64,000 nt of DNA from Methanooceanicella nereidis (GTDB lineage Archaea > Halobacteriota > Methanocellia > Methanocellales > Methanocellaceae): assembly GCF_021023085.1 (NCBI RefSeq), contig NZ_PGCK01000001.1, positions 124,001-188,000 on the forward strand, given 5' to 3'. Below, piece by piece: positions 1 through 64,000 of the stretch. Position 1 is the first letter of the stretch, and each line of letters starts with the position of its first letter. Both the position numbers and the translations under genes were made by a program. The notes beneath the pieces were generated by a model. The model saw only the letters and a program-made list of their open reading frames with translations. It was not told where the DNA came from and made no database searches.

Positions 1-246
1 ACGGTCTTCTTTGCATCTATATTGACCATTCAATTGTTTTACGACAAGCTCACTATCAGATAGGATTAAAGCTTTTGAATTAGCTGGTAAATGATCTAAT
101 GCTAGAATTACTGCATTATATTCGGCATCATTATTAGAAGCTCTATCTTGATATGTAAAGTATGATTCATCATCAGAAAAATATACTGCACTATAACCTG
201 TGCCGCTTCCATCCACCATTATAGTAATTCTTTTATTATCTAACAT
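1..246 (-). CDS. RNase HI family protein, C-terminus cut by window edge
   Basis: Read on the minus strand the frame stays open to the first base of the window, so only the N-terminal 82 residues are present. They carry the RNase H fold signature: an early strand with the first acidic residue (VDGSG, residues 11-15), a helix with the second (NNDAEYNAV, catalytic Glu) and a strand with the third (SDSELVVKQ, catalytic Asp). Proteins of this family cut the RNA strand of RNA/DNA hybrids. Start: ATG at 246; an in-frame ATG at 267 would add seven residues. The gene sits in the A+T-rich left end of the window. It could instead be an RNase H-like domain of another protein, because the C-terminus is not visible. 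Confidence 0.8.
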   Translation of the reverse strand, partial: MLDNKRITIMVDGSGTGYSAVYFSDDESYFTYQDRASNNDAEYNAVILALDHLPANSKALILSDSELVVKQLNGQYRCKEDR

Positions 247-524
247 TGATACACCTATAGCATTCATATATAAACTAAGATAGTATTCAAAATTAATTAT
301 TTACTGTTTAAACCTCAACAATGAACTATACACCAATCGTATATATACATATTATATAAAGCAAATACATTAAAAAAGTCAACATAAATAAATAGTTATG
401 ATTTAATTGGATACTATTTTTTAAAAAGATTAGATAATTACATTACTAAGGTAAAATTAGAATATTTTAGTTATGTAACAAAAAATTTAACTATGATGAA
501 TACGAACGCTTAGTATGATAATGT

Positions 525-977
525 ATGTTCAACTTCAATCCCTTTGGCTCAGATGATGATAAAAGAGATAAACGGAGAGCTTTTACACAATCTCAGAAAA
601 AAGAAATCTTGCACCAGCAGAACTACAAATGCGCTAAATGTCATAAACAATTAGACCTAAGAACAGTGGAATTTGATCATATTAAAGCATGGTCAGATAA
701 TGGTAAGACCACTATTAAAAATGGCGCAGCCCTATGTGCAAATTGCCACAAACTCAAGACTCATAAAAATACACTCAAAAAGGTCGAATCTAAGACGACA
801 AAGAAGAAAGAAAGCAACCCATTATCATCTGCTTTGGGTATAAAACCAAAATCATCTTCGAGGAAGAAAGCCAAGGACCCCCTTGGATTAGATTTTAATA
901 TTGGTTTAGGATCGGCACCTAAGAAGAAAAAGAAAGGTGGCAAGAAAGATTCGTTTGGGTTTGGAGGCATTTTCTAA
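525..977 (+). CDS. HNH endonuclease with lysine-rich tail
   Basis: The 150-residue product has a compact HNH nuclease domain at residues 20-80: two zinc-binding CxxC pairs (C36/C39 and C71/C74), the DH pair at 51-52 that carries the catalytic His, and a downstream Asn and His. HNH enzymes nick or cut double-stranded DNA with one metal ion. The last 70 residues are low-complexity Lys/Ser/Gly and probably contact nucleic acid or are disordered. The gene lies alone between an RNase HI gene on the opposite strand and an OLD-type nuclease gene. Similar small HNH proteins occur in restriction systems, prophages and homing elements; which applies here is not shown. The base composition is A+T-rich like its neighbours. 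Confidence 0.85.
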   Translation: MFNFNPFGSDDDKRDKRRAFTQSQKKEILHQQNYKCAKCHKQLDLRTVEFDHIKAWSDNGKTTIKNGAALCANCHKLKTHKNTLKKVESKTTKKKESNPLSSALGIKPKSSSRKKAKDPLGLDFNIGLGSAPKKKKKGGKKDSFGFGGIF

Positions 978-995
978 TTTTCATATCTATTAGAG

Positions 996-1130
996 GTGAC
1001 TGCAGGAGGTGAGACTATAGCTAATGAAAGAATTAACAATCCGAAGACACATGCTGATTACAGAATAAGACAAAGGACTACAAAGAACGGAAAGAAAGGG
1101 CAGATAATGGGCAGATATAAAAAAGATTAA
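996..1130 (+). CDS. possible small basic protein (44 aa)
   Basis: A GTG-started frame encodes 44 residues rich in Lys, Arg and Asn, ending just before the terminator hairpin at 1159. It contains no family motif that I recognise. The positive point is a lone perfect ribosome-binding sequence GGAGGTGA at 1005-1012. The weak point is that this sequence lies inside the frame; the ATG it would serve (1024) opens a different 14-codon frame. This may be a remnant of a longer gene or a false reading. Confidence 0.25.
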   Translation: MTAGGETIANERINNPKTHADYRIRQRTTKNGKKGQIMGRYKKD

Positions 1131-1158
1131 TAATAAGCTCAATAAACAAACTGAAATA

Positions 1159-1195
1159 GAAAAAACCAATTAAATTTATTTTAATTGGTTTTTTC
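1159..1195. terminator. perfect 16-bp stem-loop, bidirectional terminator
   Basis: Arms 1159-1174 and 1180-1195 pair perfectly around a 5-nt loop, with A-tracts on the left and T-tracts on the right, so it can end transcription on both strands. The stop codon of the OLD nuclease gene lies inside the right arm. Confidence 0.8.
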
Positions 1196-3214
1196 TGCAA
1201 ATACATTGTTTACTTCATTAAAGATATTAGAAAAATTCTTAAATGTTTCTTCCGATAGTGTATTCTTTTCATCGTTAATTCGGTTAATTACCAATCTTGC
1301 AATATACCATTTTTCAAATTTATCATATCCCAATCTTTCAAAGGCTTTAGATAATCTCTTCGTAATATTTTTAATTTTCTTTTCATCCTCAGTAAAAGAT
1401 ATATCGAATTTATAGTGCTCTTTTACTAGATCCATATAGAAATCTTCTGGGAACAAATCCTCTAATTCTGCTTCGGAATTATCAATGGAATCGCCTACAA
1501 ATAGACATCTTCTACCGTTACCAGTAAATAATCGATCTTGGAATTCCTTTCCCTTACTACGACCTGCTTTATCACCATCTAAAAGTGCCATTATTTTAAT
1601 ACCATGCCCCATCAACATTGAAGCTAATGGAATTAAAATGCTAGTACCGCCCGCAGGGATTATAATTATATCATCAAATAAATGAGTAAGACCTTTTTCT
1701 TTTAATTTTTCATTAATTGACCAAAGAATTGTATAATCTGTTATACCCTCCACAATTAATTGCTTTTCAGAATAGAACAATGTTTGTGCTATTGAATAGC
1801 CAAGTGCAGCTTGTAAAGGAAATAGAGCGTCTTTATCTTTTGGCCATACATCTTCCGAAACTTTTGTTGTACCATCATCTGATTCATAAACAACTCTTAC
1901 TCGTTCGAGATGCTTACCATCGATCATAAATGGAGAATGTGTAGAGTACAATGTTTGATTATTTTCAGATAACTTTTCAAAAAAATTTACTAATTTACCC
2001 TGTGCAGAACCATGCATATATAAACCAGGTTCATCTAATAACAATATTGCGTTTTGATGCGCTCCAGAAGCCTCTACTAAAAATATTGTATAGAACGAAA
2101 AGAAATATTGAAGTCCTCTACTTCTTTGATCTAATTCGATTTCACTGGGGTCGAAATCGTCGGATACCCATATTCTAAAAAATTGCCCATCAAGTTGATA
2201 CCTAAATTTATGCCGTCTCTGTTCCCACCAATCAGAAAACATATCAGTCATTGTAGCTGATGCAGAAGACATTTGAACAGCGCGCTCATCAGCCATTTTT
2301 CTTAATATGCTTTGTTGTTTTTCTATGGAACTGGGGTCCAATTTCGCAATTTCATTTAAATTTATTCCTACTTGATCAAAAAGACATTTATTTGAACGGA
2401 TACGGGCATTATTTGGATCATCCCGTATTGTATTTATCAAAGAAGGTATATGAATAGCACTATCTATTGCGTTATAGCTATCAAAATAAATAAATTTGGG
2501 GATGTTATTTTCAACCCATTGTTTAGCATTATCTACCTGTGATTGAACATCAATTAAATTTTTAAAGTCCCTTAATTTTATTATTATATGATAAAAAATA
2601 TCTTTTTGCCATTGTTCATTAATAATACTTGATATCTTAGTTATTAAATCATTGATTTCTTGTTGACTAACGTTGACATCTAATTTTTGTTTAGATAAAT
2701 TGATTTGTTGATTTATGAAATTTATAATTTTTTCTTTTATTGTTTTAAATTGATCTCCCTTACCATCTGGTGCAACTAAATCTTGAACCTCATTCAATAT
2801 TTTTGTTAGTATATCTAATAATACAGAATTTTTAATATTAGGCAATATGGGAGTTGGTACAAATTCAATGTCCATATTCCATGAATAATATCTAGTGCAT
2901 ATTATATACTCTAAATTTTTTAATAGAGGCAAACTTTTACTTAATTCGCTTTTTTCTGAATCTAATAAAACAAATTTTACACTTGATACTGGCCAATCTT
3001 GTTTTTTAAATTCACTAGTATACATTTTTCTTGGAAATTCTTTTAATCCATCATACTTTTCACCATCAGAGGGATTTAATTTTGACAAACCTCGAAAAAG
3101 AGCGGATTTTCCAGCCTCATTTTTTCCTACAAATGCAGTTAAATTTTCACATGATATCCAGTCTGTATCCCGAATTTTCTTATAATTTTGCACCCTAAAC
3201 CCAATCATCTTCAT
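1181..3214 (-). CDS. OLD-family ATPase with TOPRIM nuclease domain
   Basis: The 677-residue protein joins an SMC/ABC-type ATPase to a TOPRIM nuclease, the layout of OLD (overcoming lysogenization defect) nucleases. Visible parts are the Walker A GKNEAGKS at residues 30-37, a long helical middle region, Walker B LLLDEP near 390-396 and an H-loop STHSP near 424. The TOPRIM domain starts at LIVEGITD (catalytic Glu 489) and continues to the metal-binding pair in LLDGDKAG (D546 and D548). Such proteins protect against phage or foreign DNA. No UvrD-type helicase lies next to it, so it fits the stand-alone class 1 OLD group better than a Gabija GajA. The gene is A+T-rich compared with the rest of the window, which suggests transfer. 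Start ATG at 3214; an ATG at 3208 (MIGFRV) is equally possible. Confidence 0.88.
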   Translation of the reverse strand: MKMIGFRVQNYKKIRDTDWISCENLTAFVGKNEAGKSALFRGLSKLNPSDGEKYDGLKEFPRKMYTSEFKKQDWPVSSVKFVLLDSEKSELSKSLPLLKNLEYIICTRYYSWNMDIEFVPTPILPNIKNSVLLDILTKILNEVQDLVAPDGKGDQFKTIKEKIINFINQQINLSKQKLDVNVSQQEINDLITKISSIINEQWQKDIFYHIIIKLRDFKNLIDVQSQVDNAKQWVENNIPKFIYFDSYNAIDSAIHIPSLINTIRDDPNNARIRSNKCLFDQVGINLNEIAKLDPSSIEKQQSILRKMADERAVQMSSASATMTDMFSDWWEQRRHKFRYQLDGQFFRIWVSDDFDPSEIELDQRSRGLQYFFSFYTIFLVEASGAHQNAILLLDEPGLYMHGSAQGKLVNFFEKLSENNQTLYSTHSPFMIDGKHLERVRVVYESDDGTTKVSEDVWPKDKDALFPLQAALGYSIAQTLFYSEKQLIVEGITDYTILWSINEKLKEKGLTHLFDDIIIIPAGGTSILIPLASMLMGHGIKIMALLDGDKAGRSKGKEFQDRLFTGNGRRCLFVGDSIDNSEAELEDLFPEDFYMDLVKEHYKFDISFTEDEKKIKNITKRLSKAFERLGYDKFEKWYIARLVINRINDEKNTLSEETFKNFSNIFNEVNNVFAEKTN

Positions 3215-3486
3215 TGTATTCGCCCACTATGATTTCAATATTTTGAAATATTATAATAGTATAACTAAATTACAACTTGTTTTAATTAAATTAATAAATT
3301 ATTAATTTTTCCCCAATGAACAAAATACAAATCAGAACTAAATAACTTAGTAAAAGAAATTATGATATTCTTCAATCAAGCTATGACAATAAATTTGTTA
3401 TAATATCGATATGGTCTGATTCTATCACTTAAAAAGTGAGCATCATATTTCATCTTGCCTTCGTAATAACATTTGAAGGTATCCAT

Positions 3487-3867
3487 ATGCAGGTCTCTTC
3501 TACCGAAGAAAAAGTCAAATCCACTGGTATCGCTCACATCGGCATCCTGGTACAAGACCTGGAAAGGTCCATTAAATTCTACACAGGATTACTCGATATG
3601 GAAGTCGTCAGGCGCGATGATGATAAAGTCTTTCTACATACAAAGGGAACGCAGGACAGTCTAACACTTTTCAAAACCGACATTCCCATAATACCTGGTG
3701 GGCTGACTCATTTCGGAGTCTTTGTGGATGAAGACAACTTCCAAAAAGCAATGCATTACATCCGCAAGAATAACATAAAGATACTGCCCAACCCACACAG
3801 AAGGAAGCCGGGGATGTATGTGTACATAGAGGATCCGGACGGGTACAAAGTAGAGATATCAACATAG
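3487..3867 (+). CDS. VOC (glyoxalase/bleomycin-resistance) superfamily protein
   Basis: The 126-residue product has the paired beta-alpha-beta-beta-beta layout of the vicinal oxygen chelate fold. The first module begins HIGILVQDLERSIKFY, the second at LTHFGVFVDE, and the protein ends with EDPDGYKVEI, the usual place of a metal-binding Glu. VOC proteins bind a divalent metal and act as lyases, isomerases, dioxygenases or resistance proteins; nothing here shows the substrate. An in-frame GTG at 3436 would add 17 residues, but they are not VOC-like, and a GAAGGT sequence precedes the ATG at 3487, so I chose the latter. The gene stands alone. Confidence 0.85.
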   Translation: MQVSSTEEKVKSTGIAHIGILVQDLERSIKFYTGLLDMEVVRRDDDKVFLHTKGTQDSLTLFKTDIPIIPGGLTHFGVFVDEDNFQKAMHYIRKNNIKILPNPHRRKPGMYVYIEDPDGYKVEIST

Positions 3868-4026
3868 TACCCCAATAAAACATTTTAATTATTTTAGACA
3901 ACAAAGCCAATATTCTTTAAAGAGATTAACCCCATACTTTTTGACCAGTTACATATCTTTTAAATTGACAATAGTAAACTAATTATACATTGCACATTTT
4001 AAAAACGGGTGTAAAAGAGGCATCAT

Positions 4027-4929
4027 ATGGACGAGATCGATGTTAAAATGTTAAAAGAGCTCTGGTCAAACTCCCGTATCCCGTATCGCGACCTGGCCGA
4101 CAAAATGGAGCTCTCCGTCAACTCGATCCATAAAAGAGTCCAGTCAATGATAGATATGGGCGTCATAAAAAGGTTCATCGCTTACCCCTCTTCAAAAGCC
4201 TTACCATCGGTCATGATAGGAATAGCCGGCTGGTCCGATGCGCCTGACATCGAAGAAGCCGCCCGCGTCATTGGCAACGACCCTTGTACGCAAAGGCTCG
4301 GGCTATGCAGCGGCAATTTTATGCTGATCGTAGGGTTATTACAGGACATATCCGAAATGAGCCGCTACATCACCTTCGTGACAAACGAAGGAAAGCTCAC
4401 CGGCATGAACGTGGCAATAACTGGCCTGAACGAGATACAAAAGACAGTGGACAATGCTTTAACAAATCTCGACTACAGGATACTTGCTGCGCTACAATAC
4501 GATTCAAGAAAACAGATCGTAGACATCGCTGAAGAACTGGGCGTATCCGCTAAGACGATTAGAAGGCGCCTGGACAGGATGGAAGAGAACGGGCTGATAC
4601 ATTACAGCGTTTATGTGGATGTCGAATCATCCGGCTATATACACGCGACTTTCGAGGTAAAGACAAAAACTGGCGCTGACGTCACCGGTCTGTTCAATAA
4701 GCTTAGAAAAGAGTACGAGCATTACTTTATTGTTATCTGGCCGTTTTATACTACGCCGGACCTTTTCAATATCAGTATAATTTCTAGATCGTTGTCTGAA
4801 CAAAACGCTTTTCTTAACAGGCTAAAAAATGAGGGAGTATTTGAAAAAGTCACCTCCCACATGATATACAAATACACATTTTATGATACATGGCGCGAAG
4901 AGTTGATTAAGAAAAGAGCTTCTGAGTAG
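4027..4929 (+). CDS. Lrp/AsnC-type transcriptional regulator with two winged-helix units
   Basis: The 300-residue protein contains two Lrp-like winged helix-turn-helix domains, one at residues 1-55 (DEIDVKMLKELW followed by YRDLADKMELSVNSIHKRV) and another at about 147-200 (LDYRILAALQYDSRK followed by IAEELGVSAKTIRRRLDRM). Each is followed by an alpha/beta part resembling a ligand-binding RAM-like domain. It therefore looks like a duplicated and fused Lrp unit, an arrangement found in methanogenic archaea. It probably binds DNA as a dimer and senses a small molecule, not identified here. A GAGG sequence seven bases before the ATG supports the start. No operon partner; the tandem-repeat element follows. 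Confidence 0.88.
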   Translation: MDEIDVKMLKELWSNSRIPYRDLADKMELSVNSIHKRVQSMIDMGVIKRFIAYPSSKALPSVMIGIAGWSDAPDIEEAARVIGNDPCTQRLGLCSGNFMLIVGLLQDISEMSRYITFVTNEGKLTGMNVAITGLNEIQKTVDNALTNLDYRILAALQYDSRKQIVDIAEELGVSAKTIRRRLDRMEENGLIHYSVYVDVESSGYIHATFEVKTKTGADVTGLFNKLRKEYEHYFIVIWPFYTTPDLFNISIISRSLSEQNAFLNRLKNEGVFEKVTSHMIYKYTFYDTWREELIKKRASE

Positions 4930-4965
4930 AGTGTTCCGTAAATTTATAGGATGCCATCTCTTTCA

Positions 4966-5400
4966 CCACAAAGTACACAAGGGCAACTAAGGTGCACTAG
5001 CTTAACCACAAAGGACACAAAGGCAACCAAGTAACACAATAAATTTTTTTAAAAGAATATCATAGGAATGATCATTATTTGTAAATAAATTCATAAAACT
5101 CCCTTAAAGCACATGTTTGGATTAAAATATAGTTAAATTAGGGGAAAAACCTCCCCCATCATCTAAAAAAATTTTTTGTGTGCCTTTGTTGCCCTTGTGT
5201 ACTTTGTGGTTAAGCTAGTGCACCTTAGTTGCCCTCGTGTACTTTGTGGTTAAGCTAGTGAACCTTAGTTACCCTCGTGTACTTTGTGGTTAAGCTAGTG
5301 AACCTTAGTTACCCTCGTGTACTTTGTGGTTAAGCTAGTGAACCTTAGTTGCCCTCGTGTACTTTGTGGTTAAGCTAGTGAACCTTAGTTGCCCTTGTGA
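4966..5400. repeat. inverted and 40-bp tandem repeat element (ACCACAAAG family)
   Basis: The right part (5188-5387) is five head-to-tail 40-bp units, each GTT-GCCCT[C/T]GTGTAC-TTTGTGG-TTAAGCTAGTG-[A/C]ACCTTA, then a partial sixth unit to 5400. Units differ by one to a few bases, which suggests recent unequal expansion. The left part (4966-5035) is about one and a half units in inverse orientation. Between them lies about 140 bp of A+T-rich DNA, so the whole can fold as a long stem-loop. The same words (accacaaag, cacaaaggcaac) flank the two larger palindromes at 21.5 and 51.7 kb. There is no coding capacity and there are no unique spacers. Confidence 0.9.
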
Positions 5401-5664
5401 GGTATTTGATCATAAACAGAAATGAGCATGCATCAACAATTTTTTAAAATATGATCATTATGCGATGTCCTATTTTTCAGCCTATCTTATTAAAAACCGG
5501 ACATTTTGATGTCCCATTTTGGTCCTGATTTATTACCGCCCTAAAACATGGAAATATATCCCTTCCGTGGCCTAGTACATCTCGAGGCAAGTTGAGTGCT
5601 TCACTAAAAAGCCTACCTAAAAAGCCAACAACAGGTCCCGGCAAAAGATCAGGATGTAAGAAAA
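5401..5664. other. intergenic stretch after the tandem repeats
   Basis: I see no gene, hairpin or promoter that I can support in this interval. A minus-strand open frame entering it from 6228 is a shadow of the genes at 5665 and 6069. Confidence 0.4.
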
Positions 5665-6042
5665 ATGAGACAGAACGAAAACTTGGACATTGAAATAGAA
5701 TACACAGGCCATATCTGCGAGGATAACGCCGAGTCTTACCGGATTATACATAACAGTCCGCACTACCGCATAGGTTACGGAACGACCACTGTAGGTGAAA
5801 ACCTGTTCTCGTTTTTCGTCGAGGTCACGCTGACACTGTTCAATGAGAGACCGAGAGTGAACATCCAGACTCTTGAAAAGGACCTGATGATAATAAAAGA
5901 GCTTCACAGGCGCGGCTATACGCTCAACTGCCATGACGATGCCTGCATATCCGCGGAACTCATCGTATCCCCTCAAAAAATAAAGTCGGAATACGAGGAT
6001 GTCAAGACACTGATCGAGGATATACTGGCAAAAAACTACTGA
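5665..6042 (+). CDS. hypothetical protein, 125 aa
   Basis: I do not recognise a family. The product is soluble, mixed alpha/beta in appearance and mildly acidic, with two cysteines close to a His (CHDDAC, residues 92-97) and two further Glu/Asp-rich segments. No signal peptide or membrane segment is visible. The gene ends 26 bases before an isoprenylcysteine-methyltransferase-like gene on the same strand, so the two and the DUF998 gene after them probably form one transcript. Codon use resembles that of the neighbours, which supports a real gene. The first ATG after the repeat element was taken as start; the upstream GGATGTAA is a weak ribosome-binding site. Confidence 0.7.
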   Translation: MRQNENLDIEIEYTGHICEDNAESYRIIHNSPHYRIGYGTTTVGENLFSFFVEVTLTLFNERPRVNIQTLEKDLMIIKELHRRGYTLNCHDDACISAELIVSPQKIKSEYEDVKTLIEDILAKNY

Positions 6043-6068
6043 ATCAAGATCACAAGGATTGATTAAAA

Positions 6069-6689
6069 ATGGTATTAGGAGAAGACATTTGGAGCCATTT
6101 CGGAATGTGGTGGGCTGTATTAATATGGATAGCAATATACGCCGTATTCCTGTTATTCGTACCGTTCTACAAAAAGAGCCAGGTAAAGCCCGCGGGAGTC
6201 TACCTGGCGTTCGTAGTGGCATTTGCAATTGAAATGTTCGGCATACCTTTCAGCATGTTCGCGATAGGATGGCTGTTCGGCTATACGCTGCCTGAAGGAA
6301 TACTATGGGGGCACACCCTTGGAGACTACATAGGCTTCTGGGGCATGTACATAGGAATTGCAATATCGTTAACAGGAGCTTTACTCGTGCTCATGGGCTG
6401 GAACCAGATACACAAGAATTACTGGAGCAAGGAGACCGGGCAGGGCAAGCTCGTCACTTCCGGCATCTACAAGTACATACGCCACCCTCAGTACACCGGG
6501 TTCTTCCTCATCACGTTCGGAATGATGGCCGAGTGGGCGACGCTGCCGTTAATAATTCTGTACGTGCTGCTCCTAGCCCTGTATTATGGCCTGGCGAAGA
6601 GGGAAGAGAAAGACATGGAAAAAGAGTTCGGCAGCGATTATAATGAATATAAAAAGAGTACGAAGATGTTTATACCATTTATAATATAA
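6069..6689 (+). CDS. ICMT/PEMT-like membrane methyltransferase
   Basis: The 206-residue protein has five or six membrane segments. Its C-terminal half carries the signature of the isoprenylcysteine carboxyl methyltransferase / phospholipid methyltransferase family: GIYKYIRHPQYTGFFL at about 136-151, then a hydrophobic pair of helices and REEKDMEKEFGSDYNEYKK near 174-192, which form the SAM-binding site and the catalytic lid. Members methylate lipids or prenylated substrates in the membrane; the substrate here is unknown. The next gene starts at the base directly after its stop codon, so translation of the two is probably coupled. Confidence 0.85.
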   Translation: MVLGEDIWSHFGMWWAVLIWIAIYAVFLLFVPFYKKSQVKPAGVYLAFVVAFAIEMFGIPFSMFAIGWLFGYTLPEGILWGHTLGDYIGFWGMYIGIAISLTGALLVLMGWNQIHKNYWSKETGQGKLVTSGIYKYIRHPQYTGFFLITFGMMAEWATLPLIILYVLLLALYYGLAKREEKDMEKEFGSDYNEYKKSTKMFIPFII

Positions 6690-7325
6690 ATGAGTGATAA
6701 TATGAAAGATAACAAAGCAGACTCCCGAAAAATAGGCCTGACAATAGCAGGCCTCCTGTTTTTCCTCGCGGGCTCGATAGCCCTGATGGGTATAATAACG
6801 GCAGAGATATTCTATCCTGAAGTTTACACGACATCAAATAATATGATCAGCGACCTTGGCGCTACAGAGCCGCCCAACAGCAAGATATACCAGCCGTCTG
6901 CCACAATTTTTAACATGACCATGATACTGGCAGGCATTATGGTACTTACCGGCACATACTTCTTGTCGAGAGAGTATAAAGACTGGGTCGCAATACTACC
7001 AATAGGGCTTTTCGGCCTCGGAGTTCTGGGTGTCGGGATATTTCCGGGAAATGTAAATCCGCAGCACCCGCTTTTCGCGATGGCGGCATTCATTGGCGGA
7101 GGACTGTCGGCAATATGCTCTTACAGGATCATAAAGTCCCCGTTCAAGTTCGCGGCTGTATTATTCGGGCTGATAACTCTTGTCTTCCTGTTCACCACGG
7201 GTATCACCATGCCTGTGCTGGGAGGAGGCGGAACGGAGAGATGGGTGGCGTACCCCGTAATTCTATGGCTCATCGGCTTTGGAGGATATCTGCTGGGAGC
7301 CGCGGAGCAGAGAAAAGCTGCCTGA
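6690..7325 (+). CDS. DUF998 family membrane protein
   Basis: The 211-residue protein has six predicted membrane helices. After the first helix comes a conserved loop with YTTSNNMISDLGA, typical of the DUF998 family, whose members begin with a helix and an N-x-I-S-D-L-G motif outside the membrane. The biochemical role of the family is unknown. The ATG begins right after the stop codon of the methyltransferase gene (TAA at 6687-6689), so the two are one transcription unit and probably translationally coupled. The pairing with a membrane methyltransferase may hint at a lipid-related job; that is inference. Confidence 0.85.
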   Translation: MSDNMKDNKADSRKIGLTIAGLLFFLAGSIALMGIITAEIFYPEVYTTSNNMISDLGATEPPNSKIYQPSATIFNMTMILAGIMVLTGTYFLSREYKDWVAILPIGLFGLGVLGVGIFPGNVNPQHPLFAMAAFIGGGLSAICSYRIIKSPFKFAAVLFGLITLVFLFTTGITMPVLGGGGTERWVAYPVILWLIGFGGYLLGAAEQRKAA

Positions 7326-7440
7326 GATGGCCTGAACATTATTTCTTTTTTTAATTATCCGATCATTTCAATTCATTATTCTTTAAAAATTGTAAATAGT
7401 ATTAACCTGACACTTTTTAATTAAGAAAATATTGTAAGTC

Positions 7441-8865
7441 CTATTTTTTATTTACTCTCCATAGGTAAACAAATACGACGATAACGACGACCCATAATAT
7501 CAAACCGGGGACCAGCAGACATACCATATAGCTCATACAAAGCAGCATTGAAAATCCATCGATGATCTCGTCAGCCCCGTTATCAGGATAGTATGATACG
7601 GGACGATCTGCCAGCGGCATCGACATATTATACCTATATACCTCAGGGGCCGTGTGGTTTTCAAGCTTTTCGAAGTCCGGCTTTATGATCTTTGTTATTA
7701 CAAGATCGCTCTCAAACGTAGCCCTATCAAAATTTGTACCGGCTACAATGTACCCGCCATCAGAGGTCTGCTCTATAAAGACACCTTGATCGCTTTTTAG
7801 CCAGTGATGGCTTTCCGAATAAGTACCGTTCAGAGGAAGCATTTTCTTCCATAACAATTCACCGTTGCCGTCAGTCTGCATAAAATAAATATTCCTGACA
7901 TTCGGATCCGGGTAAGCATATTTCCACGTAAACCCGGTAAGCATGTACCCGTCACTGTTTTTAACTGCCAGCCTCCCCTGCTGCCAGTCGGGGTGATCTG
8001 AAGTCACATTCCAGATCTCGTTCCCTTCCGGGTCCGTCTTAATAAGACATGCTTCATTGTCAATGGTACACGGTATTAAAAATCCGCCATCAGACAGTTC
8101 AACGATTCTTAACCCCTGGTCTTCTGAAGAATAGCCATAAACACGGTCCCATTGCCTGATACCATTAGCATCGGTCTTGAGCACGCTCAATCTTCCATGA
8201 AGCGATGAGCCGATGACGATAAAACCGCCATCGCCAGTCTGAGTCACATAATTACCGTATCCGCTGCCATTTGTAGAATAGGTATAATTCCACAGAAGGT
8301 TGCCGTTTGTGCCGAGTTTTGCGAGATATACCGGTCCGGTATAAGACCTGGACAACCCTGACACTATGTAGCCGCTGTCACCGTTCTGACATATACACAG
8401 GCCATAGTCATCCCTGTCACCTCCGAAAGTGGTTTCCCATTGTTTATTCCCTGAAGCATCAGTCTTAATAATGTAAATATCGGGATAGGTCGTTCCGGGA
8501 CTATCGGAATGCTGGGCAGTGCCCGATATAATGAATCCCCCGTCGCCGGTCTGCGCTACGCTGTATCCAAAATCCGTGTTCGCATGGTCGAATACCTGCT
8601 TCCACAGGACATTACCATTTTTATCAAGCCTTACCAGTAAGATGTCAGACGTGTATTGGATAGGACTGGTATATGCAAGAAGGATAAAACCCCCGTCAGC
8701 CGTTTGTTCCACATCTTCACAATATTGGGTGCCGGGCAAAGGATAGATCGTTTCCCACTCAATATAGGGATTGATCGGGCTTTCGCTAAAGGATGGCTGA
8801 GGGATAAGAAAGAGTGACGCTAATATTATAATGGTCAATGAGACGGTAAGATTTCTTACTTCCAT
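7441..8865 (-). CDS. secreted, membrane-anchored beta-propeller-like repeat protein
   Basis: The 474-residue protein starts with a signal peptide (hydrophobic stretch at residues 8-25) and ends with a membrane helix near 445-468 followed by RVNKK, so it is displayed outside the cell and held by its C-terminus. Between them are about seven repeats of roughly 50 residues with the consensus QTxDGGFIxxG, then a hydrophobic strand ending xKTDxxGNxxW. This is the delta-60/propeller-like pattern common in archaeal and bacterial surface proteins. Several N-x-S/T sites could be glycosylated. A short relative with one repeat lies at 19601. The ligand or function is unknown. The gene converges on the DUF998 gene. 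Confidence 0.85.
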   Translation of the reverse strand: MEVRNLTVSLTIIILASLFLIPQPSFSESPINPYIEWETIYPLPGTQYCEDVEQTADGGFILLAYTSPIQYTSDILLVRLDKNGNVLWKQVFDHANTDFGYSVAQTGDGGFIISGTAQHSDSPGTTYPDIYIIKTDASGNKQWETTFGGDRDDYGLCICQNGDSGYIVSGLSRSYTGPVYLAKLGTNGNLLWNYTYSTNGSGYGNYVTQTGDGGFIVIGSSLHGRLSVLKTDANGIRQWDRVYGYSSEDQGLRIVELSDGGFLIPCTIDNEACLIKTDPEGNEIWNVTSDHPDWQQGRLAVKNSDGYMLTGFTWKYAYPDPNVRNIYFMQTDGNGELLWKKMLPLNGTYSESHHWLKSDQGVFIEQTSDGGYIVAGTNFDRATFESDLVITKIIKPDFEKLENHTAPEVYRYNMSMPLADRPVSYYPDNGADEIIDGFSMLLCMSYMVCLLVPGLILWVVVIVVFVYLWRVNKK

Positions 8866-9078
8866 GATAGCCTTCCTGATATTAAACTTATGATAATAAT
8901 AAAGAAATTTAAATCTTTCTATAATTTGAGGCCGGTAATGAACCTGGAAACTATGATAAGAAAATTTGAATCTGGTACATATCTAATATTTTAAAAATTT
9001 TTATCAAAATAGAATTAATCGTAGGAAAGTAAACTTTTAATCAATAAATTTATTTTAAGTTCGCCCATCTATTAAGAG

Positions 9079-10986
9079 ATGCCCGGTAAAAACTACTCGA
9101 ACAACATCATAAAATTCCTGCTCATCGCGACAACAGCCACCATATTAATAAACGCAATATTACTGCTGCTACCCACATCAATATCCATATTCTACGAAAC
9201 TATCCAGTTCCTCTGGCCGGTCCTCTGCATAATACTTTTAGCGAACATCTATCATTCCAGCCAGGATAAAAACATCAGACATCTGTCATTATTATACGCT
9301 ATAGCCCTCATACCATGGACTCTCACGATATTATTATGGGAAGTATTGCTGCCCATATTTTTCTATAACGACCTTGCATACTATATAACCGGATTCGGGT
9401 TTTTAGTATCCTACGCCATTATCGCATACGGCCTTTACCGGCTGAAGAATTCAAAACAGTGGTACATCCAGTCATCGCCGAACCACCTGATCAATTTTAT
9501 CGCAATAATATTAGCAATAAGCGCGATCATATTCGTCCTCGTAAACTTGAGCCTGGATGACCCCCGGCTGATAGACATCATCACTTTACTGACCTATATC
9601 ATGGGGGATATTGTCATCCTGTCATTATGCTCCAAGCTGATAGTGATGAACCTCAAGGCCGACCTGAAATATATTATCATTTTTATCGCCGGGTTCGTTT
9701 TCATCAATTCGATAGCTGATACCCTTTTCCTGATGAGATGGATACTGCCCATGAAATACATATTCTCATTCAAGGTATCACTGCTAACAGACGTGATCTA
9801 TACCGTGTCATTAATATTTTTGACAGTGGCCCTGCTTGTGTATAACACGGACCTGAAGAACAGGGCGCTGGCGGAGATCCGTAAAAAGCTTGACGATAAC
9901 AAAATATTCATAGACAACATGATAGCACATTCTCCCGACCCCATGTGCGTATGGGACAGGTCCGGCAACATCATGCTGATAAACGATCCGTTCCTGAAGA
10001 TATTTGACACAAAAAGAGCGGACATCATAGGAAAGTTTAACTTATTCGAACATGCGTACAGTATGGATAAGGAGCTATCGGACAAGATCAAAAATGTTGC
10101 GAATGGAAACAGCCTGTTCATCCCGAAGATGAAGATCTGCTTAAGTAAAAACAACGGCCATGACAGACATGTTTCGCTCAAGATCTTTCCGATATACGAT
10201 TCATATGGTGAGATAACCAGCTATGTTTCAAATTTAGATGATATCACTGAAAGGCTAAGGACCGAAGAGGAACTTCTCGATTCAAAATTGCAGAATGAGT
10301 TCTATCTGGACCTGATGACACACGACATCAACAATATGAACCAGATAGGCATGGGTTTCCTTGAGCTGGCCGACGACATAATTGAAAGAGAAGGAAGCCT
10401 GGGAAAAGATAACAGTATACTGATCGGGAGGCCGATGGAAGCATTCAGGAACAGCTCAAGGCTCATAGAGAACGTAAGAAAGATACAAAAGGTAAAAAAT
10501 AAAGACCTGGCTTTCGAAAAGTTTGATATCAATAATGTTTTGGAAGAAGTCAAAAATGACCATAAAGACATACAGGGCAGGGATATAACGATAAACCTGT
10601 ACCCTGAAAACGGGCATACGGCCATAGCGAATCAGTTCATCAAAGACGTATTCACGAACCTTATCGGCAACTCGATAAAACATTCGCAGAATAGCGGGCC
10701 TGTGGTCATTGACGTTAAAACAGAAAGAACGATTGTGGATAATAAAGAGTATTGTAAAGTGAACATCGAGGACAATGGCCCAGGCATACCTGACCCGAGA
10801 AAAGATGAGGTCTTTGGCCGCTTTGCTACGGGCTCGGCAAAAACAAGAGGCCTGGGGCTTGGATTGTATCTGGTAAAGGTGCTGGTCGAAAGCTTTAACG
10901 GTAAAGTATGGGTGGAAGACAAGGTGGCCGGCGATCATACAAAAGGCTGCAGGTTCGTCGTGCTGTTGCCAATGGCAGAACAATGA
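9079..10986 (+). CDS. membrane sensor histidine kinase, 8 TM + PAS
   Basis: The 635-residue protein has about eight membrane helices in residues 10-255, a PAS domain at 272-392, and a kinase core. The phospho-acceptor is H415 in the box DLMTHDINNMNQ. The ATP-binding part has the N-box (NLIGNSIKH, 527-535), the G1 box DNGPGI (565-570) and the G2 box GLGLGLYLVK (591-600). H followed by D at +1 and N at +4 keeps the acidic and amide positions used for kinase and phosphatase action in HisKA proteins. No receiver-domain gene is nearby, so the partner is unknown. Close relatives in this window start at 24213 and 43663 on the other strand; the kinase at 62880 shares only the N-terminal half. Confidence 0.93.
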   Translation: MPGKNYSNNIIKFLLIATTATILINAILLLLPTSISIFYETIQFLWPVLCIILLANIYHSSQDKNIRHLSLLYAIALIPWTLTILLWEVLLPIFFYNDLAYYITGFGFLVSYAIIAYGLYRLKNSKQWYIQSSPNHLINFIAIILAISAIIFVLVNLSLDDPRLIDIITLLTYIMGDIVILSLCSKLIVMNLKADLKYIIIFIAGFVFINSIADTLFLMRWILPMKYIFSFKVSLLTDVIYTVSLIFLTVALLVYNTDLKNRALAEIRKKLDDNKIFIDNMIAHSPDPMCVWDRSGNIMLINDPFLKIFDTKRADIIGKFNLFEHAYSMDKELSDKIKNVANGNSLFIPKMKICLSKNNGHDRHVSLKIFPIYDSYGEITSYVSNLDDITERLRTEEELLDSKLQNEFYLDLMTHDINNMNQIGMGFLELADDIIEREGSLGKDNSILIGRPMEAFRNSSRLIENVRKIQKVKNKDLAFEKFDINNVLEEVKNDHKDIQGRDITINLYPENGHTAIANQFIKDVFTNLIGNSIKHSQNSGPVVIDVKTERTIVDNKEYCKVNIEDNGPGIPDPRKDEVFGRFATGSAKTRGLGLGLYLVKVLVESFNGKVWVEDKVAGDHTKGCRFVVLLPMAEQ

Positions 10987-11104
10987 TCAAATAAGATGCG
11001 GGCATACCTGAATATTGTAATAATATCCATAATGGCCTATTGAAGATCAGTGTAAATGAGTCGTTAGACCATTATAGGTCAATGTCTTTAATGGCGGTAT
11101 TTTC

Positions 11105-11548
11105 ATGAAGAGCTTGATGATAGTAGAATCCATACATCACGGTAACACCAGGAAGATCGCCGATGCTATGGCGCCCATATTGAACGCTGAGATAGTAAAA
11201 CCATCCGAAGTCGATGCGAGCAGGCTTTCAGAGTACGACATCATCGGCTTTGGCTCCGGGATATATTTTGGAAAACACCATAGGAACCTGTTAGATCTGG
11301 CAGATAAGCTGCCGTCGATGGATAAAAATGCGTTCATATTCTCAACATGCGGAAACAAGAGGCTGGCGAGCCATAGATTTTTAAGGGAAAAGCTCGAGTC
11401 AAAAAACCTGAAGATCGTCGGGGAATTCTCATGCAAGGCATGGGACACGTATTCCATACTGGGGCTTATAGGAGGCATAAATAAGGGCAGGCCTGATGAG
11501 AATGATCTTGAGGAAGCCCGAAAGTTCGCAAAGTCCATTATTAAATGA
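11105..11548 (+). CDS. flavodoxin family protein
   Basis: The 147-residue protein has the flavodoxin fold. The phosphate-binding loop is SIHHGNTRKIA at residues 9-19, with the sequence S-x-x-x-G-N-T typical of FMN binding. A second FMN loop is GFGSGIYFGKHH near 49-60, and a third segment is STCGNKR near 80. Flavodoxins carry one or two electrons in place of ferredoxin, or serve as FMN domains of small reductases. No partner gene is adjacent: a histidine kinase gene lies upstream and a surface-protein gene downstream. An inverted repeat at 11612-11647 may end its transcript. Confidence 0.85.
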   Translation: MKSLMIVESIHHGNTRKIADAMAPILNAEIVKPSEVDASRLSEYDIIGFGSGIYFGKHHRNLLDLADKLPSMDKNAFIFSTCGNKRLASHRFLREKLESKNLKIVGEFSCKAWDTYSILGLIGGINKGRPDENDLEEARKFAKSIIK

Positions 11549-11878
11549 GTAAGAAAATGGATAATACGATCGAGACTGCCAGCCATTAGTTAAAAAAGCT
11601 GAAAAAAGAAAATAGGATCGATCAGCTTACAACAGCCCGGATCCTATCTTAGTGATCATTTGCGATATTTTCTATTCTCATTTCTCAGCTAATCCAGGTC
11701 CGACATTAAGCCCGTTTAGCATTAACGATTTATAGAATGCTTATACTTTAAACTGTGATATTAGACAATAGCCCAGTATTTTTAAATTATAATTTTTACT
11801 ATAATATATAATTTTATCTGGAAATCTTTAATAATAAAGATGGATTTTAAAATGTTTAGGGGTAAGTAATGGAGGGTT
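11549..11878. other. intergenic region with an inverted repeat
   Basis: The only structure I see is the sequence ATAGGATC at 11612-11619 and its exact complement GATCCTAT at 11640-11647, a possible 8-bp stem with a 20-base loop that could end the flavodoxin transcript. The rest, up to the SD of the next gene at 11871-11875, is A+T-rich without a convincing gene. Confidence 0.4.
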
Positions 11879-11881
11879 GTG

Positions 11882-12880
11882 GTGAATAAGTATTTCGCTA
11901 TCTTTATGGCGCTTGTTATGGTCGCCGTTTTAATTGTCGTAGGAGCTAATCTCCTGATGGAAAAAAGAGCGGAGCCGGTTGAGTCTTCGAATATTATACA
12001 AGATCTCGGAAGAACCATATTATCGCCGATATTCACGCTTTTTGGATCGGATATGCCTGATAATATGACGTCGATATCCGCCACACCTGCAGCCACGCCC
12101 GGTATCACGGACCCTGCTCAGGGTAACGATACAGGAAATTCCGATAATGGCCTTATTAACGTGACAGTGACGCCGTCCCCCACCCCGGTAGCTGGGAATG
12201 AGAAAATAGCGCCCGTCGTCACGTTCGAAAATCCGGGTGAAACCCGTAATTTAACCGATAGCCTGCTCAAGTCGAATGAATGGGATAGAACGATCGACCT
12301 GAACTTATACAGGTATTTTAACCAGAGCGGGGATCTTACGGCCAATATCACATCTACAGGGATACTCGGCCGCGGTTTCGGCTATACAATATCCAGCCAT
12401 GTGATAACCTTCGATGACAACGAGACAGTAAAGCCGGTCCGGATCATGATAGACCCTGAGTCCATAATTGACGATAAGATAATCCTGCAGTTTTCTATCA
12501 ATGAGTCCGGTGAGTACGTGACCGGAGATCACAGGACCTGTAACCTGACCATAAATATCGAACGGTCCACACCCACAATAACACCGCTGCCCACATGGCC
12601 GCCGGAAACGACTTATGAGACAGTCGTGATCTATGTGTTCAAAAATATGAGCGGAAATGTGACAGGTGTCGCGGAGGTGCCGGTTTACGTTAAAGACTAT
12701 AAAAACGATGCGGTCGTCGACGCAGGCCATACCAACGCGACTGGATACTTCGTCTCTAAGAGATTGCCGTGTAAGGAGTATCTGCTGGAAGGCGGTGTAG
12801 GCTGGACGGAGTTCGGGCCGCAGGCGATACCTGTACAAACCGGAGAAGCGTATCGCGAATTCCAGGTGACGCCGCCATAG
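11882..12880 (+). CDS. secreted/anchored protein with Thr-Pro linkers
   Basis: The 332-residue product starts with one hydrophobic helix (about residues 5-25), which is a signal anchor. Two linkers rich in Thr/Pro (TPAATPG, TPSPTPV, then TPTITPLPTWPP) divide a middle beta-rich domain (about 110-225) and a C-terminal domain (about 235-330) that looks like an immunoglobulin or carboxypeptidase-regulatory-type beta sandwich. More than ten N-x-S/T sites suggest N-glycosylation. I do not recognise a specific family; a surface or cell-wall role is inferred. Two adjacent GTG codons (11879, 11882) follow the GGAGG at 11871-11875; the second has the better spacing. Confidence 0.75.
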   Translation: MNKYFAIFMALVMVAVLIVVGANLLMEKRAEPVESSNIIQDLGRTILSPIFTLFGSDMPDNMTSISATPAATPGITDPAQGNDTGNSDNGLINVTVTPSPTPVAGNEKIAPVVTFENPGETRNLTDSLLKSNEWDRTIDLNLYRYFNQSGDLTANITSTGILGRGFGYTISSHVITFDDNETVKPVRIMIDPESIIDDKIILQFSINESGEYVTGDHRTCNLTINIERSTPTITPLPTWPPETTYETVVIYVFKNMSGNVTGVAEVPVYVKDYKNDAVVDAGHTNATGYFVSKRLPCKEYLLEGGVGWTEFGPQAIPVQTGEAYREFQVTPP

Positions 12881-12954
12881 GCGTCAAACTTTATTTTTAT
12901 CGTTATTTTCCGTCAGGAAAGCCAATATACAATATAAAATATTGTAAAAATATT

Positions 12955-13914
12955 ATGAGAACCTTCCCGCGTCCCCGTGTCGTCGTCAGCGCCTGCCTTG
13001 AGTTCGAGCACGTCCGCTATGACGGGCAGATGATACCATGCAGGACAGTCAGAGAACTGATGGATTTTGTCGATTTTATCAAGGTATGCCCGGAATACGA
13101 GATAGGGCTGGGCGTACCCAGGGAGCCGATCCGGATAGTAAGATCCGGCGACGAATACAGGCTTATCCAGCCTAAGACCGAAAGAGACGTCACGAAAGAG
13201 ATGGACGAGTTCACGGACAATTTTATGGCCTCGCTACCGGATGTAGACGGTTTCATCTTCAAGTCAAAATCCCCGACCATCGGCCTGAAAAACATCAAGG
13301 TCTACAGGGGCGCCCATGACCCCAACGTCGTCGAAAGAAGAAGCGGCTTCTTTGCGCAGAAGATCCTGGATAGATATCACGGCTATCCGATAGAGGAAGA
13401 CCAGAGGCTGAATAACAATAAGATAAAGCACAACTTCCTCACGGCGCTTTACGCCTTTGCGGATTTTAGGCAGGTAAGAGAATCAGGCTCTATGGAGGCG
13501 CTTCATGATTTCCATAACAGGAACAGGTATCTTTTCATGGCTTATAGCCCGGCGCTTTACATGAAAATGAATGGGGCTTTTAAAGATGAGAAGCCGATCG
13601 AAAAGTATTTTGAGCTCCTTCGAGAGCTTTTTGCGGACATGCCTTCACATGTCGAGTACATAGACGTCGCCAGCACGATATTCAACAGGTACGATACGAG
13701 AGCTACGGATAAGGAAAAAAGCTGGTTCTATGAAGCTATGGAAAAATATGAAAAGAACAAGATAAGCCTGAACGGGCTGCTTGAAAGCCTGTTATTGTTC
13801 GCGGAAAAATTCGACGATGTGGAGATATTGAAGCAGACGCTGTTCGAGCCGTATCCGCTGGAGCTAATGCCGGACGTAGATACGGAAAGAGACAGGGAAT
13901 ATGCTATAATGTAG
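12955..13914 (+). CDS. DUF523 (TudS-like) + DUF1722 fusion protein
   Basis: The 319-residue protein joins two domains. The N-terminal DUF523 part (1 to about 150) has the conserved cysteines C14 (in VVSACLEF), C29 and C45 (in KVCPE) and the motif GVPREP. DUF523 is the fold of TudS, a desulfurase that uses a [4Fe-4S] cluster bound by three Cys to remove sulfur from thiouracil. The C-terminal DUF1722 part (about 165-290) begins KIKHNFLTALYAFADFRQ and is of unknown role. The same fusion occurs in the YbgA family. A role in thiolated pyrimidine or sulfur metabolism is therefore plausible but not shown. The gene is monocistronic and close to the preceding surface-protein gene. Confidence 0.85.
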   Translation: MRTFPRPRVVVSACLEFEHVRYDGQMIPCRTVRELMDFVDFIKVCPEYEIGLGVPREPIRIVRSGDEYRLIQPKTERDVTKEMDEFTDNFMASLPDVDGFIFKSKSPTIGLKNIKVYRGAHDPNVVERRSGFFAQKILDRYHGYPIEEDQRLNNNKIKHNFLTALYAFADFRQVRESGSMEALHDFHNRNRYLFMAYSPALYMKMNGAFKDEKPIEKYFELLRELFADMPSHVEYIDVASTIFNRYDTRATDKEKSWFYEAMEKYEKNKISLNGLLESLLLFAEKFDDVEILKQTLFEPYPLELMPDVDTERDREYAIM

Positions 13915-14052
13915 ATATTTAGCGAGTTTTAACGGAAAGATAATTCACATTAGTGAGATAGACAATAAACATTCCATTGATATTTTCTTTTCAATATTCT
14001 TAAAAGTAAAAAGTCATTATCAAGCAATACGCTTGAAAATAGTTGGATCAAT

Positions 14053-15543
14053 TTACCCATGTGTCGTCAAGAACTTCTTCCCATCTTCCTTGCACATTAT
14101 CTCTACAGCTCCGCGAGCGGTCATAGCCGCCGTCGGCACGCCTCCTCCGACCATCGTCCACATTCCGCACATATAGAAATTTTTCAACCCCGGAAGCCTT
14201 GAGCCGAGTATCTTCCTCTGGCCGCTGTTCATCCACCCCATGTAAGATCCCTGCCAGTTCCCCGTATATCTTTCATATGTCGTAGGCGATGCGACATCTA
14301 TAGCCTCGATCTGCTGCCTGACGCCGGGATAATGCTTTTCAAGCTCCGAGATAACAAGCTCTGCGACATTCTCTTTCTCCGCCTCGTATTTAGCGCGATC
14401 TCCGCCTAGCTTCTTCCAGTAAGCATGGTCGGCAGTTATGAATGAAGCCACTACAGACTTTCCTTTAGGCGCTATCGTAGGGTCTTTACAATAATGTTTG
14501 AATAATAGCTTATCGACAGGTACGCCTGTGATATTAACGGTCCCGTCAAGCTTGAAAACCTGCGAGTGTGGCTCATCCGAAAAGTCCCTTGCGATGCCCA
14601 GCGACACCTGCATGCCCGAAGGGAATAGCGGATACGAATCGTAAAAAGTCTTTAGTTTCTCTGTAAGATACTTGCCTTCAAGCATATCGTACAAAGTCTC
14701 ATGGCCGTCGCAAGCGGATATCACGACATCGGCCCTGTGCTCGGTCCCGTCTTCCATCCTGACGCCGACAGCGGCGCCATTCTCGACGATGATATTCCGG
14801 ACTTTAGACCTGTAGCTGACCTTTCCGCCCAGGTCTTTATACCTCTTCTCTATCGCTTTGGAGAACTCTAAAGACCCGCCTTCCGGAAAGCCCTGCCATC
14901 CGTTATCGAACCATGCCTGAGTTATAAGGAAAGCCGTGAAAGGAAAGCCCGGGAAATCGAAAATATCGTTGAACGCCTCCCTCAGGAACGGATCGGTGAA
15001 CTTTTCCGAGAATTGCATGTGCGTCATCTTCGAATACTTATTCATCGCGCCCATCACAGGCCACATAGAAATGATCATTTTTAGGATGTCCATCTTGGTG
15101 TAAAGCTCGCCCGGCTTCAAGGTCGGGATCTCCATCCTTTTGAATTTTTTTAGAGCGGCGATAAGCTCATTTATCGTTTTGGAGTCCGCGGGAGATAGCT
15201 CCTTCATATGCTTTTCCAGCCGGTCGATATTATTGTAGACGATGAACCTCTTACCGCCTTTACCGACTATCTGCATGAAATCTTCGTCGTAGATTATCCT
15301 TCTATTCTGGATAGCTCCCAGTTCCCGCCACATATCGTAGAACTTCGGGCCCCCGGTAGTGCCGACGAGCCAGTGCAGGCATCCGTCGAATACATAGCCC
15401 TTTCTCTTCCAGGATGTGCAAAGTCCTCCGGGTATGTTGTGCATCTCGAAAATATGAGTGTCGTAGCCATTCATTCTTGCATAGCAGCCCGCAGACAGGC
15501 CGGCGATCCCGCCGCCGATGATGATGACCGATTTACGCGTTAT
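14053..15543 (-). CDS. phytoene desaturase/carotenoid isomerase-like FAD oxidoreductase
   Basis: The protein belongs to the CrtI / retinol-saturase-like group of two-domain FAD oxidoreductases, about 500 residues long. The first ATG (15474) would remove the FAD-binding Rossmann turn, but the same frame continues upstream and encodes KSVIIIGGGIAGLSAGCYAR, exactly the expected N-terminus. The frame is open back to an in-frame TGA and holds no ATG, GTG or TTG. The codon in the expected place is ATA at 15541-15543 (reading ATA ACG CGT AAA), five bases after a GGGGGA sequence. Other landmarks are the second FAD loop at IPGGLC and a C-terminal GxxTVGGGVPTAAMTA-like segment. Substrate unknown. It could be a pseudogene with a lost start, or a gene with a rare start codon; the body is intact. 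Confidence 0.8.
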   Translation of the reverse strand: MTRKSVIIIGGGIAGLSAGCYARMNGYDTHIFEMHNIPGGLCTSWKRKGYVFDGCLHWLVGTTGGPKFYDMWRELGAIQNRRIIYDEDFMQIVGKGGKRFIVYNNIDRLEKHMKELSPADSKTINELIAALKKFKRMEIPTLKPGELYTKMDILKMIISMWPVMGAMNKYSKMTHMQFSEKFTDPFLREAFNDIFDFPGFPFTAFLITQAWFDNGWQGFPEGGSLEFSKAIEKRYKDLGGKVSYRSKVRNIIVENGAAVGVRMEDGTEHRADVVISACDGHETLYDMLEGKYLTEKLKTFYDSYPLFPSGMQVSLGIARDFSDEPHSQVFKLDGTVNITGVPVDKLLFKHYCKDPTIAPKGKSVVASFITADHAYWKKLGGDRAKYEAEKENVAELVISELEKHYPGVRQQIEAIDVASPTTYERYTGNWQGSYMGWMNSGQRKILGSRLPGLKNFYMCGMWTMVGGGVPTAAMTARGAVEIMCKEDGKKFLTTHG

Positions 15544-15680
15544 AAGAGTCCCCCGAATATGATTTCACTAAGATCGTTCAACGTATAATAGGTTTTGTAT
15601 ATTAAATATGTAAAAATTTGAGCGTAAGTATAATAGGATTTCATTATACTAAAATTACAAAAATCTTAAAAGGTCATATC

Positions 15681-16328
15681 ATGAGGATCGTCGACTTAAC
15701 TCATACGATACACCCGGAAATGCCGGTATTTCCAGGAACGGAACAGCCAGTCATAACAAAGACGAATACGCTGGAAAAAGACGGTTTTTGTGAAGTGATC
15801 ATCTCGATGTATTCGCATACGGGCACCCATATCGACGCCCCTGCACATATACTTGAGAATGGGCCAACTTTAGATAAACTGGACGTAGGGCATTTCATAG
15901 GTAGTGCCACGATACTTGATCTTTCAAACCTGGAAACAAAAACGATAAGCGTCGATGATCTAAAAAATTATGAAGGGCGGATAGGCAGATCGGATTTTAT
16001 CATCATTAAAACAGGCTGGGGAAAACACTGGGGAGACAAAAAATACTTTGACGTATTCCCATCGCTAAGCGTCGAAGCCGCGGAGTGGCTTGCGAAGTTC
16101 GACCTGAAAGGGATCGGCATCGATGCGATCTCTATCGATGACATCAACTCTACGACTTTTTCAGTGCACAAGACATTCTTTAGAAAGAATATGGTGGTCA
16201 TAGAGAATTTGACGAACCTGGATTCGATCAAAAAAGAATTTTTTACCCTCAGCATCCTGCCTTTAAAGACCAAAGACGCCGATGGCTCCCCTGTAAGGGC
16301 AATCGCTATGGTGGATGAACAGCGCTGA
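15681..16328 (+). CDS. cyclase / kynurenine-formamidase-like hydrolase
   Basis: The 215-residue product has the signature of the metal-dependent cyclase/KynB family: DLTHTIHPEMPVFPG at residues 4-18 and the metal-binding SHTGTHIDAPAH at about 45-56. Family members hydrolyse formamides or amides, or cyclise polyketides, using Zn or Mn held by His and Asp. The substrate cannot be read from the sequence. The start was set at the ATG at 15681 behind an AAAAGGTC ribosome-binding site; an in-frame start at 15618 adds 21 residues unlike the family. It diverges from the oxidoreductase gene at 15543 and converges on the ATPase gene at 16329, whose stop codon abuts its own. Confidence 0.87.
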   Translation: MRIVDLTHTIHPEMPVFPGTEQPVITKTNTLEKDGFCEVIISMYSHTGTHIDAPAHILENGPTLDKLDVGHFIGSATILDLSNLETKTISVDDLKNYEGRIGRSDFIIIKTGWGKHWGDKKYFDVFPSLSVEAAEWLAKFDLKGIGIDAISIDDINSTTFSVHKTFFRKNMVVIENLTNLDSIKKEFFTLSILPLKTKDADGSPVRAIAMVDEQR

Positions 16329-18089
16329 TCATAATATGTTTTCATCTTTTGTCGCGCTGAAATATATCTTGGTCGTTGGCGTGATCTTCTTGCTGCTGGT
16401 CCTGATCAGGTTATCTTCCTTTAGCTCGTAGATCGCATTGACGATCTCTTTTTTAGTGATCTCCGGGTGATTCTTCTTAAACTCATTTTCCAGTATCCGG
16501 AACATCTTCCAGTTTTTATAATCGCGCAACAGGATCTGTTTGATATGCTCCGTCCTATCGCCGTTATTATCTATCACGTCAAAGTCATCCGTATCTTCAT
16601 TGATGTCGTCCATATATATGGTGTTCTGGAACTCTATCAGGTCGATAGAGTAGTTTTCCAGAGGGTGATGGACGATGCCCGCCTTCTTCAACATGTCCCT
16701 GGCATTGTCGGTCACGCTCGGTGAGATGAAAATGGCCGTATCGGAACTATCGTCAAATGCGCCCGCTTCCCTTAAGTTATTGATCCGGCCGATGAACCTG
16801 TTCGCCTTCTCCGGGTTCGCCTCGCTCATAGTGAACTCCGCATACGCACGCCTGACAGGCGTTCCATTGTTTAGCAGCTCTCCGTACCCGTCAAACTCTT
16901 GCCCGTGTATGACGGCCTTTCTGCCGCATTTAAACTCCGGGTCGTTCCGCTTTATGACCTTTTCAAATTCATTGAACGCTATCTTCTCATATTCATCGGA
17001 AATGTTCGAAATGAGGTCAAAGTTGATGTCGTAATAGTCCAGGTACCTGTTTATGTAGTACTTTGTAAAGTTGCCCGGCGTGGTCTTGTTATTTACGCTC
17101 GTCCGTATCTCTTTTATCAGGTCGACGAATTCCTCTTCCGGGAGCTGTTTGATCTTCAGGCGGTTGCCGAACAGCGGCCTTATTATCTTATTAAGGATGT
17201 TATCCGCCAGTATCCTGAGCTCGACGTCGTTGAACTCCTTCATCATGATCTCGTGAGTGTCCGCGACCCTCTGGAAGTTCTGGCAGTTAAGGCGGATATA
17301 CTCGTACATCTCTTTCTCGCTGGTGAAAGCGACGTATATCGGGCGGGCGTCGATGCCCGGATCGGTCAGGTCGCGTAAAAAGGCGTAAGTGAACACATCG
17401 ATAGTCGACGGGTGTGTCTCCCTGTTCGACCTTACGAACATCTCGACTTCGTCGAATAAAAGCACAAGAAGCCTGTTGCTCTTTTTGAACAGTTCCATCA
17501 GGAAGTCCTTCGCGCCGTTTATCTGGAAATAGTAATGGTCATGGGAGTCGGTCTGTATCTCGCCGATCAGTTTCTGGAACGCCTCTTCCCTGACGCGCTC
17601 GTCGATAGATGCCAGGTCCCTCAGTATACAGGGATTTATGTATGACAGGTAAAAATTCTTGCCGAGGTCATTCAAGATCTCGGATAAGTACGGCTTCAGC
17701 TCTATGAAGATCTGCCTGAACACGTATTTTTTCAGGTTAGCCTCGTCTATCCCGGTATATGAGCTCATGTTTATTTTGATCACGATAGCTCTGCTGCCGT
17801 ATTCCTTTCTCGCGATGTTCTCGATCTGTATCAGTAAAGTGCTCTTGCCTCCGCCGTAAGAGCTTATTATAGGCCTTAGCTGCGGGGACTTGTTCCGGTA
17901 AACGTAATTGAGGTCGGATTTGATCAGGTCGGAAAACTTACCGTTCTTCAGATAGCTGTAATGCATGTTCTTTATCACTACGTTCTCGGAGGACAGCTGC
18001 CTGTCCACCAGTATCTCGGAGATATCCGGCGGTATAAGGCCTCTGCCAAGCAGCATTATATCCTGAAGGTAAGCGTTCGAGCCCGACAT
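16329..18089 (-). CDS. P-loop ATPase with Mrr-like domain and C-terminal winged helix
   Basis: The 586-residue protein has three parts. Residues 35-350 are an AAA+-like ATPase: Walker A SYGGGKST (77-84), Walker B VLLFDEVEMF (209-218), and a sensor-like strand YVAFTS (252-257); it recalls BREX-type and ORC/Cdc6-type ATPases. Residues about 375-485 look like a PD-(D/E)xK fold of the Mrr type: GQEFDGYGEL, then RRAYAEFTMS and IFISPSVTDNARDMLKKAGI. The Asp and Glu of a nuclease site are visible, but the usual Lys after the Glu is absent, so activity is doubtful. Residues 525-580 form a winged helix. It starts four bases after a winged-helix gene (18094-18750), and the pair forms an operon. I do not know a named system with this layout. 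Confidence 0.75.
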   Translation of the reverse strand: MSGSNAYLQDIMLLGRGLIPPDISEILVDRQLSSENVVIKNMHYSYLKNGKFSDLIKSDLNYVYRNKSPQLRPIISSYGGGKSTLLIQIENIARKEYGSRAIVIKINMSSYTGIDEANLKKYVFRQIFIELKPYLSEILNDLGKNFYLSYINPCILRDLASIDERVREEAFQKLIGEIQTDSHDHYYFQINGAKDFLMELFKKSNRLLVLLFDEVEMFVRSNRETHPSTIDVFTYAFLRDLTDPGIDARPIYVAFTSEKEMYEYIRLNCQNFQRVADTHEIMMKEFNDVELRILADNILNKIIRPLFGNRLKIKQLPEEEFVDLIKEIRTSVNNKTTPGNFTKYYINRYLDYYDINFDLISNISDEYEKIAFNEFEKVIKRNDPEFKCGRKAVIHGQEFDGYGELLNNGTPVRRAYAEFTMSEANPEKANRFIGRINNLREAGAFDDSSDTAIFISPSVTDNARDMLKKAGIVHHPLENYSIDLIEFQNTIYMDDINEDTDDFDVIDNNGDRTEHIKQILLRDYKNWKMFRILENEFKKNHPEITKKEIVNAIYELKEDNLIRTSSKKITPTTKIYFSATKDENIL

Positions 18090-18093
18090 ATTA

Positions 18094-18750
18094 TCATTCC
18101 TTTATCTCTATCCAGGTCTTTTCTCTTCCCTGGGACAACACGATCATGCCGATCTTCGACCTGATCAGCGATTGAAGCATCTCGTCATACTCATAGTCCT
18201 GATACCTGTAGCGTTCCATGATTATCTTTTTCAGCTCCTGGTGCCAGACTGATCCGTCGCCCAAAAAGTCTCTCTCTTTAAGCTTTTTATATTCTTCCTT
18301 AAGTGCGGCTTCAAACATCATAAGGTCACTGTTCGGCTTATTGGGTATGCTCTTTACTTCGATCGTTCTGCCCGGCGATGTGTTTAAAATGGCGAATAGC
18401 TCATCGAGCTTTTTCTCGATGATATCAAGTCTCTGTAGTATGAGATCGTTCCCTGCAGCCTTTTTTGGTTTTGGCGCCTTAGATGCTCTTGAAGATAGTT
18501 TGGTTAGCAGTTCATTTCTGTTATTGGTATAATATTCTTTACCGTTCTCTGTGATCTTATAAAATGTAGCCCTGCCTTCTTTTGACTCCGAGATGAGCCC
18601 CAGGTCCAGAAGTTTTTTCAGGTGTTTATCTTTATTTTTTATTGTTAGACCGGACTTCTTAATGCCGTTAACGTCATCCTTGTTATCGAATATCTTATTC
18701 AATATGCTGATCTCTTCAATGACAAGATCGAAGTTTTTGTCGAAAGCCAT
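18094..18750 (-). CDS. winged-helix protein with coiled coil, partner of the ATPase
   Basis: The 218-residue protein has an N-terminal winged helix (about residues 5-75: helix, recognition region KHLKKLLDLGLISES and wing GRATFYKITENGKEYY), a basic linker, a short coiled coil (ILQRLDIIEKKLDELFAIL, about 103-121) and a C-terminal helical domain (about 140-210) that may be a second degenerate winged helix. It is transcribed first, four bases before the ATPase gene, so the proteins are likely to work together, perhaps as DNA-binding subunit and motor. Start: ATG at 18750, because the longer TTG-started frame (18759) has no ribosome-binding site. I recognise no family name. Confidence 0.72.
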   Translation of the reverse strand: MAFDKNFDLVIEEISILNKIFDNKDDVNGIKKSGLTIKNKDKHLKKLLDLGLISESKEGRATFYKITENGKEYYTNNRNELLTKLSSRASKAPKPKKAAGNDLILQRLDIIEKKLDELFAILNTSPGRTIEVKSIPNKPNSDLMMFEAALKEEYKKLKERDFLGDGSVWHQELKKIIMERYRYQDYEYDEMLQSLIRSKIGMIVLSQGREKTWIEIKE

Positions 18751-18914
18751 GAATATCAATTATTTTAGATATTAGCATTTACTTAAAGGTTATGTATATT
18801 AGAACTGTAGCACGGCATTTTTTATTTTATATGCGTTTTTTCTTCCATAAACCATAAAAATTATAAATAGTGAAAATCTTATGACCGCCAGTAAAGAGTA
18901 AATGGTGTATTTTC

Positions 18915-19559
18915 TTGAAACAGTCTGACCGCATCACCTTACACGAATATTATGATAGTAAGCTGAAAACATATGGCTACGACACGCGAAGCCTGGGCTG
19001 GATCCCCGGCGCGAGAAATGTAAGGTTAGGGGCCCTGACATCAATAGGCGACCTTGATAATTCTTCAGTCCTCGACGTCGGATGCGGCTTTGGCGACCTT
19101 TACGGGTACATGGTCAAGAAAGGTATGACGGTCAGTTATACGGGCGTGGATATTAATCCGGATTTTATTGAGATAGCAAAACAGGTCTATCCCGATGCAC
19201 GGTTCATGGCCGCGGATTTTGAAGAGGAGGACATCGGCGGGAATTTTGACTGGATATTCGCCGCGGGAATATTCACCATTAAGATATCGGATAACGAGGC
19301 GTTCATCAGGAACATGCTTAAAAAGATGTTCGACGTATGCGATAAGGGATTTGCCGCTGATTTCTTAAGCCCCATCGGATATGGTACAGAAGATAAATAC
19401 TGGAGATGCGAGCCGGAGAGTATATTAGCGTTCTGCAGGAAGCTTTCCAGAAGAGTCACGCTAAGATGCGATTATATGGCCGGCGAGTTTTGCGTTTATG
19501 TGTACAAGAACGATATTACCGATGAGAGGAATGTGTTCGAGGGATATGACGAAAGGTAG
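18915..19559 (+). CDS. class I SAM-dependent methyltransferase (family A, copy 1)
   Basis: The 214-residue protein has the Rossmann-type methyltransferase motif I SVLDVGCGFGDLYGYM at about 50-65 and motif II with the acidic end YTGVDINPDF at about 74-83. These features bind S-adenosylmethionine. The N-terminus (YYDSKLKTYGYDTRSLGW) is characteristic and is shared almost exactly with the gene at 24515, a clear paralogue. The substrate is unknown; small-molecule methylation is the usual role of such short proteins. The start is TTG at 18915, about seven bases after GGTG; the paralogue also has TTG-AAA at this place, which supports the choice. Confidence 0.87.
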   Translation: MKQSDRITLHEYYDSKLKTYGYDTRSLGWIPGARNVRLGALTSIGDLDNSSVLDVGCGFGDLYGYMVKKGMTVSYTGVDINPDFIEIAKQVYPDARFMAADFEEEDIGGNFDWIFAAGIFTIKISDNEAFIRNMLKKMFDVCDKGFAADFLSPIGYGTEDKYWRCEPESILAFCRKLSRRVTLRCDYMAGEFCVYVYKNDITDERNVFEGYDER

Positions 19560-19581
19560 AAATTGACCGGGCAAATATTAT

Positions 19582-19598
19582 ACAGGCCATATGCCTGT
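19582..19598. terminator. short hairpin between convergent genes
   Basis: The arms ACAGGC (19582-19587) and GCCTGT (19593-19598) pair around a 5-base loop, followed by a pyrimidine-rich CTATTTCTTTT run. It lies between two convergent genes, which suits a terminator. The stem is only six base pairs. Confidence 0.45.
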
Positions 19599-19600
19599 GC

Positions 19601-20074
19601 CTATTTCTTTTCTATCCTGAACATCATGTAGCAGGCGCATAATGATCCTGCCAGTGTCACCAAACACCCTACGACAAACAACATCATATTTCCGTTCTTG
19701 ACTTTTTGGCCTGCATCATCGGGATCGATCATAGCTGCGTTCGGAGCATAAGGCACATTATCGCATGAGGTCATCGATACCTCTTTCCCGTCCCGGTCGA
19801 TCACGATCAGATAGGCGTAGCGAGAGCTACCGCCTGATGAGACACCGGTTAGCAGGTATCCGCCGTCACAGGTCTGGATAGCTGATGTATGCCCGGGACC
19901 TCCAGCGCATGCTACGGTCATATCCGGTCCGGCTTCCATAGCTTTAGCTTCGGGATCATAGATTACCACACCGGTAAAACAGATACACAGGAGAATAACG
20001 GTCAATAGAGAAAATACATACCTTAACAAGCCTGCCATATTAAGCACTAAGATATACCACCCTTCGCCCCCCAT
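19601..20074 (-). CDS. small anchored protein with one propeller-type repeat
   Basis: The product has a hydrophobic leader, one copy of the repeat AIQTCDGGYLLTGVSSGG followed by a strand ending VIDRDGKEV, and a C-terminal membrane helix (about residues 128-150) before RIEKK. The repeat is the same type as in the large surface protein at 7441-8865, which has about seven copies. So this is either a degenerate relative left after deletion of the other repeats or a separate one-repeat protein. The frame begins at 20074, but the ATG at 20038 (MAGLLRYVFSLL) gives a more typical signal sequence. It converges on the methyltransferase gene before it. Function unknown. Confidence 0.65.
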   Translation of the reverse strand: MGGEGWYILVLNMAGLLRYVFSLLTVILLCICFTGVVIYDPEAKAMEAGPDMTVACAGGPGHTSAIQTCDGGYLLTGVSSGGSSRYAYLIVIDRDGKEVSMTSCDNVPYAPNAAMIDPDDAGQKVKNGNMMLFVVGCLVTLAGSLCACYMMFRIEKK

Positions 20075-20499
20075 AGTTAATTACACATAAAAGTATAAAA
20101 ATATTGTTAATGGTATAATAAGATTATTAGAAATTGCAATTAATGATGATTTTCTTTGCTGTTAAAAAAGAGTCCATGAATAGAAAGCACATAGATGTTC
20201 TTTTAAATTCCGTATAAAAAATTATTTTGTGAGCGATTTTTTATAGAACGGCCCATAAAATTCATCCGGGTATCTGTTGCGTGTGATCTCACACGAAAAG
20301 GGCGGACTTTTAGCCTATCGATCATAAGCCTATAAAAAATGGTCCCTTTTACTAAAGGAGTAATAAAGCAAATATCTATACTATACCCAAATAAAAACTA
20401 TTTCAAAGCGATTTTATCTATCATTTTTCGGTCAATGGTTATTAACCTGAAGATCAATGTTCTAATCGGGTATTGAGGGTAGTTGAGGTATTATGAAAA
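20075..20499. promoter_or_regulatory. long upstream region with an inverted repeat
   Basis: No gene is visible. At 20280-20295 there is CGTGTGA-TC-TCACACG, a perfect 7-bp inverted repeat with a 2-base centre, the size of a protein-binding operator. It lies about 200 bases before the methyltransferase gene at 20500. Nothing else in the interval stands out. Confidence 0.35.
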
Positions 20500-21363
20500 A
20501 TGACATCGGAGGGTATTGGAAGAAATAATAGATTACTTGACTTTTGGGGATCAGTCGGTATTACCAAGCATGTAGGGGGGATAGCCGCAACTAAACAGTT
20601 AGCGGGATTATGCGGTATCGGCCCCAGCCAGCTCGTTCTGGACATAGGCTGCGGTACCGGTTACACGGCATGCTTTCTGGCTAAAGAGTATGACGTAAAG
20701 GTCATCGCCATAGATATTAATCCTAAGATCTTAAGGCATGCAAAAAAGCGGATCGAGCGGGAGAACGTGAGCGATAAAGTGATAACCATTAATGCTGACG
20801 CCAACAACCTGCCGTTCCCGGATAACATGTTCGATGCCGCCATCTCCGAATCGGTCCTGACGTTCTGCGATAAGAAGAGAGCTCCTTCGGAGATATACCG
20901 GGTCCTGAAGCCTGACGGGTATTTCGGAGGCAATGAGGGAGTATACTTAAAGCCGCCTCCGCATAGAATATCACACCGGATGGATACGGAGTTCAGCATT
21001 CAGATGCTTGACGAGATGGAATGGCATGAGGTCTTCGAGAGTGCCGGGTTCGCTTATCAGTTTTCCAGAGTGTTCGACAAGAACCTCATAGAGGATATCG
21101 GCGGGCTTCTCAAAATATATGGCGTAGGAAAATTCTGCTCTGCTTTCATGAAAACGATCCTTAACCCGTCCGCAAGGAAAATGTTCTCTGACCGGGACGC
21201 GCTCAAGATAGGTATGATGAATTCAACCTCCCTGGGCTACGGTCTATACGTATACAGGAAATTGAATAGTTCCGGCTTATTTAGCAGGCCTGCTGCGCCT
21301 ATGGCAGTATTAGAGGCAAAGCCATTATTCAGGACGAAGACAGGGCAGAGGAAAGCGCTTTAA
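20500..21363 (+). CDS. class I SAM-dependent methyltransferase (family B, copy 1)
   Basis: The 287-residue protein has SAM-binding motif I VLDIGCGTGYTACFLA at about 47-62, the acidic motif II VIAIDINPK (about 69-77), and an aromatic-rich C-terminal part with LGYGLYVYRK. The lead segment GITKHVGGIAATKQLAGLCG is shared with the paralogue at 26673. The overall layout resembles UbiE/sterol-type small-molecule methyltransferases. A C-terminal tail of about 35 residues (from SSGLFSRP) is missing in the paralogue and may be disordered. The ATG at 20500 lies ten bases after TGAGGT; an ATG at 20493 is in another frame. The giant-palindrome repeat begins less than 100 bases after its stop codon. Confidence 0.87.
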   Translation: MTSEGIGRNNRLLDFWGSVGITKHVGGIAATKQLAGLCGIGPSQLVLDIGCGTGYTACFLAKEYDVKVIAIDINPKILRHAKKRIERENVSDKVITINADANNLPFPDNMFDAAISESVLTFCDKKRAPSEIYRVLKPDGYFGGNEGVYLKPPPHRISHRMDTEFSIQMLDEMEWHEVFESAGFAYQFSRVFDKNLIEDIGGLLKIYGVGKFCSAFMKTILNPSARKMFSDRDALKIGMMNSTSLGYGLYVYRKLNSSGLFSRPAAPMAVLEAKPLFRTKTGQRKAL

Positions 21364-21449
21364 GGGCGCTGGATACGCGTTCTTTTTTTATAATAGATAA
21401 ACTGTGGCGGTATTACTGGATCATACTGTATATGATGACTAACGCAAAA

Positions 21450-22221
21450 GATGAAGTTTTTATGGTTATGCCTGTCGGATGGAAGGTAGACACATAACCT
21501 CACAGAAACACAGAACCACAAAAATTTTTTTATATGATTTTTTAAGGGCTCAAAAGCACTAAGAATTTACTCACCAAACCACAAATGCTCTAGTATCACC
21601 GTCAACGCACTAACACCTCTAACGCCCGGCTCAACGCTCAAAAAACATGAAGTCACCAACGCTAAAACAAGACCCGAACATTCTCCAAGGCACTAAATAT
21701 TAATATCCCGGTTTGTGTTCGCCTGACCTATAACAGATATAATAGTCTTTTAAACGTCAACCGTGCAGTTAAGATTTCGTGTTTTTGGAGAATGTTCGGG
21801 TCTTGTTTTAGAGTTGGTGACTTAGAGAGGTTAGTGCGTTGAGCCGGGCGTTAGAGGTGTTAGTGCGTTGACGGTGATACTAGAGCATTTGTGATTTAGT
21901 GAGTGAATTTTTGAGATTTCGTGACCTTAAATTCTAAAAAAAAAAAAATTGTGGTTCTGTGTTTCTGTGAGGTTATGTGTCTACCTGCCATCCGACAGGC
22001 ACAACGACAGAACATCAATCCCCTGATGGAAGTTATATGCACGTCCTTACAGAGACCATCAAGAAGTTTTTCATGGGAGGACACAAAGGCGAACAAGGTA
22101 CACCAGTTTCCACCACAAAGCGCACAAAGGAACACAAGTGTACACAAAGGACTTTTTAGAAGATTTCATATTTTTAAAAAAATTAGTGTACCTTACTCGC
22201 CTTCGTGGGCTTAGTGGTTAA
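21450..22221. repeat. giant-palindrome repeat element, copy 1
   Basis: Positions 21469-22001 form a long imperfect palindrome of about 530 bp: the left arm starts TGCCTGTCGGATGG and the right arm ends with its complement CCATCCGACAGGCA. Inner paired words include CCTCACAGAAACACAGAACC, AACGCCCGGCTCAACGC and ACAAGACCCGAACATTCTCC. The centre (about 21690-21785) is unpaired and contains TGTTCGCCTGACCTATA. A side module (22002-22221) has smaller inverted ACCACAAAG words and continues to GGGCTTAGTGGTTA. The same sequence, in reverse orientation and with scattered changes, is at 51479-52251. Frames inside (e.g. 21921-22214) are not protein-like. Confidence 0.92.
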
Positions 22222-22314
22222 CAAAAACGGTGCCCCTGGTAACCTTTATCTTAAGCTTGATTAATAATGAATTGACAGTTGTATAAAGAGCTTAAGGGAC
22301 AGAGCACTTAGTGG

Positions 22315-24213
22315 TTAAAACCGCCCATCACAGGCCCCTATCGCTGGCATCATGACCACGAACCTGCTTCCCATCGTGCGGTCTCCGGGAACTCTGTCCT
22401 CGACCTTGATAGTGCCATCAAATTTTTCCAGGAGCGTCTTCACCAGGTACAATCCAAGCCCGCCGCCCCCTGTCCTGGACCTGCTCCGGTAAAGCCGGTC
22501 GAAAATGACGGGCTTCATTTCATCCGATACGCCCGGGCCGTTATCCTCCACAGTTATGCGATAGTACTTTTTGCCATCTATAAAAAATTCATCAGAACCC
22601 ACGGATATCTTAACCGAGCCATATGAATGCTTTACAGCATTATTGATCAGGTTGGTGAATACATCCTTTATGAGGGGGTTGGCCAGGACATAACTGCCTT
22701 CCTCGATATTATACTCTATGTTAACTTCCCTTTCTGGAAAATCTTTACAATCGATAAGGACTTCGTTAAGCACCTTGCCCAGATCTATAGGCTCGAGGAA
22801 CATGTTGTTTTCATTCACGGAACGGACCTTCTTCACGTTATCGATGAGCTTAGTGCTATTTATCATGGATTCGTAGGATCTTTCCAGCAATATCCGTTTT
22901 TCATTATCGCTGATCGAATCCATTGCCATTTCAAGGTATCCCAGGCCGATCTGGTTCATGTTGTTAATATCGTGGCTCATAAGATCGATATATAGCTCGG
23001 CCTGTGATTTTGCCTGTACCAGCTCATCTTCATACCGCTTTAATTCGGTGAGATCCTGCACTATCGTAATATAGCTCGAGATCTTTTTATCGGACGTAAA
23101 TACAGGGAATATTTTAATCGTATTAAATGTAAAACGGTCCTTATCCTTCATGGAAAATAATTTTACTCCGTGCAATACTACAGTTTCCCCGTTCATGACC
23201 CGCATGATCTTCTGTTTAATGTTGTCGCCAAGATTTTCACTATTTTTAAAAAGATTGAAAGATCTTTCAAGATAGGGGCCGGATACGTCGAATATTTTTA
23301 TGAACATATTATTCATCAGGACGATATCCCCGTTCGTATTAAATATGCATGTGGCGTCCGGCGACTGCATGATCAGGTCGTACATCAGCTGGCGTGTGTC
23401 GCTTAGTTTCTTGTTGACCTCTTCTACGGTCGTTATCTTGATATTACATAAGGAGTAGACGAGCAATCCCGCAGATATGGATATAAGCATCAGGTCATAG
23501 AAAAGCTGGGCATGTCCTGTCGTATCAAATAATCCCAGGTATCCGACGAGGCTAAGAGAGTCCCCTAAGAAGCTAAAGAATTCGAATATGAATATTATGG
23601 AAAATAAATAGCGAAGCTGGTTGGGCATGTAAGCTAAAACCAGAATGGAAGTCATGGTAAGAAGAACGATGTCAATTATCATGGATCCGGCATAGATGGA
23701 AACATCGAACAGATTATTAATGTCGAAGTAGATCGCTGTAAAGAACAGTATCCATACAGCCAGCGTAAAATTAATGAAAAATATAAGGATCTGAAGCCAG
23801 GGTTCTATCTTGAAGTCTCGGGCCTTATAGACATTGTAGAGGGATATTGTTATTGGCGCATAGCTTATTATTGTCAGGAGTTTCGCAGCCTGCTCGAGCC
23901 ATGGAAGATCAAGGACCAGAGGCAGGATATACCATATGACGCCGGAGATGGTAAGCAGTGCAAAAGTCATTGACAGCCCTAAAAATATCTTTTGTAATAT
24001 CTCATCCTTGCTCGACCGGTATAGCAGCAATGATAACGGCAGACAAAAAAGGTTCAAAAGAACAGCCGATATTACCGTTATTATGGATAACAGATCGCCG
24101 ACGATCGAAAATACCAGCATTGCGACAAGTACCATGGATATACATAACTGAGCGGCGATGAGCAGAATAGAGAATTTGTTAACACCCTTGGCCTGCAATA
24201 TATTGATATCCAT
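22315..24213 (-). CDS. membrane sensor histidine kinase, multi-TM + PAS
   Basis: The 632-residue protein has about eight membrane helices (residues 15-260), a PAS domain (about 275-395; IMQSPDATCIFNTNGDIVLM) and a kinase core. The acceptor is H414 in LMSHDINNMNQ. N-box TNLINNAVKHS, G1 box DNGPGVSD and G2 box GGGLGLYLVKTLLEK are intact, so it should bind ATP and autophosphorylate. It is the same architecture as the kinases at 9079 and 41768 and probably arose by duplication. The membrane part is too divergent to suggest a signal. No receiver protein gene is nearby. The palindromic repeat lies directly after its stop codon. Confidence 0.93.
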   Translation of the reverse strand: MDINILQAKGVNKFSILLIAAQLCISMVLVAMLVFSIVGDLLSIITVISAVLLNLFCLPLSLLLYRSSKDEILQKIFLGLSMTFALLTISGVIWYILPLVLDLPWLEQAAKLLTIISYAPITISLYNVYKARDFKIEPWLQILIFFINFTLAVWILFFTAIYFDINNLFDVSIYAGSMIIDIVLLTMTSILVLAYMPNQLRYLFSIIFIFEFFSFLGDSLSLVGYLGLFDTTGHAQLFYDLMLISISAGLLVYSLCNIKITTVEEVNKKLSDTRQLMYDLIMQSPDATCIFNTNGDIVLMNNMFIKIFDVSGPYLERSFNLFKNSENLGDNIKQKIMRVMNGETVVLHGVKLFSMKDKDRFTFNTIKIFPVFTSDKKISSYITIVQDLTELKRYEDELVQAKSQAELYIDLMSHDINNMNQIGLGYLEMAMDSISDNEKRILLERSYESMINSTKLIDNVKKVRSVNENNMFLEPIDLGKVLNEVLIDCKDFPEREVNIEYNIEEGSYVLANPLIKDVFTNLINNAVKHSYGSVKISVGSDEFFIDGKKYYRITVEDNGPGVSDEMKPVIFDRLYRSRSRTGGGGLGLYLVKTLLEKFDGTIKVEDRVPGDRTMGSRFVVMMPAIGACDGRF

Positions 24214-24514
24214 ACTATCGTATTAAAACACTTATAATTTGTATTATATATACCTGTTGAATACAAGTACTAATATCAATATTCGGAAATAAATATTGCC
24301 AGTAGAAAATTATCGGGATACGTAGAGGCGGTAAAATTTATTGATATGGTTTTTAAGATAGAATTACTTTGTGAACTACACAACGATAAAAAGATCGGGA
24401 CCTGACTCCATTATGATGCCCATAAAAATACATTAATATTACAGGTTCTGCCAGAATATCAGAGAATATATTTTATCATTATGTCATTCTGTATACCTTA
24501 CTCAGGGGATGATA

Positions 24515-25114
24515 TTGAAACTCTATGACAGGGCTACACTGTCCGGTTTTTATAATGAGCATCTGGACATGTTCGGATATGATGAGAGAAGCCTTGGGTG
24601 GATAGAGGGAACCCAGGAAGCGAGGTTTGAAGCCCTGACAGCCATAGCCGACCTGAATGATAGCTCTGTACTGGACGTAGGATGCGGTTTCGGAGACCTT
24701 TACGGATATCTTCTTAAAAAAGGGATAAAGGTGAACTATACGGGTGTCGACATAAACCCCGGCTTTATCAGGATAGCAGAGAGCTTGCACCCGGATGCCT
24801 GTTTTATAATATGCGACTTTGAGGATGAGCCCATAGAAGGCGATTTTGACTGGGCGTTCGAATCGGGGATGTTCAACCTGAAAATTTCCGACAACGACGC
24901 ATTCATAAAAAACTCATTGAGAAAGATGTACCGCCTGTGCAACAAAGGCCTAGCAGCCGATTTCCTTAATCTTAGCGCCTACAACATATTCGGACATATG
25001 CATCTTCAAGACCCAGTCAGGCTGTATGATTTTTGTAGGACGCTATCAGGAAACGTAAGGATCAGGCAGGATTATAAGCCGACTGAGTTTTGCGTTTACA
25101 TCTATAAAGACTGA
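24515..25114 (+). CDS. class I SAM-dependent methyltransferase (family A, copy 2)
   Basis: The 199-residue protein matches the gene at 18915 over its whole length: FYNEHLDMFGYDERSLGW near the start, motif I SVLDVGCGFGDLYGYL, motif II YTGVDINPGF, and a conserved end EFCVYIYKD. All SAM-binding positions are kept, so it should be active; the substrate is unknown. TTG at 24515 aligns with the TTG start of the paralogue and follows AGGGGATGAT; an ATG at 24509 in the same frame is the alternative. The C-terminus is about 14 residues shorter than in copy 1. It converges on the subtilase gene with a small hairpin between them. Confidence 0.87.
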   Translation: MKLYDRATLSGFYNEHLDMFGYDERSLGWIEGTQEARFEALTAIADLNDSSVLDVGCGFGDLYGYLLKKGIKVNYTGVDINPGFIRIAESLHPDACFIICDFEDEPIEGDFDWAFESGMFNLKISDNDAFIKNSLRKMYRLCNKGLAADFLNLSAYNIFGHMHLQDPVRLYDFCRTLSGNVRIRQDYKPTEFCVYIYKD

Positions 25115-25133
25115 ACAAAAATTAAAAAAATAT

Positions 25134-25152
25134 GTAGGGGGTAAAACCCCCG
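25134..25152. terminator. GGGGGT hairpin between convergent genes
   Basis: The sequence GTAGGGGGTAAAACCCCCGAC holds a 5-base-pair G/C stem with a short loop, placed between the stop codons of the methyltransferase (25114) and the subtilase (25156). There is no strong T-tract, so its role is probable but not certain. Confidence 0.5.
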
Positions 25153-25155
25153 ACA

Positions 25156-26358
25156 TTAGCCGGCATTTGCCACAGCTGCGTCAGCGTTTACCAGGCCGTA
25201 CCCGTAATATGGATCGGGGCCGGATAAGCCAAGGTCTTCTGCGGTTGATCGAAGCGCAATCCTTACATCTTCAGGGCTTGTGATCCCGTCGGCGATCAGT
25301 AATGCCGCCGCTCCCGCGACATGAGGCGTTGACATGCTCGTGCCGCTCATTATGGCATAAGTCCCGCTCTTATAGGTAGAGTATATGCTCACTCCCGGCG
25401 CTGCCAGTTCGGCCTCGGGGCCTGCATTGCTGAATGAGGCGGCCGCGTCGTACTGGTCGGTCGCCGTCACTGCGATAACAGTATCATAGGCTGCCGGGTA
25501 GTTTATAGGCCCGCCGTAGTCGTTACCCGCCGCGGCTATTACGACAATACCGTTCGCGTAAGCGTTGTCTACAGCGTCATGCAGCGCCTGGACCTCATAT
25601 GCGGAACCCAGGCTCATGGTTATTACCTGCATCCCGTTAGCGACTGACCAGTCTATGCCCTCTATGACATCGCTTGTGTAGCCGGAGCCTTTCTTATTTA
25701 ACGCTTTAACTCCGTAGAGCCATGCATCCGGGGCCACTCCGACTACGCCGATGTCATTGTTCCTGGCGGCGACTATTCCGGCGACGTGTGTGCCGTGACC
25801 GTTATCGTCTTTATAGTCGCCAGTATACGATACACAGCTATATCCGCCTTGTACGTTCCCGGAAAGGTCCGGGTGGTCATAGTCGATACCGGTATCGATA
25901 ACAGCGACCTTAACGCCTGCGCCGGTGCTGGCAGTCCAGGCCACTGTTGAGCCGATCCGGTTTATGCCCCATGGCAAGGATTGAGGCACAGGTGTTGGCG
26001 TAGGCCTCACTTTTGATGGCTTGCCCGTTGCATACACTTCCTGATCTATCTCTATGTAGCTTATTTTATCAAATATCGGATTGCTCGAAGGTTTCTTAGA
26101 ATTTTTACCTGTAGAGACAATATTATCATAAGCCTGCTGAGGAAGCTCGAGCGCTATCCCGTTGATTATGCCGTACTTATATTTTATTGACCCGCCATTG
26201 CCTTTTAAGTAGTTAATGTCATCATCGGATGGCACATCATTGAACACAATTATTGCCTTGACCTTTTTTTCTGGGATCGTCGAAGCTGTGACCGTCCCTG
26301 CAGCCAGGATCGAGATCACGATAATACAGATTAAAGAAGCTGTAAATATTTTTTTCAT
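25156..26358 (-). CDS. secreted subtilisin-like serine protease (S8)
   Basis: The 400-residue pre-pro-protein begins MKKIFTASLICII, a signal peptide ending near TVTAS. Residues 35-115 resemble an I9-type propeptide that acts as chaperone and inhibitor, followed by a Thr/Pro linker. The catalytic domain (about 125-395) has the triad D155 (AVIDTGIDYDHPDL), H188 (NGHGTHVAG) and S341 (GTSMSTPHVAG), and the oxyanion Asn in AAAGNDYGG. It should be exported and self-processed. The ATG at 26358 follows GGGGGT at the right distance, while the longer frame from 26418 has non-signal-like residues. A chagasin-type protease inhibitor is encoded at 40707, but that family acts on cysteine proteases, not on this type. 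Confidence 0.93.
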   Translation of the reverse strand: MKKIFTASLICIIVISILAAGTVTASTIPEKKVKAIIVFNDVPSDDDINYLKGNGGSIKYKYGIINGIALELPQQAYDNIVSTGKNSKKPSSNPIFDKISYIEIDQEVYATGKPSKVRPTPTPVPQSLPWGINRIGSTVAWTASTGAGVKVAVIDTGIDYDHPDLSGNVQGGYSCVSYTGDYKDDNGHGTHVAGIVAARNNDIGVVGVAPDAWLYGVKALNKKGSGYTSDVIEGIDWSVANGMQVITMSLGSAYEVQALHDAVDNAYANGIVVIAAAGNDYGGPINYPAAYDTVIAVTATDQYDAAASFSNAGPEAELAAPGVSIYSTYKSGTYAIMSGTSMSTPHVAGAAALLIADGITSPEDVRIALRSTAEDLGLSGPDPYYGYGLVNADAAVANAG

Positions 26359-26672
26359 ATTGATTATACCCCCTATTATATAATCGATTTTGTAACAGGG
26401 TAAATTAAAGCTTTCCATTAAATTGCAGACTATTAGCCTTGATTGAATATTTTTGGAAACAATTAATGTTAAAAATTAAAAATATGCCTTCTTCACTACT
26501 AAAATAAAAAACAGGTTATCGAAAATTAAAAGCCGGTAAAAAGAAGCGATTTATCATAAAATTTTCAATAAAGGAAGGATTTTTCCCGCCCCCTGGTTCA
26601 ACGTATTCCAGCACTTTTTAATTAATTCACGATAAGGGATTATTAATATGGAGATTAATTTTTTATCGGGAC

Positions 26673-27446
26673 TTGAGGATGTTTTTAGCCGGCATCAATG
26701 AAAAAATAATAGATCCTTGCAGGATATGGGAACTCACGGGCATCACCAAACATCTGGGCGGTATAGGCGCTACAAAACGCCTTGCGGAGCTATGTGATAT
26801 TAAGCCGGGGCAGCGTGTGCTGGAGATAGGATGCGGCACAGGATATACGTCCTGCATGCTGGCAAAAAAATATCAGGCTAACATAGTCGCCATTGACATC
26901 AGCTCAAAGCTATTATGCCTTGCTAAAAAAAGGGCTGTTCGTGAGAACGTGGACGATAGAGTGATCTTTATTAATGCCGACGCCCGGACTTTGCCTCTGA
27001 AGGACTGCTCTTTCGACGTGGCTATAGCTGAATCGGTACTGACGCTCTGTGATAAAGAAAAAGTCCCGTCTGAGATATATCGTGTCTTGAAAGAGAACGG
27101 CCATTTTGGCCAGAATGAAGCGCTATACCTGAAACCTCCTTCCGGGGATCTTTCCGGCATAATTGATTCGTTCGGCATCCGTATCCTGAATGAGAGTGAG
27201 TGGAAAGAGATATTCAAAAACGCCGGATTTACATGCCAGTTTTCAAAAGTAAATGAGATCGACCTGCTGGAAGACTTTAAAAGTATCATCAAAGAATATG
27301 GTATCATAAAATATTTTTATGCAATTGTTAAAAGTTTTTTAGACCCCGAGATAGGGAGATTATTTTTCAATAAGAGATACCTGAACATCAGCATCAAGAA
27401 TCTTTCTTCTTTTGGCTACGGGCTTTTTGTTTACAAAAAAACATAA
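26673..27446 (+). CDS. class I SAM-dependent methyltransferase (family B, copy 2)
   Basis: The 257-residue protein is a paralogue of the gene at 20500. Shared landmarks are GITKHLGGIGATKRLAELCD, motif I VLEIGCGTGYTSCMLA, motif II VAIDISSK, the segment SVLTLCDKEKVPSEIYRVLK and the end FGYGLFVYKK. It lacks the C-terminal tail of copy 1. All SAM-binding features are intact; the substrate is unknown. Start: TTG at 26673, or ATG two codons later (26679); neither has a clear ribosome-binding site. It converges on the PAS-GAF gene. Confidence 0.86.
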   Translation: MRMFLAGINEKIIDPCRIWELTGITKHLGGIGATKRLAELCDIKPGQRVLEIGCGTGYTSCMLAKKYQANIVAIDISSKLLCLAKKRAVRENVDDRVIFINADARTLPLKDCSFDVAIAESVLTLCDKEKVPSEIYRVLKENGHFGQNEALYLKPPSGDLSGIIDSFGIRILNESEWKEIFKNAGFTCQFSKVNEIDLLEDFKSIIKEYGIIKYFYAIVKSFLDPEIGRLFFNKRYLNISIKNLSSFGYGLFVYKKT

Positions 27447-27469
27447 TATTAGAGCCTTTAAAAAAAGAT

Positions 27470-28432
27470 CTAGTCAATCCTGGTATTTCCGACCATTGTA
27501 GCAGCCTCGTCAGCCAGTCTGGACATGGTATTAATATCCTGTTCGGTAAATGTATGAGCAAACCGGGCGTATCCAAAGGATAGTGTGCCGACGAACCGGT
27601 CTTCGAAGATCATCGGCAATACGGCTATCGACCTGATCTGTAATTTATTTATTATCTCCCTGTCGGTTCCAGACATCGGGAAATTATGGGTCTCTTCGAT
27701 CATTATCGGCTTTCCAGTCTCCATCACCTTTTGCGCGAACATTTTCCTCCTATCGTCCCGGTAGAGCTTTAGCTCAAGCCCTTTTAATGCGGATTCCTCT
27801 GTGCCGGCTGCCGATAACAGCTTAAACATTTTAGAATCCTCGTCGTATAGTATTATCATAGAGACATCCGCGCCCATCATGTATGGGTAGGTATCGGATA
27901 TGGCCCTTGCAAGCTCATGAAGTTCCTTTGATACGACCTTTTTCAGCCCTTTAGCTTTTTTCTCGATCGGTGTGACGGCAGCCGTAATGTCCCGGATCAG
28001 CACCATGCTCGAGATCATAACGCCTTTTTCATCGAGCACCGGAGAGCCGCTATAGCTGCCGGTAAACCCTGCGTCCGAATAGTGCCTGCTCACGCGCAGC
28101 ACCTGATTGGAGAATGTCTCTCCCCTCATTGCCCGGGACGAGGGCCAGTCTTCAAAAGGCACGGGGCTGCCGTCAGGATAATTCACGTCAAAAAGGTTCC
28201 TGTAGTCTTTCAATGCCCGCCTCGACTCTTCCATTGACTTGAAGCCGTGCATCCTTAATGCTGCCGGGTTCATAAATATGATATTACCTGCAAGGTCAGT
28301 CACACATAGGCCGTCGACCATGTTCCGGATGATAGCTTCATATTTTTTCTCCGATACCTCGCATTCCCGTAATTTTTTCTCCAGGTCATTTTCTCCGGTC
28401 TTTTTTTCTTTTTTTAAAAACTCATACCTCAT
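27470..28432 (-). CDS. PAS-GAF sensor protein without a kinase domain
   Basis: The 320-residue protein has an N-terminal charged helix, a PAS domain (about 30-155; NMVDGLCVTDLAGNIIFMN) and a GAF domain (about 170-318; MGADVSMIILYDEDSKMFKL ending with FGTLSFGY-like strands and a final helix). Both domains bind small ligands or cofactors. There is no H-box, ATP-binding part, GGDEF or other output module, and the frame ends cleanly after the last GAF helix. It may pass a signal through contacts with one of the orphan kinases, or its output part may have been lost. No cysteine or histidine pattern points to a heme or bilin ligand. Confidence 0.85.
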   Translation of the reverse strand: MRYEFLKKEKKTGENDLEKKLRECEVSEKKYEAIIRNMVDGLCVTDLAGNIIFMNPAALRMHGFKSMEESRRALKDYRNLFDVNYPDGSPVPFEDWPSSRAMRGETFSNQVLRVSRHYSDAGFTGSYSGSPVLDEKGVMISSMVLIRDITAAVTPIEKKAKGLKKVVSKELHELARAISDTYPYMMGADVSMIILYDEDSKMFKLLSAAGTEESALKGLELKLYRDDRRKMFAQKVMETGKPIMIEETHNFPMSGTDREIINKLQIRSIAVLPMIFEDRFVGTLSFGYARFAHTFTEQDINTMSRLADEAATMVGNTRID

Positions 28433-28677
28433 ATAGCAGCCCCCGTGTAGAAATAAGGTCTATTAACTGTTGTTTTTTCCACATTTATTTAAATTTGACC
28501 GATTTTTTACTTGTCGACCTTAATAATGTAAAATTTAAAAAACAAACATGCCAACGGGAGATCGGCCATATCCTATAAAATGGACATTAGAGACATATAG
28601 CCATACAAAAAAGATCGGAGAATGATAATGCTCATATTACCCGGGTTAAATTATATTAGATATGAGCATCCATACCT

Positions 28678-29325
28678 TTGCTCACAAATATCTGGATGCA
28701 TGATAGAATTCCCGGACCTTTAAAAAATGATCGGACTGAGATAGAAGATGCGGCGATAAGAGGCGTATCGTCTAAAGAAAAAATATTACCGGGCTTGAAA
28801 CATGTCAGGGATTATCTGGACGGGCTGTCTTTCAGGCAGGTATTATGGCTGATACCGGTACTTTTCATAATTCACGATATTGAAGAGACACCCACTATTG
28901 CCTCATATTCTCAGGCCTTGAGTGAAAGGCTCGGCTTTTTAAACATTCAGCCATTCACGAATGAGCAGGCCATATTCGCCATGGTTTTACTGATCGCCAT
29001 AGTGCTGGCCCTCACCTATATGTTTGCCGGTAGTCCGAAAAACGGCATAGGAATGATCATACTGTTATCCATTCAATGCCTGATTTTTGTAAACGCCATC
29101 ACACACATATTGTCCGCGATATATTTGATGGATTATACTTCAGGACTTGTCACCGCGATCATGATAAACATACCGTTCTCGATATATCTTTTTAACAGAG
29201 CGCTGAAGGAAGGGCGGATCGATGGGAAAAGATTTGCATGTTCCTTTATCATTGGATCGGTCATGTACCTGCCATCGGTCGTTATCGGCATTAAGGCCGG
29301 AGAGATAATTGCTAGCCTGGTATGA
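28678..29325 (+). CDS. HXXEE-domain membrane protein
   Basis: The 215-residue protein has a soluble N-terminus of about 50 residues, then five or six membrane helices. At the start of the first helix is IPVLFIIHDIEETPTIA, which contains the H-x-x-E-E motif that defines a family of small bacterial and archaeal membrane proteins (residues 65-69). A second conserved part is NAITHILSAIYLMDYTSGLV. The conserved His/Glu residues suggest metal binding or an enzymatic role in the membrane, which is unproven. The start is uncertain: TTG at 28678 or ATG at 28696; no ribosome-binding site is clear. Confidence 0.8.
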   Translation: MLTNIWMHDRIPGPLKNDRTEIEDAAIRGVSSKEKILPGLKHVRDYLDGLSFRQVLWLIPVLFIIHDIEETPTIASYSQALSERLGFLNIQPFTNEQAIFAMVLLIAIVLALTYMFAGSPKNGIGMIILLSIQCLIFVNAITHILSAIYLMDYTSGLVTAIMINIPFSIYLFNRALKEGRIDGKRFACSFIIGSVMYLPSVVIGIKAGEIIASLV

Positions 29326-29399
29326 TCTACCATAAGGACACAATACGAAACTTTATATTCCTGACCATCGACTAAATGTCAGTTTCAGGAGGCGATCAA

Positions 29400-29735
29400 T
29401 TGGAAGGGATGATAGATATGCACGGCGAGGAGCTTAACCAGCGTTTAGACAGGCTCATCATTAAGCTCGAGAAAGTGAGCATATTACTGGAAGAGGCAAA
29501 GGTCGACCCGAATATTTTGATGGAGCTGGACCCCGGATCAAATAACGAGTTATCAGTGTGCCTGTCCGAGTACGACGAGTTCCTGGAACATTTAAAAGAG
29601 CTTACTGAAGAGACGGTAGACGAGATGTTCTATCTTATTTCGGGAGAAAGCGAAAATATATGCTGCTGTGAAGGCGAGGATGATGACGCCGATATCGATC
29701 GTGAAGAAGATGACATAGATGATGAAGACTGGTAG
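29400..29735 (+). CDS. hypothetical acidic protein with C-terminal Cys cluster
   Basis: The 111-residue product is a coiled-coil-like helix pair (HGEELNQRLDRLIIKLEKV and following) and a very acidic tail with three consecutive cysteines (ENICCCEGEDDD) ending DDIDDEDW. I recognise no family; acidic tails of this kind can bind basic proteins or metals. TTG at 29400 lies seven bases after a perfect AGGAGG (29387-29392), whereas the ATG at 29376 has no ribosome-binding site, so I took the TTG. The gene stands alone, followed by the convergent EEP-family gene. Confidence 0.65.
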   Translation: MEGMIDMHGEELNQRLDRLIIKLEKVSILLEEAKVDPNILMELDPGSNNELSVCLSEYDEFLEHLKELTEETVDEMFYLISGESENICCCEGEDDDADIDREEDDIDDEDW

Positions 29736-29832
29736 CTGCCGTTATTGTGCCCGTGTTAATTAATCCGTTCCGGATCGTTGTCTTTATCCGCCGTACCCGT
29801 CCTTACGTTTGAGCCGTTGAGACGAAATATCG

Positions 29833-30663
29833 TCATTTGGACATTTTTGGGTCGAAAACTGCTTCTATAGGCGAATGTTCGCTCAGGCCCGCTTTTCTCA
29901 GATCATGGAGGTACCTGCATTCCAGCGGGTTCAAGGACTTCGATGCCAGCACATGGTCATATCGTCTGCCTATGCGCCTGCCGTTCAGCTTTTCATAAAA
30001 GCTGAAATCATTTTTATCATAACCGTTCACATGTCGGAAGACGTCATGAAGGTCAAACTTCGCGAGGCCTTCCAGAATATTACGTTCGGCGCTATCCCAT
30101 CTCTGGCCTCGATATTTTTCCAGTACGACCTCGCCGTCGCGTTTCCGCTTCTGTCCCCATGTCACGATGGTACCGTCGGACAGCTCTTCCTGCGGAGTGT
30201 TAAAGTCGCCGCACAATATCCTCGGATACTTTGACTCGGCGGCAAGCCCCTTATAGATGCCTTCAAGGGTCTGGTACTTTTTCCATTCGCTGTTTTTTAC
30301 CGGGGGAATATGCGCAGTGTGTACGAGTATGTCGCCCCAGGGCCCTATAAAAAAGCACGATAGCACCTTTTCTGGCCATGGAACGTCAAAATATTCCGGA
30401 TAGCTGATAAGCGGCCATTTGCTGGCAAGTATCTCGCCGATACTTCTGCTCATAAGCCTCGTGCGGTACTTTACGAACTGAAAGCTGTCAATGATGCTAA
30501 AATAGCCGTGGTGTTCAAGCTCTGCCCTGTATTTTGGGGCCGATCCTGCGGTGACGTCCTGAAACGCGATGATATCCGGGGCCCTTCCGCAAATGGCCTC
30601 GACCTGAGAGGATGCGCGGTCGCCTATGCCGCTCATGACGTTCCAGGATATTAATCGCATCAT
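29833..30663 (-). CDS. endonuclease/exonuclease/phosphatase (EEP) family protein
   Basis: The 276-residue protein has the DNase I-like fold motifs in order: LISWNV with its catalytic Asn (4-9), AFQDV (Gln in place of the usual Glu at the metal site, 34-38), HTAHIPP (about 116-122), CGDFNTP (about 151-157) and the C-terminal pair RRYDHVLAS and SEHSPIEAVF (catalytic His). Family members cut phosphodiester bonds in abasic DNA, nucleic acids or inositol phosphates. The change of E to Q in the QDV motif may alter metal binding. It is closest in layout to ExoIII-type AP endonucleases, but the substrate is unproven. Start ATG at 30663 or the next codon. Confidence 0.85.
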   Translation of the reverse strand: MMRLISWNVMSGIGDRASSQVEAICGRAPDIIAFQDVTAGSAPKYRAELEHHGYFSIIDSFQFVKYRTRLMSRSIGEILASKWPLISYPEYFDVPWPEKVLSCFFIGPWGDILVHTAHIPPVKNSEWKKYQTLEGIYKGLAAESKYPRILCGDFNTPQEELSDGTIVTWGQKRKRDGEVVLEKYRGQRWDSAERNILEGLAKFDLHDVFRHVNGYDKNDFSFYEKLNGRRIGRRYDHVLASKSLNPLECRYLHDLRKAGLSEHSPIEAVFDPKMSK

Positions 30664-30808
30664 TAGCCTCCGCTTAAAGTGTATGGTCTTGATATATGAG
30701 ACTTTATCGCCTATAAAGTTATAGACTATGATATATAAGCGATATGATACTAAAAAAGGTTTTTTAATCTCATAAAGTCGAAGATATCAGGCCTTTACCG
30801 GCATCCGA

Positions 30809-31195
30809 TCATACGTCGACCTGGATACTGTCCCCATTTATCCTGACCGCATAAGTCTTTAAGCCATATACCTTGATATGCGACATCAGGCTCTCTATCC
30901 ATTTCCGGTAATTACGCTCGTTCTCGGGAAGCTCCTCCGCCACATAATAAAAGGGTATAGGTCCGCTCAGCGCCTCGCCGGACTTAATGTCAAACTGGGA
31001 ACTATGCATGGGGCATGTCAGGATATAACCCCTGAGAGAGCCTTTTTCGAGAGGCGCGTTCATGTGCCCGCATCGTCTTTCGACTGCGTATATGGTCCCT
31101 TCATAATTGCACAATACGATCTCTTTCCCGTTCACTTCGACATATTTCATGCCGCCGGGTGCGATGTCATTTACCTTTGCCACATCCACGAACAT
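30809..31195 (-). CDS. Rieske [2Fe-2S] protein, last gene of redox operon
   Basis: The 128-residue protein has a Rieske cluster site: C42 and H44 in RRCGHMNAPLE, and C61 and H64 in TCPMHSSQFD. Two Cys and two His bind the [2Fe-2S] centre, as in Rieske-type ferredoxins. After the cluster there is a helical insert (about 80-105) and a short beta end. No membrane segment is present, so it is a soluble electron carrier. The ATG at 31195 follows the stop codon of the FTR-like gene by one base; an in-frame GTG at 31204 overlaps that gene. It ends a four-gene operon starting at 32096, which also has a second Rieske protein. Confidence 0.87.
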   Translation of the reverse strand: MFVDVAKVNDIAPGGMKYVEVNGKEIVLCNYEGTIYAVERRCGHMNAPLEKGSLRGYILTCPMHSSQFDIKSGEALSGPIPFYYVAEELPENERNYRKWIESLMSHIKVYGLKTYAVRINGDSIQVDV

Positions 31196-31196
31196 G

Positions 31197-31532
31197 TCAA
31201 TCACGCTTCAATTCGCTCAACGGGATCTGCCTGAGCCTGTCCGGGTCGGTAACGTCCTTATGCACGTATAGCCCGCACCAGCACCGCTTCATGGCGTCAA
31301 AGTGTTCCCTGTGGAACGGAATGCATGGACAGACTATCTTCATATTGTACTCCCTGCTTTTTTTCAGTCCCTGACAGGGACAGTACGGTATTCCGTGCTT
31401 TTTTTCCAGCTTTACTTCCTGCTCGAGTAAGAAATCTACAAGCTCCTCGTCCGGGCTGAATTTATATCCAAGAGGGTCTATTATCTTTTCAAAAAGATAC
31501 CTGAGAGCCTTTTTTCTTGAGTCGACGTTCAT
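31197..31532 (-). CDS. ferredoxin:thioredoxin reductase catalytic-subunit-like protein
   Basis: The 111-residue protein has the six cysteines of the FTR catalytic subunit: CPC at 51-53, CPC at 68-70 and CWC at 84-86. In FTR, four of them bind a [4Fe-4S] cluster and two form the disulfide that is reduced with electrons from ferredoxin, then passed to a thioredoxin-like protein. Two differences stand out: the gap before the last pair is 13 residues, longer than the usual 7-8, and the CHC histidine is Trp, so a nearby His (74 or 77) may serve. It starts one base after the stop of the glutaredoxin gene. Methanogens have related ferredoxin:disulfide reductases, so it probably reduces the glutaredoxin encoded next to it. 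Confidence 0.85.
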   Translation of the reverse strand: MNVDSRKKALRYLFEKIIDPLGYKFSPDEELVDFLLEQEVKLEKKHGIPYCPCQGLKKSREYNMKIVCPCIPFHREHFDAMKRCWCGLYVHKDVTDPDRLRQIPLSELKRD

Positions 31533-31533
31533 G

Positions 31534-31803
31534 TCATTTCCTTACGCCCGCTTTTAATCCCAGCAGTTCCTCATATTTCTCAGGGTCGTAACCGACGACC
31601 ACATCCCCGTTTATCTTTACCAGAGGGAAGTTCGCATCACTGCTTAGCTCTGACATTTCCCTGTCAAGCCGTTCCTGCTCGTCCTCCCCGGCAAGGTCAT
31701 AATCGACGAAATCGAAAGGGATGCTATGCTCGCTAAAAAATTTTTTTGTTTTCCTGCACCACGGGCAGGTGCTCAGCGTATACATGAAAACTTTCTTCAT
31801 CAT
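31534..31803 (-). CDS. glutaredoxin / NrdH-like redoxin
   Basis: The 89-residue protein has the thioredoxin fold with the active site STCPWCRKTK (C13, C16) directly after the first strand, and the cis-Pro segment NFPLVKINGDVVVGYD. It exchanges disulfides with target proteins. Its ATG overlaps the end of the upstream Rieske gene by four bases (ATGA-type overlap), and the FTR-like gene follows one base after its stop, so expression is coupled. In this setting it is the likely disulfide partner of the FTR-like reductase. Confidence 0.9.
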   Translation of the reverse strand: MMKKVFMYTLSTCPWCRKTKKFFSEHSIPFDFVDYDLAGEDEQERLDREMSELSSDANFPLVKINGDVVVGYDPEKYEELLGLKAGVRK

Positions 31804-32096
31804 CCACCTCCATCGATCCGGATGAATATTTTTCCTTCCGATATTTTTAGCGGATAGGTATGTACCCTGATCTCCTTCGCACTCAAGAATTCCCCGGTCC
31901 TGATGTCGTACTTCCAGTTATGGCAGGGGCATATTAATGTAAAGCCGTCTATTTCCCCTCCGGCGAGTGTGCATCCCATATGAGCGCATCTATTTGATAT
32001 CGCATACACTTTCCCGGCCTTTTTGATCAGAAGGACAGGCATACCTTTTGGAAATACGGCTTCTACGCTGCTCTCGGCCAGCCCGCCTTCTTCCAT
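31800..32096 (-). CDS. Rieske [2Fe-2S] ferredoxin, first gene of redox operon
   Basis: The 98-residue soluble protein has the Rieske site C37/H39 (NRCAHMGCTL) and C56/H59 (ICPCHNWKYD) in a beta-sandwich of the Rieske ferredoxin type. It begins an operon that continues with glutaredoxin, an FTR-like subunit and another Rieske protein. It could deliver electrons to the FTR-like protein in place of a [4Fe-4S] ferredoxin; that link is inferred from gene order. No TATA box stands out in the 230 bases upstream, but the run TTTATAAAATTAATTAAATT at about 32176-32195 is very A+T-rich. Confidence 0.88.
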   Translation of the reverse strand: MEEGGLAESSVEAVFPKGMPVLLIKKAGKVYAISNRCAHMGCTLAGGEIDGFTLICPCHNWKYDIRTGEFLSAKEIRVHTYPLKISEGKIFIRIDGGG

Positions 32097-32330
32097 AGTA
32101 AATATCCATGAAGATTCAGGGATTTCAAGACCTCCGGAACATAAACTGGGACATAAGATCTTATACAGTATTAATATTTATAAAATTAATTAAATTTAAA
32201 TTACATATATGGACGTTAACTGTTTAATATCCGTGATCTCGAGCGGCATGGCCCAGGCCGGGAAAGATATCAGGGTCCCGATCTACAGTTTAAGCCACTG
32301 TCGGAAAATAAAAAATCAAGGACGTTCACC

Positions 32331-33059
32331 TCAAAGGATGAACGGGTTCGAGTAAGTATATCCCTCGATCACTATGTTGCTTGACGACAGGGGAGAATTA
32401 AGGTCGACGATAGTCACGCTATTATATCCTTTGATCTCGGCCCTGACCGTATATCTCCCGAACGGGACTTTTTCAAAGTAATATTTTCCGATAAGTAAAG
32501 TCCTGCCATCGCTGGATAGCTGAGGATTGTCCGGCAGCGAGATCAATTTGCCATCCTGCCACAGAGTAACGTTCGCATTGGGGACTTCCTTGCCCCTTGA
32601 ATCGTAAACTGTCCCCATGATAGAGCCGATGCTATTCGGGTCCATAAGATAAGGCGGCAGAGGAGTGGGTGTCCCGGTAGACATAAAGTTAATGCCTTGA
32701 AGTGAAAAGAAACCGAGTAAAGCATATCCTAACAGAGCGGTGATCGCGATGATCAGCAGCACCATTCCTATGATCAGCAGGCTTCTATCTACCAGGCGGT
32801 AAAACTTTTTTTCCCGTGTATCTATCTCTGGTTCAAAGCGTATCCTGTGCAGGTCGCTAAGGTCACTGATATTGCTTGTCTTGCTTATTACCGAGTCTAT
32901 GGTCGGTTTCTTGGTCGCGACCGCTTTTTTGACACATGACCGGCATATGAGCCTATCGTTGAATTTTATCGAACATGATGAACATACAGGTTTGCCGCAC
33001 CTTGAGCAGGTGCCCGCTGCATCATCTTCAGGATGAATATAGCATTTGGTCAACACCAT
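32331..33059 (-). CDS. zinc-finger / TM / carboxypeptidase-regulatory-like protein
   Basis: The 242-residue product has three zones. Residues 1-45 hold a zinc-binding module with eight Cys/His positions (CYIHPEDDAAGTCSRCGKPV then CSSC and LICRSC), similar to a B-box or RanBP2-type finger. A membrane helix lies at about 96-122 and is preceded by a basic segment, so the finger stays in the cytoplasm. Outside the cell follow a Thr/Pro linker and a beta sandwich of the carboxypeptidase-regulatory type (GTVYDSRGKEVPNANVTL onward). This joins an inner zinc module to an outer domain. The start could be ATG at 33059 or the GTG/TTG right after it; GGGGGT precedes all of them. Confidence 0.78.
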   Translation of the reverse strand: MVLTKCYIHPEDDAAGTCSRCGKPVCSSCSIKFNDRLICRSCVKKAVATKKPTIDSVISKTSNISDLSDLHRIRFEPEIDTREKKFYRLVDRSLLIIGMVLLIIAITALLGYALLGFFSLQGINFMSTGTPTPLPPYLMDPNSIGSIMGTVYDSRGKEVPNANVTLWQDGKLISLPDNPQLSSDGRTLLIGKYYFEKVPFGRYTVRAEIKGYNSVTIVDLNSPLSSSNIVIEGYTYSNPFIL

Positions 33060-33068
33060 TACCCCCAC

Positions 33069-33541
33069 TGATCCCGGTGTTAAGGATCAACAATTAAGTT
33101 GGTAGAATTTGAAGGTATATTAAGTTATGTTTGATGAACTAGTAAATATTCAAAAGGTCGTTCAGCAGTTATTTAGTGGTAAATTGGTTAATATGTTAAA
33201 TTTTTACAGAAATAAATATATTGAGACATAAATTGTCAATAAAAATATCTTATCGGTCGGGGATATTAATAAGCGGGTAGATCTATCCATTATTGTAACG
33301 GCACATTTTTTATAATGCCTGGTCGGCACATATTTGAAAAAGCCATAATAAGGCAGATAATGGTGAGAAACGTCAGTGACGCCTTAAAAAGTAGATCAAC
33401 GTAGTATAAACGGCAATATACCGATAAAAAGCTTCGACTATGCTTATCTAGTAATTAATATACTATCATTATTATCATACATAAAAATTTATAATAGATA
33501 CTGTCTAATAAGAATTCTAATTTAGAAGGGAAGTGTACTAG
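33069..33541. other. long intergenic region
   Basis: No gene or clear hairpin is seen. The sequence is A+T-rich, with several TATA-like tracts toward the right end (33440-33500) that may be the promoter of the histidine kinase gene. Confidence 0.3.
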
Positions 33542-33565
33542 ATCATAAAAGATAGAATTATCACC

Positions 33566-35011
33566 TTGTTCTCGAGCATACTGGTCATATGCGGATTTTT
33601 CATGTTAAGCGATTATAACTACGTAATGTTCCACATGACTGTAGAATTGATCATTGTGATCGTGGCATCAATGATCTTCGTGATCACCTGGTATTCTCGA
33701 AAATTCATCAACAACGATTATTTTTTGATCATAGGCATTGCGTTTTTATTTGCCGGCATACTGGATTTCATACATTTGCTTACATATAAGGGAATGAACA
33801 TTCTGATCGGGTATGGCACGAACCTTCCTACACAGTTATGGGTCGCGGGAAGGTACCTTGAGAGCCTCTCGTTCATATTCGCGGCGTTCATGATCAATAG
33901 AAAGCTTAACGGCAAGACTATCTTTTTTGGCTATTCACTTATAACCATCTTCCTGCTATTAAGCATATTTTACTGGGGGATATTCCCGCAATGCTATATA
34001 GAAGGGGAAGGCCTGACGAGATTTAAGATATACAGCGAATATGTGATAATAACGTTACTTGGCGCTTCAATGGCCCTATTATATGCGAACAGGAAGAGCT
34101 TTGACGATAGCATGGTAAAGCTCATGATGCTTGCGCTATTTGCGAGCATTGTAGGAGAGCTGTTTTTTACTGTATATAGAGGGCCATACGATATTGAGAA
34201 TTTTTTGGGACATATTTTTAGGCTTATATCGTTTGGGCTTATCTTCAACGCTATCATCGTGACAGCTCTCGAAAAACCGTACAATATCATATTCAGGGAC
34301 CTAAAAAAGAGCGAACGGGACTTAAAGGATGCGAAGGCTCAGGCCGAGCTATATACTGACCTGATGTCGCATGATATCAATAACGTTAACCAGGAGCTCA
34401 TCGGATACCTGGAATTGTCGCTTCAATCAGATAAGATCGGAGGAGAGGAGAGAGAATATGTCAAAAGGTCGCTTGATTCCGTTAAAAAAAGCACGTTGCT
34501 CATAGATAACGTAAATAAGATAAGGAAGGTTAAAACAAGCAAGCATGAGAGCATCCCTGTGGATTTGGACGCTGCTGTTCGCGATGTCATATCAAGGTAC
34601 TCGCACATGCAGGGGAATAGTGTCACTATAAATTATACGCCTGTTCCGGGAGCGATGGTAATGGCAGGCGATCTGATCATGGATGCCATATCCAACATTG
34701 TGGAAAACTCGATAAAGCATAATAACGGCCGCGTGACAATATGGATAGGCGTCAAAAAGACTAAAACGTCAAAAAAGGATTGTTATGAGATCGCCATCGA
34801 GGATGACGGCCGCGGGATACCCGATGATACGAAAGACAAGATTTTTAACAGGTCATGGAGAGGGGAGACCCGTGCGAAAGGCAGCGGGCTCGGATTATAT
34901 CTGGTAAAAACGCTCGTCGATAGCTATAACGGAAAAATATCGGTGGAGGATAGGATCAAAGGAGACCATACGAAAGGGGTCAGGTTCATAATAAGATTAC
35001 CAGCGGCTTAG
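33566..35011 (+). CDS. MASE3-type membrane histidine kinase
   Basis: The 481-residue protein has about seven membrane helices, with the MASE3 signature FAGILDFIHLLTYKGMNI followed by QLWVAGRYLESLSF (about residues 55-105), then a short linker and a kinase core: H269 in LMSHDINNVNQ, N-box NIVENSIKHN, G1 box DDGRGIPDD and G2 box GSGLGLYLVKTLVD. It lacks the PAS domain of its relatives. The TTG at 33566 is the first usual start, but the frame is open upstream to a TAG at 33539 and encodes IIKDRIIT, which would complete the n-region of the first helix, so the real start may be an ATC or ATA at 33542 or 33545. No partner response regulator is near. Confidence 0.9.
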   Translation: MFSSILVICGFFMLSDYNYVMFHMTVELIIVIVASMIFVITWYSRKFINNDYFLIIGIAFLFAGILDFIHLLTYKGMNILIGYGTNLPTQLWVAGRYLESLSFIFAAFMINRKLNGKTIFFGYSLITIFLLLSIFYWGIFPQCYIEGEGLTRFKIYSEYVIITLLGASMALLYANRKSFDDSMVKLMMLALFASIVGELFFTVYRGPYDIENFLGHIFRLISFGLIFNAIIVTALEKPYNIIFRDLKKSERDLKDAKAQAELYTDLMSHDINNVNQELIGYLELSLQSDKIGGEEREYVKRSLDSVKKSTLLIDNVNKIRKVKTSKHESIPVDLDAAVRDVISRYSHMQGNSVTINYTPVPGAMVMAGDLIMDAISNIVENSIKHNNGRVTIWIGVKKTKTSKKDCYEIAIEDDGRGIPDDTKDKIFNRSWRGETRAKGSGLGLYLVKTLVDSYNGKISVEDRIKGDHTKGVRFIIRLPAA

Positions 35012-35180
35012 CAGCGATTATTTCCGATAGTCTAAGTGTCGATCAAAGATTTTTTGTCGGACTATATTTTCAGGCATTTTTTAAAATTATGGTATTGTCT
35101 GGCGTTTTTTCTGAACGGTATTTTTCATTTTATCCCTAAAAGTAGAAATTTTTACTGCCCGAAGTAAGCGATAGAAACCT

Positions 35181-35279
35181 TTAAATACATATATAATATA
35201 TGTACCTATGCTTATGATGTACATATCATGATTAAGTGTATATGTAAGATATATGTATAAGCTATAGGGGTAAAAGAAA
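35181..35279 (+). promoter_or_regulatory. promoter/operator of the first DUF4097 gene
   Basis: A TATA-like TTTAAATA (35180-35187) is followed directly by CATATAT-A-ATATATG (35188-35202), a perfect palindrome with a one-base centre. Further GTATATG/CATATC words follow, to a GGGGT ribosome-binding site before the ATG at 35280. The palindrome overlapping the TATA region suggests control by a dimeric regulator. Confidence 0.55.
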
Positions 35280-36164
35280 ATGAGATCAAATGAAGGATCG
35301 CTTCTGGCATTAGGCGCAATAGCGCTATTCGTGATAATCGTATTATTGATAGGTTCGGTATTCCTGTGTGCGGCCATAACGCATATCCCGAAAATAGGGA
35401 ATTACGTTGACAGTCACCCGGCATATTATGAAATGGACAATTCCGGGCTTATCCAGCGTGACTATTACTACAACGGATCACTTGCCGGATTCGACACCAT
35501 AGAACTGGACGTCCATAATATGAACGGCAACGTGATCGTGAAAGAAGGCGACGCGGATGAATATGAGATAGAGGTGCATGCGAAGGGAACAGAGAAAGAT
35601 TTCGCAAACAAGTATGTGGAATTTGTGGAGAGCGGCGCAGCAGGCACTAAGACGTTAAAAGTTGCGGTAAAGGATCACAGATGGGATGACGGGAGAAACT
35701 TTGACAGGTTTTACTCGGACATTATCATCACCTTGCCGAAAAACAAGCATTACGGGGACATGCAGTTGAACACTGTCAACGGTAATGTCGATGTGTGCGA
35801 TCTATCGGGAGACCATCTTCTGATGACCGCTGTAAACGGAAAGCTGACATCTTCGTTCAATGCGGACAATTCAGAGCTCGTTAACGTTAACGGCAATATC
35901 TATGTGACCACTTCAAAGACCACAGGTAAGATAACCGCGACGACCGTGAACGGCAACATTAACATGAACGTGCCGGAAAACTCGGAATTTAAGATCGAGG
36001 CCCATTCAGCGTCCCCGGTCGATAAAATAAGCGTAAGCGTGCCGGTAAAGACCAGCAAGAATAACGGGTTCACGTTCATCGGTGAGACCGAGAATTATAA
36101 CGGGAACGGCATCGTGATGAATTTCAACCTGGTGAACGGAAATATAGAGATCGATAGTATATAA
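35280..36164 (+). CDS. DUF4097-type anchored beta-helix-like protein (copy 1)
   Basis: The 294-residue protein has an N-terminal membrane helix (about 9-33) and an outer domain made of short repeats of strands with the word VNGN, such as NMNGNVIVKE, TVNGNVDVCD, AVNGKLTSSF, NVNGNIYVTT and TVNGNINMNV. This is the DUF4097 pattern, which forms a right-handed beta-solenoid-like sheet. Its role is unknown; such proteins are often cell-envelope associated and stress-regulated. A palindromic promoter lies before it and a strong hairpin terminator overlaps its stop. A paralogue lies at 39774, after the ATPase/DUF4435 pair and the carbonic anhydrase gene. Confidence 0.85.
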   Translation: MRSNEGSLLALGAIALFVIIVLLIGSVFLCAAITHIPKIGNYVDSHPAYYEMDNSGLIQRDYYYNGSLAGFDTIELDVHNMNGNVIVKEGDADEYEIEVHAKGTEKDFANKYVEFVESGAAGTKTLKVAVKDHRWDDGRNFDRFYSDIIITLPKNKHYGDMQLNTVNGNVDVCDLSGDHLLMTAVNGKLTSSFNADNSELVNVNGNIYVTTSKTTGKITATTVNGNINMNVPENSEFKIEAHSASPVDKISVSVPVKTSKNNGFTFIGETENYNGNGIVMNFNLVNGNIEIDSI

Positions 36165-36186
36165 AGTAAGGAAAACTCCTTACTTT
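36163..36186 (+). terminator. perfect 10-bp stem-loop terminator
   Basis: AAAGTAAGGA (36163-36172) pairs exactly with TCCTTACTTT (36177-36186) around a 4-base loop. The stop codon TAA of the DUF4097 gene forms the left end of the stem. It could also act in the opposite direction for the DUF4435 gene that ends at 36211. Confidence 0.75.
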
Positions 36187-36210
36187 TAAATTCTCTTTTA
36201 AATTAATATT

Positions 36211-37167
36211 TCAGTTATTTTCTTTGACCGGCTCGGGATTATATTCGGCCTTGCCATTCATTTCAATATCCTCAAAAGAGAAGACCCTATATTGCGGGTT
36301 ATTTCTCTCCCATTCTCTTAGTGAAGCATACAGTGAAGTGCTCACGAGATGTATAACGCCGAAGGACAGCCTGAGGTTTCTTTCGACGTCCTCCCTGCTA
36401 TTGACAAGGTCCTTTGCGCCGTCATAGCCGAATATTCTCTTTATGCCGATCAGCAGTATCTCGACGAGATCGTGGCCGCGGCATACCTGCCACAGGTCGT
36501 CTTCACCGCCCTTAGACCTTATCATCTTGAAAAGGCTGTTCTCGACCTCATCAATATAATACCTTCGTTTTCCGTTACAGCGGGATACAACGTGCTCGAC
36601 CATCCTGTTGCTGTCGATGCGCAGAGTTTCCGCATCGACGAACCGGCCATAGTCAATGTCGCTAAAATCAAAGTTCCATCCTTTTCTCTGGTTCAGCCAT
36701 ACAAAATAGCCGAGGTATTTGCCGCTGTTGACCAGTATATGCCTTATGTCCGGCTCCTGCTGTGATGTCCGGTCATAGCGGACGACAAAACTGTTGAGCT
36801 TAGTATAGCTCGCATACTGGATCAGGAACTTATTAAGTGCCTGTGACCTTATTATTAATGTCTCCAGATCATGTGTGTCGGTCATGAATAGGTTCGGCAT
36901 CTCGAGGCTTTCCCCGTCAAGCCTTGAATAATCAGAGTCGACGATGCCTATGACCCTTTTTTCATCATCCCCGTCGATCTTCCTCAGCGCCTCGATGACA
37001 TGGTATTTTCCTCCCGCGACAAGTATCTTGCAGTCCTTTTCATCCACGAACTGCCTGAAGAAAAGAGCGTCAGATGTGCCCTCGACAATGAGAAAACACC
37101 CCTGAAAGTAATTACGCTGCATCCTGATCTTATTCAGTATATGGGACGCCTTTTCATACTCTAACAT
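36211..37167 (-). CDS. DUF4435 TOPRIM-type protein, AriB-like effector
   Basis: The 318-residue protein has a TOPRIM-like N-terminal domain: FLIVEGTSDALFFRQF with E29, a strand-loop GGKYHVIEAL, and IGIVDSDYSRL with the acidic pair D77/D79. These match the DUF4435 family, which includes AriB, the toxic nuclease of PARIS phage defence. The C-terminal half is helical. The ATG at 37167 lies inside the end of the upstream ATPase gene (14-base overlap), so the two are translationally coupled, as ariA-ariB pairs are. Residue E29 falls where AriB has its essential Glu. A GTG at 37176 would add three residues. The target is unknown. Confidence 0.8.
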   Translation of the reverse strand: MLEYEKASHILNKIRMQRNYFQGCFLIVEGTSDALFFRQFVDEKDCKILVAGGKYHVIEALRKIDGDDEKRVIGIVDSDYSRLDGESLEMPNLFMTDTHDLETLIIRSQALNKFLIQYASYTKLNSFVVRYDRTSQQEPDIRHILVNSGKYLGYFVWLNQRKGWNFDFSDIDYGRFVDAETLRIDSNRMVEHVVSRCNGKRRYYIDEVENSLFKMIRSKGGEDDLWQVCRGHDLVEILLIGIKRIFGYDGAKDLVNSREDVERNLRLSFGVIHLVSTSLYASLREWERNNPQYRVFSFEDIEMNGKAEYNPEPVKENN

Positions 37168-38536
37168 CAGGAGCACCCTTCAACTCTGCCGTCAGGTCCC
37201 AGAAATCATCTATTATATGCGGTGAATGCGTCGCTATGAGTATATCGATGTCCGCCAGCCCCGATATCTCTTTCAGGTCCCTTATGAACTGCTGCTGCCA
37301 CATAATATGCAGGGATATCTCCGGCTCGTCTATCAGTATGAACGAGCCCGGGCTCGAATTGAATAAAAGATCATAATTCAGGATAAGCTCGTTCTGTTCC
37401 CCCGAGGATAACCGGTCCGGTTTTAGATAGCTGCCGTCGGGGAGCGTAAAGATGAATCCTTTCTCTTTACTGACGACCATTTTCTTATACAGGAACTGTT
37501 TGTTGATTATCTTTTTCAACAGCTCGATCTTTTTCTCAAGATCGTCGAACACTGAAAGCTTTTCTTTCATATCCCGTACGTACATTGTAAGGACGATGCG
37601 GGCGTTATCCTGCATGCCCTCGCTGATGTCGACATGGTCAGATTCGCCGTTTTCGAGAAGGCCGGCCTCGATCAGCCTTGACCTTCTGACTTCCAGCTCT
37701 TTAAGCTCGCAGTTGATCGATGCCGTGTCCAGGATGTCCCCATCCTTCAGCTCGTTCTTTATCAGCATTTCCATATTTTTTGAAAGCCTGGCAGGGAATG
37801 CCCTGTCCAGCCTGTGAGAAACGTCAGCGTAAAGGGATATCTTCGCCGCCATGACATCCATGATCCCTTCTGAGTACACATTTACTATGGGCTCCGGCCC
37901 GTTCGTTTTATCGCGAGCGGAATAGTTCCCCGGGGCATTATACAGCCTCGAGGACTCGATAAAAATGATATCTATACAATCCCTCATTCCTGCCAGCCAT
38001 TCGGGCTGGTCGTCGGATCCGCTTATCAGGTTCGAGAACATGTTACTGTAGACGTTCACTACCTCGTCAAGCTCAAGGTCCTTAATTGCGTCGGGATCTT
38101 TAAAAGCCGCATCGCCATTATTTGCCTTAGGCGATATCAGCTGGGATATAAAGCTCCTGAGCTTTTCCCGGTTAAACCTGGGGATATATTCAAGAACTTC
38201 CCCGTCAGCCTTTGTGTAAGTGTATTTCAATATCTCCTTAAAGTTGAGGTCTTTCAGCAGCCCTCCGCTTTTTTTCTGAGGATAGTCGTTCTTTATCTTT
38301 TCGACCTGTATGTTGGAGCCGTCCTCAAAGTCAAGCCGGAACCGCTTAAAGTCAGTCATGAGAATATCGATGTCATGCCCTTTACACAGCGAATAAATGA
38401 GCTTGAGGATAGTCGTTTTCCCGTACCCGTTGGGTGCATGTATTATGGTTATCCTATCTTCCGTGAATAGAGGGACGACGTGGTCAAACAGCCCGAAAAG
38501 CCCGTAAACAGAGATCTTTTTTATTCTCATGATCAT
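37154..38536 (-). CDS. AAA/ABC-type ATPase, AriA-like partner of DUF4435
   Basis: The 460-residue protein is an ABC-like ATPase with Walker A HAPNGYGKTT (33-42), a long helical middle section with a likely coiled coil (about 310-345), the ABC signature LSSGEQNELI (376-385), Walker B FILIDEPE (399-406) and an H-loop ATHSPH (435-440). This is the layout of AriA in PARIS systems and of related ATPases that pair with TOPRIM nucleases. In PARIS the ATPase forms a scaffold that releases the nuclease upon sensing a phage anti-restriction protein. It is followed by the DUF4435 gene with an overlap. Start: ATG 38536 or ATG 38530, the latter behind AGGATGAT. Confidence 0.8.
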   Translation of the reverse strand: MIMRIKKISVYGLFGLFDHVVPLFTEDRITIIHAPNGYGKTTILKLIYSLCKGHDIDILMTDFKRFRLDFEDGSNIQVEKIKNDYPQKKSGGLLKDLNFKEILKYTYTKADGEVLEYIPRFNREKLRSFISQLISPKANNGDAAFKDPDAIKDLELDEVVNVYSNMFSNLISGSDDQPEWLAGMRDCIDIIFIESSRLYNAPGNYSARDKTNGPEPIVNVYSEGIMDVMAAKISLYADVSHRLDRAFPARLSKNMEMLIKNELKDGDILDTASINCELKELEVRRSRLIEAGLLENGESDHVDISEGMQDNARIVLTMYVRDMKEKLSVFDDLEKKIELLKKIINKQFLYKKMVVSKEKGFIFTLPDGSYLKPDRLSSGEQNELILNYDLLFNSSPGSFILIDEPEISLHIMWQQQFIRDLKEISGLADIDILIATHSPHIIDDFWDLTAELKGAPDVRV

Positions 38537-38764
38537 CCTACTTCCGACATATTAATGGCGGCTCTCATGCTCTCGCATCTTAAAATATCTCGAGCGCATT
38601 TGCCTGTTTTATACGATCATAATATCTTATAAGCGATTACATAATAACTTTATGATTCTAATTGCGGTAATTTTAAACTAACAGGACAATTAGAAAACAG
38701 GAAAACATTAAAACTCATAGACACCGCATTTTTTAAATATATCATCATTAGATGGGAGTTTAGC

Positions 38765-39517
38765 ATGGCCAAAAAAGGTATCAACATACTACTGGATAAG
38801 CTGGAGCATAACGATGTGTATGCCCAAAAGGCGACAGTATCCGGAAAATACGATGAGATGATGGAAAGCCAGAAGCCGGACGTCACTCTCGTGACCTGTT
38901 CTGACTCCCGGGTGCATGAAAGGGCTCTGGATGAAAAGATAGGGAAGATATTCTCGGTCAAGAACATCGGCAACAGGGTAGAGCCGAACCTTGGCAGTAT
39001 CCTGTACGGGGCATGCCAGCTCCATACCCCGTTATTGATGATACTGGGCCATACGGGCTGCGGCGCGATACATTCCTCGATAAGGGATATGGCGGATAAG
39101 CACCACCGTGTGAGAAAATCGCTTGCGTTCTTCAAGCCTGCCGTAGATGATGTCGACTCCATCCTGGATAAAAAAGGCGGTATCACGAAATATATCCGGG
39201 ATCATAATATCACGACAGCAAAGTCTGTAAGCGACATAACGTTTTTTGAGACCCTGCTTACTGAGGCGAACGTCGACAGGCAGATCGACACGCTTCTTGA
39301 TGAGGGACATATTAGAAAGCTTATCAGTTCGGAAAAGCTGATGGTCATTGGAGCGATTTATGACTTCAAGGATATATATTCGACGAACAGAGGGTCGATA
39401 TTTATAACGAACGTTAATGGCAAGTCCGATGTCGCCGATATATGTAAAATGGACATCTTAGGGGAGTACAAAGATTTCGTTTCCGGTAGAGTGAAAAGGT
39501 TTTTATTCTACAAATAA
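38765..39517 (+). CDS. beta-class carbonic anhydrase
   Basis: The 250-residue protein has the zinc site of beta-class carbonic anhydrases: C45, D47 and R49 in VTCSDSRVHE, and H96 and C99 in GHTGCGAI. C45, H96 and C99 hold the zinc; the D47/R49 dyad helps open the site for water. It interconverts CO2 and bicarbonate in the cytoplasm. The length is close to that of other beta-class enzymes with a C-terminal extension, and no signal peptide is present. The gene stands alone between the divergent ATPase/DUF4435 pair and the second DUF4097 gene. Methanogens commonly use such enzymes to supply CO2 or bicarbonate, which fits but is not proof of that role here. Confidence 0.92.
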   Translation: MAKKGINILLDKLEHNDVYAQKATVSGKYDEMMESQKPDVTLVTCSDSRVHERALDEKIGKIFSVKNIGNRVEPNLGSILYGACQLHTPLLMILGHTGCGAIHSSIRDMADKHHRVRKSLAFFKPAVDDVDSILDKKGGITKYIRDHNITTAKSVSDITFFETLLTEANVDRQIDTLLDEGHIRKLISSEKLMVIGAIYDFKDIYSTNRGSIFITNVNGKSDVADICKMDILGEYKDFVSGRVKRFLFYK

Positions 39518-39773
39518 AACTCCTGCGTTATCTTTTTCCTTTGAACCTTGACTACTCTTCCCCGAAGTATGGGACTCCCGGCTCCCCACTCTGCGCTCCC
39601 CGGTTAAAATCGTATAAATAATATACTTATACGATATAGGATAATTAGAAAGATCATCAGTACATAAAAATTGATGATCTAAAAGGGAGATAAACGGCTG
39701 AAAAATATTACCATTTAACAAATGACTGGATCGTTCCAGGTAATTGTCAATAAACTATTGAGGTAAGAATAAT

Positions 39774-40619
39774 ATGAAGACTGATAGGTTTTTACTCCTG
39801 ACCGGAGGAATACTTGCATTTATAATAATCCTGATATTGCTTTATAGTGCCGCGTTCCTGTGCGCTATCGTGACCAATATCCCATCGACTGATAGCTCTA
39901 AGATGATGGAAAAAGATTTTGTGTACACAGGGAACCTGACCGGATTTGATTATGCGGAGCTAAACGTTTCAAACATCAACGGGAAGATAACGTTGATCCC
40001 GGGCGAGGACGACGATTATACGTTCGAGATACATGCGCGGGGGACTGAAAAAGAGTTTGAAAGGCTGGTCGTCGATTACCGGGAGTCGGACGCTTTGGGC
40101 GTAAAAACGCTGAGCCTTCTGATAAGGGATAAAATGGATGATGACCTGAGGTTCAATGACAGGCTTGTATCGGACATAACCATCACCCTGCCGGCAAACA
40201 AGACTTATAATATGCTCGTATTTGACGTGAACGGCAATATAAACATCGGTGAGTTCGATTGTAACAGGGTCATATCGAGCACTGTGAACGGCAGGCTCAC
40301 ATCTGAAGCCAGCGCCGGGTACGCCGAGCTTATAACTGTGAATGGAGATGTTGAAGTAACGACAGAGAGTACATCGGGCAGCATCCTTGTGACCACTGTG
40401 AACGGCGACATACTCATCTACATCCCTAAAAATTCTGAATTCTACGTTGATGCCAATACCGCAGTGCCAAAACGGGAGCCGATAAGCATTAACGTGCCGG
40501 TCGAGACCGTTACGTCGAATATGTTCACACTGGTCGGTAACTCGCCGGGATATGACGGCACGGGATTAAAGATCTACGCCAACGCAGTTAATGGCGACAT
40601 AAGGATAAGGGGCATATAA
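39774..40619 (+). CDS. DUF4097-type anchored beta-helix-like protein (copy 2)
   Basis: The 281-residue protein repeats the layout of the gene at 35280: N-terminal membrane helix (about 8-32), then strands with NINGKITLIP, DVNGNINIGE, TVNGRLTSEA, TVNGDVEVTT and TVNGDILIYI. It is clearly a duplicate. The first 30 residues after the helix are shorter than in copy 1. A strong hairpin overlaps its stop codon. Between the two copies lie the ATPase/DUF4435 pair and the carbonic anhydrase gene. Confidence 0.85.
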   Translation: MKTDRFLLLTGGILAFIIILILLYSAAFLCAIVTNIPSTDSSKMMEKDFVYTGNLTGFDYAELNVSNINGKITLIPGEDDDYTFEIHARGTEKEFERLVVDYRESDALGVKTLSLLIRDKMDDDLRFNDRLVSDITITLPANKTYNMLVFDVNGNINIGEFDCNRVISSTVNGRLTSEASAGYAELITVNGDVEVTTESTSGSILVTTVNGDILIYIPKNSEFYVDANTAVPKREPISINVPVETVTSNMFTLVGNSPGYDGTGLKIYANAVNGDIRIRGI

Positions 40620-40640
40620 GGCTAATATTTTTGCCCCTTT
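40607..40640 (+). terminator. G/C-rich stem-loop with T-tract
   Basis: AAGGGGCA (40607-40614) pairs with TGCCCCTT (40632-40639), followed by TTTTATTTTTATTA. The stop codon of the second DUF4097 gene is in the loop. It is a strong terminator candidate. Confidence 0.75.
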
Positions 40641-40706
40641 TTATTTTTATTATTAAAAAATATTGAACGTAATTTTATTATAACTTACAATAATAATCTT
40701 ACTATT

Positions 40707-41120
40707 ATGAACCAGAGAAAATATTTCCTGCTGACAATGATAACGATCATTTTGTTTTTCGTCCTGATCTCAGGATGCACTGAGGAGAAAGCTGTGATCA
40801 AGACTTTTAACGAGTCGAATAGCGGCGAGACCGTGAATATTGAAAATGGCGAAATATTCCATATACAGCTATTTGAAAACCCGTCGACGGGGTACAGCTG
40901 GAATATGACGTATACCGAAGGCCTTGAGCTGATGAGCGATGAATATACCCAGAGCAATACCACCGAGCAGATCGTCGGCGCAGGCGGCACCCACGACTGG
41001 GAGTTTAAAGCTATTAAGACCGGAGAGCAGCAGATAAAAGGTATATATCATCGTCCATGGGAAGGGATCAACGAAAGCATAAATTACACTACTTTCGAAT
41101 TAATCGTAAAAGTGGCCTGA
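40707..41120 (+). CDS. lipoprotein, chagasin-type (I42) cysteine-protease inhibitor
   Basis: The 137-residue protein begins with a signal sequence ending in the lipobox LISGC (Cys24), so it is lipid-anchored outside the cell. The remaining domain has the three loops of chagasin inhibitors: NPSTGYSWN (about 57-65), GAGGTHDWEFKA (about 90-101) and a later loop with YHRPWEG (about 112-118). These loops enter the active site of papain-type cysteine proteases. No cysteine protease is encoded in this window; the subtilase at 25156 is a serine protease and not an expected target. A hairpin terminator overlaps the stop. Confidence 0.88.
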   Translation: MNQRKYFLLTMITIILFFVLISGCTEEKAVIKTFNESNSGETVNIENGEIFHIQLFENPSTGYSWNMTYTEGLELMSDEYTQSNTTEQIVGAGGTHDWEFKAIKTGEQQIKGIYHRPWEGINESINYTTFELIVKVA

Positions 41121-41136
41121 ACAGGATATTCAGGCC
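41114..41136 (+). terminator. 8-bp stem-loop over the stop codon
   Basis: GGCCTGAA (41114-41121) pairs exactly with TTCAGGCC (41129-41136), with a 7-base loop and a TTTATTA tail. The TGA stop of the inhibitor gene lies within the left arm. Confidence 0.7.
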
Positions 41137-41154
41137 TTTATTACTGATCTCCCA

Positions 41155-41754
41155 TCATTTTCGATGGTTTATTATTTTTGTTTTTTCCAGAATCCCGTGA
41201 TTAACGATGGTATCGGTCCGGGTTAGATTGACTATAGCATAATTATCGGCAAGATCGAACTTCCTGACCCCGGATGTGATATTTTCCCATTTTTCGCCTG
41301 ATCTTAAGATGATCGTCTCATTATTATACTCCATTGTCACCGTGCCGCTGCTATCCATGGACACTATTTTCATCGCATCCTTCTCGTAAGGAAGCCCGTA
41401 AACACCTTGCAGGACAGTGCCTGCGCCACCTCCTGCGGCACCGCTTAGACTTCTGCCATCCCCGTAGATCATTTTCAGCGTGTCGTTAACTTCAAAATAA
41501 AACAACCCTGACAGTGTTTTTGTTTCCTCGTCATAACTGTACGTCGGAAAATCGATCATCGGCCCCATATATTCTCCCTGCACCATACTTCCGTTTATGT
41601 GTACGTGATGGTCGATAAAAATAAATTTATCATGGTCGGTGAAATTATCGTGATCAGTTTTATCGTTCAGGCACATGCTGGTGAATATAAAGACGAGGAC
41701 CAGGCATACAATAATAATGTATTTTATAGCGCGATCTTTTTGCTGCATGTTCAA
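41155..41754 (-). CDS. hypothetical exported protein
   Basis: The 199-residue protein starts with a basic n-region (KDRAIKYIII) and a hydrophobic segment ending TSMCLND, so it is probably exported; the Cys there could be a lipid anchor, though the lipobox is not typical. Three His residues (DHHVHINGS, about 48-56) and several N-x-S/T sites are visible. I recognise no family. It begins 14 bases after the histidine kinase gene on the same strand (41768), so the two may be co-transcribed and the protein may be a target or sensor part for that kinase. Confidence 0.65.
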   Translation of the reverse strand: MNMQQKDRAIKYIIIVCLVLVFIFTSMCLNDKTDHDNFTDHDKFIFIDHHVHINGSMVQGEYMGPMIDFPTYSYDEETKTLSGLFYFEVNDTLKMIYGDGRSLSGAAGGGAGTVLQGVYGLPYEKDAMKIVSMDSSGTVTMEYNNETIILRSGEKWENITSGVRKFDLADNYAIVNLTRTDTIVNHGILEKTKIINHRK

Positions 41755-41767
41755 GCACCGGATATGA

Positions 41768-43663
41768 TCAGTTCAAACTGACGTTTTCTGCGGCCGGAAG
41801 CATTACGATGAACCTTGTGCCTTTTGTCCGGTCTCCGGAGACCCGGTCCTCCACATTGATCGTCCCGTTGAACGTCTCGACGAGCATATTTACAAGGTAC
41901 AGGCCCAATCCATTTCCGCCCGTCCTTGTCTTACTCCGGTGCATACGGTCAAACACGATAGGTTTCATATCATCGGGTATTCCGGGGCCGTCATCCTCCA
42001 CTTCGATCCTGTAATACTTTTTATCGCCCTCTAATATCTCGACTGATCTGACTTTAACAATGATCGGGCCGTTTGAATGTTTTACCGAGTTGTTTAAGAG
42101 ATTAGTGAATATGTCTTTGACGAGAGGGTTGGCAAGTACGCATCCTTTGAGGCCGTCGTACTCGATCGAGATGTCTCTCCCCGGAATGTCACTGTATTCC
42201 TGAATGGCTTCCAGCAGGACTTCTTCGAGGTCTACAGGCTCAAAACTGAAGTTATCGGTTTTCAGCTTACGTATTTTCCTGACGTTTTGTATCAGGTTCG
42301 AGCTGTTTTCCAGAGCTTCTAACGGCTTTACTAAAAATGTTTTATTATCATCATTAAGATTGAAAGTGTCCAGGGCCATTTCCAGATAGCCTATGCCTAT
42401 CTGGTTCATATTATTGATGTCGTGCCCCATAAGGTCTATATAAAGCTCGACCTGCATTTTTTCCTGTAACAGCTCTTCTTCGGCCCGTTTACGCTCGGTG
42501 ATGTCCTCTGACAGGACAATATAGCTCGATATTTTATTTTCGGATGAATATGTCGGGAAAACCTTCATTGAAACGTATTTATCCTGCATGCTGTCGTGGT
42601 CATTCAGTTTAAGCCCCGACAATACCACTATACTGCCTTTTTTAACCCTGAGTATCTTGTCCTTGAACTCTTCGCTCAGTTTATCCCCCTGATTAAAAAT
42701 GCTAAAACCAGCGATATTTTGATCGTTAAGGTCGAACATTCTTTTAAAGGACTTATTGGAAAGGATTATCCCCCCGTTAATGTCGCAAATGCATATGCCG
42801 TCGGGAGATTGCATTATCAGGTCATGCATAAGATGTTTCGTATCGTATAGCTCCTTATTTACCTCTTCTATTGTCGTAGGCCGGATACCGCTTAACGAGT
42901 AAATGACCAGCGCAACCGCGACCACTATCAGCATGAGGTCATAAAAGAACTGCGAATATCCGAACGTATCGTACATGCCCAGGTAAGCCACCAGGTTCAA
43001 AGAGTCGCCTATTATGCTGAGAAGAAAATCTGCGAGGATTATAGAAAAGGCGTATCGGTATTTAGTTGGCATATAGATGATTAGAAGTATCGAAGCCTGC
43101 GTAAGAATGCCAATATCGATCAGGACACATGACCCGTATACCAGTATATCAAACGCATTACTGCTTCCTTCAAAAATGTTGACCGCCATGAAATAGACTA
43201 TCAGAAAAGCTGACGCTGCATTCACAAAAATGATAAAATGCCTGATCTGCTGTTTGATCTGATCATAATGCACTCTCACGATCATGAACAGGGTCACCAG
43301 AACGGCCGAACACGCCATGATCATGATCATCTTTCCTGCGGGCACAAGCCATGGAAGATCAAACGTCACCGGCATCAGGTACCATAGTATTCCCGAGATC
43401 GAAAGAAGAAAATAGTTGGCTGCCAAACCGAGAAATATTATTTTCAGATTTTTATCAGTACTGGACCAGTAAAGTTGTATGGACAGAGGCAGGCATATCA
43501 TGAGTAAAAGCACGGCAGATATGACTGTGATCATGGTCAGGAACTCGTTGACATATGAGTAGATCAAAATCGTTACCAGGGACATGGAAATAGCGCACTG
43601 GAAAGATATCAATATGAAAAGAAATATATTGAACATTTTTACTTTTTTGACCTCGTCATACAT
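41768..43663 (-). CDS. membrane sensor histidine kinase, multi-TM + PAS
   Basis: The 631-residue protein matches the kinase at 22315 almost domain for domain: about eight membrane helices (10-265), a PAS domain (about 275-395; LIMQSPDGICICDINGGIIL), H414 in LMGHDINNMNQ, N-box TNLLNNSVKHS, G1 box DDGPGIPDD and G2 box GNGLGLYLVNMLVE. It should autophosphorylate. The downstream neighbour at 41754 encodes an exported protein and may be in the same transcript. A 19-base palindrome 65 bases before the start may bind a regulator. Confidence 0.92.
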   Translation of the reverse strand: MYDEVKKVKMFNIFLFILISFQCAISMSLVTILIYSYVNEFLTMITVISAVLLLMICLPLSIQLYWSSTDKNLKIIFLGLAANYFLLSISGILWYLMPVTFDLPWLVPAGKMIMIMACSAVLVTLFMIVRVHYDQIKQQIRHFIIFVNAASAFLIVYFMAVNIFEGSSNAFDILVYGSCVLIDIGILTQASILLIIYMPTKYRYAFSIILADFLLSIIGDSLNLVAYLGMYDTFGYSQFFYDLMLIVVAVALVIYSLSGIRPTTIEEVNKELYDTKHLMHDLIMQSPDGICICDINGGIILSNKSFKRMFDLNDQNIAGFSIFNQGDKLSEEFKDKILRVKKGSIVVLSGLKLNDHDSMQDKYVSMKVFPTYSSENKISSYIVLSEDITERKRAEEELLQEKMQVELYIDLMGHDINNMNQIGIGYLEMALDTFNLNDDNKTFLVKPLEALENSSNLIQNVRKIRKLKTDNFSFEPVDLEEVLLEAIQEYSDIPGRDISIEYDGLKGCVLANPLVKDIFTNLLNNSVKHSNGPIIVKVRSVEILEGDKKYYRIEVEDDGPGIPDDMKPIVFDRMHRSKTRTGGNGLGLYLVNMLVETFNGTINVEDRVSGDRTKGTRFIVMLPAAENVSLN

Positions 43664-43979
43664 GTTATCGATTAACTACTTTATTATTCTATTAATAAAT
43701 AATTATTGAACGTTAAATTTAAAAAAAGTGTAAATTAAATTTACACAGGTCAAAGATATTATCAGGATCATACTTCATAAAAATAAGATAACACAGGGAT
43801 TTCTTACATTAAACTTAAAATTTTTTTATAAAAATTGGTTTTTCCGAGATTTTTTTTCAATTAAATGTTAAATTAATTTTATATAAATATAAATAATTAT
43901 AAATTTTTTTAAATAATAAATAAAAAATTTGAATAATATAAATTATAAAATTTATTTGATATAATTGAGGTATACAGGT
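43664..43979. promoter_or_regulatory. A+T-rich divergent promoter region with 19-bp palindrome
   Basis: At 43728-43746 there is GTGTAAATT-A-AATTTACAC, a perfect palindrome with 9-base arms. It lies between the divergent histidine kinase and UbiA genes, nearer to the kinase. The rest is nearly pure A+T with several possible TATA boxes. Confidence 0.55.
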
Positions 43980-44882
43980 ATGTATGAGATCTCTTTTAAA
44001 AAGAACAGGATATCGAATATTTTCACACGCCTTTCGAACGAGTTTATTTATGGCGGGCACCTCGTGTCTTTACATGCTCCATCGCATGTCCTGACAATTG
44101 CGATACTTTTAAGCATGGGTGTTGAATTTTCCATACTATTGATCGCCTACATAATTCCGCTGATAGTCTACGCATATAATTACTACGGCGAGCTGGAAAA
44201 GGATATTCTCACAAATCCCGAAAGAGCGGCATACCTGGATAAAAAGATAAGATCATTCCCATACGTACTGGGATTTTACATCGTGTCCCTTTTTGCATTA
44301 ATGCTCATTTTTGCGAACATGTACCTTATCTATTTCATCCTTGCATTAATAATCGGAGGAGTATTATTTACGGTCTTTTTTAAAGACCTTACAAAAATAG
44401 TACCATGCTTTAAAAACATATACACATCGTTCACATGGGCGATAGCCGGAGCTTTTTTCCTGCTTATAAATTATTCGCTTGAATTCAGGCCATTCTTCGT
44501 GCTGCTTTTCTTATTTATATTCATGAGGTCCATTCTAAACGTGTTCTTTTTCGATCTTAAAGATCTTGAGGGCGACAGACAAAGGGGTTTATTGACGATA
44601 CCGGTCATGGTCGGTAAAGAAAAAACATTGAAATTCTTACACGCGCTGAACTTATTCTCGTTTTCGCCGATCATCATAGGGATATTTATCGGAGAGATCC
44701 CCGCACTGGCGTCATTCCTGCTTCTTACAGGCATTTATGCCTTTTATTACCTGAAGAGAGCGGAAACTACTGAAGAAAGAGAACTTCGGCAAATATCCTA
44801 TATGATAGTGGATTCGGAATTTATTTTCTGGCCTGTTTTGCTTTTGATCGGAAAAATCCTACTTAATGTAAGCGTCTTTTAA
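43980..44882 (+). CDS. UbiA-family prenyltransferase-like membrane protein (copy 1)
   Basis: The 300-residue protein has about eight membrane helices and two polar loops that match the UbiA family. The second motif is normal: FFDLKDLEGDRQRG (DxxDxxxD). The first motif, usually NxxxDxxxD, reads NYYGELEKD, with Glu in place of the middle Asp. These acidic residues bind Mg and the prenyl diphosphate, so activity is plausible, but the substrate (lipid, quinone, tetrapyrrole) is unknown. A second copy follows at 45178. The start is ATG at 43980, behind GAGGTATACAGGT; a TTG at 43965 is in frame but less likely. Confidence 0.85.
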   Translation: MYEISFKKNRISNIFTRLSNEFIYGGHLVSLHAPSHVLTIAILLSMGVEFSILLIAYIIPLIVYAYNYYGELEKDILTNPERAAYLDKKIRSFPYVLGFYIVSLFALMLIFANMYLIYFILALIIGGVLFTVFFKDLTKIVPCFKNIYTSFTWAIAGAFFLLINYSLEFRPFFVLLFLFIFMRSILNVFFFDLKDLEGDRQRGLLTIPVMVGKEKTLKFLHALNLFSFSPIIIGIFIGEIPALASFLLLTGIYAFYYLKRAETTEERELRQISYMIVDSEFIFWPVLLLIGKILLNVSVF

Positions 44883-45177
44883 AAAAATAAAATAAATAAC
44901 GAGATTTTTTAAATCCAAAATTTTTAATTTAAAAATTTAAAAAATTATTATTTAATTTTTATCGATAAAATATGGCTTTGAAATAAAAATCATTCATGTG
45001 AAAACTTTATATCATAAAACCGTTAAAAAACTATAATATTCGTAATTACAAAATTGAAATTATGATTTAGAAAAAATAGAATCGATATTAATGTAAAATT
45101 ATGTAAATATAAATAATAAAATTAATAGCTTAATAACAAATCAATAAATAAAATCCACTTTAAAAGTAGGAAAAAGT
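44883..45177. other. A+T-rich spacer between the UbiA copies
   Basis: The 295-base spacer is nearly free of G and C and holds many TATA-like words. I cannot identify a gene in it. A TAGGAAAA sequence before 45178 is the ribosome-binding site of the second copy. Confidence 0.4.
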
Positions 45178-46104
45178 ATGACCGAGAATGTAAATGCGAA
45201 CACAACAATGGAAAAATGGATAGCAGATGTTAAATATTCCAGGCTATTCTCCGAGATGCAGAACGAGCTTATATACGGGGGACATCTTGCATCAATGGTA
45301 TCCCCGGCTTTTGTACTGTCAGTGGCAGCGATCCTGAACACTGCAGTTGATCTGCCCATATTGTTAATATCATATCTCATACCCCTGATAGTATACAGCT
45401 ACAATTATTATGGTGAGCTGGAAAAAGATATGCTTACAAACCCGGAAAGGGCTTCTTTCGTAGAAAAGAAGGTCAAATCGTATCCGGTCAGGATAGTTGC
45501 CTATATACTGATCTTAGGGTTGCTGCTATTATTTTTCGCGAACTATTACCTCATAGGGTTCATTTTCGCCCTGGTGTTCGGCGGAATTTTGTTCACGGTC
45601 TTCCTAAAGGACTTAACAAAAAAGATAGTCTGTTTTAAGAATGTGTACACAGCCCTGATGTGGGCGTCATCGGGCGCGTTTCTTTTCCTCTTCTATTATT
45701 CGCTGGACTTGAACCTCGCATTCGTCCTTATATTCATATTCATATTCCTGAAGGTCATATTGAACGTCATATTCTTTGATCTTAAGGACATCGAAGGGGA
45801 CGGGGAGAGAGGATTAAAGACCCTGCCCGTGCTACTGGGCAAGAATGGTACGCTCAAGTTCTTACATGGCCTGAGCATTTTCGCATTCGTACCGTTATTC
45901 ATAGGGATCTACCTGGGAGTGATACCGCTTTTTGCCCTATCGCTATTATCATTATGCATATACAATTACTATTACCTTAAAAAAGCGGAGACTATCGACA
46001 ACAGGAATCTTCGTATCCTGTCATACACCATGGCGGATGCGGAATTTCTCATCTGGCCGATACTGCTTCTGGTTGGAAAGACGATCTTCTTAAGCGTTGC
46101 GTAA
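45178..46104 (+). CDS. UbiA-family prenyltransferase-like membrane protein (copy 2)
   Basis: The 308-residue protein aligns with copy 1 over its entire length, with the same motifs: NYYGELEKD (N-x3-E-x3-D) in the first loop and FFDLKDIEGDGERG in the second. Both carry the lead segment ELIYGGHLASMVSPAFVL-like near the N-terminus. Two variant copies in tandem suggest one duplication, and possibly a heteromeric or two-step enzyme. The substrate cannot be told. The N-terminus is about ten residues longer than in copy 1. Confidence 0.85.
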   Translation: MTENVNANTTMEKWIADVKYSRLFSEMQNELIYGGHLASMVSPAFVLSVAAILNTAVDLPILLISYLIPLIVYSYNYYGELEKDMLTNPERASFVEKKVKSYPVRIVAYILILGLLLLFFANYYLIGFIFALVFGGILFTVFLKDLTKKIVCFKNVYTALMWASSGAFLFLFYYSLDLNLAFVLIFIFIFLKVILNVIFFDLKDIEGDGERGLKTLPVLLGKNGTLKFLHGLSIFAFVPLFIGIYLGVIPLFALSLLSLCIYNYYYLKKAETIDNRNLRILSYTMADAEFLIWPILLLVGKTIFLSVA

Positions 46105-46174
46105 CAAGGCAAGTATCAAACCGGTCATCGATAAGGTCATTCCGGCCTTATCTTTCCTATTTTTAATTTTATTG

Positions 46175-46588
46175 TCATTGTTCCTGGAATAGCAATAAAA
46201 GAGCCAGAACGTTACATAATAACAGCGCCAGTATCACGATCTTCAGGACCCAGGTCGGCGTGCTCTCGACCCCTTCCTCTGTCAGTTTTCTATTTATGGC
46301 CGAGTAGCTCCGGTAAGCGATCACGAATACCACCGTTGCGGTCGTAATGAAAACAACGCCTATTATCCGTAGAGCCCATAACCAATGGCTGAGCTCTAAA
46401 AGCCTTGGAAGCGCCAGTGCCACGGCTACCAGAGACAGCCCGGTCCGTATCCATGCGCTAAGGGTACGCTCGTTGGCAAGAAGATTTCTCTCCTTTGCCA
46501 GAAAGGTCCTTTCATGCGCGAGCTTAATCTGATCTTTCACTTCTTCTTCGCTATGCTCCGGTCCGACATCAGCCACTTTCAGGTACAC
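46175..46588 (-). CDS. DUF202 family membrane protein
   Basis: The 137-residue protein has an acidic N-terminus, then the DUF202 hallmark ERNLLANERTLSAWIRTGLS at about 33-52, and three membrane helices (about 43-65, 73-92 and 114-134). DUF202 proteins, such as the bacterial YidH, have no proven role. It is transcribed alone and converges on the second UbiA gene. Confidence 0.88.
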   Translation of the reverse strand: MYLKVADVGPEHSEEEVKDQIKLAHERTFLAKERNLLANERTLSAWIRTGLSLVAVALALPRLLELSHWLWALRIIGVVFITTATVVFVIAYRSYSAINRKLTEEGVESTPTWVLKIVILALLLCNVLALLLLFQEQ

Positions 46589-46770
46589 CGCCCGTAAATA
46601 GAAATGAGAACATTTTAAAGCCCTGATGAGGCGTTAAAATACATTACTTTAATAAAATGTTAAAAAATTAAAATTTAAAATAGTTTATAATGGAAAACTC
46701 GAAAAAATATAAGAGCGTTACAGGATTTAACTTTTTAGATCAATTTTATAGTTCCTGCCTGCCATGGATT

Positions 46771-47031
46771 TTATGCCATAGATTTCGTCAGAACGTTATA
46801 GATATACGCTATCAGAAAACCGGCTATAAAACCGTCCACGATGGCCCATATAAGGCCGATGATACTCCCGATCACCGATAGTTCATAGCCGAGATAAACG
46901 GAACCGATCGTTGATACTGCCTGCACGCCCCATCCGAGAAAAGTGGCCATAAGCCCGAGCATTAAAACACCAAAGCCCCAGATGATGCCCAGGGCTAATC
47001 CGAATTGAACTGGTTTGATCTCTTTGACCAT
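46771..47031 (-). CDS. small membrane protein, holin-like annotation group
   Basis: The 86-residue protein has two clear membrane helices, with a glycine-rich first one (LALGIIWGFGVLMLGLMATF) and a second (IGSIIGLIWAIVDGFIAGFL) containing a conserved WxxxDGFIxG pattern. Proteins with this pattern are often labelled as phage holins in archaeal and bacterial genomes, but no phage gene is nearby and that label is not supported. The function is unknown. An overlapping plus-strand frame from 46690 is a shadow. Confidence 0.7.
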   Translation of the reverse strand: MVKEIKPVQFGLALGIIWGFGVLMLGLMATFLGWGVQAVSTIGSVYLGYELSVIGSIIGLIWAIVDGFIAGFLIAYIYNVLTKSMA

Positions 47032-47484
47032 CCTCCCACCATAAAGAGTTCTGACGTTACGAATAAATCTGTTGTCGATAATATTAACGCAAAATCATTT
47101 TGTTACGGTTAAAAAATACATAACCTTTATTTATCGAATGCCCAATTTTGCCCTGTACAGGTATCGGTCATAGATAGATGATAATTAATACAGGATCCCT
47201 TATATCCGATATAGTAATTAAATAAAGACACAATAATAAATAACCTGGTAAATGAATATTTAGTACATTAATAGTTTTTTATGACATGCTCATAAATCTT
47301 AATTTTATAATGAGCTTATATATAGCATATATAGTTTGTATTAAACATATATAAGTAAAACATAATTAGTAATAATTACATAAAGATAATATTGATATAG
47401 TATATTTAACTAAATAAATTAAATATAAAAATTAGTTAATAAAAAATAGTATGGAGCCATGAGAGTATAAAGGGAGGTGCGAGG
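47032..47484. promoter_or_regulatory. A+T-rich control region before the GH57 operon
   Basis: CTTATATA (47315-47322) and TATATAAG (47348-47355) form an inverted repeat around a run of TATA words. Between 47380 and 47440 the sequence is almost pure A/T, suitable for a promoter. The ribosome-binding site GGGAGGTG lies before the GTG start at 47485. No gene is visible. Confidence 0.45.
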
Positions 47485-48942
47485 GTGAGTAAACTTTGTA
47501 TCGGGTTTGAGGTCCATCAACCTTATAGATTAAACTCCCGGTTTGATCATAAAAATGGAGTAAAGATAAAAGATCTGGAGAAAGAATACTTTAGCAGTAA
47601 AAATAAGGAAATACTGGAAAAGGTCGCAGGCAAATGTTACATACCGGCAACTGAGATCGTACTTGAAGGGCTTGATAATGGTTTTAAGTGCGCCTTCAGC
47701 ATCTCGGGAACCCTGATAGAGCAGCTGGAAAAGTGGAACACAGATGCGTTAGACCTATTTAAGCAGGCAGCAAGGCATAAGAACACAGAGCTGATAGCTC
47801 AGACTTACTATCACAGCATCGCAAGCCTTTTTGACGACCTTGAGGAATTCGAGCTACAGGTAAAGCTGCATAAGAAGCTATTGAAAGATGTATTCGGTGT
47901 AGTCCCCCGTGTCATGGAAAACACGGAGTTCCTGTTCAATAATTCCATAGCGAGATCCGCAAAAAAGATGGGGTTCGAAGCGATTTATTCGGAAGGCGTC
48001 GAGCGGATACTTGACTGGAGAAGCCCCAATTATGTCTATACTTGCCAGGGCATAAAAGTTTTAATGAGGAACTATAAGCTTTCCGACGATATCGCGTTCA
48101 GGTTCAACAACAGGGAGTGGGAGCAGTATCCCCTGACAGCGGATAAGTTCGCGGACTGGATAGCCAGCGTTCCGGGAGATTATATTAACATATTCGTAGA
48201 TTATGAGACGTTCGGCGAGCACCACTGGGACGAGACCGGTATCCTCGACTTCCTGAGATGGCTGCCTAAAGAATGCCTTGGCAGGGGCATAGAGTTCGAA
48301 ACGCCGTCCGCGATATCAAAGCTTGAGCCTCGCGAGGAGCTTGACGTCGATGAGACGATCTCATGGGCGGATATAGAGAAGGATGCGTCGGCATGGGCAG
48401 GTAACACAATTCAGAAAAACGCTTTAAAGGCGGTCCAGAGAGCAAAGATATACGCGAAGAACAAGAAATTATGGCGCTACCTTCAAACGAGCGACCACTT
48501 CTACTATATGGCGTCGAAGTTCGGCTCATGCGGCGACGTGCACAACTATTTTAGCCCGGAGGCCTGCAGCACGTTCAGCGCTTTCGAGCAGTATATGAAC
48601 ATACTCTCACATTACGAGCAAAAATTCTCACACAGGACAGGATCGAAAAAGACGGCGATGATACTGAGGAGCGTCAGCCCCGATAAAGCCTTCAACTTTT
48701 GGAATTCGCAGAATTATACAGGATTTTCCGCATACAGCCTGGACGATCTTGCCGAGATGCTGAACCATGTGCCTGAAGATTCGGTCGAATACCACATACA
48801 GAGGAATGATTTTTCCAGATGGATAGGAGAGGCGCTTGGAGATAAAAAACTTGCATCTGTGGTCGAGAACTGTAAGAACAGGATAGATCTTACAGAGGCT
48901 ATCGACCGGGAGAGAGACCTTCTATGGAAACGCTTAAAATAG
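47485..48942 (+). CDS. glycoside hydrolase family 57 alpha-amylase-like enzyme
   Basis: The 485-residue protein has the GH57 landmarks: FEVHQPYRL near the N-terminus (HQP motif, 9-13), MENTEFLFNN (144-153; E148 is the likely nucleophile) and FVDYETFGEHH (237-247; D239 is the likely acid/base). These match archaeal alpha-amylases and related 4-alpha-glucan enzymes that act on glycogen or starch-like polymers in the cytoplasm. The start is GTG at 47485, with a very good SD (GGGAGGTG). It is the first gene of a three-gene operon; the next gene starts 19 bases before its stop codon. Confidence 0.92.
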   Translation: MSKLCIGFEVHQPYRLNSRFDHKNGVKIKDLEKEYFSSKNKEILEKVAGKCYIPATEIVLEGLDNGFKCAFSISGTLIEQLEKWNTDALDLFKQAARHKNTELIAQTYYHSIASLFDDLEEFELQVKLHKKLLKDVFGVVPRVMENTEFLFNNSIARSAKKMGFEAIYSEGVERILDWRSPNYVYTCQGIKVLMRNYKLSDDIAFRFNNREWEQYPLTADKFADWIASVPGDYINIFVDYETFGEHHWDETGILDFLRWLPKECLGRGIEFETPSAISKLEPREELDVDETISWADIEKDASAWAGNTIQKNALKAVQRAKIYAKNKKLWRYLQTSDHFYYMASKFGSCGDVHNYFSPEACSTFSAFEQYMNILSHYEQKFSHRTGSKKTAMILRSVSPDKAFNFWNSQNYTGFSAYSLDDLAEMLNHVPEDSVEYHIQRNDFSRWIGEALGDKKLASVVENCKNRIDLTEAIDRERDLLWKRLK

Positions 48943-50054
48943 CATTCTTTTGCTGGGAGTCAATATATTCGGAAAAGATAGGGGGCCTGTCCCCCGGGGC
49001 CACATACCTGGCCGAGACGCTGGCAAAGGAGCACGAAGTCCATTTCTTTACGAGGGGAAAAGAAGATAAGGTCATCAAGGGCGTTCATTACCATTATTGC
49101 CAGCCGGTGGCCGGCAATATAGTAGATTTTTGTCGCGACATGAGCGATCAGATGGTCAGGCGGTTCAGAGAGTTCGATACGCCGCCTTTCGACATTTTAC
49201 ATTTCCATGACTGGCATGTGGTCGATGCCATGCATCAACTGCGCGACAGAAATACAGTTTATACTTATCACTCCACAGAGTACGGCAGGATAGGGAATAA
49301 GTTCGGCGACTGGTGGGAATCGAAAGAGATCTCCGGCAAGGAATGGTATGCCGGGCTCATTGCAAAAAGAATAACGACTGTATCTAACACGCTTAAGAAC
49401 GAGGTCATGTGGCTGTACAACATACCGGACGAGAAGACAGACATTGTCAACAACGGCGTATTCCCGGAAAAATATGATGCGATGATAGATCAGGGCGAGG
49501 TCAAGATGTCATACGGCATACATCCCCTCGCTCCTCTCGTGTTCTTTATAGGGAGGATGGAATACCAGAAAGGACCGGACATCCTTGTGGAGGCGATACC
49601 GCAAGTGCTTTCAACCTACTGGGGAGCGCATTTCATCATGGCGGGTGAAGGCAGCATGAAAAGCAGGCTGCAGGAAATGACGTGGGACCTTCCCGTGCAT
49701 TTTCTTGGATATATACCTGACTCCGAGTACATCCGCCTTCTTTATGCAAGCGACGTGGTCGTTATACCAAGCAGGAACGAGCCTTTCGGGCTTGTGTTGC
49801 TCGAGGCCTGGAGCGCAAAAAGGCCGGTAGTTGTAAGTGACGTAGGAGGGCTTTCGGAGAACGTCGATAATTTCTATGACGGGGTCAAGGTATACCTTAA
49901 CCCGGATTCTCTCGCCTGGGGCATCAATTACGTCCTTAATGATCATATTAAGAGCAACCTGATGGGTAAGAACGGACGGAGAAAGGTAGATAAATTATTC
50001 AGATGGGACAGGGTGGCGGAAAAAATGGTCGATGTGTACAGTAAGGTGATATGA
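48924..50054 (+). CDS. glycosyltransferase family 4 protein
   Basis: The 376-residue protein has the GT-B fold. Residues 1-200 hold an acceptor-side domain with a lead strand KIAFFCWESIYSEKIGGLSP; after FFIGRMEYQKGPDILVEAI (about 199-217) comes the donor-side domain with the E-x7-E motif SRNEPFGLVLLEAW (about 281-294). Family 4 enzymes move sugars from nucleotide-sugars with retention. It overlaps the GH57 gene by 19 bases and the next glycosyltransferase by four, so the three are co-translated. The pair with GH57 points to glycogen-like polymer synthesis and turnover. Confidence 0.9.
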   Translation: METLKIAFFCWESIYSEKIGGLSPGATYLAETLAKEHEVHFFTRGKEDKVIKGVHYHYCQPVAGNIVDFCRDMSDQMVRRFREFDTPPFDILHFHDWHVVDAMHQLRDRNTVYTYHSTEYGRIGNKFGDWWESKEISGKEWYAGLIAKRITTVSNTLKNEVMWLYNIPDEKTDIVNNGVFPEKYDAMIDQGEVKMSYGIHPLAPLVFFIGRMEYQKGPDILVEAIPQVLSTYWGAHFIMAGEGSMKSRLQEMTWDLPVHFLGYIPDSEYIRLLYASDVVVIPSRNEPFGLVLLEAWSAKRPVVVSDVGGLSENVDNFYDGVKVYLNPDSLAWGINYVLNDHIKSNLMGKNGRRKVDKLFRWDRVAEKMVDVYSKVI

Positions 50055-51376
50055 TGAGGATGGCATATTTTGTGGACGAGTTCCCGCCGTTCTTTAGAGG
50101 TGGGCTCGGGACATACGCTATGGAGATAACCAAAGAGTATGTCCGAAGAGGCTATAATATCACGGTCTTTTCCAGAAACACGGGAAACGACCCCACTAAT
50201 GACATCTGGGAAGGCGTAAAGGTCCACAGGCCGCTCCTGTTGAACGTCGCGGACGTCCTTCCGATAGTAAGCCCGGGCGATGTGATGAACTGGGATACGG
50301 GCGGACAGGAATTTTTCATGGAGACGATATTTTATAACTTCCTTTCGGCATCCAAACTTGTTAACGGCCTTGCGGGAAAGGAAGGTAAAACGTTCGATAT
50401 CGTGGTCGCGCATGACTGGCTTTCATTCATAGCGGGCATCATATCGAAGAGAAGTATGAAACTTCCGCTGGTCGTTCATTTTCATTCCGCGGAACAGGGG
50501 AGGACCGGGAACGGTTCCGCCACGGTTAAGAATATCGAAAGGCTCGCGGCAGTGAAAGCGGACATGATAGTGACCGTAAGCTATGCTATGCGCGACGAGC
50601 TTATGAAATACGGGTACCCGGAGAGTAAGATCAGGGTAGTGTATAACGGCATAGACGTTAATAAGTACAGGCCGGGCATCTTTTCTGATGAAGAGATAAG
50701 AAAGTTTAAGGAAGAGATAGGCGTTGGCGACTCCCCGATGATATTCTTCGTCGGAAGATTGACATGGGTGAAGGGCGCCGATACGCTCGTCATGGCGATG
50801 GCGAATATAGTAAAAGAGGTACCCGACGCAAAACTGGTGATAGTGGGCAAGGGTGAGCAGGAAAGCATGCTGAGGCAGATGGTGGCCTCCCATGGCCTGG
50901 AGAACAATGTCATCCTTAAATATGAATATATCCCGGAGCATGAGCGCATCAAGTATTATGCCGCGTGCGACATAGCCGTTTTCCCGTCAAAATATGAGCC
51001 TTTCGGGATTGTATGCCTGGAGGCGATGGCTATGGGTAAGCCTGTGATCGTAGGGGCAAGCGGAACGTCAGGGTTCAGGGAGCAGGTGATACCGTTTGGT
51101 GAGAACATTAGCGGGTTTCACATAAATCCTCAGGACCCGGATGACATTGCAAAATTTACTGTGATACTGCTAAAAGACCCGGACCTGAGAAAGACCATGG
51201 GTATAAATGCCCGGAAAAGAGCCGTAGAAAAATTCTCATGGGAGATAGCCGCTGATAATACGGTAAGGGTGTATGAGGAGGCCATATTGCTGCATGAGGA
51301 GAATAGAAAAGCTCTCTATGAGGCAGTATGCGAATGTAAGATACCCGATGTCAATCCGACAGAAAAAAGCTCATGA
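50051..51376 (+). CDS. glycogen-synthase-like glycosyltransferase (GT4/GT5 type)
   Basis: The 441-residue protein starts YFVDEFPPFFRGGLGTYAME, with the G-G-L-G loop typical of glycogen synthases and related GT-B enzymes. The donor domain has FVGRLTWVKGADTLVMAM and the E-x7-E motif SKYEPFGIVCLEAMAMGKPV. It is therefore a retaining glycosyltransferase, probably using ADP- or UDP-glucose. The ATG overlaps the preceding stop by four bases (ATGA). Operon order GH57-GT4-GT4 is seen in several archaea and is linked to glycogen metabolism; the exact split of tasks between the two transferases is not visible from sequence. Confidence 0.9.
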   Translation: MMRMAYFVDEFPPFFRGGLGTYAMEITKEYVRRGYNITVFSRNTGNDPTNDIWEGVKVHRPLLLNVADVLPIVSPGDVMNWDTGGQEFFMETIFYNFLSASKLVNGLAGKEGKTFDIVVAHDWLSFIAGIISKRSMKLPLVVHFHSAEQGRTGNGSATVKNIERLAAVKADMIVTVSYAMRDELMKYGYPESKIRVVYNGIDVNKYRPGIFSDEEIRKFKEEIGVGDSPMIFFVGRLTWVKGADTLVMAMANIVKEVPDAKLVIVGKGEQESMLRQMVASHGLENNVILKYEYIPEHERIKYYAACDIAVFPSKYEPFGIVCLEAMAMGKPVIVGASGTSGFREQVIPFGENISGFHINPQDPDDIAKFTVILLKDPDLRKTMGINARKRAVEKFSWEIAADNTVRVYEEAILLHEENRKALYEAVCECKIPDVNPTEKSS

Positions 51377-51478
51377 CCGATTTTATATTTTGACAGTGTC
51401 CTTTTTATTTACCAGTCCCTAAATCTACGTATCTTAATGCCTTAGTGTTCGGTCCTGTTAATACAGAATCCGATTTTC

Positions 51479-52251
51479 ACCACAAAGGCAACCAAGGAAC
51501 ATGAAGGACTTTTTAGAAAAACAGTGTTATTTTTTTGTAATTTAAGAATCCATATATGAGCGTTATAATCATTATATTAAATTTAAAGAAAGAAAATTGT
51601 GGACCTTTGTTGCCCTTGTGCGCTCCCATGAAAAACTTTTTGAAGGTCTCTGTAAAAACGTGCATGTAACATTCATTATGGGATCGATGTTCTGCCGTTG
51701 TGCCTGTCGGATGGCAGGCAGGCACGTAACCTCACAGAAACACAGAACCACAAAAATTTTTTTATATGATTTTTAAGGGCTCAAAAGCACTAAGAATTTA
51801 CTCACTAAATCTCTAAGGGCGCTAGTATCACCGTCAATGCACTAAAGTCTCTAATGCACGGCTTAATGCTCGAAGCGCTCTAAGCCACCAACGCTAAAAC
51901 AAGGCCCGAACATTCTCCAAGGGCACGAAATTTTAACATCTCGGTTGACGTTTAAATGATCTATATTTCCCTGCTATAGGTCAGGCGAACACAGACCGGG
52001 ATATTAGACTTTAGTGTTTTTGAGAATGTTCGGGCCTTGTTTTAGCGTTGGTGACTTAGAGAGGTTAGTGCGTTGAGCCGGGCGTTAGGGATATTAGAGC
52101 GTTGACGGTGATACTGGAGCATTTGTGGTTTGGTGAGTGAACCTTTGGGTTTTCGTGACCTTAAATTATAAAAAAAATTTTGTGTTTCTGTGTTTCTGTG
52201 AGGTTACGTGCCTGCCTGCCATCCGACAGGCACAACCATAAAAACTTCATC
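51479..52251. repeat. giant-palindrome repeat element, copy 2 (inverted)
   Basis: This is the reverse-complement counterpart of the element at 21450-22221, with the side module first (51479-51700) and the 532-bp palindrome second (51701-52232). Arms share TGCCTGTCGGATGG and CCATCCGACAGGCA at the ends, CCTCACAGAAACACAGAACC inside, and CCCGAACATTCTCC near the centre. The unpaired centre again holds TATAGGTCAGGCGAACACA. Base differences between the two copies are frequent in the arms (for example accacaaatgctctag against ctctaagggcgctag), so they are not identical. Frames within it (51513-51725) are not real genes. The region to 52506 after it holds nothing I can name. Confidence 0.92.
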
Positions 52252-52506
52252 TCAAAGACCAATAGGTAAGACACGTTATTTCATTCTTAAAACCTGAGCA
52301 AGACCCCGCTCATCAAAGATTTCGTGGTGAAAAAATAGAACTCATTAATATCCGGGATCAAGACATGTTAAAGAATCTTGGACAAGAAGAACATACTACT
52401 TAATTAATTGAGCTAAGAAAATAACCGACCTTTATGGCACGCGGAAAAATATTCAAAGGGACTCGACATCAGAGCCCCGTTGAAAATGTTAAAATCAGGT
52501 TTAGGG

Positions 52507-53403
52507 CTATAGTATCTCTTTTAGTTTTCTCGATAATTCATATGAAAGGTCCAGCGTGCCAAACTCGTTGTTGATGCTGTTCGTCGATATCAGCTCGTTC
52601 ACGCCAGCCCTGAACAGTCCCGTCAGCGTATCTATGTCGCTTAACACCGCATGAGTGAATGCTGCAGTGATCTTATTAGCTCCCTGCGACCTGAGAGAGC
52701 CTATCACTTCCATCATCGTTCCGCCCGTGCTCACTATGTCATCTATGATCAGAACGTCCCTGTTCTTGACGTTCAGTCTTTTCGGCTTTATCTCGATCTC
52801 CTTAGCCGACAGCCTGTGTTTTTCCATGACATCGTAATCAGTTTCTAAAATATCTGCGGCTCTCTTTGCCCATCTCTCGGATTCCGAATCGGGACCGATG
52901 ACCACCGGCTTTAAAAGGCGTTTGCCGGCTTCGCTGGCCAGCAGGTCTATTGCGCTAACTTCATGTAGCTTTACTTTACTGAACCCTAAAAGGTCATCCA
53001 TGCTTAGCCTGTGCAGATGAAGGTCTACGCTAACGATGTCATTTACGCCGCAGGATTCCAGTGTCTTCAGAACTGATCGGATCCCGATCGCCTCGCCTTC
53101 GACGTGCCTGGTGTCCTGCCTGGTATATCCCAGATAAGGTATTACGGCTATCACCCTTCTTGTGCCCAGTTCTTTTAACAGGTCCACTGTGAGAAGAGTC
53201 TCCACAAGCATGTCATTGGGCCTTGGATGCATCGTCTGGACATACACTACGGTCTCCTTCGGTTTAAAATCGCCTTCTATAACGTGTATCTCACCGTCAG
53301 GGAACTTTTCTATAAAGGGAAAATGTGCTTTCATACCCATATTTTTCGCGATACATTGCGCCAGTCTGGGAACGCTTGAGCCAGATACGATGTCTATGTC
53401 CAT
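52507..53403 (-). CDS. prs: ribose-phosphate pyrophosphokinase
   Basis: The 298-residue enzyme makes PRPP from ribose 5-phosphate and ATP, the start of nucleotide and histidine synthesis. Visible features are the FPDGEIHV segment (residues 34-41), the ATP/metal loop YLGYTRQDTRHVEGEAI (about 95-111), the His pair in DLHLHRL (127-133), and the PRPP-binding loop VLIIDDIVSTGGTM (about 216-229). The length fits the archaeal form, shorter than bacterial enzymes. The ATG at 53403 is unambiguous. It is monocistronic. Confidence 0.95.
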   Translation of the reverse strand: MDIDIVSGSSVPRLAQCIAKNMGMKAHFPFIEKFPDGEIHVIEGDFKPKETVVYVQTMHPRPNDMLVETLLTVDLLKELGTRRVIAVIPYLGYTRQDTRHVEGEAIGIRSVLKTLESCGVNDIVSVDLHLHRLSMDDLLGFSKVKLHEVSAIDLLASEAGKRLLKPVVIGPDSESERWAKRAADILETDYDVMEKHRLSAKEIEIKPKRLNVKNRDVLIIDDIVSTGGTMMEVIGSLRSQGANKITAAFTHAVLSDIDTLTGLFRAGVNELISTNSINNEFGTLDLSYELSRKLKEIL

Positions 53404-53672
53404 GCTACGATCACCATTATGATTTTTAATGCCCGGGATAGTTTTTGTTTAATTTATATATTTATCACATACATCGATATTTAATATTTTACTTTATATG
53501 ATGACGAACATCCCTGATGATACGGTCATGAAAAGATCAAAGATGAATGAACATCTTCGCCGGGTAAAATAGCATTTAACATAAGAAAGGAGAAGGCATA
53601 TAGTTCCAGTACACGTGCAGGGACAGCAGGGAATGGCTTTGATAACAGCCCATAACTTAAACGACACCACTT
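53404..53672. other. intergenic region between prs and the reductase gene
   Basis: No gene or hairpin is clear. An A+T-rich zone just upstream of prs (about 53440-53500) may be its promoter. Confidence 0.3.
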
Positions 53673-54851
53673 CTAAAATATCTTAGACAGGATTTTGAAC
53701 AGGGGCATTCCCGGATTGAATATGGTATCGGATACAAACGAAAGAGGGACTTTTTCCATGCCTCTTGACTTTAGTGTCCCGAAAAAAATATTCAATGAGC
53801 TATCGTTCATCCTGGATACGACCATTGCAAGCTTATAGTTCCTGCTTATCATGCGTCCGATCGTATCAAATATCTCGCGATCATACGCGGCGAGCGAAGA
53901 TGCAGAAACATCGCCGGATCTGATCGCATCCGCTGCTACATTACCCGATATTCTCCCGCTGGCCATCGCACTTATGATACCTGCTCCCGTAAGCGGGTCG
54001 CTTAGTCTTGCCGCATCGCCTGTCAGCATCATCCCGCCTGTGGAAATGCATGGCAGAGTATCCTGCACCGGCACGATCCCGGCCACCGACTCGAGAATGC
54101 TGCTTCCGGGGAATCTGGCGTTCACGAATTCGGTAAGGTATTGTATAGGATGCGACCTGTCAGTCATGCTGGCGAGCATGCCTAAGCCTACATTAGCCTC
54201 ATCCTTACCTTTTGGAAATACCCATGCATAGCACCCCGGCGCCACGCTGCTGCCGAAGTAAAAATCGCAGCATGACGGGTCTATATCGATGCCGGTAAGA
54301 TGGAACTGGGCGCATGTGGCGGCATGCTTGAGCTTGAGAGTAGTGTCTATCCCGGCCCATCTGCCTATTTTTGACTCTACGCCATCAGCCCCTATCACAA
54401 CAGGGGCCGCTATCTCAAAACATTCCCCGCGGCTGATACCTCTGATACCGCAAACCTGGCCCTTATCCATTAAAAGGGATGTTGCCTGTGTCTTTACCAT
54501 CACTTCCGCGCCTGCATTCGCAGCAGACCTTGCCATGTCCCGGTCGAATATTTTTCTGTCGAGCACATACCCGAGCTCTGTATCCGAGTTTTTCTCCCTG
54601 AGCTCAAACTTATTCCCGTCAGGCGAAAAGAGCCTGGCGCCGGATATTTTCGAACATACCCATTTTGGATCTATATCCGTGAATTTAAGCAAGGCGTTCC
54701 TGGGCACTCCTTCTCCGCAACGCACGGGCTCCCCGATCTCCTGGCGCTTTTCTATCAGCAAGACTTCAAGTCCTTTCTCGGCTGCCGTCCTTGCGGCTAT
54801 CGATCCCGAAGGCCCTGCGCCGACGACGATGACGTCATATTTATCTTTCAT
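53673..54851 (-). CDS. geranylgeranyl reductase family FAD protein
   Basis: The 392-residue flavoprotein begins with the FAD-binding DVIVVGAGPSGSIAARTAAE (residues 6-25), has the conserved CGEGVP segment (45-50), a second FAD loop VIGADGVESKIGRW (about 152-165) and MLTGDAARLSDPLTGAGI (about 275-292). These identify geranylgeranyl reductases, which saturate the isoprenoid chains of archaeal lipids. The small ferredoxin gene immediately upstream overlaps it by 11 bases and probably supplies the electrons, as shown for a similar reductase/ferredoxin pair of Methanosarcina acetivorans. The start at 54851 is well fixed by that overlap. Confidence 0.93.
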   Translation of the reverse strand: MKDKYDVIVVGAGPSGSIAARTAAEKGLEVLLIEKRQEIGEPVRCGEGVPRNALLKFTDIDPKWVCSKISGARLFSPDGNKFELREKNSDTELGYVLDRKIFDRDMARSAANAGAEVMVKTQATSLLMDKGQVCGIRGISRGECFEIAAPVVIGADGVESKIGRWAGIDTTLKLKHAATCAQFHLTGIDIDPSCCDFYFGSSVAPGCYAWVFPKGKDEANVGLGMLASMTDRSHPIQYLTEFVNARFPGSSILESVAGIVPVQDTLPCISTGGMMLTGDAARLSDPLTGAGIISAMASGRISGNVAADAIRSGDVSASSLAAYDREIFDTIGRMISRNYKLAMVVSRMNDSSLNIFFGTLKSRGMEKVPLSFVSDTIFNPGMPLFKILSKIF

Positions 54852-55020
54852 AGGATATTTTCTCCATAGCGCCCATCGGGCATGCTTTCAAGCATTTTCC
54901 GCAATCTATGCATTCCTCGTCGATGCTGATAAAAGTCTCTACCAGTGTGATCGCATTTTTTGGACAAACGGCTACGCATCCGCCACAATACCCACACTTG
55001 AACCGGTTGACGGCTATCAC
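54841..55020 (-). CDS. 2[4Fe-4S] ferredoxin, partner of the reductase
   Basis: This 59-residue product has two CxxCxxCxxxCP motifs: KCGYCGGCVAVCPKN (residues 8-22) and ECIDCGKCLKACPMG (36-50), so it binds two [4Fe-4S] clusters, as in bacterial-type ferredoxins. It begins with a GTG at 55020 eight bases after GGGGGT and ends inside the first codons of the geranylgeranyl reductase gene, with an 11-base overlap. Its role as direct electron donor to the reductase follows from this coupling and from the known pair in Methanosarcina. Confidence 0.93.
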   Translation of the reverse strand: MIAVNRFKCGYCGGCVAVCPKNAITLVETFISIDEECIDCGKCLKACPMGAMEKISYER

Positions 55021-55289
55021 AGATTTTACCCCCGAATTAGCCAGCTATCTAACAGGATAATTATTAACTTAAATTAATTAATAGTTATTAACTAAAAATA
55101 TATTAAATGATACACTGATGGATCGCCATATGTTCTTTGAGCAAAAATATTTTATATGGTTGAAGAAATCCAGTGTTGAATTATAATAGCGCGATCTACG
55201 ATTTATAGTCCGATAGAGCATTAGAGGTAAAAGAAAAACGATAGATAGTTCTATATTGATAATTTAAAAATAAATAAAACGTGGTATAT

Positions 55290-55565
55290 ATGGACTCGGA
55301 AGATATAAACAATTGTAAAAATAATATTGTTAACGAAATTGAAAATATAATAGAATATGTAAAAAATTTTGAAGTCCATTCTGTTAAAGATGAAAAAGCC
55401 CTTGATGAGCTATATGACATCGTAAGCAATATGACTAAAAGGGTCAATGAGATCGAAGAGGCTCACAGACGCCGCATAGAGCTTACGAATGAATTGATGA
55501 GGACTCTGGGCGAACTGGAGAACAGCCATAAAAAATTCGCAGAGAAATTTTCTAAGAACGAATAG
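55290..55565 (+). CDS. hypothetical coiled-coil protein
   Basis: The 91-residue product is all-helical and mostly charged, with a heptad pattern (IENIIEYVKNFEV, then IVSNMTKRVNEIEEAHRRRIE and LMRTLGELENSHKKFAEKF). No family is recognised. It stands alone, and a hairpin terminator begins right after its stop codon. ATG at 55290 was preferred to the GTG at 55281 because the residues added by the latter carry nothing typical. Confidence 0.65.
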   Translation: MDSEDINNCKNNIVNEIENIIEYVKNFEVHSVKDEKALDELYDIVSNMTKRVNEIEEAHRRRIELTNELMRTLGELENSHKKFAEKFSKNE

Positions 55566-55571
55566 GAGGAT

Positions 55572-55606
55572 GCGGCGATTTATGCCTCGCCGCTGGCCGT
55601 TTTTTC
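55572..55606 (+). terminator. stem-loop with T-tract
   Basis: GCGGCGA (55572-55578) pairs with TCGCCGC (55587-55593), followed by TGGCCGTTTTTT. It ends the transcript of the coiled-coil gene. An AGGAGG just before it could also translate a tiny frame, which I do not support. Confidence 0.7.
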
Positions 55607-55908
55607 TCCCGGTAAGTCGGTCTGCGCGTTCGCCGGCCGATCATTAGTTTATAGCATGTCGTCGCCGTTATAGACGGTAGTATATTTTAAGGTGTAAATT
55701 TGGGAGGTCCAATGAATATGTCGACCGGTTGATATATATTATTTTTCTATAAATAAAATAATTACAAATCTAAGAATAACGGATAAAAAATACTGGAATG
55801 ATAGTCCATAAGATCGAAAATAATTATATTGCAGCTACCTTATTTTTCCCATATCAACCCAAAATTATATCTAACATGGTCAATAATGGCTTATAGAGGA
55901 AGATTTAC
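55607..55908. other. intergenic region before the transglutaminase gene
   Basis: A+T-rich from about 55730 on, with several TATA-like words (TATATATTATTTTTC near 55735). I see no gene. The AGAGGA at 55895-55900 is the probable ribosome-binding site of the next gene. Confidence 0.35.
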
Positions 55909-57078
55909 CTGTTAAGTAAAAAGCGCCTTGCCATGCTTTGTATGATCATCGCATCTATCGCGGTAAGCGGTTGTATCCTTTATCAGGCAGATAGCAGTAA
56001 GGATATTTTTAATGGTATGCCGGATCAGACACCGACACCTGATGCCACAGTGAGCCCTTTGCCGGAGAATGAGAAAATTTCTGCTCCCAACCCTGGGGCC
56101 ACCCTATCTCCTTCAATTATCCCGCCGGCAGTAGAACCGCAGGCCATGATGACTGCGGTCGAGCCGTATCATTGTGTGTTTAAGTGGACATATGAAAAGA
56201 TCAGGTGGACCTTTAACGCGGAAATATCAAAAGAAGCCCTTGACCTTTACAGAAACAAGCCCCATAACAGGACGACGAACTACGCGAATTATGCCCTGTC
56301 GGAAGAGGACAGGGGATTCCTGAACGAGATGATCGGCAGCATATGTGAATCCGGAAAAAACAACGGCTACGGCGAATATGATAATTTGATGAACATCGTC
56401 ACGTTCGTACAATCTTTACCTTATGCTTCGGATAAAGTGACCACAGGCTACGAAGAATATCCGAGGTATCCCGTAGAGACGCTGGCAGACAATGGCGGCG
56501 ACTGTGAAGATACCTGTATACTGGCCGCGGCATTATTACATGAGATGGGATACGACGTAGTGTTCATAAAGCTCCCCGACCATATGGCAATTGGGATCAG
56601 GTTACAGGAAGACCGCGAAGGGACGCGCTTTGAATACGAAGGTTCCTATTATTACTATCTTGAAACGACGGGAGAGAACTGGGGGATAGGGCAGGTCCCG
56701 GATGAGTATAAAGGTGTTCGGGCAGAGATATATCCGCTTGTCAAAAGCCCGGATGTCGGGATGAGCTTCATCGCCGAAAGATCCGGTTCGGACTCTGATT
56801 TTGTTTACTTTACAGTACGTTGTAGCATTAAAAATGCCGGACCCGGTGACGCTAATGGTTTAAAGGTCCATGTGATGGCCATGGCAGTGAATAAAGGCGA
56901 TAATTATATCTGGCCCCCTGATCAGGAGATATACCCGGGCAATGTCCCTGAAGGATCATCCGTTGAAGTTGAAGCTGAGATAAAGGTGCCAAAAAATGAG
57001 GCTTCGATGATAAAATGCGTACTATCCGGAGAAAATATTGAAAATAAAGAAATGACGACGGAAATTTTCACCGTGTAA
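55909..57078 (+). CDS. transglutaminase-like lipoprotein
   Basis: The product is exported and lipid-anchored: KKRLAMLCMIIASIAVSGC ends in a lipobox Cys. The first ATG (55933) would remove the basic part of this signal peptide, so the real start is probably the CTG at 55909, eight bases after AGAGGA, or a nearby non-standard codon; the frame is open to a TAG at 55894. A Thr/Pro linker follows. The middle domain has the transglutaminase-like triad region NGGDCEDTCILAAALL with the catalytic Cys and PDHMAIGI with the His. The last 110 residues form a beta-sandwich of the CARDB type. Such proteins may act on cell-surface proteins or peptides. Confidence 0.82.
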   Translation: MLSKKRLAMLCMIIASIAVSGCILYQADSSKDIFNGMPDQTPTPDATVSPLPENEKISAPNPGATLSPSIIPPAVEPQAMMTAVEPYHCVFKWTYEKIRWTFNAEISKEALDLYRNKPHNRTTNYANYALSEEDRGFLNEMIGSICESGKNNGYGEYDNLMNIVTFVQSLPYASDKVTTGYEEYPRYPVETLADNGGDCEDTCILAAALLHEMGYDVVFIKLPDHMAIGIRLQEDREGTRFEYEGSYYYYLETTGENWGIGQVPDEYKGVRAEIYPLVKSPDVGMSFIAERSGSDSDFVYFTVRCSIKNAGPGDANGLKVHVMAMAVNKGDNYIWPPDQEIYPGNVPEGSSVEVEAEIKVPKNEASMIKCVLSGENIENKEMTTEIFTV

Positions 57079-57204
57079 ACTTTTAAAATTTTAAAAATAT
57101 TTTTAATATATTTGATTTCATTTTTACATAAATATTTACATACGAAAATATGATGTACCTGGAATTCCTATATAGTATAATTAGCCCCTATCAAGGAGTT
57201 TATT

Positions 57205-60200
57205 ATGGAGAATAATGTGAGGGGGAGTGACGAGAGGCATAGCCATGGGGAAAAGAGGGTAAACGACCTAGGATCATCACATAGCTTATTTTTTGAAGAT
57301 ATATTAGAAGACATACCCTTACCAGTAGCCATAATCGACCCGGATGATAAAGATGTCAGAAGTAATCAGGCATTTTACGCAATGACAGGATACAGCCATG
57401 AAGAGTTGATCCGGGAGCTTAATTTACAGGCTTTTTTTACGCACACAGGATATTCCGAATATAATGAGCGGACTGTATCCAGTAAAAAAAATATTTCCAT
57501 ATCCAAGTTATCGATCAAATGTAAAAACGGAACATGTATCCCTTTAAATATCATAGATAGAGAGCCCTTGGACGTGAACGGCGATAAGCGGGCGCATAAA
57601 GTTGTCATATTTGCCGATACCCCCGAAGGGAGTAAAATTCCTTTTAATATTAACGAAAAGCGATATCAGGTCCTGGTAGAAGTGCAGAATGACCTGATAG
57701 TATGTTTCGATAAGTTCGGTATCATAACTTTTGCAAACGAAGCCATATGCAAATATGCGGGGATCGGAAAGGAAGAGATGATCGGCAACATGGTCGATCG
57801 GATAGTATCGCAGGAGCTCAGGGAGGCTTTACTTAAAGAGATCGGGTCCATGAGCATGGACTATCACGTTTTAATAAAAGAATGTCAATTCAAGAAACAT
57901 GACGGCTCCGTGCGATGGATAGAATGGATCAACCATTGCATGTTCGACGACCGGGGAAATTTCATCGAATGCCAGTCAATAGGTAAAGACATTACTTCCC
58001 GGAAGACGATCGATGAGGAAATAAAAAATAATGAACAGATGTTCAATAAGCTTTTCAATCAGATCAATGACATCGTTTTTACCATGGACCGGTACAGTCG
58101 CCTTTTAAGCGTATCCGGAAAATGGTTTGAAAAATACGGGATAAAGGAAGACCTATTGCGGGGAAGATCCCCGTGGGAAGTTTTAGAGACAAAAGACCCA
58201 AATGCAATAATAGATGTTCTTGAACGTGCTTTTTCAGGTGAAGAGACATCATACGAATGGTCAGGATCATATCAAGGCCGGATATTTTATTTTCAGATAT
58301 CATTATCCCCCATCCGGGACCGGAAAGGCGATATAATTGGGGTTTTGGGGATAGGCCGTGAGATCACGGATAGCAAGTGCATGGAAAAGGAACTGCAGGA
58401 TAAGGAAGCCTGGTTATGCCGTATTACCGATAACATGAGAGATATTGTCATGGAGATCGATAATAAAAGCGTTATCACTTATGTCACCCCATCCGTCAAG
58501 ACAGTGCTGGGCTATGGCACGGAAGAGATCATTGGCAGGAGTGTCTTTGATTTTTCCCACCCTGAGGATATTGAAAAAATCGTAAAGATGACGATCCAGG
58601 CCCTGAAGACGGGCAAAGGCGGCAAGATGGAGCACAGGATCAGGGATATTAACGGAAAATATCTCTGGTTCGAGACGATAGATAATCCTGTCACGGACAG
58701 CTCCGGGAATGTGACAAAGGCGGTCATAGGGATACGAGATATTACCGACCGGAAAAAGATCGAGGACGAATTAATAAAAAGCGAAAGAAGCTACAGGATC
58801 CTTGCGGAAGGCGCAAAGGACATCATTTTCATAATAAGCAAAGACCTGACCATTGATTATATCAACAATTTCGTATCCGGGTTGTTTAACGTTCGCAGGG
58901 AAGATGTGGTAGGCAGAAATATTACAGAATTACTGGAGGGAAAGATCTTCCATAGGATCATGTTTGATAATATAAAGGAAAAGTTACGGATGATCTTCAC
59001 TTCAGGTTCGCCGATGACAAGCGAGGATCTCCTGACCATTAATGGTAAAGATATCTGGCTGAACACTCATTTGATCCCTATAGACGGTACTGAAGGGGAA
59101 ATAATTTCCGTAATGGGCATCTCGCGCGATGTCACCGACTATAAAAAAGCGGAGAAAGCTTTACGTGAAAGCGAGCAGTTGCTGGCGAAAGCGCAGCAGA
59201 TAGCCCATCTCGGCAGCTGGAACTGGGACTTTGTAAATGATTCGGTCATATGTTCCGACGAGGCTTACAGGATACTGGGAATATACCCGGTGGAACGGGA
59301 AACTGACACGGACATACTATCGAGTAACATCGACCCGCTGGACAAGCATATTATCGAAGATCACATAAATGAGGCTAAAAGAGATAAAAGGTCATTTCAG
59401 AGCATCGACGTCCGTATAGTCCAGCCCGACGGCTCGAAGCGTATAGCGCATGTGGAAGGGGAAATGATCTTTAACGACGCTGGCAGTGCTGTTCGCATGT
59501 ATGGCACCATACAGGATGTGACTGAAAGAAAGAAAGTGGAGCTCGCCCTGATGGAGGCCAAGCTGCAGGCTGAGCTATATGTGGACCTGATGAGCCATGA
59601 CATAAGCAATATTAACCAGATCATAATGGGCTATCTTGAACTGGCCAGGGACATGTCCGGGATGGAAGATGAAAGCAGGCGGTTCATAGAGAAATCTTTT
59701 GAAGCGCTGAAAAATAGCTCCAATTTGATAAATAATGTCAGAAAGATCCAGATGACCAGGTCCGGGGAACTAAAATACGAGGGTATCGACCTTGGAAAGA
59801 TCCTATCTGAGATATGTTCCGAATATACTAACATTCCGGGCACTGATGTAGAAATAAACATAAAAGACTATAATGATCGGTTCGTGAGAGCAAATGAGCT
59901 GTTAAAAGATGTCTTTGTGAACATCGTAGGGAATTCGATAAAACACTCCGGCGGACTTGTGATCATAGATATTTATCTTACGAGGGCGTTTGAGAGCGGC
60001 AAAGAATATTATAAGGTCATAATAGACGATAATGGTCCGGGCATACCTGATGAGATAAAATGCAAGATATTCGACAGGTCATGGCGCGGGGAGACTAAAA
60101 CAAAAGGCCGGGGGCTGGGGCTGTTCCTGGTAAAGACCCTTGTCGATAGCTTTCAGGGAAGGGTATGGGTGGAAGATAAGGTGCCTGGAGAAACGGGCAA

Positions 60201-60252
60201 AGGAAGCAGGTTTATAGTGATGTTGCCTTCATTTAAGAGCACAATGAATTGA
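57205..60252 (+). CDS. soluble histidine kinase with six PAS domains
   Basis: The 1015-residue protein has no membrane helix. Six PAS domains follow one another, starting near residues 25, 150, 275, 400, 525 and 650 (for example VAIIDPDDKDVRSNQAFYAM, IVCFDKFGIITFANEAICKY, IVFTMDRYSRLLSV). The kinase core has H798 in LMSHDISNINQ, the N-box VNIVGNSIKHS, G1 DDNGPGIPDE and G2 GRGLGLFLVKTLVD. It belongs to the H-D-I-x-N kinase group of this window and is close to the one at 33566 in its last 200 residues. It should sense several cytoplasmic cues; none is identified. No receiver gene nearby. Confidence 0.93.
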   Translation: MENNVRGSDERHSHGEKRVNDLGSSHSLFFEDILEDIPLPVAIIDPDDKDVRSNQAFYAMTGYSHEELIRELNLQAFFTHTGYSEYNERTVSSKKNISISKLSIKCKNGTCIPLNIIDREPLDVNGDKRAHKVVIFADTPEGSKIPFNINEKRYQVLVEVQNDLIVCFDKFGIITFANEAICKYAGIGKEEMIGNMVDRIVSQELREALLKEIGSMSMDYHVLIKECQFKKHDGSVRWIEWINHCMFDDRGNFIECQSIGKDITSRKTIDEEIKNNEQMFNKLFNQINDIVFTMDRYSRLLSVSGKWFEKYGIKEDLLRGRSPWEVLETKDPNAIIDVLERAFSGEETSYEWSGSYQGRIFYFQISLSPIRDRKGDIIGVLGIGREITDSKCMEKELQDKEAWLCRITDNMRDIVMEIDNKSVITYVTPSVKTVLGYGTEEIIGRSVFDFSHPEDIEKIVKMTIQALKTGKGGKMEHRIRDINGKYLWFETIDNPVTDSSGNVTKAVIGIRDITDRKKIEDELIKSERSYRILAEGAKDIIFIISKDLTIDYINNFVSGLFNVRREDVVGRNITELLEGKIFHRIMFDNIKEKLRMIFTSGSPMTSEDLLTINGKDIWLNTHLIPIDGTEGEIISVMGISRDVTDYKKAEKALRESEQLLAKAQQIAHLGSWNWDFVNDSVICSDEAYRILGIYPVERETDTDILSSNIDPLDKHIIEDHINEAKRDKRSFQSIDVRIVQPDGSKRIAHVEGEMIFNDAGSAVRMYGTIQDVTERKKVELALMEAKLQAELYVDLMSHDISNINQIIMGYLELARDMSGMEDESRRFIEKSFEALKNSSNLINNVRKIQMTRSGELKYEGIDLGKILSEICSEYTNIPGTDVEINIKDYNDRFVRANELLKDVFVNIVGNSIKHSGGLVIIDIYLTRAFESGKEYYKVIIDDNGPGIPDEIKCKIFDRSWRGETKTKGRGLGLFLVKTLVDSFQGRVWVEDKVPGETGKGSRFIVMLPSFKSTMN

Positions 60253-60402
60253 TCTTCTGGTTCATGGGCCGTTTTATCATTTTCGGCTGGCGTCCAATAT
60301 GGCCTGCAGGCCAGATTGACAGTGAACTAAAATGTAAAACATGATCCAAAAGTAAAAATGTCGAGATACTAAAAGAAAAAATGTGCCGCATATTGCGGCT
60401 AT

Positions 60403-60879
60403 CTATGCGATCTTTTCAAACATGACGGGCGTATCGTCCAGATAGATCTGTTTTCTGACCTCATTATAAGTGACCAGGCTTTCTATGTAATCTCCCGTAG
60501 TATTGTCATAATAAGTTACGAGGTAGCGATTAGTTTCGATCTTTTCCCATGTGCCGTCATAGACATGGGTTTGCGCGTCCCAGATGAAACTGCCATCGGC
60601 ACGGAATACCATCATTGTCGAAGCCAGTCCGCCTTTATCGCGCCATGTGCCGATTATCGGGTCGCCTGTCCGGTCATCATATCCCTGAGTGGGCTCCGGC
60701 GTCGGCGTCAGGACAGGGTATTCGGTAGGCTCGGGGATCACTGTCGGCTCCGGAGTAGGCTCGGGCTTCAAAGCAGGGAGCGATACAGGTAAATTTGACA
60801 TATCAGTACAACAACAGCAACCGCAGGTTAATATAGATGATATTAAGATCCCGGTCATAATTAATACATTAAGCCTCAT
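60403..60879 (-). CDS. exported protein with Pro-Glu-Thr linker
   Basis: The 158-residue protein begins MRLNVLIMTGILISSIL and then CGCCCC, four or more Cys after the signal segment, one of which is probably a lipid anchor. It is followed by a (PEPT)-rich linker of about 35 residues and a small domain with DPIIGTWRDKGGLASTM and FRADGSFIWDAQTHVYDGTW, which resembles the lipocalin-like or small-sandwich domains that start GxWR. The function is unknown. Confidence 0.72.
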   Translation of the reverse strand: MRLNVLIMTGILISSILTCGCCCCTDMSNLPVSLPALKPEPTPEPTVIPEPTEYPVLTPTPEPTQGYDDRTGDPIIGTWRDKGGLASTMMVFRADGSFIWDAQTHVYDGTWEKIETNRYLVTYYDNTTGDYIESLVTYNEVRKQIYLDDTPVMFEKIA

Positions 60880-60981
60880 TCTCTTCCACCATGATCTGTT
60901 TTAAAGTTAGATATTATAACCAGATACTTAAATCATTTGTTATCAGTATCTATAATGACATTGATTCCTGCCGGAATTCCG

Positions 60982-62880
60982 TCATTCCGTGACATCACCG
61001 ATACCGGCAGGGAGCGTAAAGAAGAATGTCGAGCCCTGTCCGGGTTTACTCTCCACCCATATCCTGCCGCCGAGCAATTCGACATATGCCTTGACCTGTG
61101 CCAGCCCCAGGCCGGTGTTTTCCTGTTCTGCATAATCGTCACTTTCCGCCATGTAGAACCGCTCGAAGATCTTATTAAATAGCTTTTCGTCTATCCCGGC
61201 GCCTTCATCCTTTACCGAGAAAAGGCAGGAATCCCCGCCATTCTTTACTTTTATTTCAATTCTGGTGCCTGGATCACTATATTTTACCGCGTTTGACAGA
61301 AGGTTATCCACGACATAGTTGAATTTTTGAGGGTCGGAAAATAATTTGAGCCCCGCGGGTGAATCATAAAAAATGTTCCTGTCGAAAGCCCTGTAGTTAT
61401 CTATGAGTTCTTTTAGCATTTCCTCTACAGAAAAAATATCTTTTTCTGCTTTTATCTTACCGGAGTCCAGCCTTGACTGTTCCAGCATACGGTTCACGAT
61501 ATTGTTCTGTCTTTTTGCGTTCCGTTCTATGACATCGAGATATTTTTTCAACCTTTCGTCTTCCACTTCCAGCTTCAGTATCTCTGCGTAGCCAATTATC
61601 GGCGTCAGCGGTGTCCTTAGCTCATGGGCTGCTATGTTCATGAAGTCAACTCTTCTATCGTATTCCTCCATGAGGCTCCGGTAAACGTTCTGAAGGTCGT
61701 TTTCGAGCTTGATCTTACCGGATATGTCTTCCGCCACCATGACGAAGCTGGATATCTGGTCGTCTGATGAGAATGTAGGGAATATTTTTATCGACAGGTG
61801 AAGGTCGCACCCGGTAATTATATCAGAATTGATTATTATGTAAGGCATGACGAAGGCCTCCCCTCTTTTTAGCCGCTCCAGATGTTCCGTTCCGTGGTCG
61901 CTTTTTTTAATGATGTGATCAAAAAGGTTGAACTTGCCGATAATTTCTTCTTTCTTTATGTGGAATAGTCTTTCCAGAGGCTCGTTCATCAATATGACAT
62001 TACCTTCGACGTCCGATATGCACATGGCGTCCGGGGACTGCATTATCAGGTCATCCATGAATACCCTGGTATCCTTGAGCTTTTTATTGATCTTTTTCAG
62101 GGCCTTTATCTTCATGTCCTCAGTGGTGTAAACGATCAACGAGGCCGTCATGAATAGCATCGCCGTGGTATATATCAGGTCGGTAAAGCCGCCTGCCTTG
62201 TAGGAAAATAAGTATTTTGCCTCGAACAGGATATCCCCGCAAATGTTGATCATAAAGAACACTAATATGGTGAAGAACAGGTATTTGATCTCGTTCTTAA
62301 CGTCCGACATGATCAGCTTCGAGGAAAGGCATATGATGATTATGTCCGCGATAATGTAAAGCATCAGTATGAAGACGTCGAGCAGGCGCGTGCTATCCTC
62401 AATGTTCAGCAGGATGATAGAAACGACGCCTATCCCCATGACAAAGCCGAATAACGTGAAGTAGAAATCATTTGACGGCTTGATATACCACTGTCCCGAT
62501 CTTTTTATACGGTATAATCCTAACGCGATGAGGCAGTAGCTTCCGAACCAGCCGAATCCCCCCAGGAGATATGCCCAGTCATGCTTATACAAAAACGGCA
62601 GTAGTTCCCACATTATGTTCGAGAAAGTCCAGAAAGATAATGCTATCGAGAGCGTAAGCCCTATGAATTTGATATTTTTATCCATGCTGGAGAATAATAT
62701 CTTCAATGTAAGCAGCAGGCAGAGCGTCGGTAAAAGCACTTGCAGCATGCCGTATATGATATTCTTGTACGATGTCGGCATGAATAAAGTAACGATGGCT
62801 GCCAGTACAACTAACTGAATGACTATCAATAGAAATCGTAAAAGGTTTATTCCAACATCGTTTACCCGCTCATCGCCCAT
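60982..62880 (-). CDS. membrane histidine kinase with classical HELRTP box
   Basis: The 632-residue protein has about eight membrane helices (15-265), a PAS domain (about 278-395) and a regular HisKA/HATPase core: H419 in IAAHELRTPLTPIIGYAEIL, N-box NLLSNAVKYS, G1 DEGAGIDE, and G2 ENTGLGLAQVKAYVE. The first half matches the kinases at 9079 and 41768, but the kinase core is of another type, so this is a domain exchange between two kinase groups on one kind of sensor. The start ATG at 62880 is preferred; a TTG at 62892 is in frame. Confidence 0.92.
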   Translation of the reverse strand: MGDERVNDVGINLLRFLLIVIQLVVLAAIVTLFMPTSYKNIIYGMLQVLLPTLCLLLTLKILFSSMDKNIKFIGLTLSIALSFWTFSNIMWELLPFLYKHDWAYLLGGFGWFGSYCLIALGLYRIKRSGQWYIKPSNDFYFTLFGFVMGIGVVSIILLNIEDSTRLLDVFILMLYIIADIIIICLSSKLIMSDVKNEIKYLFFTILVFFMINICGDILFEAKYLFSYKAGGFTDLIYTTAMLFMTASLIVYTTEDMKIKALKKINKKLKDTRVFMDDLIMQSPDAMCISDVEGNVILMNEPLERLFHIKKEEIIGKFNLFDHIIKKSDHGTEHLERLKRGEAFVMPYIIINSDIITGCDLHLSIKIFPTFSSDDQISSFVMVAEDISGKIKLENDLQNVYRSLMEEYDRRVDFMNIAAHELRTPLTPIIGYAEILKLEVEDERLKKYLDVIERNAKRQNNIVNRMLEQSRLDSGKIKAEKDIFSVEEMLKELIDNYRAFDRNIFYDSPAGLKLFSDPQKFNYVVDNLLSNAVKYSDPGTRIEIKVKNGGDSCLFSVKDEGAGIDEKLFNKIFERFYMAESDDYAEQENTGLGLAQVKAYVELLGGRIWVESKPGQGSTFFFTLPAGIGDVTE

Positions 62881-63123
62881 AATGATCAGCAATTAACACG
62901 CTTTTATCTACTTTCAGTACTAACCTACCAGATGTATTTCAATCAGTTAAGATAAAAGGCATGTTCCAGAATAAACTTTTTGGGGTATATTAAAATATAC
63001 AATTAATACCAGGTCTTTGGCCTGAAGCCGATGAGCCTCAAGAAATGATCATCAGGAAGGAATAAAGAGAAGTAGCTGATCCAGCCCCTATATCTATACG
63101 GATAGGCTGTATTGATAGTTTAT

Positions 63124-63366
63124 TCAAGTACGCTCATGGCGACTTCGTGCTTTCAGTATTTTTTCCACCTGCTCGTTGACAGGCTCGAACCTGATGCCTT
63201 GATCGCCGGGATATGGTCCCTGGTGGTCATTATCGCCAAGCCAGATCTCCTCCGGAATGCCATCCGGAAAAGCCTTGCATATCCTGTGATAAAAGTCCGG
63301 GATCCAGTGTTTACAATAGCTGCATACAGGGCTGAACACTATATCGTCTTCACATATGTCTTGCAT
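63124..63366 (-). CDS. small conserved cysteine-containing protein
   Basis: The 80-residue protein has Cys residues at CSYCKHW (15-21) and a further Cys in [17 protein letters not shown] (about 28-44), followed by [17 protein letters not shown] recognise the motif C-x2-C-K-H and GIPxEI-x6-H-x3-YPGDxGI-x-FE from small proteins in many bacteria and archaea, but no function is known to me. It probably binds a metal. The gene is isolated. Confidence 0.75.
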
Positions 63367-63710
63367 CTGACATCCTCTTAATATGAGTTATGCAATTAAT
63401 AAATATAAACTTTTATATTAATCATATAATATAAAATAGCTTATTCGCATCTATTAATTCCCGGCCATTTGCGCCGGACTAAATGTGATGCGCCTTATAT
63501 ACGCTGTTTTATGATGCAGATGGCTTATTGTCCTGTTTTTTAACTCTGATCAGATAAACCGGCATACTAAAGACATACAGCACTAAATAGCCTGTTCGTA
63601 TATCATCTGATAGATTCTAGCCCATATTAATGCAAACCGCACAAATACAACAAAGGCTCATATTATTCGCAACAATGGGCACCGGTGTTTCGGTTAAAAA
63701 AGAAAAATAT
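63367..63710. other. intergenic region
   Basis: No gene, repeat or clear hairpin was found in this interval. The stretch up to about 63430 is A+T-rich and may hold the promoter of the small gene before it. Confidence 0.3.
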
Positions 63711-64000
63711 TTAGGAGAACCAGTCTGAGACCGGCTCGCCTTTGTTTAATTTTTCAGCGGTGGTGTATGCTTCGTATGCACTGTATAAGATCACTATAAG
63801 CGCGAATATGAACGGGAAGCAACAGCAAACCTGACTGATCCCGCCGAGAATTATCGGGACGACACCCGCCCATACTGCCATATAGATTATCAACAGTACA
63901 AGCCCTTTCTTAACATGAGAGTTATATATCTGACCCAATCCCGGGAGGATAAGCGATAATATCAGCGACAGTAACGGCTCCTTTTTCTTAGGCGCAGGTG
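63711..64000 (-). CDS. small membrane protein (TM2/DUF5683-like), N-terminus cut by window edge
   Basis: The frame is open to the last base of the window. The visible 96 codons encode PAPKKKEPLLSLILSLILPG, then LGQIYNSHVKKGLVLLI and two further membrane segments, ending SDWFS. The lead motif L-P-G-L-G-Q-x-Y-N is typical of TM2-like and related small membrane proteins. A TTG inside (63938) is not the true start. The function is unknown. Confidence 0.8.
   Translation of the reverse strand, partial: PAPKKKEPLLSLILSLILPGLGQIYNSHVKKGLVLLIIYMAVWAGVVPIILGGISQVCCCFPFIFALIVILYSAYEAYTTAEKLNKGEPVSDWFS

What the first reader, a model, noticed from the sequence alone, without database searches (positions are those of the whole stretch)
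16329..18750. Unnamed two-gene system: winged-helix protein + ATPase with Mrr-like domain and C-terminal winged helix
Seen: the genes are four bases apart. The ATPase has Walker A SYGGGKST and Walker B FDEVEMF, then a segment with GQEFDGYGEL, AYAEFTMS and IFISPSVTDNARDMLKKAGI, which fits a PD-(D/E)xK (Mrr) fold lacking the usual Lys, then a winged helix. The partner has a winged helix, coiled coil and helical C-terminus. I know no named system with this order. It may be a defence, partition or replication-linked ATPase.
Basis: partly seen in the sequence, partly recalled or inferred. Interest (0 to 1): 0.75.

Follow-up and report, generated by a model that had tools for sequence, protein, structure and literature searches.

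The report
Orphan winged-helix/AAA+ ATPase gene pair
Two adjacent archaeal genes encode a DNA-binding-type protein and a molecular-motor ATPase distantly like those of the BREX antiviral systems, but no relatives of the pair were found anywhere searched, so its role and the claimed nuclease-like domain remain unproven.

Summary
On the minus strand a 218-aa winged-helix protein (18094-18750) lies 4 bases upstream of a 586-aa ATPase (16329-18089) with intact Walker A and B motifs and a C-terminal winged helix. The pair is single-copy. No relative was found in ~970 other genomes of its phylum, in two scans of ~85,000 species, or in viral, plasmid or phage collections, so conservation of the pair cannot be shown. 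The ATPase resembles the BrxC/BrxD family (PF10923) at Walker A and, separately, from Walker B to the sensor/lid region, but stays below the family's cut-off. In archaeal Dpd-like loci a winged-helix gene also directly precedes a BrxD-like ATPase gene, the same order as here; similarity between the two winged-helix partners is only suggestive. The Mrr nuclease reading is not supported: the segment scores like unrelated proteins, the catalytic Lys is Thr, and the single-sequence fold was unusable. Neighbours are mostly metabolic and signalling genes, and GC3 is the highest of the genes checked, so recent arrival in a defence island is not indicated. Best reading: a lineage-restricted, DNA-bound AAA+ machine of BrxC/BrxD type with a winged-helix partner, possibly defensive. 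Moderate interest.

The parts
18094..18750 (-). Partner protein, 218 aa: N-terminal winged helix (about residues 10-85), short coiled coil (about 98-121), probable second winged helix (about 160-215)
   Evidence: ORF; sub-threshold wHTH model hits; coiled coil read from the sequence; C-terminal segment weakly resembles the C-terminal part of archaeal Dpd-locus partner proteins
16329..18089 (-). ATPase protein, 586 aa
   Evidence: ORF; single copy in the genome
17190..17936 (-). AAA+ core, about residues 52-300: Walker A SSYGGGKST (76-84), Walker B LLFDEVE (210-216), sensor/lid region
   Evidence: Pfam PF10923 E=0.0014, 18.1 bits, below cut-off 22.2; profile match of 54-96 and, separately, 207-299 to the archaeal BrxC/BrxD alignment
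   Evidence: motifs present; Mrr profile not above background; structure models unusable
16349..16556 (-). C-terminal winged helix, about residues 512-580
   Evidence: HxlR model, E=0.0026, below cut-off
18090..18093 (-). 4-base intergenic gap, AAGGA-like ribosome-binding sequence just upstream
   Evidence: sequence

Best explanation
A co-transcribed two-protein DNA-bound AAA+ machine. Inferred mechanism: the partner dimerises through its short coiled coil and binds DNA with one or two winged helices, recruiting the ATPase. The ATPase, of the ORC/Cdc6-like clade and closest in sequence to BrxC/BrxD, assembles on DNA in an ATP-dependent way, helped by its own C-terminal winged helix. The central alpha/beta segment acts as a DNA- or protein-contact module, perhaps a worn-out nuclease fold. 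The likeliest use is interference with foreign DNA, as in other systems that pair BrxC/BrxD-type ATPases with winged-helix proteins. Shown: gene order, motifs, and two collinear BrxC/D-profile segments. Inferred: complex formation, DNA loading, defence role.
For: Walker A region 54-96 and the Walker A-free fragment 201-300 both match the archaeal BrxC/BrxD profile, in the right order. The fragment scores 29.8 against 13.2 +/- 2.4 (max 18.7) for shuffles. It ranks 8th against 783 background segments, and the four top-scoring background segments whose sequences were printed all cover a Walker A motif. The YGxGKS and DExE signature is shared. In Dpd-like loci of other archaea (read in L084-L087; profile hits in 13 genomes, L090-L102) a winged-helix gene sits directly upstream of a BrxD-like ATPase gene, with a TGT gene before it in the two loci annotated with Pfam. 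BrxC is reported to multimerise and bind DNA under ATP control (PMC13326643); recurrent pairing of ORC/Cdc6-type ATPases with fast-evolving wHTH proteins in anti-invader systems is described in PMC12839542.
Against: The Pfam cut-off is not met and there is no PADLOC match. The partner's resemblance to the Dpd-locus partner is at the 1-3% background level, and a profile of that family did not find it. Neighbours are not defence genes. GC3 of the ATPase gene (0.70) is the highest of the 35 genes checked, unlike a recent foreign acquisition. No homologues, so no co-occurrence evidence.
Confidence: 0.4

Rival explanations
1. A lineage-specific housekeeping machine: an Orc/Cdc6-like ATPase with a winged-helix DNA-binding adaptor that serves replication, partition or chromosome organisation in this genus, not defence.
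For: GC3 fits resident genes, neighbours are metabolic and signalling, and the clade includes ORC/Cdc6 (PMC12839542). The partner has weak Sso10a and ScpB winged-helix hits.
Against: Absent from all three family relatives and the rest of the phylum searched; a core process would usually be conserved.
Confidence: 0.25
2. The partner is an ordinary wHTH transcription regulator of the operon and the ATPase acts without it.
For: Its best model matches are transcription regulators (PadR, ArsR, Csa3, HxlR wHTHs).
Against: Possible second C-terminal winged helix and coiled coil; in Dpd-like loci a larger wHTH protein sits in the same place beside a related ATPase.
Confidence: 0.2
3. One reading: residues 375-485 are a PD-(D/E)xK (Mrr-type) domain, either active with a relocated Lys or degenerate, making this an ATP-driven restriction-like enzyme.
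For: D400...E418-x-T420 and FISPSVTDNA can be laid over the Mrr pattern; the low-confidence full-length model shows alpha-beta-beta-beta-alpha-beta-alpha order there.
Against: No Pfam hit; Mrr profile score equal to about 10% of background segments; catalytic Lys replaced by Thr; Foldseek gave no nuclease of this fold among the top matches of a poor model.
Confidence: 0.15

Closest known systems
BrxC/BrxD AAA+ ATPases (Pfam PF10923; BREX, Shango SngB, Dpd-locus ATPases)
   Same: YGxGK[ST] Walker A, [hydrophobic]DExE Walker B with a long insert between them, two collinear profile matches; BrxC also carries alpha+beta and wHTH modules C-terminal to the ATPase (PMC12839542)
   Different: Sub-threshold score; half the length of BrxC; different C-terminal half; no PglZ, PglX or helicase gene among the neighbours annotated
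wHTH + BrxD-like ATPase gene pair of archaeal Dpd-like loci (L084-L087, L090-L102)
   Same: Same gene order, winged-helix gene directly upstream of the ATPase gene; possible wHTH at both ends of the partner
   Different: ATPases end after the lid (about 385 aa); partner is 279-298 aa; linked to TGT/DpdA genes that are absent here; no significant sequence relation
Archaeal ATPase_2 (PF01637) proteins with a DUF234 nuclease-like C-terminus
   Same: Similar parts (ATPase, winged helix, proposed PD-(D/E)xK fold), weak ATPase_2 match E=0.011
   Different: Domain order differs (from my own knowledge of the family) and no DUF234 hit here

Membership tests
BrxC/BrxD (PF10923) | Score over the curated cut-off (22.2 bits) | tested here: not met
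   16.1 bits whole protein, 18.1 bits ATPase part
BrxC/BrxD (PF10923) | Walker A YGxGK[ST] and Walker B DExE | tested here: met
BrxC/BrxD (PF10923) | Similarity beyond the Walker A segment, collinear | tested here: met
   fragment 201-300: 29.8 against shuffles max 18.7
BREX system | Locus with PglZ and a PglX-type methyltransferase | tested here: not met
   neighbours annotated by Pfam; none of these
Mrr / PD-(D/E)xK nuclease (PF04471) | Profile match | tested here: not met
   no hmmscan hit; at background level by hhalign
Mrr / PD-(D/E)xK nuclease (PF04471) | Catalytic D...(E/Q)xK | tested here: not met
   E418-F-T420, Lys absent
Mrr / PD-(D/E)xK nuclease (PF04471) | Restriction-endonuclease fold | tested here: inconclusive
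   single-sequence models, pLDDT 36 and 46
Dpd-locus wHTH partner family | Match to a profile of that family | tested here: not met
   own genome not hit at E<=0.01; hhalign weak
Known defence systems (PADLOC) | Any model match for the ATPase | tested here: not met
   0 families at E<=5
Orc1/Cdc6 replication initiators | Orc1/Cdc6-specific sequence and origin box | not tested
   no Orc1 profile was built; no Pfam Orc1 hit appeared

The most novel reading that the evidence does not exclude
A new minimal two-gene DNA-interference system: a BrxC/BrxD-type AAA+ ATPase fused to an inactivated restriction-endonuclease-like DNA reader and a winged helix, loaded by a dimeric double-winged-helix partner, confined to one methanogen-related lineage.
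Probability: 0.13. Interest if true: 0.65.

Novelty: new variant of a known kind. Interest (0 to 1): 0.35.

Why it matters
If the BrxC/BrxD relation holds, it shows that wHTH + BrxC/BrxD-like ATPase units can occur as a stripped-down pair outside BREX, Shango and Dpd loci, and gives a small system in which the role of that ATPase, debated in BREX, could be tested alone. As it stands it is an orphan with a plausible but unproven assignment.

Tried and rejected
Such pattern scans reach close relatives only. Two structure predictions without an alignment were too poor to use, and the Foldseek run on the second gave no meaningful match. An early hhalign against BrxD and Mrr sets used wrongly oriented loci and was redone. 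Background in the first BrxD comparison contained BrxD proteins and was redone. The partner's hits in other genomes are generic winged helices.

Full report
Observation. The minus strand carries a 586-codon ORF (16329-18089) and, four bases upstream of it, a 218-codon ORF starting at ATG 18750. The junction reads ...ATAAAGGAATGA-TAAT-ATG, so a ribosome-binding sequence overlaps the end of the partner gene and the two are very probably co-translated. A long open frame with family-type motifs is not chance. The window lies in a 3.19-Mb, 41-contig genome whose order has four genomes in the set. From genome sizes I take it to be a Methanocellales relative (inference: the M. paludicola genome is 2.96 Mb, PMC3146512).

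Distribution. The ATPase is single-copy. It has no match in the three family relatives, in a 394-genome phylum sample, or in 186, 59 and 324 genomes of three other groups of the phylum at E <= 0.001 (these overlap the phylum sample, about 970 different genomes in all, at most; estimated). Faint hits were inspected and look like chance. Pattern scans of about 85,000 species and of IMG/VR, and tblastn of plasmids (ATPase and partner) and phages (ATPase only), found nothing; the pattern scans reach only close relatives. The partner hits only generic winged helices elsewhere. At DNA level no match to the pair region is listed for the relatives, while the adjacent methyltransferase gene (18915-19559) and the 2-thiouracil desulfurase gene (12955-13914) do have matches.

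The ATPase. Pfam gives PF10923 (BrxC_BrxD) at E=0.0014 and ATPase_2 at E=0.011 for the ATPase part, both below cut-off. I collected 24 BrxC/BrxD matches from archaea of the phylum, kept those with long frames, and compared profiles with hhalign. The whole protein scores 50.6, against 16.2 +/- 2.6 for full shuffles and 38.5 +/- 1.2 (max 43.1) for shuffles that keep the Walker A stretch. Fragment 201-300, which has no Walker A, scores 29.8 against shuffles of 13.2 +/- 2.4, max 18.7, and aligns from Walker B through the sensor and lid in the right place. Against 783 segments of other archaeal proteins it is beaten by seven; the four best of these were printed and all cover a Walker A motif. A STAND-type ATPase used as a control matches the profile only at Walker A. 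I read this as moderate evidence for the BrxC/BrxD side of the ORC/Cdc6-like clade, not as family membership.

The middle segment. The order of predicted elements at 365-470 in the poor full-length model and the motifs can be laid over Mrr (D400, E418-F-T420, FISPSVTDNA). But a profile from 30 archaeal Mrr domains gives 15.4-15.5, reached by 42-46 of 474 background segments. A relaxed motif hits 1.8% of shuffles and 4 of 211 background proteins. The domain model has pLDDT 46 and no usable fold match. The nuclease fold is possible but not shown; as written, the Lys is missing. An alternative is an alpha+beta module of the kind reported between the winged helices of BrxC (PMC12839542).

The partner. 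N-terminal winged helix (sub-threshold matches to several regulators and to CARF-associated wHTHs), a short coiled coil, and a C-terminus that I read as a second winged helix. While following the BrxD-like ATPases I found that in Dpd-like archaeal loci the gene directly upstream of the BrxD-like ATPase encodes a 279-298-aa protein that begins with what reads as a winged helix, and a profile of it finds 13 members of full or near-full length, with the ATPase gene seen directly downstream in 12 of 13. Our partner aligns to that family at both ends: the C-terminal 78 residues score 21.7 against shuffles of 12.1 +/- 2.1, max 17.1. However, 8 of 500 background segments reach that score, and the profile search did not pick up our gene. 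Same layout, unproven kinship.

Context. Neighbours are a cyclase, an amine-oxidase/phytoene-desaturase-type oxidoreductase, several class I methyltransferases, PAS histidine kinases and a subtilase. The only clear defence-type gene among those checked is an OLD-family ATPase-TOPRIM protein at 1181-3214, about 13 kb away and of much lower GC3 (0.21). The ATPase gene has GC3 0.70, the highest of the 35 genes compared. This argues against a recently acquired defence island.

Verdict. Real, intact, lineage-restricted gene pair; ATPase distantly of BrxC/BrxD type; nuclease domain unproven; function inferred as a DNA-bound AAA+ machine, possibly defensive (confidence 0.4).

Noticed in passing
window 21449-22221: Repeat element with at least 39 further copies (76-90% identity) in this genome; 21458-22012 is a large inverted repeat (arms of 128 and 84 nt) that matches its own reverse complement. 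No Rfam match.
   Followed up: partly
window 1181-3214 (-): OLD-family ATPase-TOPRIM (PADLOC Old, 1e-29) with GC3 0.21, far below the other genes compared: probably acquired defence gene.
   Followed up: partly
L084-L087, L090-L102: Archaeal Dpd-like loci with a TGT/DpdA gene, a 279-298-aa winged-helix-type protein without Pfam or PADLOC match, and a BrxD-like ATPase; the family has 13 members of full or near-full length in the genomes searched.
   Followed up: partly
window 14053-15474 (-): Amine-oxidase/phytoene-desaturase-type oxidoreductase without a strong match in the three family relatives.
   Followed up: no
window 18915-19559, 20500-21363, 24509-25114, 26673-27446: Four separate class I SAM methyltransferase genes within 9 kb, among PAS-type histidine kinases.
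   Followed up: no
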